NCBI GenBank assembly: GCA_028291405.1
Contig: JAQGID010000258.1
Span: forward strand, 1 to 34,382
Reading direction: 5' to 3'
From: Rhodospirillales bacterium
GTDB lineage: Bacteria > Pseudomonadota > Alphaproteobacteria > ATCC43930 > CGMCC-115725
Length of the DNA: 34,382 nt
Below the pieces are notes generated by a model that ran no database searches, was not told the origin of the DNA, and worked only from the letters and a program-made list of their open reading frames with translations. The position numbers and the translations under genes are program-made. Shown here one piece after another: positions 1 through 34,382 of the stretch (position 1 is its first letter; each line of letters opens with the position of its first letter).

Positions 1-176
1 GCCATCCGCTGACGCTGTCCTGGCTCGGCGCGATCCGCGGCCAGCGCATAGCGCCGCTCGGCAACGCCCGCTTCGGGCAATGCGGCGACATCCCGGATCT
101 CTATGCCGAATACGGTCTCGACGCCGATGCGATCGAGGCGGCCGCGGAACGCACCCTGGTGCGCCGCCGCGGCTAG
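1..176 (+). CDS. Transketolase / pyruvate dehydrogenase E1-like protein, C-terminal fragment
   Basis: The reading frame enters the window open and stops at TAG 174-176, so only about 57 C-terminal residues are visible. They contain SWLGAIRGQRIAPLG, then FGQCGDIPDLYAEYGLDAD. This resembles the extreme C-terminus of homodimeric pyruvate dehydrogenase E1 and related transketolase-fold enzymes, where an FGQSG...DLY...YGID block closes the protein. The stop codon overlaps the stop of the opposite-strand glycosyltransferase by two bases (tail-to-tail). The assignment rests on a short tail, so the exact substrate cannot be given. A different transketolase-family enzyme is equally possible. Confidence 0.5.
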   Translation, partial: HPLTLSWLGAIRGQRIAPLGNARFGQCGDIPDLYAEYGLDADAIEAAAERTLVRRRG

Positions 177-922
177 TCCTTGTCCAGCCTCGCCTTGAGA
201 TAGGAGAGGATCGGGTAGAGCCCGGCGCAGAGCGCGACGACGAAGCCGTAGGGCCCCTCGCGATAGCCGCGCCGCGCGACGTAGCATTTGTAGAAACGCG
301 AGACGATGCGCCGGACGTTCGGTGTGAACTCCCCGATCTCGCCGCTCTCGCGCAGGTCGCGCGCCCGCGCCGTCGTATAGCGGTCGAGCCGCTGGATCAT
401 GTCGGAGATGTTCCGGTCGACGTAATGGTCGAGCCGCGCCGTGAGCGGCGGCCCGGCCTCGCCGGTGAAGGCGAGGGCAGGGTGGACGCGCTGGTTGCCC
501 CAGGTCTTCGTCCCCTTGCGGAAGAGTCCGGGATAGGCCGACCGCCCGAAGCTCGCCCCCCAGCCCCAGCGGACGAGATGGTCGCCGACGTAATTGTCGA
601 CCGGGATCAAGTGCCGGGCGGATTGCGACGTCGCGATCGTCTTGCGGACCTCCGCCGCCAGCTCCGGCCCGACGCGCTCGTCGGCATCGACCTCGAGGAC
701 CCAGGGCCCCTTGCATGTCGCGATCCCAAGGTTCCGCCGATCCCCCTCGCGCTCCCACGCGCCCTCGACGATGCGATCGGCAAAGCGCCGCGCGATCTCG
801 GCCGAGGCATCGGTGCAGCGGTCGAGCACGACGACGATCTCGTCGGCGAAGCGCAGCCGCTCGAGACACTCGGCAAGCTGCGCCGCCTCGTTATGCGCGA
901 CGACGAGGGCGGAGAGGGTCAT
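173..922 (-). CDS. Family 2 glycosyltransferase (WaaE/KdtX-like)
   Basis: A 249-residue GT-A glycosyltransferase. The N-terminus LSALVVAHNEA is the usual nucleotide-sugar-binding strand of family 2. LDRCTDAS (34-41) and the acidic VDADE motif (78-82) provide the metal and sugar-nucleotide contacts. The middle has the WGN...VHPALAF block and a C-terminal hydrophobic stretch, typical of short LPS-core or envelope glycosyltransferases of the WaaE type. It probably acts at the cytoplasmic face of the inner membrane, adding a sugar to a lipid-linked or LPS-core acceptor; the sugar cannot be read from sequence. It stands alone: its neighbours are convergent on one side and a repeat-containing gap on the other. 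The start ATG at 922 is the natural start because the family motif begins directly after it. Confidence 0.85.
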   Translation of the reverse strand: MTLSALVVAHNEAAQLAECLERLRFADEIVVVLDRCTDASAEIARRFADRIVEGAWEREGDRRNLGIATCKGPWVLEVDADERVGPELAAEVRKTIATSQSARHLIPVDNYVGDHLVRWGWGASFGRSAYPGLFRKGTKTWGNQRVHPALAFTGEAGPPLTARLDHYVDRNISDMIQRLDRYTTARARDLRESGEIGEFTPNVRRIVSRFYKCYVARRGYREGPYGFVVALCAGLYPILSYLKARLDKD

Positions 923-937
923 GGAAGTTCCGCCGCT

Positions 938-1194
938 GGGCTAATCATCGAGCCTCTCAGCGCATGCGGGGACCCACTCGTCCGGCAACTCGCGCTCGGA
1001 ACAGTGGATCCCCGCGTTCGCGCGGAAGACGGAGGAGGGTACGTGGCCGTGGTAAGCGAGGGGCGTTCTGTCGCCGGGCTAATCATCGAGCCTCTCAAAA
1101 CCTCCCCCATCGACTTCCCCGCGAACGCGGGGACCCATTCGTCCGGCAACTCGGTCTCGGGACAGCGGAGCCCCGCGTTCGCGGGAAAGACGAT
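938..1194. repeat. Tandem pair of REP-like palindromic elements
   Basis: This stretch lies in the gap between the glycosyltransferase start and the livF stop. A 22-bp word beginning gggctaatcatcgag occurs identically at 938-959 and 1076-1097, 138 bp apart, so the unit has been duplicated. Each unit carries the word gtccggcaactcg and a cgcgttcgcg core. In the second unit the arms 1114-1132 and 1171-1189 form a 19-bp inverted repeat with one mismatch, giving a strong hairpin. A related element in opposite orientation lies at 26105-26168. I see no gene here. The element sits just downstream of livF on the operon strand and could act as an mRNA 3' end or simply be a dispersed repeat. Confidence 0.75.
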
Positions 1195-1204
1195 AGAGGA
1201 TACA

Positions 1205-1912
1205 TCAAATCCCAATATACGCCTGCCTGACGCGGTCGTCGGCGAGCAGGGCCGCGCCGGCGCCGCTCATCACGATCTGACCGTTTTCCAGCACATAGCC
1301 GCGGTCGGCGAGGGTCAGCGACTGGGCGACGTTCTGCTCGACGAGGACGATCGTCAGGCCGTCGTCGGCGTTGAGGCGGCGGATGATCTCGAAAACCTCG
1401 GCGACGACGAGCGGGGCGAGGCCGAGCGAGGGCTCGTCGAACATGATCAGGCGCGGCTGGCCCATCAGGCAGCGCGCGATCGCCAGCATCTGTTGCTCGC
1501 CGCCGGACAAGGTCCCGGCCAACTGCCGCCGCCGCTCGGCGAGGCGGGGGAACATCGCATAGGAGCGTTCGAGCTGACTTCTCGCCTCCTTGCGCGCCCG
1601 CCTGATCACCGCGCCCATCTCGAGATTCTCGACGACGCTCATGTTGGGGAAGATCTGGCGGCCCTCGGCGACTTGGCCGATGCCGAGCTCGCAGATACGG
1701 TGGCTCGGCAGTCCGGCGATCTCCTGACCCACGAAACGGATCGTGCCGCGCGCCGGGCGCTGCATGCCGGCGATGGTGCGGATCAGCGAGGTCTTGCCGG
1801 CGCCGTTGGCGCCGACGATCGCGACGATCTCGCGCTCGGCGATCTCCAGCGTGACGCCGTAGAGCGCCTGCGCATCGCCGTAGAAGAGGTCGAGATCGGC
1901 GATCTTGAGCAT
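1205..1912 (-). CDS. livF: Branched-chain amino acid-type ABC transporter, ATP-binding protein LivF
   Basis: A 235-residue ATPase of the LivF class. It shows Walker A GANGAGKT (34-41), the Q-loop with the VAEGRQIFP segment (81-89) that marks LivF, the signature LSGGEQ (135-140) and Walker B LIMFDE (155-160). It powers a LivHM permease by forming a dimer with LivG on the inner face of the membrane. It is the last gene of the importer operon. Its ATG overlaps the livG stop as TGATG, which indicates translational coupling. The length is normal. The actual ligand of the system may be an amino acid, an amide or an aromatic acid, because this family is broad in alphaproteobacteria. Confidence 0.92.
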   Translation of the reverse strand: MLKIADLDLFYGDAQALYGVTLEIAEREIVAIVGANGAGKTSLIRTIAGMQRPARGTIRFVGQEIAGLPSHRICELGIGQVAEGRQIFPNMSVVENLEMGAVIRRARKEARSQLERSYAMFPRLAERRRQLAGTLSGGEQQMLAIARCLMGQPRLIMFDEPSLGLAPLVVAEVFEIIRRLNADDGLTIVLVEQNVAQSLTLADRGYVLENGQIVMSGAGAALLADDRVRQAYIGI

Positions 1913-2655
1913 CAGCGTGCCGTCGCCGGCGCCGCGGCGCCGAGATAGGAATCGAGGACGCGCTGGTCGCGCGCCACCGCCTCGGGCGTCCCTTCGCAGA
2001 TCTTCTGGCCGTGGTGCAGCACGACGATGTGGTGCGACAGGGCCATGACCGCGCGCATGACGTGCTCGGTCAGCAGGATGGTGAGGCCGGTGTCGCGGCT
2101 GAGCTCGTGGAAGGTCCCGACCATCGCGTCGACCTCGACCGGCCGCAGCCCGGCCATGACCTCGTCGAGCAGCAGGATCTTCGGCCCGGTCGCGAGCGCC
2201 CGCGCCGTCTCCAGCCGTTTGCGCTCGGGCAGAGTCAGCGAGCTCGCGCGCGCCGTCTCCTTCTCAGCGAGGCCGAGGCGGGACAGGATTTCGCGCGCCG
2301 CATGCCGCGCCGCCGCGACATCGGCCGATCGCCGCAGCGCGCCGATGACGACGTTCTCGAGGACGCTAAGCCCGCCGAAGGGCCGTACGATCTGGAAGGT
2401 GCGGCCGATGCCGGCGTTGCACGCCTGATCCGGCCGCAGCCCGGCGATCTCGGCGCCGTCGAGACGGATGCTGCCGGTGTCCGGATGATGCACGCCGGCG
2501 ATCAGGTTGAAGACTGTCGTCTTGCCGGCGCCGTTCGGCCCGATCAGTGCGACGATGCTGCCGCGCTCGACGCTGAAGCTGACGTCGTCGACCGCACGCA
2601 GCCCGCGGAAGTGCTTGGAGACCCCAACGATCTCGAGGAGCGGCGCCGCGGTCAT
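1912..2655 (-). CDS. livG: Branched-chain amino acid-type ABC transporter, ATP-binding protein LivG
   Basis: A 247-residue ATPase of the LivG class. Walker A is GPNGAGKT (39-46), followed by the LivG-typical GIGRTFQIVRPF segment (82-93) and Walker B ILLLDE (160-165). The signature region reads LTLPERKRLETARAL instead of a canonical LSGG, a variation common in LivG proteins. I place the start at ATG 2655 because it overlaps the livM stop as ATGA. A longer open frame runs upstream to 2700 but lies inside livM and is not family-like. It partners with LivF. Confidence 0.92.
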   Translation of the reverse strand: MTAAPLLEIVGVSKHFRGLRAVDDVSFSVERGSIVALIGPNGAGKTTVFNLIAGVHHPDTGSIRLDGAEIAGLRPDQACNAGIGRTFQIVRPFGGLSVLENVVIGALRRSADVAAARHAAREILSRLGLAEKETARASSLTLPERKRLETARALATGPKILLLDEVMAGLRPVEVDAMVGTFHELSRDTGLTILLTEHVMRAVMALSHHIVVLHHGQKICEGTPEAVARDQRVLDSYLGAAAPATAR

Positions 2656-3629
2656 CGCATGGCCCCGCGCAGGCCGAGGCGCAGCGCGATCCACGGCCAC
2701 AGCCCGCCGGGCTGCAGCGTGACGACGAGGCCGAGCACGAGGCCGTAGAGCAGCTGCTTCAGCCCGTCGATGCCGAGACCGGCGGTCAGGCTCGTCAGCC
2801 CCTCGCTGATCCCGACGAGCACGAAGGCGCCGAGGATCGGGCCGAACAACGTGCCGAGCCCGCCGATGATGGCCGGCAGCATGAGCTCGATCGAGCGGCC
2901 CATGGCGAAGATCGTCTCGGGATAGAGGTTGTTGTAGTAGAAGGCGTGGAAGACGCCGGCGATCGCCGTCAGTCCCGCCGAGAGGGCGACGGCGGCGAGC
3001 TTGTAGCGGAAGACGTCGATGCCGCTCGCCTGCGCCGCCTCCTCGTCCTCGCGGATCGCCCGCCAGTAATAGCCGATCCGCCGGTCGAGCAGGATGCGGC
3101 TCAGCAGCAGCACCGCTGCCGTCGCCGCCAGCAGCAGATAGTAGAACATCACCGTCGGGCCGCGCAGGCTGACGAGATCGGCGCCGGCGCGGCCGGTGAC
3201 CGGCAGGAAGAGTCCGCTCGACGAGCCGAACCAGTGGAGGTGGTCGAAGAGGATGCGGGTGAACTCGGAGAAGGCGATCGTCAGCAGCGCGAAATAGACG
3301 CCGCCGACGCGGAAGCGGAAGCTGAGGGCACCGACTGCCGAGCCGGTTGCGACGGCGGCCGCGATGCCGGCCAGCATGCCGAGCCAGGGCGAGATGCCGT
3401 AATGCGCGAAGAGCGCGGCGCTGAGATAGGCCCCGAGCCCGTAGTAGAGCGCGTGGCCGAGCGACAGCAGCCCGGCGAAGCCCATCATGATGTTCCAGGC
3501 TTGGCCGAGATAGGCCGCGAAGAGCACGAGGATGAGGATCGCCAGCGGGTAGTCGCCGAGGAACAGCGGCGCCGCCGCCATCGCGACGAAGAACAGCGCG
3601 AGGGCGACGATGCCGCGCGACAGCCTCAC
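2652..3629 (-). CDS. livM: Branched-chain amino acid-type ABC transporter, permease LivM
   Basis: A 325-residue polytopic inner-membrane permease. The segment AYLGQAWNIMMGFAGLLSLG near residues 40-60 and the later GGLGTLFGPILGAF coupling-helix region are typical of LivM. It forms the transmembrane channel with LivH and receives ligand from the periplasmic binding protein. It starts with GTG at 3629, overlapping the livH stop as GTGA. Length and helix pattern are normal for the family, and nothing is unusual. Confidence 0.92.
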   Translation of the reverse strand: MRLSRGIVALALFFVAMAAAPLFLGDYPLAILILVLFAAYLGQAWNIMMGFAGLLSLGHALYYGLGAYLSAALFAHYGISPWLGMLAGIAAAVATGSAVGALSFRFRVGGVYFALLTIAFSEFTRILFDHLHWFGSSSGLFLPVTGRAGADLVSLRGPTVMFYYLLLAATAAVLLLSRILLDRRIGYYWRAIREDEEAAQASGIDVFRYKLAAVALSAGLTAIAGVFHAFYYNNLYPETIFAMGRSIELMLPAIIGGLGTLFGPILGAFVLVGISEGLTSLTAGLGIDGLKQLLYGLVLGLVVTLQPGGLWPWIALRLGLRGAMR

Positions 3630-4486
3630 GCCCGCCGCCCGAGCAGACCCTGCGGCCGCAGCAGCAGGACGAGGATCAGCAGCCCGTAGCTGAACATGCT
3701 CTTCATCGAGGGATCGATGAAGAAGCCCGACAGCGCCTCCGAGACGCCGACCAGCAGCCCGCCGAGCAGCGCCCCGCCGATCCGTCCGAGCCCGCCGAGG
3801 ATGACGATGATGAAGGCGAGCAGCGTGTAGTCGGTCGCGAGATAGGGCTGCACGTCAACCAGCAGCAGCATCAGGCTGCCGGCGGCGCCGACGCAGGCGA
3901 CGCCGAGACCGAAGGTGATGCCGTAGAGCCGCGCGACGTCGAGCCCGACAACCTGGGCCCCGAGATTGTTGTCGGCGCAGGCGCGGATCGCCTTGCCGGT
4001 GCGGGTGAACTGGAAGAATCCCCAGAGCAGCGCAGCCCCGACCAGCGCGCCGGCGGCGGCGAAGACCCGCACCTTGTCGAACAGCAGCCCGCCGACCTCG
4101 TAGGAGTCGAAGGCATAATCGAGCTGCACGTTGTGCGCGTTCGGCCCGAAGACGATCAGCATCGTGCTGGTGAGCACCATCGCCAGCGCGATCATCAGGA
4201 GGAACTGGATGGGCTCGGGCTGCGTCACGAAGCGGTTGATGAGGCTGCGCTGCAACGCATAGCCAGCGAGAAACAGAACGGCCGCGACCAGCGGCATCGC
4301 CGCGATCGGATCGAGGTGCAGCCAGCGATAGAGCGCGAAGGCGGCGAACATGCCGATGACCATCATCTCGCCGTGCGCGAAATTGACGATCCGGATGACG
4401 CCGTAAATGACCGAGAGGCCGAACGCCATCAAAGCGTAGACGGCGCCGGTCAGCAGGCCGGCGAGGATGATGTTGAGATAGAGCAT
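3626..4486 (-). CDS. livH: Branched-chain amino acid-type ABC transporter, permease LivH
   Basis: A 286-residue polytopic permease with the N-terminal signature GLLTGAVYALMAFGLSVIYG and VNFAHGEMMVIGMF, diagnostic of LivH. The C-terminal coupling segment is ILGGLGRIGGALLGG. It is the partner of LivM. It lies 184 bp downstream of the binding-protein gene, separated from it by a long palindromic repeat (4542-4627). It is otherwise tightly packed with livM, livG and livF. Confidence 0.92.
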   Translation of the reverse strand: MLYLNIILAGLLTGAVYALMAFGLSVIYGVIRIVNFAHGEMMVIGMFAAFALYRWLHLDPIAAMPLVAAVLFLAGYALQRSLINRFVTQPEPIQFLLMIALAMVLTSTMLIVFGPNAHNVQLDYAFDSYEVGGLLFDKVRVFAAAGALVGAALLWGFFQFTRTGKAIRACADNNLGAQVVGLDVARLYGITFGLGVACVGAAGSLMLLLVDVQPYLATDYTLLAFIIVILGGLGRIGGALLGGLLVGVSEALSGFFIDPSMKSMFSYGLLILVLLLRPQGLLGRRA

Positions 4487-4541
4487 TGGCGCTCGAAGCT
4501 TTTTCTAAAGCTCGAGTTTTGGCACTCGCTCACCTTTTACC

Positions 4542-4627
4542 GTCATGGCCGGGCTTGACCGGGCCGTCCACGTGGTGCCGTTCCGTCGACGGAAGACGTG
4601 GATGCCCGGGTCAAGCCCGGGCATGAC
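4542..4627. repeat. Long palindromic repeat between livK and livH
   Basis: An 86-bp imperfect palindrome. Outer arms 4542-4560 and 4609-4627 pair over 19 bp with one mismatch. Inner arms continue through ccgtccacgt and acgtggatg. The loop itself contains the 14-bp perfect palindrome ttccgtcgacggaa (4581-4594). The outer word catggccgggcttgacc belongs to a dispersed repeat type common in alphaproteobacterial genomes. It lies between the first importer gene (binding protein) and the permease genes on the same transcript, where a stable stem could protect the upstream mRNA or reduce downstream expression. That role is inference. Confidence 0.8.
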
Positions 4628-4670
4628 GATATTGGGAGGCGTGGTTGTCCGGCAGAGCCTCATAAGGGCA

Positions 4671-5909
4671 CTATGTCCGCTGCTGCCAGCCGGGCATCGG
4701 GAAGACCGGCTTCGTCACTGCCACGTCGGTCGGCAGGATGACGACCGCCTTGCCGTCGCGGTTCTGCACGGCGGCGACCGCCTGGTCGACGTTCTGGCCC
4801 TTCTCGTCGAATTTGATTGCGCCGCCGATCATCACACGCTTGCCGATGTTGGTGGCACGCAGCGCCTCGACCAGCGCCGACGACGCCGTGGCGCCGGCGC
4901 GCTTATGCGCGTCGGCGGCGATGAGAATCGCCTCGAACGAAAAACCGATGTTGAGCTCGTAATCCTCGTTCGGATAGGCCTTGGCGTATTCCGCCGCCAG
5001 CATGTTCTCGAGCTCCTGCTTCGGATTCATCCAGGCGATGTTGGTGATGCAGTAATCCGAGTACTTGCCGAGCGTCTTGAAGAACTGGCCGTCGTACATG
5101 CCGGGGCTGCCCGGGCTGACGATGCCCATCGGCTCGTATTTCTGCTTCACCATCTCGCGGATCATCAGGATCGCGTCGGTCGAGCGCGTCACGACCATGT
5201 GAAGATCGGCGTGCGCCGCCTTCGCCTTGGTGACCTCGATCGACAGATCGCGCGCCTTGGGATCGTAGGCGATCGTGTCGACGATCGTGAAGGGCAGCCC
5301 GACCTTGGGGCCGAGCGCCGTGATCGCGCCCAGCATCGACTGGCCGAAGGTATCGTTGGCATGCATCAGCACGGCGGTCTTCGGTGTCGTGCCGCTGGCG
5401 GCGAAGAGGTCGCCCATCGCCTTCAGCCCGTTGGTCACGAGCATCGGGCTGGTCGGGAAGTTGCGGAACAGGAACTTGTAGCCCTGCTCGGTGATCTTGG
5501 GATCGGCGCCGATGTTGACGATGCACGGGATGCCGCGCTGCTCGCAGACCTGCGCCATCGCGTTGGTGGCGCCGGATTCGAAACAGCCGATCAGGATGTT
5601 GGCGCCCTCGCGGATCAGCTTCTCGGCCTGCGTCCTGGCGATGTCGGCGCTCGATTCGAAATCGGCGTTCATCAGCTGCACGGAATAGCCCTGGGCGTTC
5701 AGGATCTGCGCCGCGAGATCGCAGCCGCGCTGGCAGGCCTGGCCAGCCGTCGCGAAGAAGCCGGAGCGCGGCAGCAGGACACCGATCTTGAGCGGCTCGG
5801 CGGCGCGCGCCAAACGCAGGACCGCGGGGCTGCCGAGCACGATGCCGCCGACGGCGGCGGCGTGCAGGACGCGGCGGCGCGACAGGGTCTGGGGCTTGTG
5901 TGTCGCCAT
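4671..5909 (-). CDS. livK: Periplasmic amino acid/amide-type ABC substrate-binding protein (LivK family)
   Basis: A periplasmic binding protein of about 412 residues, peripla_BP_6/LivK type. The N-terminus carries a Tat-like signal (SRRRVLHAAAVGG, cleavage after the AARA/ARAA region). The mature part starts PLKIGVLLPRSGFFATAG, the family's first strand and ligand loop. It captures a small ligand and delivers it to LivHM. I choose ATG 5909 because AGGAG lies seven bases upstream; ATG codons at 5912 and 5924 are in frame but less well placed. The ligand is not determinable from sequence. The gene lies 48 bp after the sensor kinase on the same strand. Confidence 0.85.
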   Translation of the reverse strand: MATHKPQTLSRRRVLHAAAVGGIVLGSPAVLRLARAAEPLKIGVLLPRSGFFATAGQACQRGCDLAAQILNAQGYSVQLMNADFESSADIARTQAEKLIREGANILIGCFESGATNAMAQVCEQRGIPCIVNIGADPKITEQGYKFLFRNFPTSPMLVTNGLKAMGDLFAASGTTPKTAVLMHANDTFGQSMLGAITALGPKVGLPFTIVDTIAYDPKARDLSIEVTKAKAAHADLHMVVTRSTDAILMIREMVKQKYEPMGIVSPGSPGMYDGQFFKTLGKYSDYCITNIAWMNPKQELENMLAAEYAKAYPNEDYELNIGFSFEAILIAADAHKRAGATASSALVEALRATNIGKRVMIGGAIKFDEKGQNVDQAVAAVQNRDGKAVVILPTDVAVTKPVFPMPGWQQRT

Positions 5910-5957
5910 CATGGGTCTCCTCATCTTCTTGGCGCAGGTGCGCAGGGCGGCGAGAGG

Positions 5958-8273
5958 TTAGTGGATCTGCGTATCCCGCTCCAGCCCGAAGCTGCGCGGC
6001 GCCAAAGCCGTCTCGATGCGCGACAGCAGATTGGCGATGCGGAACGGCTTTTTGACGACTTGGATGCCCGTCGGCAAATCGTCCGAGAGCCCGGTCTCGG
6101 TGTATCCCGTCACCAGGATGATCGCGAGGTCCGGCCGCGTCTTGCGGATGATGCGGGCGACCTCGATGCCCGTCATCCCGGGCATCGCGTAATCGACGAC
6201 GACGAGGTCGACGGCGAGGCCACCGTCCAGCAGCTCCAGGGCGGCCTTGCCGCTATCGGTCTCGATCGGCTCGTAGCCGGCATCGAGCAGCGCCTCGACC
6301 GTGACCTCGCGCACGCCGGCGTCGTCGTCGATCACCAAAATTTTCGCGTTGCCCATGGGCGCCGCCTCGTCCGGTCGCGCCGACGCCTGTGTCGGCGCCG
6401 GGGCGCCGACTTCGCTCACGGTGCGCGGCAGAAAGATCGCGACCGTCGTGCCGAGGCCGACTGCGCTGTCGATCGTCACCAGCCCGCCCGATTGCTTGGC
6501 GACGCCATAGACCATGCTGAGACCGAGGCCGGTGCCCTTGCCGACGTCCTTGGTCGTGAAGAACGGCTCGATCGCCCGCTCCTGCACCTCCGGGCTCATT
6601 CCCGTGCCGCTGTCCGAGATGCTGACGCGCACGAAATCGCCGGCGAGCTCCGCCGGCAGCCGCGCGTCGCCCTCCGGAATATTTTCCGTCTCCAGCTGCA
6701 GCGTACCGCCCTGCGACATCGCATCGCGGGCATTGAGTGCGAGGTTGAGGAGGGAGACCTCGATCTGGCTCGGATCGGCGAGAACCGGCCAGAGATCCGG
6801 CGCCAGCCGCCGCACGATCGCGACCGTCGGGCCGATCGTCCGCGCCAGCAGATCGCCCATCTCGTCGATCAGCAGATTGAGGTCGAAGGCTTCGGGCTCG
6901 AGATGATGGTGCCGCGAGAAGGCGAGGAGCTGCTCTGTCAGCCGCGCGCCGCGCGCCGCGGCGCGTGCCGCGCCATCGACCAGCCGAAGGGCGCGTTCCT
7001 CCGCGAGACGCGGCCGCAGCAGCTCGAGATTGCCCAGCACGGCCGCGAGGAGATTGTTGAAATCATGCGCGACGCCGCTCGTCAGCTGCCCGACCGCCTC
7101 GATCTTCTGCGACTGAAGCAGCACGAATTGCGCTTTCTCGCGCTCGGCGACCTCCGCTTCGACACGGCGCTCGAGCTCGGAATTGAGGCGGCTCAACGCC
7201 GCTTCGGCGGCGCGGCGCTCGGCGTCGCGACGCTCCAGCACCTCGGCGATCGCGTCGAAGGCCTCGCCCAGCCTGCCGATCTCGGAGGTCCGGTCCGCGA
7301 GGCGCACCCGCGCGCCGTAATCGCCGCTGCGCCAGCGGCCGGTCGCGTCGAGCAGGCGGCCGATCGGCCTGCGGATGAAGAGGCCGCCGGCGATCCATGC
7401 CGCCAGCAGCGTCGCGGCCAAGCCGAGCGTGACGAGCACGGCCTTGCGCTGAGTCGCGGTGTCGATCTCCGCAAACAGCGGCGCCTTCGACAGCCCGACG
7501 CCGACGTAGATGCCCTTGGGCTCGATGGCGACCGGCGAGTAGGCGATGACCCGCGTCACGCCGTCGATTGCCGTGGCCTCGACGACGCCGTCCGCTGCCG
7601 CAGTGACCAACGGCATGAAGGCATCGCCGATCGGCTTGCCGACCCATTTCTCCTGGTCCGGCAGGCGGACCAGGATCTTGCCGTTACGATCGGTCATCAG
7701 CAGGGTCAAGTTCGGCGAGGTGAAGCGGTCGGCGAAGTGATCGGCGAGCCAGTCGAGGGAGATCGACGCCCATGCCATGCCGACCCGCGTGCCCGAATCG
7801 TCGCGCAATGGGATCGCATAGGATAAGACCCTGAGGCCGCTGATCTGGCCGATCTGGAAATTCCCGGGCATGAAGTCGACGCCCGGCTGCAGGACCTGGA
7901 AAAGCGGGCTGCTGGTGAAAGTCGCGTTCGGCGACACGGGCAGGGCAGAGCAGAGCACTGCGCCGCTGGCATCGGTGACCCCGATGTTGACGTAGCCCTG
8001 AACCTGGGCGCGTACGCGCGCAGCCGCCTTGCTGCACTCCGGCCAATTGCGCGCCCGGACGATCGGCGCCTCGGAAAAGGCGATCAGCAGCTGCCGCGCC
8101 CCTTCGCCGATCCGACCCTGCTCGGCGGCGACCAGCCGCATCAGCCGCAGCGCCCCCTCGCGGATCTCCTGTTGCCGTGAGGCGCGTAGGTCCAGCTCGT
8201 CCCAGATCTCGATTGCGACCGCCGGGAGGACGGCGAGGAGGACGAGAATCAGCAGGCGGGCTCTCAACGTCAC
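5958..8273 (-). CDS. Cache-domain hybrid sensor histidine kinase with C-terminal receiver
   Basis: A 771-residue membrane sensor. TM1 is at about 6-22, the double-Cache-like periplasmic domain at about 30-278, TM2 at about 279-299 and HAMP at about 300-350, followed by a coiled linker. The H-box is GVAHDFNNLLA with phospho-acceptor H403, the N-box NLALNARDAM is at 510-519, the G boxes are DSGTGM and GKGTGLGLSM, and the ATPase fold ends near 617. The C-terminal receiver (about 643-757) has acidic D649/D650, phospho-acceptor D694, T722 and K742. No DNA-binding output domain is attached. GTG at 8273 is the start. Its end lies 48 bp before the binding-protein gene of the importer on the same strand, which suggests that the sensor and transporter are co-transcribed. 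Confidence 0.9.
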   Translation of the reverse strand: MTLRARLLILVLLAVLPAVAIEIWDELDLRASRQQEIREGALRLMRLVAAEQGRIGEGARQLLIAFSEAPIVRARNWPECSKAAARVRAQVQGYVNIGVTDASGAVLCSALPVSPNATFTSSPLFQVLQPGVDFMPGNFQIGQISGLRVLSYAIPLRDDSGTRVGMAWASISLDWLADHFADRFTSPNLTLLMTDRNGKILVRLPDQEKWVGKPIGDAFMPLVTAAADGVVEATAIDGVTRVIAYSPVAIEPKGIYVGVGLSKAPLFAEIDTATQRKAVLVTLGLAATLLAAWIAGGLFIRRPIGRLLDATGRWRSGDYGARVRLADRTSEIGRLGEAFDAIAEVLERRDAERRAAEAALSRLNSELERRVEAEVAEREKAQFVLLQSQKIEAVGQLTSGVAHDFNNLLAAVLGNLELLRPRLAEERALRLVDGAARAAARGARLTEQLLAFSRHHHLEPEAFDLNLLIDEMGDLLARTIGPTVAIVRRLAPDLWPVLADPSQIEVSLLNLALNARDAMSQGGTLQLETENIPEGDARLPAELAGDFVRVSISDSGTGMSPEVQERAIEPFFTTKDVGKGTGLGLSMVYGVAKQSGGLVTIDSAVGLGTTVAIFLPRTVSEVGAPAPTQASARPDEAAPMGNAKILVIDDDAGVREVTVEALLDAGYEPIETDSGKAALELLDGGLAVDLVVVDYAMPGMTGIEVARIIRKTRPDLAIILVTGYTETGLSDDLPTGIQVVKKPFRIANLLSRIETALAPRSFGLERDTQIH

Positions 8274-8416
8274 GCGTTGGCGGCCCCCTCAGGCCGTTCG
8301 GCGCCGCGCTGTCGCATGAAGTCGATCGGTGACGATGTTGCGACCAGCGGTCGAGAGGATGAACTCATTTCGCGCCTTCGCGTTGACCCCAAGGGTTGTA
8401 AACAGGAAGAAGAACC
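8274..8416. other. Divergent intergenic region
   Basis: This gap separates the sensor kinase (minus) from the small lipoprotein (plus), so it must hold promoters for both. The SD-like aggaaga lies at 8404-8410 before the lipoprotein. I see no convincing -35/-10 pair, inverted repeat or gene in it. Confidence 0.5.
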
Positions 8417-8596
8417 ATGTCACTCATCCGAATGATCGTCCTCGCCGCGCCGGTGCTGCTGATCGCCGCCTGTCATCAAGAAGGCCCCGCGGAAAAGGCC
8501 GGGAAGTCGCTCGACAAGGCGGGTCAGAACCTCCATGACGCGGTCGATCCGCCGGGTCCGATGGAGAAGGCCGGCCGCGCCCTCGACGGCAAATAG
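8417..8596 (+). CDS. Small lipoprotein with repeated EKAG.(S/A)LD motif
   Basis: A 59-residue protein. The first 18 residues form a hydrophobic signal ending in the lipobox IAAC, with lipidated C19. The mature part is short and contains the word EKAGKSLD, and later EKAGRALD, around DAVDPPGPM. It is an internal repeat of a short amphipathic helix, as in entericidin-like or other small envelope lipoproteins. The ATG at 8417 is preceded by a purine-rich SD aggaaga. It stands alone between a divergent kinase gene and a convergent ATPase gene. Function is unknown; an envelope or stress role is only a guess. Confidence 0.75.
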   Translation: MSLIRMIVLAAPVLLIAACHQEGPAEKAGKSLDKAGQNLHDAVDPPGPMEKAGRALDGK

Positions 8597-8701
8597 CATA
8601 ATCGGGAGCTTGGTCATCCGCGCCCTTGCGTTACGGCGGCCGGCGCGCTGACCGGTTCGCGAACGTCGCGATCGGATGCCGGCCTTAGCCCAGTCGTTGC
8701 T

Positions 8702-10249
8702 TCAGCTTGGTGCCGTGACGGCCGTCTGCGTCGCGTAGACTCCGATTCCCGCCATCATCAGCCCGAGCTCGGCCTCTGGCGCGGTTGGCGCGACCGCGCC
8801 GACGATGGCGCCGCGGGACATGACGAGGATACGATCGGCGAGCGATCGGATCTCGTCGAGCTCGACCGAGACGAGCAGAATGGCGCAGCCGGCGTCGCGC
8901 AATGCGACGAGGCGCTGGTGGATGAAATCGATCGCGCCGATGTCGACGCCCCGCGTCGGCTGGCCGACCAATAGCGCGGCCGGCCTGCCTTCCATTTCGC
9001 GGGCGCAAACCAGCTTCTGCTGGTTGCCGCCGGAGAATTTTGAGGCGTCGCGCGTCGGTTCCGGCGGCCGCACGTCGTAGGCGTGCATCAGCGCTTCGGT
9101 CGCGGCGTCGATCGCCGCATGGTCGAGCACCATCATGCCGCGCCGCGGCACCTTGCGCTGGTCGCCGAGGATGGCGCAGAGCGCAGCGCTGAGCTGCGGC
9201 ACCAGCCCCATGCGCTGGCGGTCTTCCGGGATGTGGCCGAGGCCGAGCCGGCGCCGCTCGCGGCCGGTCAGGGTCGTGATATCGCGGCCGTTCAGCGCCA
9301 CGCTCCCGGCGCTGGGCGCGACGAGGCCGGCGATGATCTCAAGCAGCTCGGACTGGCCGTTGCCGGAGATTCCCGCGACGCCGACGATCTCGCCCGACCG
9401 CACCGTCAGCGCCACGTCGCGCAGCAGCTCCTGCCCGCCGGCGTCGCGCAGGGAGAGCCCCGCGACCTCGAGCACGACGCCGCCGACCGCGCGCCGCGCC
9501 GGCCGTGCCCGCTGCGGCATCGCGTGGCCGAGGATGAGGGCGGCGAGCTCGCCGGCATCGGTCTCGGCGGTGGCGCGCTCGGCGACGACGGCGCCGCGCC
9601 GCATCACCGTCACCCGCTCGGTCGCCGCCATGATCTCGCGCAGCTTGTGGGTGACGAGGATGATCGTCCGCCCCTCGCCGGCGAGGCGGCGGAGAATTTC
9701 GAAGAGATGATCCGCCTCCTGCGGCGTCAGCACGGCGGTCGGCTCGTCGAGGATCAGGATCTCGGCGCCGCGGTGGAGCGCCTTGACGATCTCGACGCGT
9801 TGCCGCAGCCCGAGCGGCAGATCCTCGACCACCGCATCGGGATCGAGCGTCAGCCCATAGGCCGCCGCAAAGCCGGCGAGGGCGCTGCGCGCCTGCGCCT
9901 CGGCCCCCGCCAGCAGCGGCCCGCCGGCGGCGCCGAGCAGCAGGTTCTCGATCACCGTGAAGCGGTCGACCAGCATGAAATGCTGATGCACCATGCCGAT
10001 TCCGTGGGCGATCGCCTCGGCCGGGCTGCGCAGCCGCACCGTCTCGCCGCCGATCGCGATCTCGCCGCGATCGGGCTGCAGCGAGCCGTAGAGGATGTTC
10101 ATCAGCGTCGTCTTGCCCGCGCCGTTCTCGCCGACGATGCCGTGGATCGAGCCGCGCCGGACGGCGAGATCGATGTCACTGTTGGCGACGACCGCGCCGA
10201 AGCGCTTGCCGATGCCGCGCAGCGCGACGGCGGCCGCGCGGTCGCTCAC
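8702..10249 (-). CDS. Sugar/nucleoside-type ABC transporter, double ATP-binding protein (BMP-associated)
   Basis: About 515 residues containing two fused ABC domains, as in RbsA, YufO and NupO. The first domain has a full Walker A (GENGAGKTT) and Walker B (ILILDEPTAVLTP). The second has a degenerate Walker A (GISGNGQSE), signature FSGGNQQK and Walker B-like LLVGQPTRGVD. One intact and one degenerate site is usual in this class. I prefer GTG 10249 (AGGG seven bases upstream). GTG 10258 is an alternative, and a longer open frame to 10378 lies inside the upstream gene. The gene follows the BMP-family binding protein with almost no gap. The permeases normally found directly downstream are absent: the next gene is on the other strand. 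Confidence 0.88.
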   Translation of the reverse strand: MSDRAAAVALRGIGKRFGAVVANSDIDLAVRRGSIHGIVGENGAGKTTLMNILYGSLQPDRGEIAIGGETVRLRSPAEAIAHGIGMVHQHFMLVDRFTVIENLLLGAAGGPLLAGAEAQARSALAGFAAAYGLTLDPDAVVEDLPLGLRQRVEIVKALHRGAEILILDEPTAVLTPQEADHLFEILRRLAGEGRTIILVTHKLREIMAATERVTVMRRGAVVAERATAETDAGELAALILGHAMPQRARPARRAVGGVVLEVAGLSLRDAGGQELLRDVALTVRSGEIVGVAGISGNGQSELLEIIAGLVAPSAGSVALNGRDITTLTGRERRRLGLGHIPEDRQRMGLVPQLSAALCAILGDQRKVPRRGMMVLDHAAIDAATEALMHAYDVRPPEPTRDASKFSGGNQQKLVCAREMEGRPAALLVGQPTRGVDIGAIDFIHQRLVALRDAGCAILLVSVELDEIRSLADRILVMSRGAIVGAVAPTAPEAELGLMMAGIGVYATQTAVTAPS

Positions 10250-10259
10250 TGCCGTCACC

Positions 10260-11258
10260 CTATTTAGCCATGTAGTCCGTGACCTTGATGGCGCCGGCGA
10301 TGATCGCGGCGCGCGCCGCCTCGACGCGCGCCAGCATCGCCGGGGTGACGAGCTTCTCGTTGTTCTCGTCCATCGCATAGCCGACGCCGCCCTCGGCGAG
10401 GCCGAGGCTCTGCACCCCGGGCTTCCACGAGCCGTCCCTGGCGCGGTTGAAGGCGCGGTAGACCGCCTGATCGACGCGCTTCAGCTGCGAGGTCAGGACC
10501 GAGCCCGGATGCAGCCCGTTCTGGTTCGAATCGACGCCGATCGACAGCTTGCCTTGGTCGGCCGCCGCCTGCATGATTCCGAGCCCGGTCGTGCCGGCCG
10601 CCGCGAAGACGACGTCGACGCCGCGGTCGAACTGGCTGCGCGCCAGCTCGGCGCCGCGCGTCGGGTCGATCCAGGCGGCGGGCGTCGTCCCCGTCATGTT
10701 CTGCAGCACCTCCAGCGTCGGGCTAACCGCATGCGCCCCTTCCTCGTAGCCGAGCTCGTAGCGGCGGACGATCGGGATGTCCATGCCGCCGACAAACCCG
10801 ATCTTGCCGGTCCTCGTCGCCATCGCCGCCATCATCCCCATCAGATAGGCGCCCTCGTGCTCGCGATAGACGATCGACTGCACGTTCGGCATGTCGAGGG
10901 CGACGTCGATGATGGTGAACTTGACGTTGGGGAATTGCTTGGCCGCACTGGCCACCGCCGAGCGCTGCGTAAAGCCGATCGCGACGATGATCGTCGCGCC
11001 GCGCCGCGCCATGTTGACGAAGGTCAGCTCGCGCTGCCCCTCGTTGGTGATCTCGAACTCGCGATAGGGAATGCCGGCCTCCGACTTGAACCGCTCGGCG
11101 CCGCGCCAGCCGGATTCATTGAAGGATTTATCGAACCGGCCGCCCATGTCGTAGACGATCGCAGGTTGGAATTTCGCGTCGGCAGCTTGCGCCTGCAAGA
11201 CGAAACCGGCGAGGCAGTACGCGAGTAGAACGGCGAGGAACAGCTTGGCCTGCGGCAT
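10260..11258 (-). CDS. BMP family (PnrA/Med-like) substrate-binding protein
   Basis: A 332-residue periplasmic protein. The signal peptide covers about 1-25 (ending QAQA). The family motifs are IVYDMGGRFDKSFNESGW at the start of the mature part, then IVAIGFTQ, YREHEGAYLMG and GFVGGMDIPIVRRYELGYEEG. GVDSNQNG and SQLKRVDQAVY follow in the second lobe. BMP proteins usually bind purine nucleosides or related compounds for an ABC importer. It is the first gene of a two-gene operon with the double ATPase. ATG 11258 is the start. Confidence 0.9.
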   Translation of the reverse strand: MPQAKLFLAVLLAYCLAGFVLQAQAADAKFQPAIVYDMGGRFDKSFNESGWRGAERFKSEAGIPYREFEITNEGQRELTFVNMARRGATIIVAIGFTQRSAVASAAKQFPNVKFTIIDVALDMPNVQSIVYREHEGAYLMGMMAAMATRTGKIGFVGGMDIPIVRRYELGYEEGAHAVSPTLEVLQNMTGTTPAAWIDPTRGAELARSQFDRGVDVVFAAAGTTGLGIMQAAADQGKLSIGVDSNQNGLHPGSVLTSQLKRVDQAVYRAFNRARDGSWKPGVQSLGLAEGGVGYAMDENNEKLVTPAMLARVEAARAAIIAGAIKVTDYMAK

Positions 11259-11372
11259 CGACGGCTCCGGTTGGCGAGGTCTTGGGATCCAATTTCCAGC
11301 AGGATGCTTTAATTCGGCGGGACGCGCAATTTACGACGCGTCGGTTTTCCTCATCCCACTTAACAAGTCACT

Positions 11373-11453
11373 GTCATCCCGGCGAAAGCCGGGATCCATG
11401 CATCCACTGTCCCACCCTGGCCGCCACGGATCCCGGCTTTTCGCCGGGATGAC
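11373..11453. repeat. Dispersed palindromic repeat (25-bp arms)
   Basis: Arms 11373-11397 (starting gtcatcccggcgaaagcc) and 11428-11453 are complementary over 25 bp, with one extra T in the right arm, around a 30-base loop. The cccggcgaaagccggg core is a common alphaproteobacterial intergenic repeat. It lies between the divergent BMP and prfC genes. I see no gene in 11259-11526, although promoters for both genes must be there. Confidence 0.8.
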
Positions 11454-11526
11454 GACCTTGTAATGGGTAAGGTCACTTACGACGCTCACCTTGCCTTCTC
11501 CTAGCGACTCCGCTAGACCCCGGCTT

Positions 11527-13128
<1,602 letters not shown>

Positions 13129-13359
13129 GCCTCACGCCGCGCGAGGAGCGGGCGTTGGACGGGGTGGGTTGAATACCGTTTCGCGGAGATCGAGTATCCC
13201 GGGTAACCCTAAAGGGCTGAAAATTTTCGATTGCCCGGCACCGAAGTATTGCCTCTAATTGACCAAAGCTAAACATCGGCTGCCGACGGTTCGAGCCAAA
13301 CGTCCACCTCGGCCGTAAGAGATCTCGAGGTCCGGCATTCTCTTCGGGGGGAGAGAGAA
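13129..13359. other. Intergenic region upstream of the lysozyme cassette
   Basis: This 231-bp gap has a locally AT-richer patch at about 13206-13235 and 13250-13275 and ends with a strong purine-rich SD (ggggggagagag) directly before the ATG at 13360. A TTGACC at about 13259 could be a -35, but I find no matching -10. No gene is visible. Confidence 0.4.
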
Positions 13360-14163
13360 ATGGAGATTCTGCGGGAAGGCTCCTCCGGCGGCGACGTCAC
13401 GGCGCTCCAGCTGCAACTCCGCGCGCAGGGCTTTCCACCCGGTGCGATCGACGGGAACTTCGGCCCGGGGACGACGGCGGCCGTCGTGGCCTTTCAGCGG
13501 AGCGAGGGCCTCGTGTCGGACGGAGTCGTCGGCGTCCGGACGGCGCAGGCGCTGGGCGTTGCCGCTGCCGATCTGCCGCCGCCACCGGCCATGCCGAATG
13601 TCACGGTCGCGGTCGTCGCCAAGATGTTTCCGGTGACTCCCTTGGGCCACATCAATGCCAATCTCCCGCACGTCCTCGCCGCGCTGGTCGCCGCCGACCT
13701 CACGGCAGTGCCGATCGTGCTGGCGGCGCTGGCGACGATCCGAGCCGAGACCGAGGGGTTCCTGCCGATCAGCGAAGGTCTCTCGCGCTTCAACTCCAGC
13801 CCCGGCGGGCATCCCTTCGACCTCTATGACAATCGCAAGGATCTCGGCAACAAGGGGCCGCCCGACGGCGACAGCTTCAAGGGGCGCGGCTTCGTGCAGC
13901 TCACCGGCCGGGCCAACTATGCGAAGTTCGGCCCGCTCGTCGGCGTCGAGAATCTGGTTGATGCGCCCGATCAGGCGAACGATCCCGACGTCGCCGCCCG
14001 GCTGCTCGCCGCCTTCATCGATGCGAAAAAGGCGGCACTCGCGACAGCGCTTGCCGGCGGCGATCTCGCCGCTGCCCGTCGCCTGGTGAACGGCGGCAGC
14101 AATGGACTGGACCGGTTCACCTCGGCCTATCAAATCGGCGCCGGCCTGCTCGCGATAGCCTGA
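13360..14163 (+). CDS. Peptidoglycan-binding, GH19-like lysozyme/chitinase-fold protein
   Basis: A 267-residue protein. Residues 1-67 are a PG_binding_1 domain (EGSSGGDVTALQLQL, IDGNFGPGTTAAVVAFQ, DGVVG). A proline linker lies at about 70-80. A GH19-like lysozyme domain follows, with IRAETEGFLPI carrying the putative catalytic Glu and the substrate-groove motif FKGRGFVQLTGRANY. It should cleave peptidoglycan or chitin-like glycans. It has no signal peptide or membrane helix, so export or release would need another route, as in phage endolysins. It is the first of three genes in close succession with the membrane protein and the phosphoesterase. The SD is strong. It may be of phage origin, but no other phage genes are present. 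Confidence 0.85.
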   Translation: MEILREGSSGGDVTALQLQLRAQGFPPGAIDGNFGPGTTAAVVAFQRSEGLVSDGVVGVRTAQALGVAAADLPPPPAMPNVTVAVVAKMFPVTPLGHINANLPHVLAALVAADLTAVPIVLAALATIRAETEGFLPISEGLSRFNSSPGGHPFDLYDNRKDLGNKGPPDGDSFKGRGFVQLTGRANYAKFGPLVGVENLVDAPDQANDPDVAARLLAAFIDAKKAALATALAGGDLAAARRLVNGGSNGLDRFTSAYQIGAGLLAIA

Positions 14164-14210
14164 GCTCGATCAGGCACGCGGGACGCAGCCTCTATGGGAG
14201 GACCAGAGCG

Positions 14211-15470
14211 ATGAGCAGCAGAAAACTTCTTTGCGTCGCGGCATTCGCATTCCTCGCCGGCGGCTGGACGCAAGGGATCGCGACCGCGCAGACGACTGCA
14301 ACGCAGGATTCGTCTCAAGCAGCCGCCAAGCCGGCGACCGACAAGTTCATCGTGGGACTGAGCGGCATCGACGATCGCAATCAGCTCACCGGCGATCCGA
14401 CCAAGGATCAGGTCCCGACGCTCAAGATGAGCGACCGGCTCGCGATCGTTCTCGACGGCGCCATCCCGGAAAAGTTCGATGCCAGCAAGGCCGTGCTGTT
14501 TCTCAACGGCCACAAGATCACCGATTTGAAAGATTCCGCATGGCTCCCAGCATTGCACGCCTTGGTTTTCCGCCTTTCGCGCGACTCCGACAACGCCGCG
14601 GCGTGGAACCCGGTGTTGGGCTCGCCGAGCTTCGAGCCGCGCACGATTGCGGCCGGGCTGTCGCTCGACAATTTGCCGGCGTCGCCTTTGATCGCGCGCA
14701 AGGACGGCACCTTGCCGATCCTCAAGCTCGCCCTCATCCCGACGGGTTGGCTGTTCGCGGCGATCGGCGCAGTGCTGTTAGTATTAGCGGTGGTTTGGGC
14801 GGCGGCCTCGAAGACCACTATTCTGAAGGACAGCCTGCTGCCGCAGCTCCCACCGAGGGAGCAGCCCTTCAGCCTGGGGCGGTCGCAGATGGCCTTCTGG
14901 TTCACGGTCATCTTCGCCGTCTACGTTTTTCTCTTCGTTCTCTTGTGGGATTACAACACGCTGACGACCCAGTCCCTCGTCCTGATGGGGCTGTCCGGGG
15001 CTACGGCGATCTTCGCGGTTGCGATCGATGCGTCGAAGGAGACGCCGATCGGCGCGGCCAACGACAAGCTCCGGGCGATCGGTCTCAATACTTATGATGA
15101 TGTGCTTCGACTGAGGCAGCAGATCGCCGACCTACAGGCCGAGCTGACGGCCGTGCCTGCCCCGACTCCCAGCCGGATCCTGGTCCTCCAGACGCAGATC
15201 GCCGATCTTCAAAACAAGTTGCGGGCGTGGCGCGATATCACTCGGCCGTTCGTCTCGACCGGCTGGTATCGCGATCTCACGACCGACGTCAACGGGCCGG
15301 CGCTGCACCGGCTGCAAATGGTCGTGTGGACGGTGACGCTCGGCGTCGTCCTTCTCATCGAGGTCTATCGCAATCTGTCATTGCCGGAGTTCAGCGCCAC
15401 GCTGCTGGGAGTCATGGGAATCACGAGCGCCGGCTATCTCGGCTTCAAGTACCCGGAAAAGCAGAGCTGA
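14211..15470 (+). CDS. Unidentified five-helix membrane protein with periplasmic beta domain and coiled coil
   Basis: A 419-residue protein not recognised as a named family. The signal peptide is at about 1-27. A soluble, probably periplasmic domain at about 43-165 contains GLSGIDDRNQLTG and VLFLNGHKITDLKD. TM1 is at about 173-198. Two helical hairpins follow, at about 224-272 and 366-411. They share the pattern (G/H)R.QM..W at the entry and a LMGLSGAT / VMGITSAG segment in the second helix, so the unit looks duplicated. Between them is a coiled coil (about 284-340) with two near-copies of QIADLQ. It lies 47 bp after the lysozyme gene and 21 bp before the phosphoesterase gene. Its role is unknown; a sensor or scaffold for the flanking hydrolases is conceivable. 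Confidence 0.75.
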   Translation: MSSRKLLCVAAFAFLAGGWTQGIATAQTTATQDSSQAAAKPATDKFIVGLSGIDDRNQLTGDPTKDQVPTLKMSDRLAIVLDGAIPEKFDASKAVLFLNGHKITDLKDSAWLPALHALVFRLSRDSDNAAAWNPVLGSPSFEPRTIAAGLSLDNLPASPLIARKDGTLPILKLALIPTGWLFAAIGAVLLVLAVVWAAASKTTILKDSLLPQLPPREQPFSLGRSQMAFWFTVIFAVYVFLFVLLWDYNTLTTQSLVLMGLSGATAIFAVAIDASKETPIGAANDKLRAIGLNTYDDVLRLRQQIADLQAELTAVPAPTPSRILVLQTQIADLQNKLRAWRDITRPFVSTGWYRDLTTDVNGPALHRLQMVVWTVTLGVVLLIEVYRNLSLPEFSATLLGVMGITSAGYLGFKYPEKQS

Positions 15471-15491
15471 GAGCGTCCGGCGGAGAGCGAC

Positions 15492-16931
15492 ATGGCGGCA
15501 ATCGACGAGATCGAGCACGTCATCGTCCTGATGCTGGAGAACCGCTCGTTCGACTGCATGCTGGGCAAGCTCTATCCCGCCGGACCGTCCTATGCCGGGC
15601 TCACCGACAAGGAGACCAATCCGTTCCAGCGCTCCGACGGCATCGTCGCGCTGCCGGTGTGGTCGAGCTCGGGAATGGATCCGCTGACGGCGACGACGCC
15701 CGATCCCGATCCGGGCGAGGTGTTCGTCGACATGAACGAGCAGCTGTTCGGCACGGGCACCCCGCGGAGCAATACGCGGCCGTCGATGACCGGCTTCGTC
15801 GCGAATTTCATGAGCCAGCCGCCGACCGAACAGCCGGCCGACCCGATGGCGGTCATGCATTACTTCACGCCCGATCAGCTGCCGGTGCTCAGCACTTTGG
15901 CGAAGGCGTTCGGCGTCTGCGATCAGTGGCACGCCTCGGCGCCGTGCCAGACTTGGCCGAACCGCTTCTTCGCCCATTCCGGCACGGCGCTCGGGCACGT
16001 CGACAACACGGACTTCCCGATTCCCTTTCCGGCGCCCAGCATCTTCGGTCGCCTGTCCGATTGCGATCGCTCCTGGCGGGTCTATTTTCACGACGTGCCG
16101 CAGTCGATCATGCTGAGCGACGTCTGGTGCCGCGCGCTTCTGCATTACCGCTTCTTCGGCCAGTTTCTCGCCGATGCACAATGCGGCGCGCTGCCGAGCT
16201 ACAGCTTCATCGAGCCGCGTTATTTCGCGGATTTCACGCTGGGCATCCCGAACGACCAGCATCCGCCGCACAATGTCGCGGTCGGCGAGAAGCTGATCGC
16301 CGACGTCTACAACGCGGTGCGCAGCTCGCCCAACTGGAAGAAGAGCCTCCTGGTCATCACCTACGATGAGCACGGCGGCTGCTACGATCACGTGCCGCCG
16401 CCGCTCGCAGTGTCGCCGGACGGGTTGGGACCGAGTGGCTTTCCGTTCGACGCCTACGGCGTGCGGGTTCCCGCTGTCATCGTGTCGCCCTACATGCCGC
16501 CGGGCAGCATCGTCCGCTCGGCGCCGGCCGGCACCGCCTTCGGCGCGCCGCCTTATCCGTTTGACCACACCTCCATCATCGCCACGCTCCGTAAGCTTTT
16601 CAACCTGGGCAGCCCACTGACCCGTCGCGATGCCGTCGCCCCGGACCTGCTCGGACCCTTGAGCCTGCTCGCGCCCAGCAACGACGGGCCCACGAGCGTC
16701 TCTCCCGCCGCCCCGTTCGTCGAGCCGGAGGTCGTCCGTGCGTTGGGCTACAAGGCACAGAATTTCAACCAGGACGCGCTGTCGCGCATGGCGAAGCAGC
16801 TTCCGCCGGCGCCGCCCGACCCAGGGGTCGGGGTTCCCGCGGCGCAGCCGCTTGCGGCCGGCCGCGATGCTCCGGTCGGTGCCGCCGGGATCGATGCCGT
16901 GATGCGGGTCAAATCATTCCTCGGGGTCTGA
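15492..16931 (+). CDS. Phospholipase C / acid phosphatase-like phosphoesterase family protein
   Basis: A 479-residue member of the phosphoesterase superfamily (PLC/AcpA type). The motifs in order are MLENRSFD (14-21, metal and nucleophile region), PNRFFAHSG (156-164), IEPRY (240-244), NDQHPPHNV (254-262), TYDEHGGCYDHVPPP (290-304) and FDHTSII (357-363). It should hydrolyse phosphodiesters or phosphomonoesters, perhaps phospholipids. The catalytic domain starts at residue 8, with no signal peptide, unlike the classical Tat-exported PlcH/PlcC enzymes. The C-terminus (about 400-479) is Pro/Ala-rich. The SD ggagag precedes ATG 15492. It is the third gene of the cassette, 21 bp after the membrane protein. 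Confidence 0.88.
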   Translation: MAAIDEIEHVIVLMLENRSFDCMLGKLYPAGPSYAGLTDKETNPFQRSDGIVALPVWSSSGMDPLTATTPDPDPGEVFVDMNEQLFGTGTPRSNTRPSMTGFVANFMSQPPTEQPADPMAVMHYFTPDQLPVLSTLAKAFGVCDQWHASAPCQTWPNRFFAHSGTALGHVDNTDFPIPFPAPSIFGRLSDCDRSWRVYFHDVPQSIMLSDVWCRALLHYRFFGQFLADAQCGALPSYSFIEPRYFADFTLGIPNDQHPPHNVAVGEKLIADVYNAVRSSPNWKKSLLVITYDEHGGCYDHVPPPLAVSPDGLGPSGFPFDAYGVRVPAVIVSPYMPPGSIVRSAPAGTAFGAPPYPFDHTSIIATLRKLFNLGSPLTRRDAVAPDLLGPLSLLAPSNDGPTSVSPAAPFVEPEVVRALGYKAQNFNQDALSRMAKQLPPAPPDPGVGVPAAQPLAAGRDAPVGAAGIDAVMRVKSFLGV

Positions 16932-16947
16932 CCGCGGAAGGCTCGCC

Positions 16948-16973
16948 GGAACCCGAGGCGCCGCCCGCTCGTT
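16948..16973 (+). promoter_or_regulatory. EcfG-type general stress promoter of ku
   Basis: GGAAC (16948-16952), a 17-base spacer and CGTT (16970-16973) match the alphaproteobacterial EcfG/RpoE2 consensus GGAAC-N16/17-CGTT exactly. The predicted start of transcription lies near 16980, about 16 bases before the ku ATG, leaving room for the gaggaa SD. This is a sequence match and has not been tested. Confidence 0.65.
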
Positions 16974-16995
16974 CGGAGTCCGGCGAGGAATCGAA

Positions 16996-17847
16996 ATGGC
17001 ACCGCGGGCGTATTGGAAGGGTTGGCTGAAGGTCGCGGCGATCTCATGCCCGGTCCGGCTCTACGCCGCGACCACCAGCGCCAACCGCATCTCCTTCCAC
17101 GAGATCAATCGCGATACCGGCCACCGCATCAATCTTCGGCCCCATGAGTCCGTGACCGGCGACGAGCTGTCGCGCGACCAGCTCGTCAAGGGCTACGAGT
17201 TCGAGAAGGGGCAATACCTGCTGGTCGACGACGACGAGCTCGATGAGTTGCACGTCACCCCGACCAAGACGATCGAGATCGAGCAGTTCGTGCCGCTCGC
17301 CAAGCTCGACCGCATCTATCTCGAAAAACCCTATTACCTGGCGCCCGACGGCGCGGTCGCCGAGCAGAGCTATGCCGTCATCCGCGAGGCGATGGCGCGC
17401 AACGGAACGGCGGCGCTCGGCCACGTCGTGCTGAGCCGGAACGAACGCGCCGTCGCGCTCTCGCCGCGCGACAAGGGGATGCTGCTGTCGACGCTGCGGC
17501 CGCCGATCGACATGCGTGCCGAAGCGGACCTCTTCTCGGAGATCGGCCGAGGCAAGCTCGACCCGGAGATGGTCGATCTCGCCGGGCTGATCATGGACCG
17601 TCGCGCCGGTCATTTCGATCCCGAAACATTCGAGGACAGCTGGCAGGTCGCCCTGCGCGGCGTCGTCGAGGCCAAGATCAAGGGCGAGAAGCCGAAGGCG
17701 CCCGCCGCGCGCAAGCCGGCGAAGGTCATCGACCTCAAGGATGCGCTGAAGCGCGCTCTCGAGGCGGAAGGCGGCGGCAAGGCGGCGCCCGCGCGGGGGG
17801 GCAAGCCGCATCGCGGCGCTGCGTCGCCGCGTCGCCGCGCGGGCTAG
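16996..17847 (+). CDS. ku: Ku protein for non-homologous end joining
   Basis: A 283-residue bacterial Ku. The N-terminus WKGWLKVAAISCPVRLYAAT, then ISFHEI and the HRINLRP and KGYEF segments, are diagnostic. The core continues to the ALSPRDKGMLLSTL block and a basic Lys/Ala/Arg-rich tail (about 235-283), as in other Ku proteins. As a homodimer, it rings DNA ends and recruits LigD. No ligD is visible in this window. It has its own EcfG-type promoter, so induction by general stress is likely even though it follows the phosphoesterase by only 64 bp. Its stop TAG overlaps the opposite-strand DUF72 stop by two bases. Confidence 0.95.
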   Translation: MAPRAYWKGWLKVAAISCPVRLYAATTSANRISFHEINRDTGHRINLRPHESVTGDELSRDQLVKGYEFEKGQYLLVDDDELDELHVTPTKTIEIEQFVPLAKLDRIYLEKPYYLAPDGAVAEQSYAVIREAMARNGTAALGHVVLSRNERAVALSPRDKGMLLSTLRPPIDMRAEADLFSEIGRGKLDPEMVDLAGLIMDRRAGHFDPETFEDSWQVALRGVVEAKIKGEKPKAPAARKPAKVIDLKDALKRALEAEGGGKAAPARGGKPHRGAASPRRRAG

Positions 17848-18590
17848 GCCTTGCCGTCGAGCAGGCGCAGGAACTCCATGGCCGCGGCCGGATTGCGGAT
17901 CTTTCCGCCGCTGATGAAATAGACGAAGCAGTCGCGTGACTTGGCCCAGGCGGTGACGCGCTTGCGCCAGGCGGCGAGGACGGCCGGCGTATAGCCGGTC
18001 GCGACCTCCGCATCGGCGCGCTTCAGGCGCAGATAGACGAAATCGGCGGTTTCGGGATCGATCGCCGGCTGGCCGTGGGCATCGACCAGCACCGCGGCGA
18101 CGCTGTGCTTCTTCAGCAGAGCAGAGAAGGCGGGGGCCGCGAAGCTCTCGTGCTTGACCTCGAGGGCGTGGCGGATGCGGCGCCCGTCGCTGCTCTTGGG
18201 GAGCAGCTCGAGGAAGGCGGCGAACCGCGCCTCGTCGAACTGGGTTGTCGCCGGAAATTGCCAGAGGATCGGGCCCAGCTTGTCGCCGAGCTCGAGGACG
18301 CCGCCGCCAAAAAACCGATCGAGCGACTCGCCGGCCTCGCCGAGCTCGCGACGATGCGTCGCGAAGCGCGGTCCTTTCACGGAAAAGACGAAACCCTCGG
18401 GCGTGTCGTCATGCCACCGCCGGAAGCTTGACGGTTTCTGCGCGCCGTAGAAGGTGCCGTTGATCTCGATCGAGGTGACGTGATTGCTCGCATATTCGAG
18501 CTCGCGCGCCTGGATCAGCCCGGCGGGATAGAAGGCGCCACGCCACGGCGGGAAGACCCAGCCGCCGATTCCGACGCGTATCTCCGTCAT
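17844..18590 (-). CDS. DUF72 family protein (YecE-like)
   Basis: A 248-residue TIM-barrel-like DUF72 protein. The N-terminus VGIGGWVFPPWRGAFYPAG and the block SIEINGTFYGAQKPSSFRRW are characteristic. VLVDAHGQPA and FVYLRLKR follow, then CFVYFISGGK near the C-terminus. The biochemical function of the family is unknown. It is convergent with ku, with overlapping stops. DUF72 genes are often near DNA repair genes in proteobacteria, but I cannot show a link here. Start ATG 18590. Confidence 0.88.
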   Translation of the reverse strand: MTEIRVGIGGWVFPPWRGAFYPAGLIQARELEYASNHVTSIEINGTFYGAQKPSSFRRWHDDTPEGFVFSVKGPRFATHRRELGEAGESLDRFFGGGVLELGDKLGPILWQFPATTQFDEARFAAFLELLPKSSDGRRIRHALEVKHESFAAPAFSALLKKHSVAAVLVDAHGQPAIDPETADFVYLRLKRADAEVATGYTPAVLAAWRKRVTAWAKSRDCFVYFISGGKIRNPAAAMEFLRLLDGKA

Positions 18591-18661
18591 GATGCCTCGT
18601 TCGCCTGGTCACCAAGGACGAGAATAGCGGCGGTCCGGCGGCAGCGCGAGGGTCGCGATGC

Positions 18662-18838
18662 TCAGCCGGACGGGCCCGGCATCTCCGGCGTCTTCGGCCG
18701 TTTCTTCTCCTCGGCGTCGCGGCGCTCCATCTCGGCGACCTGACGGGCATGCTCCTCGGCGCGGCGGCGGGCCAGCACCGGATCGCTGTCCTGGTCGATT
18801 TCCTGGACGCCCTCCTTGACGAAATCTTTCAAGCCCAT
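18662..18838 (-). CDS. Small hydrophilic charged protein
   Basis: A 58-residue protein that is very polar. The N-terminus GLKDFVKEGVQEID is amphipathic, and RRRAEEHARQVAEMERRDAE is a predicted helix, ending in a proline-rich tail. A strong SD (ggaggagagg) lies just before ATG 18838. The frame could extend to 18871, but that adds no plausible sequence. An EcfG-type promoter is suggested at 18872-18897. No family is recognised; small stress-induced proteins often look like this. Confidence 0.7.
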   Translation of the reverse strand: MGLKDFVKEGVQEIDQDSDPVLARRRAEEHARQVAEMERRDAEEKKRPKTPEMPGPSG

Positions 18839-18871
18839 GGGACCTCTCCTCCCGCAACGCGCTCCCCACAC

Positions 18872-18897
18872 AACACGGCCGGCACGCGGCGCGTTCC
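18872..18897 (-). promoter_or_regulatory. Possible EcfG-type promoter for the small protein at 18662-18838
   Basis: On the minus strand, GGAAC (18897-18893) is followed after 17 bases by TGTT (18875-18872), one mismatch from GGAAC-N17-CGTT. The predicted start is about 25-30 bases upstream of ATG 18838. The match is moderate. Confidence 0.4.
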
Positions 18898-18921
18898 AAA
18901 GCCGGGCAAAAGGGGCGAGGA

Positions 18922-18946
18922 CGAACTTTCGCGATGCCTATCCGTT
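18922..18946 (+). promoter_or_regulatory. Possible EcfG-type promoter for the small membrane protein
   Basis: On the plus strand, CGAAC (18922-18926), 16 bases, CGTT (18943-18946): one mismatch from the EcfG consensus. It is divergent from the minus-strand element at 18872-18897. The predicted start lies about 30 bases upstream of the ATG at 18983. Confidence 0.4.
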
Positions 18947-18982
18947 AGCTGTCTCAATCGAATACCGCGGAGGTAAATGCGG

Positions 18983-19228
18983 ATGTCTGGATTCAGCTGG
19001 GCGGCTCTCAACTTTTTGTGGCTGGTCCCGGTCGTGATCGGTGTCGTCTTCGTCGCTGCCGTGCTGATCTATGCGGTATGGCGGACCTACCAACCTGGCC
19101 GCTCGGTTGCCGCCCGTCGCGACTGGGATGGCCCCGTCGAATCCGGCTATGCCGGCTCGAAACCGCACGCCGGAAGCGATCCGTCGAGGACGACCAACCC
19201 GCCCGCACCCCGCCGCCGCGTTCCGTAA
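18983..19228 (+). CDS. Small single-helix membrane protein
   Basis: An 81-residue protein with one transmembrane helix at about 10-33 (FLWLVPVVIGVVFVAAVLI), a WRTYQPG juxtamembrane segment and a polar, Pro/Arg-rich C-terminal tail. GGAGGT lies eight bases before ATG 18983; an in-frame ATG at 18977 is only two bases from the SD and is less likely. No family is recognised. The promoter-like sequence upstream suggests stress control. Confidence 0.7.
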   Translation: MSGFSWAALNFLWLVPVVIGVVFVAAVLIYAVWRTYQPGRSVAARRDWDGPVESGYAGSKPHAGSDPSRTTNPPAPRRRVP

Positions 19229-19252
19229 ACGCTATCCGGCGGCCCTTGCGAC

Positions 19253-19594
19253 TCAGGCGATGCAGCGCCAGCGGCTGAGCCGCGCATTGATCCGCTCGTC
19301 GAAGACGCTCTCGATCCGCACGGCCTTGCGCGGCGCGCAGGCGGCGTTCGCCGGCGCCGGCTCGGTCGAGAGAAGCTCTTGCGACAGCTCCATGTTTTCA
19401 AGCGTATAGCGCTGCGGCATGGTCTCCGGCCGCAGCGTCAGGCCGATCGTATCGGGATCGAGATGCTGCGCCTGGGCAACGACGGTGCCGCCCGAGGGTA
19501 AATTGTAGGTCCCGAAGAAATCGCCGTTCGGCGAACTCTGGGAAGCGCACGCGCAGAGCGCGGCAAGCGCAAGGCAGGGGATGAGAATCCTCAT
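19253..19594 (-). CDS. Putative lipoprotein
   Basis: A 113-residue protein with a signal peptide MRILIPCLALAALCAC. C16 is a possible lipidation site (LCAC). The mature part contains GDFFGTYNLPSGG, EVFDER-like acidic patches and three further cysteines (in CAPRK and RWRCIA). It probably sits in the outer or inner membrane facing the periplasm. An AGGAGG lies about ten bases upstream of ATG 19594. The family is not recognised. It follows the nadK stop by about 40 bp on the same strand, so it may be the last gene of the moaA-nadK operon. Confidence 0.65.
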   Translation of the reverse strand: MRILIPCLALAALCACASQSSPNGDFFGTYNLPSGGTVVAQAQHLDPDTIGLTLRPETMPQRYTLENMELSQELLSTEPAPANAACAPRKAVRIESVFDERINARLSRWRCIA

Positions 19595-19636
19595 GAGCAA
19601 CCGCCCTCCTCTCGTGATGCTGCTCCACCAACAGCC

Positions 19637-20443
19637 TCAGGTGAGGAACTGCTCCTTGAAAACGCGTTCCTCGAGACTGTGCTCGGGATCGAAGAGGAGG
19701 GTGAAGGCCACGTCACGGCGCTCGCGGATCTCGACGGATAGGACGTCGCGGATCTCGGTGAAATCGGCGGTGGCGCTCACCGGCCGCTTGTCCGCCTCGA
19801 GAACCTCGAAGGCGACGCTGGCGCCGGCCGGCAGCAGCGCGCCGCGCCAGCGCCGTGGCCGGAAGGCGCTGATCGGCGTCAGGGCGAGGACGCCGGCGGC
19901 GAGCGGGATGATCGGGCCGTGAGCCGACAAATTGTAGGCGGTGCTGCCGACCGGCGTCGCGACGAGCACGCCGTCGCCCATCAGCTCCGGGATACGGACG
20001 ATGCCGTCGACGCTGACGCTGATCTTCGCCGCCTGCCGCGCCTCGCGCAGCACTGAGACCTCGTTGATCGCGAGCGCGCGGTGGCTAATGCCGGCGACGT
20101 CGCGCGCGGTCATCTCGAGCGGGTGCAGCGTCACCTTCTTGGCCCTCGCCAGCCGCTCCATCAGCCCGTCGGGGCGGAACTCGTTCATCAGGAAGCCGAC
20201 GGTGCCGCGGTGCATGCCGTAGATCGGCACGCCTTGCTTCAGCGTCCGGTGCAGCGTCTCCAGCATGAAACCGTCGCCGCCGAGAGCGACGATGATCTCG
20301 GCCTCCTCCGGCGCGCAATGGGGGTAGCGCCTTGTGAGATCGGCGAGTCCGGCCTGCGCTACCTCGGTCTCGGTGGCGACGTAGGCAACGGCGGGCGCGC
20401 GACCTCCGGACGTCGCGGCAGTCGTCGCGGTGAGGTCGCTCAC
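19637..20443 (-). CDS. nadK: NAD kinase
   Basis: A 268-residue NAD+ kinase. The nucleotide-binding motif LGGDGFML lies in the N-terminal part, then the [12 protein letters not shown] segment carrying the NE motif, and [22 protein letters not shown] (the conserved ATPVGSTAY block). It phosphorylates NAD to NADP in the cytoplasm. The gene starts with GTG at 20443, overlapping the moaA stop as GTGA, so it is translationally coupled to moaA. An open frame to 20623 lies inside moaA. Confidence 0.93.
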
Positions 20444-21432
20444 CCGCCGGTGACGCTCATGTGGCGCGACACGGCGGGCTGCTGGTGGCGGCGGTCGATG
20501 ATGAAATCGTGCCCCTTCGGCTTGCGACCGATCGCCTCGTCGATCGCCGCGTCGAGCGGCGCGTCGCTCTCCGACTGGCGCAGCGGCGCCCGCAGATCGG
20601 CGGCGTCCTCCTGGCCGAGGCACATGTAGAGCGTGCCGGTGCAGGTGAGCCGCACGCGATTGCAGCTCTCGCAGAAATTATGGGTCAGCGGCGTGATGAA
20701 ACCGATCCGCCGCCCGGTCTCGCCGACGGTGACGTAACGCGCTGGACCGCCGGTCTGGTAGTCGCTGTCCGCAAGCGTCCAGCCCTTCTCCAACCGGGCG
20801 CGCAGCAGCGACACTGGCAGGTACTGGTCGAGCCGCGCCGGCCCGCCGATGTCGCCCATCGGCATGACCTCGATGAAGGTGAGGTCGAACCCTTCGTCGC
20901 CGGCCCAGCCGACCAGGCGATCGAACTCGTCGTCGTTGACGCCCTTGAGGGCGACCGTGTTGATCTTCACCGCGATGCCGGCGCGCTTCGCCGCTGCCAG
21001 CCCCTGCAGCACCGTCTCGAGCTTGCCCCAGCGGGTGATCGCGGCGAATTTGTCGGCGTCGAGCGTGTCCACCGAGACGTTGATGCGGCGGACGCCGCAG
21101 TCCCGCAGCTCGTCGGCGAAACGGGCGAGTTGACTGCCGTTGGTGGTCAGCGTCAGCTCGTCGAGGTCGCCGCTCTGCAGGTGGCGGCCGAGGCTGCGTA
21201 CCAGCGTCATCACGTTGCGCCGCACCAGCGGCTCGCCGCCGGTCAGCCGCAGTTTCCGCACGCCGCGCCGGACGAAGACGCTGCACAGCCGGTCGAGCTC
21301 CTCGAGGCTGAGGATTTCCGCCTTGGGCAGGAAATTCATGTCTTCGGCCATGCAATAGACGCAGCGGAAGTCGCAGCGATCCGTTACGGAGACGCGCAGG
21401 TAGCTGATATGGCGACCGAACGGGTCGATCAT
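20440..21432 (-). CDS. moaA: GTP 3',8-cyclase MoaA (molybdenum cofactor)
   Basis: A radical-SAM enzyme of 330 residues. The first cluster motif is C20-D-F-R-C24-V-Y-C27, followed by TGGEPL and LTTNGS. The C-terminal [4Fe-4S] site is NFCESC with a third Cys in LTCTG. It converts GTP to (8S)-3',8-cyclo-7,8-dihydroguanosine 5'-triphosphate. The protein ends in the double glycine TGG, a conserved MoaA feature. I place the start at ATG 21432 (MIDPFGR). A TTG at 21456 with an AGGA seven bases upstream is a real alternative. nadK overlaps its stop. Confidence 0.94.
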
Positions 21433-21569
21433 GGATGGCGTGGCCTTTTGCGGCAATGTCGTGTCCTACCCTAAAGCGGTACGTGCAGGGGCACAACCGG
21501 GGATCGCAACGGCTCGACCGAACCGCCCTTCCGGAGGAATGGGCCCACGTCAGAGGTGACGCCCCTGGC

Positions 21570-21620
21570 GACGGATTTCAAGCGTAACCATCCGCAGCGC
21601 AACGGATTTCACCGGTAACC
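21570..21620 (+). promoter_or_regulatory. Direct repeat pair, 31 bp apart, upstream of the solute-binding protein operon
   Basis: The sequence acggatttca-NN-(c/g)gtaacc occurs at 21571-21588 and 21602-21620. The repeat distance of 31 bp is close to three helical turns, so two proteins would bind the same face. It lies about 90-140 bp upstream of ATG 21708. It could be an operator, but it could also be chance or a short duplication. Confidence 0.4.
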
Positions 21621-21660
21621 CTTCGCGCCGCAATCGCTCTTGTGGTCGGCGCGGTTCTAT

Positions 21661-21678
21661 CGGACACTTGTCCGGACA
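21661..21678. promoter_or_regulatory. Overlapping palindrome CGGACA-CT-TGTCCGGACA
   Basis: CGGACA and TGTCCG pair around CT (21661-21674), and tgtccggaca (21669-21678) is itself a 10-bp palindrome. It lies 30 bp before ATG 21708, so a regulator or a ribosome-blocking hairpin could act here. No known operator matches it that I can name. Confidence 0.35.
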
Positions 21679-21707
21679 AAAAGAAGATGACGGCCGGGAG
21701 GTTGGGA

Positions 21708-23243
21708 ATGATCAGGTCAACGATGGGGACTCTCGCGATGCTCGTCTCGCTCGCGCTGGTTTCGCCGCCGGCGGCCGCTCAGAAATCCGCCGACACGCTG
21801 CGGATCGGCGTCACCGACTGGTGGAGCACGCTCGACCCCTACCAGTTCCCGCTCGACGAGGCGGCGGTCTATTACAAGACCGTCTACGAGACCCTCGTCG
21901 CCTTCGACGAGCGCACCCAGACCGTCGTGCCGCGCCTCGCGAAATCCTGGACGCGGCCGGACGACCGGACGATCGAGTTCGAGCTGCGCGAGGACGTTAA
22001 GTTCCACAACGGCGACAAGCTCGACGCCGATGACGTCATCGAGACGATGAAATACCTCGCCGATCCCAAAGTGCTCATCCGCTTCAAGGACCTCTACGTC
22101 TGGCCCGAGAAGGTCGAGAAGCTCGGCCCCTACAAGATCCGGGTGACCGCCAAGGAGCCTTTCGCAACCGAGCTGCTGGTCTTCGCCTACCGCTTCTGGG
22201 TCTATGATTCCAAGGTCCTGAGCAAGCTCGAGAACAAGGCCGACTACGGCCGCCTCGGCGCGGTCGCGACCGGCCCCTACAAGGTCGTCTCGCTCGACCA
22301 GCAGAAGATGGTGCTCGAGCGCTTCGAGGATTATTACGACAAGGGTCCCGCCTACCAGTCGCTCGTCAAGCGCGTCGTCGTCACGGCGATCCCCGACCGG
22401 CAGACGCAGATCGCGCAGTTCTTCACCGGCAACATCGACCTCATTCGGAACGCCACCGCCGACACGGCGCGCGAGCTTGCCAAGATGCCGGGCCCGGTGG
22501 TGACGCCGCGCCACAATGGTCTGCTGATGTACGTGACGCTCGACGCGCTCGGCCGCTCGGACAACAAGGTCATGACCGACCAGCGGGTCCGCAAGGCGTT
22601 CATGATGGCGGTCGACCGCAAGGCGCTTGCCAAGACCGTCATCCCCGGTGGCGAGATCGCCGAGATCCTCGACGGCATCTGCGTCAAGGCCGACGTCGGC
22701 TGCGCCTCGTCGACCGCGCCGCCGGAGTTCAATCCGGAGGAGGCGAAGAAGCTGCTGACCGAGGCCGGCTATCCCAACGGCTTCGACATGGAGCTCAACG
22801 CCCACGAGCCGGTGCGCGAGACCGCCGAGGCGATCGCCGGCCAGCTCCGCAAGGTCGGGATCCGGGCGAGCGTCCGGCCGCTGCCGCTGTCGCTCTACGT
22901 CCGCCTGCGCGGCGAGGGCAAGTTCACCGCCTTCGTCGGCTTCTACCCGACGAGCGTCCAGCCCGACATGGACAACCTCTTCGACTTCTTCTTCAACGGC
23001 AATCGCGACTATTGGAACGACCCGGTGATCCGCCAGGTCCAGAAGGACGGCATCGCCGAGCTCGACGTCGAGAAGCGCCCCGAGATCTACAAGCGCGGCA
23101 TCGATCAGGTGAACAAGATGAACTACATCCTGCCGCTCGCCGATCTGCCGCTCGTCTTCGTCCACAGCAAGGATGTCCACGTCAGCGACAACAAGCTGAG
23201 TCCGATCGATACCCAGGTGATCGATTTCGCGTGGAGCAAATGA
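21708..23243 (+). CDS. Family 5 extracellular solute-binding protein (DppA/OppA-like)
   Basis: A 511-residue periplasmic binding protein of the peptide/nickel family. It has a signal peptide (about 1-24, ending AAAQ). The first lobe opens LRIGVTDWWSTLDPYQFPLDE, and the family motif FELREDVKFHNGDKLDADDV is present. GPYKV and LERFEDYY follow. It would deliver a peptide, opine, sugar or similar ligand. GGAGG six bases upstream supports ATG 21708; open frame further upstream to 21642 lacks support. It is the first gene of a three-gene group. No permease or ATPase is encoded nearby. Confidence 0.88.
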   Translation: MIRSTMGTLAMLVSLALVSPPAAAQKSADTLRIGVTDWWSTLDPYQFPLDEAAVYYKTVYETLVAFDERTQTVVPRLAKSWTRPDDRTIEFELREDVKFHNGDKLDADDVIETMKYLADPKVLIRFKDLYVWPEKVEKLGPYKIRVTAKEPFATELLVFAYRFWVYDSKVLSKLENKADYGRLGAVATGPYKVVSLDQQKMVLERFEDYYDKGPAYQSLVKRVVVTAIPDRQTQIAQFFTGNIDLIRNATADTARELAKMPGPVVTPRHNGLLMYVTLDALGRSDNKVMTDQRVRKAFMMAVDRKALAKTVIPGGEIAEILDGICVKADVGCASSTAPPEFNPEEAKKLLTEAGYPNGFDMELNAHEPVRETAEAIAGQLRKVGIRASVRPLPLSLYVRLRGEGKFTAFVGFYPTSVQPDMDNLFDFFFNGNRDYWNDPVIRQVQKDGIAELDVEKRPEIYKRGIDQVNKMNYILPLADLPLVFVHSKDVHVSDNKLSPIDTQVIDFAWSK

Positions 23244-24301
23244 TGCGGCGGCTCGGTTGGCGAAGCGCACCCGCGCTCGGTTCTCTCGTTCTGCTGGTCG
23301 CGCTCGGCGGAGCGCCGCGCGGCGAGACGATGGACGAGCTCTACGTCAAGGCGCAGGACGAGAGGACACTCGTCCTCTACGGCGGCGGCCCGGTTGCGCC
23401 CTACGAGGGTTGGGCACGCGAGTTCGAGAAGCGCTTTCCGGGCATCACGGTCAGCGTCACCGGCGGCTACAGCAACGTCCTCAATGCGAAGATCAACCAG
23501 CAGCTCGCCGATCATCGGCTCGAGGCCGATCTGACGATCTTCCAGACCGTGCAGGATTTCGTCCGCTGGAACCGGCAGGGCGTGCTGCTGCATTTCAAGC
23601 CTGACGGCTTCGCCGCGATTCCGGCGGCGTTCAAGGACAAGGACGGCGCCTACATGGCGGTCAGCGTCAGCACCCTGAGCTATGCCTACAACCCGCGATC
23701 CCTGCCGGCATCCGAGGTGCCGCGATCGGCGCTCGATTTCCTCAAGCCGAAATTCCGCGGCAAGCTGATCACCGCCTATCCGCACGACGACGACGCGACG
23801 CTCTACGTGTTCTACACGATCGTCCAGAGATACGGCTGGGGCTACATGGACAAATACATGGCCAACCAGCCGAATTTCATCCAGGGACATCTGGGCGTCG
23901 CGCGCGCCATCGAGGACGGCAGCAATCTCGTCACTTTCGACGCAACTTCCGCCACCGTGCTGCGCGACAAGAAGGACGGCAAGCCGATCGAGCTGGCCTT
24001 TTCGCGCAGCGATCCGACGCCGCTCTTCACGGTCTCGGCGGCGATCCTCAAGGACGCGCCGCATCCCAATGCCGCCAAGCTCTATCTCACCTGGTACCTC
24101 GCCAAGGAGCAGCAGAGCCGCACCGGCGGCTTCTCGCCGCGCTCCGACGTGGCGCCGCCGGGCGGCTTGCAGACGCTGTCGTCCTACAAGACCGCCGACC
24201 GCTACCGCGAGCTGGTGGCCGACGAGAAGCTGATGACCTCGTTGCGCAAGCGGTTCGAGGGCTATACGGGACCGGTGCGCAACCAAGGCGGGGTCCGCTG
24301 A
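23243..24301 (+). CDS. Family 1 extracellular solute-binding protein (Fe/AfuA-like fold)
   Basis: A 352-residue periplasmic binding protein of the family 1 / iron-binding type. The signal peptide (about 1-24) is followed by ERTLVLYGGGPVAPYEGW and FEKRFPGITVSVTGG. The pattern NVLNAKINQQL...ADLTIFQ is characteristic of FbpA/AfuA-like proteins. The in-frame ATG pair at 23240 and 23243 overlaps the stop of the family-5 gene (ATGA and TGATG). GGAG lies six bases before 23243. It is unusual for a second, unrelated binding protein to follow the first so tightly. No permease is present. Confidence 0.83.
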   Translation: MRRLGWRSAPALGSLVLLVALGGAPRGETMDELYVKAQDERTLVLYGGGPVAPYEGWAREFEKRFPGITVSVTGGYSNVLNAKINQQLADHRLEADLTIFQTVQDFVRWNRQGVLLHFKPDGFAAIPAAFKDKDGAYMAVSVSTLSYAYNPRSLPASEVPRSALDFLKPKFRGKLITAYPHDDDATLYVFYTIVQRYGWGYMDKYMANQPNFIQGHLGVARAIEDGSNLVTFDATSATVLRDKKDGKPIELAFSRSDPTPLFTVSAAILKDAPHPNAAKLYLTWYLAKEQQSRTGGFSPRSDVAPPGGLQTLSSYKTADRYRELVADEKLMTSLRKRFEGYTGPVRNQGGVR

Positions 24302-24349
24302 CGCTGCGGACCTCGGACGAACGGCCCGAGACAGCAAAGGAGGACGATC

Positions 24350-25399
24350 ATGTTCATTCGCAACGCTTGGTATATCGCGGCCTGGGCGCATGAGGTCGGC
24401 GATAAGCCGCTCGGCCGCCGCATCTGCGACGAGCCCGTCGTGCTGTTCCGCGACCGCGCCGGCAAGATCGGCGCGCTGATCGACAAATGCTGTCACCGCG
24501 GCACGCCGCTCGCCATCGGCAAGGTCGTCGAGCAGGGGCTCGAATGCGGCTATCACGGGCTGATCTTCGACGCGACCGGCAAATGTGTCGTCATCCCCGG
24601 CCAGGACCACATCCCCGAGAAGGCCTTCGTCCGCTCCTACCCGATCGTCGAGAAGGACGAATGCGCCTGGATCTGGATGGGCGACCCGGCGCGTGCCGAT
24701 CCCGCGCTCATCATCGACTACCCGTGGCACAACGACCACAAGAAATGGCCGCACAAGCACGCGCTCTACCACATCGAGGGTAGCGCCATGCTGATGATCG
24801 ACAACCTCATGGACCTGACGCATCTCGGCTATGTCCACGGCTCGACGATCGGCGGCAACCCGGCGGCACACGTCGACGCCAAGATGGAGACGACGCGGAA
24901 CGAGAACGGGCTGCGCTACGTCCGCTGGATGCTGAACTCGGTGCCGCCGCCGACCTATTCCAAGGCGGTCGGCTTCACCGGCCGGGTCGACCGCTGGCAG
25001 GATTTCGAGTTCAAGGCGCCGTCGTCGATCATCCAGTGGAGCGGCGCGCTCGAGGTCGGCAAGGGCGCCCAGGAATCCGAGACGCGCGAAGGCGGCTTTT
25101 CGCTCCGGATCCTGCACAGCCTGACGCCCGAGACCGAGACGACCTGCCATTATTTCTGGTCGACGGCCAACGGCTACCGCCAGGACGATCCCGCCGCGAC
25201 CGAGCAGCTCTATAGCGAGATCGCCGCCGCCTTCCTCGAGGACCAGGCCGTCGTCGCCGCGCAGCAACGGCGCCTCAGCGAGCTCGGCGACGCGGACGTC
25301 GTCGACATCGTCTCGGACGCCGCCCGCATCCATATGCGCCGCGTCATGGACCGACTGGCCGCGCAGGACCGCAGCCCGGCGCAGCACGCCGCGGAGTAG
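24350..25399 (+). CDS. Rieske non-heme iron oxygenase, VanA-like alpha subunit
   Basis: A 349-residue oxygenase. The Rieske [2Fe-2S] site is C47-x-H49 and C66-x2-H69 (KCCHRG and CGYHG). The mononuclear iron site is in DNLMDLTHLGYVH, with D155, H158 and H163. This arrangement is typical of vanillate O-demethylase-type enzymes acting on aromatic acids. No ferredoxin/reductase (VanB) lies next to it. A perfect SD (AGGAGG, six bases to ATG 24350) is present. It follows the binding proteins by 48 bp, which suggests uptake and oxidation of the same compound, but this is inference. Confidence 0.9.
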   Translation: MFIRNAWYIAAWAHEVGDKPLGRRICDEPVVLFRDRAGKIGALIDKCCHRGTPLAIGKVVEQGLECGYHGLIFDATGKCVVIPGQDHIPEKAFVRSYPIVEKDECAWIWMGDPARADPALIIDYPWHNDHKKWPHKHALYHIEGSAMLMIDNLMDLTHLGYVHGSTIGGNPAAHVDAKMETTRNENGLRYVRWMLNSVPPPTYSKAVGFTGRVDRWQDFEFKAPSSIIQWSGALEVGKGAQESETREGGFSLRILHSLTPETETTCHYFWSTANGYRQDDPAATEQLYSEIAAAFLEDQAVVAAQQRRLSELGDADVVDIVSDAARIHMRRVMDRLAAQDRSPAQHAAE

Positions 25400-25450
25400 G
25401 CTTGCGACGCCGCCGTTTCTCGCGAGTAAAGAGAGCGGCGCTGGGCATTT

Positions 25451-25475
25451 GAAACGAACCGCCGATGCGATCGTT
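25451..25475 (+). promoter_or_regulatory. Possible EcfG-type promoter upstream of the glycine-rich protein
   Basis: GAAAC (25451-25455), 16 bases, CGTT (25472-25475): one mismatch from the consensus in the -35. The -10 overlaps the inverted repeat at 25467-25499. Weak evidence. Confidence 0.3.
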
Positions 25476-25499
25476 ATCCGGAGGACGGATAACGATCGC
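25467..25499. promoter_or_regulatory. Perfect 13-bp inverted repeat immediately before a ribosome binding site
   Basis: gcgatcgttatcc (25467-25479) and ggataacgatcgc (25487-25499) pair without mismatch around a 7-base loop ggaggac. The real SD (GGAG 25500-25503) follows the stem directly, and the ATG is at 25509. On RNA this stem could sequester or expose the ribosome binding site. On DNA it could be an operator. Confidence 0.6.
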
Positions 25500-25508
25500 G
25501 GAGTCATC

Positions 25509-25790
25509 ATGCGGGCATTTCTCTTCGGCATCGGCGCGGCGCTCGCCCTGGCTGCGGCTGGCCCCCCTTCGGCCGAGGCCGCCGGCTGTCTCAAGGGCGC
25601 TGCCGTCGGCGGCGTCGCCGGCCATGAGGTCGGCTCCGGTCATGGCGTCGCCGGCGCCGGGATCGGCTGCGCCGTCGGCCATCACGAGGCGAAGAAGAAG
25701 TCCGCGAAGAAGGCGGAGCAGGCTTCGCAGAACCACCCCGCGGCGTCCGGCGACGCGGGCAACTCGGGCTCGTCCGGCGATGCGAAATGA
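25509..25790 (+). CDS. Small secreted glycine-rich protein
   Basis: A 93-residue protein with a signal peptide (about 1-24, ending AEAAG). The mature part has a glycine-zipper-like GAAVGGVAGHEVGSGHG and AGAGIGCAVGHH, and a Lys/Ala/Ser-rich tail. It is probably periplasmic or membrane-associated. The upstream frame continues to 25449, but ATG 25509 has an SD GGAG five bases away. No family with known function is recognised. Confidence 0.72.
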   Translation: MRAFLFGIGAALALAAAGPPSAEAAGCLKGAAVGGVAGHEVGSGHGVAGAGIGCAVGHHEAKKKSAKKAEQASQNHPAASGDAGNSGSSGDAK

Positions 25791-25823
25791 CGCAGCCGGC
25801 CGGCGGCTGACCTGGGGCCGATC

Positions 25824-26003
25824 ATGATGGCGGCGCCGCGGGTCAGGATCGCGCTGGCTCTTCTGGTGTGCACGATGGTGACGGGATGCGGCGTCGTCGC
25901 GGCGCCCTGCCGCGTCGCCTCGGCGGCCCTCAAGATCGTGCCGCTCGTCGGCCATGCCGCGGCGACGCCGACCGACGCCTGCGCCGACGCGATCGATCCC
26001 TGA
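25824..26003 (+). CDS. Small lipoprotein, DUF6726-like
   Basis: A 59-residue protein whose signal peptide ends in the lipobox VTGC, with lipidated C22. The mature part, GVVAAPCRVASAALKIVPLV and DACADAID, resembles the small DUF6726 family of alphaproteobacterial lipoproteins. This is by memory of the pattern, so the name is tentative. Two in-frame ATGs (25824 and 25827) exist and the SD is weak. It follows the glycine-rich protein by 33 bp, probably in the same transcript. Confidence 0.65.
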   Translation: MMAAPRVRIALALLVCTMVTGCGVVAAPCRVASAALKIVPLVGHAAATPTDACADAIDP

Positions 26004-26236
26004 CAGAGCCGCCAGCCCCCGTCACCTGCCGGGGCGTCGGCACATCGCAGCGGCAACGGCGTCGTCGCCCGTAACCCTCACGCGGCTTCCCTGCGCGCGG
26101 TGATCCATCGTGCCGGCATCCGGCTCCCGGACGAATGGGTCACCGCGTTCGCGAGGAAAACGATGGGGTCGCGCGTCGCCGCGAACCCTTTTTTCATCCA
26201 TCCGGCCGATGTTCGGTGCCACCATAACCCCGGTCG
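26004..26236. repeat. Intergenic region with an inverted REP-like element
   Basis: Within this gap, 26105-26168 on the reverse strand reads ccccatcg, then cgcgaacgcgg and acccattcgtccgg. These are the same words as in the element at 1105-1150, so it is another member of the same dispersed repeat family. No gene is seen. Confidence 0.6.
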
Positions 26237-26860
26237 GTGCTTGTGCTGCGAGCAATCCTCGTCCCCGCAATGCTGCTGCTCTGCGCCGGTTCGACCGGCG
26301 CAGAGCCGGTTCCGTCGGCGCCGCCTCGCTTCATCCCGCTGCAATTGATCGTCGGCGGCGTCTGGGACGGCGAGGAGACGATCACCTATCCCTCGGGTAG
26401 CTTCGCCGAGCGCTTCGCGCACGGCAGCGTCTGGGTCGGGCCGCGCCAATGGGTCCATCCCAGGACCGGCAAGACGCTGACCGTCTACGACCGCTCTCGC
26501 GGCAACCGCAGCCTCGTCGAGCAGATCTTCGCGGTGCGGGACGACCAGACCGCGATCGGCCGCGTCGCCGACAGTCGGTTCGGCATCTCCGCCTGCGACG
26601 GCGAGGGAAAATTTCCGCTCGGCCCGTGGCGGCAGGGCGAGACGCGCCGGTTCGATTACACCTGCTGGTACGGCGACCGGGCGCGCACGCAAAACACGAC
26701 GATCACCATCCGCCGGCTCGACTTCGCCTGCAGCGCCGGCGAGCATTGTCTCGAGGTGGAATGGGTCCTTCGCACGAGCGGCGACGAGCACGAGATGGAC
26801 CACCGGATCTATCTCTTCGCGCCGGGTCGCGGCATGGTCGACGAACGGGAGGCGTGGTGA
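26237..26860 (+). CDS. Secreted protein of unknown function
   Basis: A 207-residue protein with a signal peptide (about 1-22, ending STGA). The mature part is rich in aromatic and acidic residues, with WDGEETITYPSGS, TRRFDYTCWYGDRA, DFACSAGEHCLEVEW and the C-terminal DHRIYLFAPGRGM. Cysteine pairs may form disulfides. It starts with GTG 26237 or GTG 26243; neither has a good SD. It converges with the MFS gene, 42 bp apart. No family is recognised. Confidence 0.6.
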   Translation: MLVLRAILVPAMLLLCAGSTGAEPVPSAPPRFIPLQLIVGGVWDGEETITYPSGSFAERFAHGSVWVGPRQWVHPRTGKTLTVYDRSRGNRSLVEQIFAVRDDQTAIGRVADSRFGISACDGEGKFPLGPWRQGETRRFDYTCWYGDRARTQNTTITIRRLDFACSAGEHCLEVEWVLRTSGDEHEMDHRIYLFAPGRGMVDEREAW

Positions 26861-26902
26861 GCTGGCGACGAGGACCGGCGTGCGCGGAAGACGCGATCAC
26901 CC

Positions 26903-28357
26903 CTACCGCGCCTGCAGATAAGCCTGGCGCCGCTGGCCAAGACCGGCGGCCAGCACGGCGCCGCCGAGATGGCAGGCGGCGATCGCCAGGAGGGTCATCG
27001 CGAAGGCGCGCGTCACCGATGCGGGATCGCTGCGGCTGCCGAGGGCCGTGAAGAAGAGTCCGCCCAGCACCGCCATGCCGACCGCGGAGCTCACCTGCAG
27101 GGTCGAGTTGACCATGCCGCCGACCAGCCCGGCGCGATGCGGCGCGACGCGCTCGACGACGACGCGCACCATCGTTGGCATCGAGACGCCCATGCCGAGC
27201 CCGATGATCGCCAGCGCCGGCGCCATCAGCGGCCACGGCGGGATTGTCCCCGCCGGGAACAGATCGGCGAGCGTCGCGGTCGCGATTGCGCCGGTTGCCG
27301 ACAGGCAGAACCCTAGCGACGGCGCCGCCGTTCCCATGCGGCGGCCGATCAGCGGGCTGAGCGTCGATCCCGTCAGGAAGCCGGCCGAGAAGGGCAGGAT
27401 CGCCAGCCCGGCCTGGAGGGCGGTGAAGCCGAGCGCGCTCTGGAGATAGATCGAATAGACCAGGAAGAACGTCGCCATGGCGTAGAGCGTCATGATGGCG
27501 CCGAGGCCGCGCAGCAGCCCCGGCGACTGGAAGACCTCGATCGCCACCAGCGGATCGCCGCCGGATTTGGCGAGGCGGAGCTCGTAGCGCCGGAACAGCT
27601 CGACGAACAGCGGCGTCGTCAGCAGCATTGCGATCGACCACCACGGCCAGCCGCGCGCGCGCCCCTCGACCAGCGGCAGCACGAAGACGGTCAGGGCGAT
27701 GCTCGACAGCGCGACGCCGCCGAGATCGAGGCGCGGGCGATGCAGACCGTGCGTCTCGCGCAGCAGCGGGATCGCGGCGAGGAAGGTGACGATCGCGATC
27801 GGCAGATTGATCAGGAAGATCAGCCGCCAGCCCAGACCGCCGATGTCGGCGCCGACCAGGGCGCCGCCCAGCAGCTGGCCGACGATCGACGACAATCCGA
27901 TCGCGATGCCGTAGATGCTGAGGGCGCGGCCCCGCTCGTGCGCCGGAAACAAGGCATGGACCGAGGCCAGCGCCTGCGGCGCCATCGCCGCCGCGGCGAG
28001 CGCCTGGAGCAGCCGCGCCAGGATGAGCGTCGCGGGTGACCAGGCAAGGCCGCAGAAACCCGACGCGAGCGCGAATCCCGCCAACCCGATCAGGAAGATC
28101 GACTTGCGGCCGAAGATATCGCCGAGCCTGCCGCCGGTGATCAGGAACACCGCGAAGACGACGGCGTAGCCGGAGATCACTAGCTGGACCTCGGCGGCGT
28201 CGGCGCCGAGTCCCGCGGTGATCGACGGCATCGCAACATTGACGATGAAGAAGTCGAGCGGCGCCAGGAAGGCTCCGGTCAGCAGGACGACGAGCGCCGC
28301 CCAGCGATTCGGGTCGAGAGTCTCCGTCGGCTGCGGCAGAGCGGCCGGTATTGCCAT
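26903..28357 (-). CDS. MFS drug exporter, DHA2 (EmrB/QacA) family
   Basis: A 484-residue transporter with about 14 helices. The motif LDFFIVNVAMPSI in the first helix, GGRLGDIFGRKSI (motif A) and the GIAIGLSSIVGQLLGGAL motif-C-like segment in helix five are diagnostic of DHA2 transporters. It exports a drug or metabolite by proton antiport. ATG 28357 has AGGA six bases upstream; a TTG at 28363 is less likely. It lies 100 bp after the SDR gene on the same strand, with a hairpin between them. It may be controlled together with the SDR by the nearby TetR. Confidence 0.9.
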   Translation of the reverse strand: MAIPAALPQPTETLDPNRWAALVVLLTGAFLAPLDFFIVNVAMPSITAGLGADAAEVQLVISGYAVVFAVFLITGGRLGDIFGRKSIFLIGLAGFALASGFCGLAWSPATLILARLLQALAAAAMAPQALASVHALFPAHERGRALSIYGIAIGLSSIVGQLLGGALVGADIGGLGWRLIFLINLPIAIVTFLAAIPLLRETHGLHRPRLDLGGVALSSIALTVFVLPLVEGRARGWPWWSIAMLLTTPLFVELFRRYELRLAKSGGDPLVAIEVFQSPGLLRGLGAIMTLYAMATFFLVYSIYLQSALGFTALQAGLAILPFSAGFLTGSTLSPLIGRRMGTAAPSLGFCLSATGAIATATLADLFPAGTIPPWPLMAPALAIIGLGMGVSMPTMVRVVVERVAPHRAGLVGGMVNSTLQVSSAVGMAVLGGLFFTALGSRSDPASVTRAFAMTLLAIAACHLGGAVLAAGLGQRRQAYLQAR

Positions 28358-28413
28358 GTCCAATCCTTTATTTGCTAGTTGCCGTTGCCGCGCCGGCGGA
28401 TGGCCGCGCTGGC

Positions 28414-28438
28414 GCAGGCCCGCTTCCCGCGGGCCTGC
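28414..28438 (-). other. Hairpin between the SDR and MFS genes
   Basis: gcaggcccgc (28414-28423) and gcgggcctgc (28429-28438) form a perfect 10-bp stem around ttccc. No U-tract follows on either strand, so an intrinsic terminator is not shown. It could attenuate the MFS gene or stabilise the SDR mRNA. Confidence 0.5.
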
Positions 28439-28457
28439 TCTCCGCGATCAGGGATGC

Positions 28458-29204
28458 TCAGGTGGCCAGCTTGCCGCCGTCCGCGCCGAGGATCTGACCG
28501 GTGATGAAGGATGCCTTGTCGGAGGCGAGGAAGACGATGGCCTCGGCGATCTCGTCCGGCGTCCCGGCACGCTTGAGCGGCAGGCCGCCGATCAACGCCG
28601 CCTTGCGGTCGGCGGTGCCGGTGAAGCGATCCAGCATTCCCGTCGCGACCGGACCTGGCGCGACGGCGTTGACCCGCACGCCGGATGCCGCTCCCTCCAG
28701 CGCCGCCGTCTTGGTCAGTCCTTCGACCGCGTGCTTGCTCGCGGTATAGACCGAGGCGCCCGCCGCCGCCTTCTTGCCGACGGTCGACGACAAATTGACG
28801 ATGCTGCCGCTGCCTTGGGCAAGCATCACCCGCATTTCGTGCTTGAGGCTGAGCAGCGTGCCGAGCACGTTGGTCTCGAACACCGCCGCATAGCTCTCGG
28901 CGGTCTGCTCCGTCACCGGGCCGGGCGTGCCTTCGGTGCCGGCGTTGTTCACGGCGGCGTCGAGGCGGCCGAAGCGCGCGACGGTCCGATCGACCAGATC
29001 CCGCACCTCGTCGTCGCGGCGCACGTCGGCGCGAATGAATTCAGCCTCGGCGCCGAGACCGCGCAGCTCGGCCGCGAGCTGGTTGCCTTCATCGTCGCGG
29101 CGGCCCGAGACGACGACACGGGCGCCGGTACGGGCGAAGGCAAGGGCAGTGGCGCGGCCGATGCCGGTGAGGGCGCCGGTGATCAGGACGACGGGAGCGC
29201 TCAT
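28458..29204 (-). CDS. Short-chain dehydrogenase/reductase (SDR) family oxidoreductase
   Basis: A 248-residue classical SDR. The cofactor-binding motif is TGALTGIG (about 9-16), NNAG is near residue 90, and the active site includes S with the YTASK motif (about 156-160). The GPVATGM segment is typical of this family. Substrate unknown. A strong AGGAG lies before ATG 29204. Upstream are two TetR-type operator-like palindromes and a TTGACG -35, suggesting TetR control. Confidence 0.9.
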   Translation of the reverse strand: MSAPVVLITGALTGIGRATALAFARTGARVVVSGRRDDEGNQLAAELRGLGAEAEFIRADVRRDDEVRDLVDRTVARFGRLDAAVNNAGTEGTPGPVTEQTAESYAAVFETNVLGTLLSLKHEMRVMLAQGSGSIVNLSSTVGKKAAAGASVYTASKHAVEGLTKTAALEGAASGVRVNAVAPGPVATGMLDRFTGTADRKAALIGGLPLKRAGTPDEIAEAIVFLASDKASFITGQILGADGGKLAT

Positions 29205-29267
29205 GGGGTTTCTCCTGGATGCAGGCGTGGCTGGCAGAGCGAGACATGCTGCGCTGCAATATGACTA

Positions 29268-29285
29268 AACATGTACGTCCGTATT
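29268..29285 (-). promoter_or_regulatory. Operator-like site A upstream of the SDR gene
   Basis: An 18-bp degenerate palindrome, aacatgtacgtccgtatt on the plus strand. It aligns base by base with sites B and C (AAYAYGkmYGTMCRTAkT). It lies just downstream of a TTGACG -35 (29296-29291) on the SDR strand and would block RNA polymerase. Confidence 0.55.
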
Positions 29286-29302
29286 TATGCCGTCAAGCGG
29301 AA

Positions 29303-29320
29303 AATACGGATGTCCATATT
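29303..29320 (-). promoter_or_regulatory. Operator-like site B upstream of the SDR gene
   Basis: The core aatacggatgtccatatt is part of a 22-bp palindrome (29301-29322) with 9 of 11 pairs intact. It is the best of the three operator-like sites, 35 bp centre-to-centre from site A, just upstream of the -35. Confidence 0.55.
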
Positions 29321-29359
29321 TTGTCGCATTCTGGAGGCGCTCTGGGTATTTTCCCGGTA

Positions 29360-29561
29360 TTATGTAGCAATCGCCTTGGATTGGATCGGGAGACAGGGCG
29401 CCGATCCATACGAACAGAATACGCAGCAGTCGCCCGGAACCGGCTTCAGCAGTTCGCCGCAGCCCTTGCAGTCATAGAAAAACTGGCAAGCATGCCTCTG
29501 GCATCCGCTCTACCGCTTGATGCCCGCACCGGGGACATGTGATCGTCGATTCCAATGTCAT
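29360..29561 (-). pseudogene. GDCCVxC-domain small protein, frameshifted
   Basis: On the minus strand, ATG 29561 opens TITCPRCGHQAVERMPEAC, then a stop follows at 29474-29472. In the next frame the gene continues FFYDCKGCGELLKP, GDCCVFCSYGSAPC and PIQ, and stops at 29362-29360. The order CPxCG - ACxFFYxCxGC - GDCCVFCSYG..PC is that of the GDCCVxC-domain (seleno)protein family, often near metal-resistance genes. Relative to the family the sequence between the AC and FFY has four extra bases (near 29483-29494), so the gene is broken. The adjacent bases gcatgcttgccag suggest a local TTGC insertion. Confidence 0.75.
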
Positions 29562-29977
29562 GTCGTCTCATATAGTGCCTTGGCGCGGGTGAACTCCGGT
29601 AATAGGAGGGGTGACGGCGCGGCCCCATTGGAGCCGCGCCAACCCATCTAGACCTTCAGCCGTCGCTTGTGGCGACTCGCTCGCTCTTGCTCGACGGCCC
29701 TTCTTACAAAGCAAGCCGCCGTCTCGGTCGCCTCAATGCACTCGATAACGCCCTGCAGTCTTCGTAATCAATCCGCTCGGAAGCCATTGCCTCCGACAAT
29801 GTGACTTGCGCTATCTCGGGAATTGCGAGCCCGTCGCGTGTAGACGTGACGGCCCGTTCTGCCTTGAGGGGGAGGTCGGCGACGCGTCAGCGTCGTCGGG
29901 TGGGGGGCGGCCGGAGATGTCTCGGGGGAGGATAATGAAGGCAAGGATGCGTCGGTCTTATCGTCAGTTTGCTAGGA
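29562..29977 (-). other. Gap between remnants and tetR: hairpin and decayed reading frame
   Basis: This 416-bp stretch holds a perfect 8-bp hairpin (ggcgcggc 29616-29623, gccgcgcc 29633-29640), the minus-strand reading-frame remnant at 29648-29787, and GC-poor sequence with no intact gene. The tetR stop is at 29978. Confidence 0.45.
29648..29787 (-). pseudogene. Unidentified small protein remnant, probable frameshift
   Basis: From ATG 29787 the minus strand reads MASERIDYEDC and soon hits a stop in that frame (29706-29704). A one-base shift near 29757 leads into a coding-like frame, LQGVIECIEATETAACFV and ERASRHKRRLKV, that ends at TAG 29650-29648. The two halves read naturally as one protein if a single base was lost. 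The frame is open upstream to about 29885. No family recognised; chance cannot be excluded. Confidence 0.3.
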
Positions 29978-30559
29978 TCAGCGCAGGACCATCGAGAAAA
30001 GAATCCGCTTGAACCGCTCGACCGGGACCGGGCTGCGCTGCGCCTTGGCGAGGAGATTGGCGCCTTGCAGAGACGAGACCACGAAGCCGGCGACCTCGTC
30101 GCAGTCGATGGTCGCCGGCACCTCGCCGGCCGCCACGGCCGCGCGCAGGCAATAGGCGATCGACTCCTGAATCTCGGCGAAGATCTCGACCAGCCGCTCG
30201 CGGATGATCGCACTGTGATCGCTCGCCTCGGCGGTGAAATTGCCGAACAGGCAGCCGTTTCGCATGCTGTCGCGGTTGAGCCGGGACTTGCTCGCCTCGA
30301 TATAGGCGTCGAGCCGCCGCAGCGGCGGCAGCGCGTCGTTGCGCAGCGTCTCGCGGATCACCTCGCAGCTGTTGGCGAAATAGAGCTCGATGATCTCGAG
30401 GCCGAAGGCCTCCTTGGAAGCGAAGTGATTGGTGAACGATCCCTGCGGCACGCCGGCCGCCTGGACGATGTCGCGAACGCTCGCACCGGCATAGCCGCGC
30501 TCGTGCACGACCCGCAGGCCTTCGGTCAGAATCTTGTCGCGGTTCGAGAGCTTGGGCAT
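29978..30559 (-). CDS. TetR/AcrR family transcriptional regulator
   Basis: A 193-residue repressor. The HTH is at about 26-45 (ASVRDIVQAAGVPQGSFTNHF). The ligand-binding domain contains the NGCLFGN segment with C103, found in many TetR regulators of the NemR-like kind. I choose ATG 30559; an in-frame ATG at 30580 lies inside the operator. A -35 TTGACA (30593-30588) and a -10 TATTAA (30569-30564, spacer 18) place transcription initiation almost at the ATG, so the mRNA is probably leaderless. Operator site C lies between and over these elements, suggesting autorepression. Confidence 0.9.
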   Translation of the reverse strand: MPKLSNRDKILTEGLRVVHERGYAGASVRDIVQAAGVPQGSFTNHFASKEAFGLEIIELYFANSCEVIRETLRNDALPPLRRLDAYIEASKSRLNRDSMRNGCLFGNFTAEASDHSAIIRERLVEIFAEIQESIAYCLRAAVAAGEVPATIDCDEVAGFVVSSLQGANLLAKAQRSPVPVERFKRILFSMVLR

Positions 30560-30563
30560 GTTG

Positions 30564-30593
30564 TTAATATGGCCGTACATAGTGGGCTGTCAA
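30564..30593 (-). promoter_or_regulatory. tetR promoter with operator site C
   Basis: On the minus strand TTGACA (30593-30588), 18 bases, TATTAA (30569-30564). Operator-like site C (aatatggccgtacatagt, 30566-30583) covers the spacer and -10. It matches sites A and B upstream of the SDR over all 18 positions with a shared consensus. Confidence 0.6.
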
Positions 30594-30624
30594 GCTCGAC
30601 CTCTCACGGTCGCGGCGGCCGCCG

Positions 30625-31614
30625 TCACATCCCCTTCATCGCCTGCTCGTAATAGGATAGATCGACATATGCCTCGGGCTTCGCCGGCGCCTTGCCGGTA
30701 TCGCCGAACTCGGCGCGCAGCTCGAGCATGTTCTCGAATCCCTTCATGTCGAAGCGCGCGTCCTTGGCCATGCCGTCGCCCGTGCCGAAGGCGACGGGCA
30801 GCGATTGCGCGGCGAGATCCTGGTCGATCTTCAGCCGATCGATCAGCATTGTGGCCGCCGCCCCTTGGTTCTTGGGCTCCATCGCCCAGCGCGCGCCCTC
30901 GATGACGGCCTGGAGGTAGTTGACGAGCACGGGCGCGTTCGCTTTCGCCCAGGACCGCAGCACGATGATGCCACCGCCCTGATAGGGGCCGATGAACTTC
31001 ACCGCCGAGCCCATTCTTTTCAGCCCTTGCTTCTCGGCGAGGAAGACGAAGGGCGGCCCGAGGACCGCGGCGGCGTTGGCCTTGTCGTCGAGCATGCTCT
31101 TCATCCGCAGCGGCGAGCCGCCCTTGGGCAGGATTTCGTAGTCGCCCTTTCCGAGCCCGTTGAGTTCGAGGATGCGATAGAGCTGGAAGGCAAAGGCGGT
31201 GTTGACCGCGTCCACCACCACGGTCTTGCCACGGATGTCCGCGATGGAACGGATCTCCGGCTGGACGACGAGCTCGTTCATGCCGTCGTCGCCGCCGGCG
31301 ACGATGACGACATCGGCCGCGCCCGTCTCCGCCATGTAGACGGCGTTGTCCACTGCGGCATGCGCGATCTGGAGTTTGCCCTGGGCGAGCCCGTCGCGCT
31401 GCGCCTGGGAATTGGGTGTGTTCTGGATCTCGACGACGAGCCCGCGCTTTGCGAAGAAGCCCCTGTCCTGCGCCGCGAACAGCGGCAGGTTCTGCAGCCC
31501 GGCGAAAACATTGACGACGAGATGGACGTCGTCGGCGCGCGCCGCGGGCGAGAGCGCGATCGCGGCGAGCGCCGCGAGAACGCCGAGCGAAAGCCTGTGG
31601 ATCGATCGGATCAC
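30625..31614 (-). CDS. NMT1/SsuA-like ABC substrate-binding protein
   Basis: A 329-residue periplasmic binding protein. The signal peptide ends in AARA. The mature part opens VHLVVNVFAGLQNLPLF, then AQDRGFFAKRGLVVEI, the family pattern of NMT1/ThiY/SsuA proteins. PKGGSPLRMKSMLDD and AAVLGPPFVFLA follow. GTG 31614 is chosen because GGAGG lies five bases upstream; a frame extends to 31656 without support. Substrate unknown. It lies downstream of the metallo-hydrolase in the same operon, with no permease or ATPase gene. Confidence 0.85.
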   Translation of the reverse strand: MIRSIHRLSLGVLAALAAIALSPAARADDVHLVVNVFAGLQNLPLFAAQDRGFFAKRGLVVEIQNTPNSQAQRDGLAQGKLQIAHAAVDNAVYMAETGAADVVIVAGGDDGMNELVVQPEIRSIADIRGKTVVVDAVNTAFAFQLYRILELNGLGKGDYEILPKGGSPLRMKSMLDDKANAAAVLGPPFVFLAEKQGLKRMGSAVKFIGPYQGGGIIVLRSWAKANAPVLVNYLQAVIEGARWAMEPKNQGAAATMLIDRLKIDQDLAAQSLPVAFGTGDGMAKDARFDMKGFENMLELRAEFGDTGKAPAKPEAYVDLSYYEQAMKGM

Positions 31615-31672
31615 CTGGTCCTCCCCTGGCCGACTTTCTCCGAGCGGCACGTTCACCCGCCGCGACGGGAGC

Positions 31673-32641
31673 TTAGATTTCCATGAGGTCGTCGCCGACG
31701 ACGATCTCTCCGGAAAAGTCCTTGCGGACTGTCTTCAGTAGCAGATCCGGCAGCTCCGGATCATCCGCAAATGGGCTGAGGTGCGACAGCACCAGCTTCT
31801 TGACCTTGGCCGCGGTCGCGATTTTGCCGACCTCCTCGGACGAGGTGTGCGTCTCGTAATGATGCTTCAGCCCGAGCTCGAGATTGCGCCCCGGCATCGA
31901 GCGAATGAGCTTCTCGACCATCGCCATGTCTTCAACTTCATGGACCAGGACATCGGCGTCTTTTGCGAGCTCGATCAGGGCGTCGGACTTGCTGGTATCG
32001 CCGGAAAAGACGAGCGAGCGATCCGGGCCGTCGAAGCGAAAGGCGAAGGCGGGCGCGATCGGCGGATGATGAACGACCGCCGCGGTGACCTTGACGCGCG
32101 CGTCCTGAAACACCGTGCCGCCCTCGCGGATCTCGTGGACGCGAACGTGATCCTCAAAGGGCGGAAAGCCATCCTGGATTCGGATGTTCATCTCATAGCG
32201 GATGGTGTCGAACCACGACCGCGTCATCTCCTGCATCGGCGGCGGAGCGTAGACGTCGAGCGGCCCGTTCATCCCCGACTGCCATGCCTCCTCGACGAGC
32301 GGAAAATAGCCTCCGATATGGTCGGAATGCAGGTGTGTGATGAAGATGGTGCGCAAGTTTCCGAGCTTCACCCCGGCCTGCACCAACCGATAGGCGACGC
32401 CGTCGCCGCAATCGATGAGGTAGGGATGGTCGTCGACGATGACCACTTGCGAGGTCTGGTAGCGACTGCCCTTGACCAACGGCCCGCCGGAGGTGCCGAG
32501 CAGGATGGCGCGGGTTCTCGGATGTGGCGTGGCCGCGACCGTCTCGGCGCAAGCACGGCGCCACAGCCCGCCGCCCATGGTCATGGAAACCGCCGTGCCG
32601 GCGCCCACCAAAAGCCCCCGCCGCGACATTCCCGTCTTCAT
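31673..32641 (-). CDS. Tat-exported metallo-beta-lactamase-fold hydrolase (RNase Z-like)
   Basis: A 322-residue protein with a Tat signal (SRRGLLVGAGTAVSM at about 6-20). The metal motif THLHSDHIGG provides H103, H105, D107 and H108. AVVHHPP and VFSGDTSKSD supply further ligands, and LSHLSPF the last His. It should be a periplasmic binuclear zinc hydrolase, perhaps for esters, sulfates or lactones. ATG 32641 with GGAGG seven bases upstream is a good start. It precedes the NMT1-type binding protein, suggesting that it processes a substrate for uptake or a sensor (inference). Confidence 0.88.
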   Translation of the reverse strand: MKTGMSRRGLLVGAGTAVSMTMGGGLWRRACAETVAATPHPRTRAILLGTSGGPLVKGSRYQTSQVVIVDDHPYLIDCGDGVAYRLVQAGVKLGNLRTIFITHLHSDHIGGYFPLVEEAWQSGMNGPLDVYAPPPMQEMTRSWFDTIRYEMNIRIQDGFPPFEDHVRVHEIREGGTVFQDARVKVTAAVVHHPPIAPAFAFRFDGPDRSLVFSGDTSKSDALIELAKDADVLVHEVEDMAMVEKLIRSMPGRNLELGLKHHYETHTSSEEVGKIATAAKVKKLVLSHLSPFADDPELPDLLLKTVRKDFSGEIVVGDDLMEI

Positions 32642-32815
32642 TAAGCTGCCTCCCCGACCACAAGCCCGGATTTTTCCCCATTATGGATCAAACCCGCCAG
32701 AGGGCGGAGAACATACCGAAATTCGTTTCTCAAATCGGCATTATGTTGCGGAACACGACTACCCGGCTCGAAGCGGACGTTGCGACGCGGCTCATGACGC
32801 TCCTATCCATTTCAG
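32642..32815. other. Divergent intergenic region
   Basis: This AT-richer stretch separates the hydrolase gene from the fdhD promoter. I find no clear promoter for the hydrolase gene, no hairpin with a U-tract and no credible gene. A 52-codon open frame from ATG 32683 has no SD. Confidence 0.4.
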
Positions 32816-32842
32816 TTGACAAATTTTCAAAACGGATATAAC
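32816..32842 (+). promoter_or_regulatory. Sigma-70-like promoter for fdhD
   Basis: TTGACA (32816-32821), 15 bases, TATAAC (32837-32842); a 17-base spacing gives TAACTT instead. It is one of the clearest housekeeping-type promoters in the window. It predicts a leader of about 180 bases before fdhD. Confidence 0.5.
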
Positions 32843-32870
32843 TTCGGCCGCATTTGCGGAGGTGCTTGTC

Positions 32871-33035
32871 ATGGTTGCCTGCAACGGTTCCGATCTCGAT
32901 GCGGGACAAGCCGCCAAATTCATTTCCATTCAGGAAATAAACTGGCCGCGCGCCTGTATTTCGCCTGTTCTTACAGGTGCCCCGCCGCGCTGCCGCTTTC
33001 TTGATCAACCTCCCGCCGCACCCCATGATTCCTGA
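32871..33035 (+). CDS. Possible short leader ORF coupled to fdhD
   Basis: A 54-codon frame beginning with ATG 32871 (GGAGG eight bases upstream, 32858-32862) ends at TGA 33033-33035, one base before the fdhD ATG 33037. fdhD itself has no visible SD, so its translation may depend on termination of this frame. The peptide (MVACNGSDLDAGQAAKF...) has no recognised family. Chance remains possible. Confidence 0.35.
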   Translation: MVACNGSDLDAGQAAKFISIQEINWPRACISPVLTGAPPRCRFLDQPPAAPHDS

Positions 33036-33036
33036 C

Positions 33037-33936
33037 ATGACCACGATTCCCGACCTCGCCGAGTTCGCCGTCGCGCCCGATCCCGAGGATCCGCGCCTGA
33101 CCAACCGGGTATCCGGCGTCGACCAGGACGGAAGGCCGGTCGAGATCGCCGTCGTGGTCGAACGGCCGCTGACGCTTTTCCTCAACGGCCAGGAGATCGT
33201 CACGATGATGACGGTCGGCGATCATCCCGACTGCCTCGCGGTCGGCTATCTCCTCAACCAGAACATGCTGCGCGAGGACGACCGCATTACCGCGATCGAC
33301 TACGACGAGGATCTCCAGACCGTCGTCGTGCGGACGCTGCGCCGCACCGATTTCGAGAAGAAGCTGCGCAAGAAGACGCTGACCTCGGGCTGCGCCCAGG
33401 GCACCGCCTTCGGCGATCTGATGGAGCGGTTCGAGGAGATCCGCCTCGATCCCGACGCGATCCTCAAGACCTCGTGGCTTTACGCGCTGAGCCGCAAGAT
33501 CAATACCGCGCCCAGCCTCTACCTCGCGGCGGGCGCGATCCACGGCTGTGTCCTCTGCGAGGAGGATCGGCCGCTCATCTATATGGAGGACGTCGGCCGC
33601 CACAACGCGATCGACAAGATCGCCGGCTACATGCACCTCAACGGCATCTCGCCTGCCGGCAAGATCTTCTACACGACCGGCCGCCTGACCTCCGAGATGG
33701 TCATCAAGACGGTGCAGATGCGCATCCCGATCGTGATCTCGCGCTCCGGCTTCACCGCCTGGGGCGTCGAGCTCGCGGTGCAGGCCGGGCTGACGCTGAT
33801 CGGCCGGGCCAAGGGCAAGCGCTTCGTCGCGCTCTCCGGCGCAGAACGCATCGTCTTCGACAGCGACCCCGCGGCCGTCGCCGAGGACGGGCCGCGCCAC
33901 CACCGCAAGTCGAGCCTCGCCGAGGAGGAGTCGTGA
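33037..33936 (+). CDS. fdhD: Formate dehydrogenase accessory sulfurtransferase FdhD
   Basis: A 299-residue FdhD. The segments [37 protein letters not shown] and [12 protein letters not shown] are family hallmarks. FdhD carries sulfur from IscS to the molybdenum cofactor for formate dehydrogenase. The usual CxxC site (about residue 119 here, [10 protein letters not shown]) has only one Cys. Another CxxC (C-V-L-C) lies near residues 171-174, just before the EDVGRH motif. I choose ATG 33037, next to the leader stop; ATG 33025 is an alternative. mobA overlaps its end. Confidence 0.93.
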
Positions 33937-34382
33937 CGATCGCCGGCATCCTGCTGGCGGGCGGGCTGTCGCGCCGCATGGGCGGCGGCGACAAGACGCT
34001 GCGCCGGCTCGGCGGCCAGCCGATCCTGGCGCGGATCATCGCCCGCGTCGCCCCGCAGGTTCAGGCGCTGGCGCTCAACGCCAACGGCGATCCCGCACGC
34101 TTCGCGGAATACGGGCTGCCGGTCGTGCCCGACAGCGTCGCCGGCTTCGCCGGGCCGCTTGCCGGAGTCCTCGCTGGCCTCGACTGGGCAGCCGGGCTGC
34201 CCGGCGTCACCCATGTCGCGAGCTTCGCGACCGACGCGCCCTTCGTGCCGACCAACCTCGTCGCCCGGATGCAGACCGCGATCGCGCATGACGGCGCTGA
34301 TCTCGCCTGCGCCGCGTCCGGCGGCCGCACGCATCCCGTCTTCGGCCTCTGGCCGGTCGACCTCCGCGAGGCGCTGCGTCAT
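33933..34382 (+). CDS. mobA: Molybdenum cofactor guanylyltransferase MobA, N-terminal part
   Basis: The first 150 residues of MobA, cut by the window end. [15 protein letters not shown] (about 6-20) is the GTP-binding signature, then [12 protein letters not shown] and the FATDAPFVP strand, where the first D binds metal. It attaches GMP to molybdopterin to form the bis-MGD cofactor used by formate dehydrogenases and similar enzymes. GTG 33933 overlaps the fdhD stop as GTGA, with GAGGAG upstream, so the two genes are translationally coupled. Confidence 0.9.

Follow-up and report, generated by a model that had tools for sequence, protein, structure and literature searches.

A membrane protein of an unnamed bacterial family recurs beside unrelated wall- and lipid-active enzymes that lack export leaders, which suggests a bacterial counterpart of the lysis cassettes of phages. 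The protein (henceforth MP) is encoded in a three-gene cluster of a soil alphaproteobacterium, together with a wall-cutting enzyme and a lipid-cutting enzyme. Tentatively, and with somewhat less than even confidence, we read this cluster as an envelope-hydrolase cassette in which MP would be the constant part, bringing leaderless cytoplasmic hydrolases to their envelope substrates in a holin-like role.

The cluster was found in a stretch of 34,382 nucleotides (henceforth the window), where its three open reading frames (ORFs) all lie on the forward strand and are separated by gaps of 47 bp and 21 bp, as a preliminary description of this DNA had stated (Table 1). Within ORF1, Pfam detected a PG_binding_1 domain (6.9e-17) and a GH19 domain below the cut-off (0.0033), and the protein matched the endolysin family phrog_181 in PHROG (5.6e-32) and the structure of the SPN1S endolysin (4ok7; 7.6e-12). 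The catalytic glutamates of GH19 endolysins are spaced E-x8-E, as are residues E130 and E139, from which we infer, at the level of a motif, that they are the catalytic pair; with its lysozyme-type domain and two glutamates assigned as catalytic by this spacing, ORF1 classifies as a GH19 endolysin. ORF3 was matched by the full-length PF04185 phosphoesterase profile (residues 7-372; 4e-72), and its closest solved structure is the plant non-specific phospholipase C NPC4 (8hav; 1e-67). While it thus belongs with the NPC/AcpA-type phospholipases C, it differs from them in being leaderless and in adjoining MP. Neither ORF1 nor ORF3 has an export signal at its N-terminus, as judged by inspection and by a simple hydrophobicity window over residues 1-45 (i.e., not by a signal-peptide predictor), and neither has an upstream in-frame start able to add a leader. 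Both enzymes are therefore what the preliminary description had taken them to be, namely a peptidoglycan-binding GH19-like lysozyme and a PLC/AcpA-like phosphoesterase, each without an export signal. Past the phospholipase gene, a Ku (NHEJ) gene begins after 64 bp (window positions 16996-17847), and a DUF72 gene converges on it.

Table 1 Features of the three-gene cluster (positions in the window)
Feature	Positions	Strand	Basis
ORF1, leaderless peptidoglycan hydrolase	13360-14163	+	Pfam, PHROG, structure match
ORF1, PG_binding_1 domain	13384-13554	+	Pfam
ORF1, GH19-type endolysin-like domain	about 13642-14139	+	phrog_181, 4ok7
ORF2 (MP), 419-aa membrane protein, unnamed family	14211-15470	+	no family match; relatives; models
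MP, signal-peptide-like N-terminus	14211-14288	+	sequence
MP, Ig-like beta domain, predicted periplasmic	14340-14738	+	model; modest fold match
MP, TM1	14742-14813	+	model
MP, TM2-TM3 hairpin, first SLGRxQMxxW unit of internal duplication	14874-15035	+	model, duplication test
MP, helical coiled-coil segment, predicted cytoplasmic	15045-15251	+	model
MP, TM4-TM5 hairpin, second unit (LHRLQMxxWT...MGIT..YLGFK)	15303-15446	+	model, duplication test
ORF3, leaderless phospholipase C, PF04185 / NPC4 type	15492-16931	+	Pfam, structure match

An endolysin-type enzyme adjoining a membrane protein could be the remnant of a prophage lysis cassette. We consider this highly improbable, however, as 50,697 phage records and the IMG/VR viral contigs yielded no MP at the sensitivity used, neither MP nor the phospholipase matched a PHROG, and the neighbouring genes in the window (RF3 upstream, Ku and DUF72) are chromosomal. 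With no phage genes around the cluster and no MP relative found in these phage records or viral contigs, a prophage or viral origin was rejected; the preliminary description, too, had seen no phage structural genes.

MP itself scored above the cut-off for none of the families in Pfam, NCBIfam or PHROG. An AF2 model based on an alignment of 60 sequences (pLDDT 87.6, pTM 0.82) predicts, in this order, a signal-peptide-like start, an Ig-like domain (residues 44-176), TM1, a hairpin, a coiled coil and a second hairpin, with the transmembrane (TM) helices at residues 178-201, 222-245, 253-275, 365-388 and 396-412; this agrees with the unfamiliar five-helix membrane protein with a periplasmic domain and coiled coil that had been described from the sequence. 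The match of residues 44-176 to Rel-type Ig domains is modest (VIA Z 7.3, rmsd 3.2, 101 residues aligned). The two hairpins form an internal duplication, each opening with S-L-x-R-x-Q-M-x-x-W (median shuffle z 6.8 in 64 sequences), and across 60 sequences only seven positions never vary (S221, L222, Q226, W230, G260, R367 and Q369). Searching with the whole fold returned Ig-like matches for residues 44-176 only and nothing above background for the core. When modelled alone (pLDDT 91.6), the core had no Foldseek match in the PDB under E 0.001 and a VIA Z of at most 6.8, with no convincing relative among solved structures. Neither profiles (Pfam, NCBIfam, PHROG) nor fold searches linked MP to holins, and a literature search returned reviews of T10SS and holins and no paper on the MP family.

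Scanning GTDB contigs with MP as a single protein returned nothing, and an alignment-based profile scan returned 80 loci in Pseudomonadota, Acidobacteriota, Verrucomicrobiota, Bacteroidota and others. At E 1e-10, a threshold at which distant members may be missed, MP was found in 10 of 398 random Pseudomonadota genomes (counting that of the window) and in 16 of 247 Bacteroidota genomes (counting the seed genome). The family is sparse but wide in its distribution across bacterial phyla. Relatives on plasmids came from one Rhizobium and one Polymorphobacter. On the conjugative megaplasmid pRlX4 of Rhizobium ruizarguesonis (L009), a 682-aa relative with a long coiled coil lies near M23, DUF2272+SH3 and M15+GH19 genes, and one Bacteroidota locus (L145:4831-9548) encodes two members of the MP family on the same strand, with two further genes separating them.

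We then compared the neighbours of MP, using a simple codon-usage gene caller in the fetched loci (starts are approximate) and naming neighbours without a Pfam call by reading their sequences (e.g., the 3D-domain-like lipoprotein of L113, or DnaJ/TerB-like proteins). A PF04185 phospholipase gene lies directly downstream of MP in four of the five loci whose MPs are nearest to that of the window (L018, L020, L021 and L022, the last being genome G001; not L019). In G001, which is of the same genus, the MP and phospholipase genes overlap and GH19 is missing, while in G025, of the same family, a PF04185 lipoprotein adjoins MP; the adjacency is kept at 42-48% MP identity. In the window's own clade, then, the phospholipase is the conserved partner of MP and GH19 is a local addition. 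Further afield, MP has a GH24 lysozyme directly upstream (L054, L060, L071 and L073), PG_binding + VanY directly downstream (L076, L088 and L093), Amidase_2 upstream (L036), PG_binding and then LCAT downstream (L085), or PG_binding x2 upstream (L038), and other neighbours include a GH75 chitosanase (L040) and a subtilase (L065). Among the 80 loci, at least 14 have a gene for a peptidoglycan hydrolase, PG_binding protein or PF04185 enzyme directly adjacent to MP on the same strand. By contrast, in the Azospirillum clade (L043-L056, L075 and L097) a divergent MP occupies a conserved place between DnaJ/TerB-like and ABC-F genes, with no hydrolase.

Several other neighbours were recorded in these loci. 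In Mucilaginibacter (L076:9978-11654), a contractile phage-tail sheath protein (PF17482/PF04984) is encoded two genes past MP and is followed by a patatin-like gene; a link to a tail-like particle is possible there. Proteins of 125-132 aa and of ~350-420 aa recur beside MP in Bacteroidota (L081, L084, L145 and L155), and a family of 109-aa helical proteins near MP is common to Scalindua (L026:5555-5881) and Chthoniobacterales (L034:4495-4821).

Having formed the hypothesis on the discovery set, we turned to random Pseudomonadota and Bacteroidota genomes and a class sample, which yielded 26 new MP loci. A peptidoglycan hydrolase is directly adjacent to MP in six of them, with five enzyme types represented (GH24 in L108, GH19 in L109, M15_3 in L120, M15/VanY in L141, GH108 in L150 and Amidase_2 in L151). 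Lipases or esterases also adjoin MP (Tle1-like in L108 and L114, a patatin in L149, an alpha/beta hydrolase in L146) or lie two genes away (L141), and L108 repeats the window's order of lysozyme, MP and phospholipase (here Tle1-like) with enzymes unrelated to those of the window. By the same hydrophobicity window and inspection by eye, nearly all hydrolases partnering MP are leaderless. The remaining 17 loci have no adjacent peptidoglycan hydrolase or lipase/esterase; L144 has a papain-family peptidase, leaving 16 of the 26 without any.

Given that most loci of the random sample have other neighbours, the adjacency could be due to chance or housekeeping, with each gene serving a separate function. 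We regard this as very unlikely, since six adjacencies in 26 loci have P of about 2e-5 on the assumption that peptidoglycan hydrolases make up 1% of genes (7e-4 at 2%), and since the adjacency of MP and phospholipase is conserved across the divergence given above. Matches to PG_binding_1 are few in most carriers (the genome of the window, 6.5 Mb in size, has two, of which one lies beside MP), and 0.03 adjacencies with MP would be expected over 20 genomes, compared with several seen, a figure to be taken as a guide given that the genomes were partly picked for adjacency. In a Pfam tally, this domain occurred in 6 of 90 near genes and in at most 1 of 120 far genes. In the MP tree (a quick one with many weak forks), the different partner enzyme types occupy distinct clades, meaning that the pairing arose repeatedly. 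As many homologues lack hydrolase neighbours, the link is strong but not obligate. The preliminary description had seen no recognised parallel to the cluster, a statement that the search overturned, and had looked to repeated co-occurrence with GH19 and PLC genes for support; for enzymes of the GH19 and PLC types we found this, in the random samples too; homologues without hydrolases, which it had named as evidence against a link, do exist (in Azospirillum and in the 16 loci above), yet the pairing recurs elsewhere.

It is also conceivable that a contact-dependent T6SS-like system uses the hydrolases as antibacterial effectors, with MP as an immunity or adaptor protein. Leaderless enzyme families overlap between the two (PF09994 Tle1-like lipases, M15, GH24 and amidase effectors), and VipB was found in the window's genome (two genes, G000:C222), in G001, G025 and G427, and in the L018 genome. 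However, no delivery genes lie near the MP cluster, consistent with the earlier remark that no T6SS island is visible, and VipB is absent from G207 and G292, both of which are 100% complete and carry MP-hydrolase pairs. It is likewise absent from L020, L021, L054, L060, L036 and Bacteroidota carriers, where absence weighs little as these are mostly MAGs of unstated completeness. A single immunity family facing GH24, GH19, M15, amidase, PLC and Tle1 enzymes would, moreover, be implausible. Because complete carriers lack VipB, a T6SS is not the general answer; we rejected an effector module as a general explanation, though VipB is present in the window's genome, and judge this account improbable.

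A T10SS combines a holin, an endolysin, spanins and a secreted cargo in one cluster (e.g., with ChiW, ChiY and ChiZ), and the mycobacteriophage lysis cassette includes a lipolytic enzyme, LysB. Published passages present ChiWXYZ of Serratia, YenTc release and Salmonella ChiA as T10SS (PMC5778951, PMC10847048, PMC10109510), and LysA, LysB and holin of mycobacteriophages as a phage holin-endolysin cassette (PMC6116114). Passages on both systems convey a pattern in which the membrane protein stays constant while the leaderless enzymes around it can be exchanged (PMC9527704, PMC5778951, PMC10847048), and because the MP loci show this pattern we take MP to be holin-like in role, not in kinship. Like a holin gene, MP lies beside a leaderless endolysin gene in the window and in several other loci, and it has no match above the cut-off to a holin family in Pfam, NCBIfam or PHROG. 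The cluster resembles a T10SS, which releases enzymes, in that both are bacterial and non-phage and pair a membrane protein with a peptidoglycan hydrolase devoid of a leader (of the M15 type in ChiX). It differs in that MP, at 419 aa and with its signal peptide, Ig-like domain, coiled coil and five TM helices, is not a small holin, that a phospholipase is part of the window's cassette, and that no spanin-like gene was found within the cluster or among the flanking genes examined. With phage cassettes, including those of mycobacteriophages, it shares a peptidoglycan hydrolase, a membrane protein and a lipolytic enzyme, the enzymes being interchangeable around the membrane protein; it differs in having no phage context, and neither sequence nor fold searches tied MP to any holin.

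From the observed gene order, domains, lack of leaders, MP architecture and recurrent pairing with unrelated peptidoglycan hydrolases and lipases, a mechanism can be proposed. The three genes would be co-transcribed, and MP would pass or gate the leaderless hydrolases from the cytoplasm, where they are made, toward the envelope, as a holin does for endolysins. The GH19 enzyme would then cut the wall, while the phospholipase may attack phospholipid of the inner or outer membrane or may itself be released cargo, and the outcome would be lysis or secretion on a signal. This develops the preliminary proposal, in which the set would serve self-lysis, release or contact-dependent envelope attack and MP would sense or gate; our results, taken as a whole, partly support that proposal through the recurrent pairing. 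Against a holin-like role, about two thirds of the random-sample loci have no directly adjacent hydrolase, and some neighbours (papain, subtilase, chitosanase) are enzymes that do not lyse the producer's own envelope. The main rival is a sensing or anchoring role, in which the Ig-like domain reads the envelope and the coiled coil recruits hydrolases for local remodelling of wall and membrane, export taking another route. The modelled topology, which puts the signal peptide and Ig-like domain on the outer side and the coiled coil in the cytoplasm, would suit such a role, as would the homologues without hydrolase neighbours, but it leaves unexplained why partners of unrelated families are nearly all leaderless, and we find it rather unlikely.

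A more doubtful proposition is that the holin-like reading extends to a new class of proteins, found across phyla, that translocate or gate unrelated leaderless envelope hydrolases and lipases at the membrane (i.e., a non-phage lysis or secretion system with an Ig-domain, five-TM protein in place of a holin). How leaderless enzymes are released, or lysis is deliberately brought about, in bacteria without phages is an open question in most phyla. Given the parallels with T10SS and phage cassettes, the question of MP is testable in a laboratory strain, and a named, conserved membrane protein that accompanies leaderless hydrolases of many unrelated kinds would offer a way into enzyme release and lysis.
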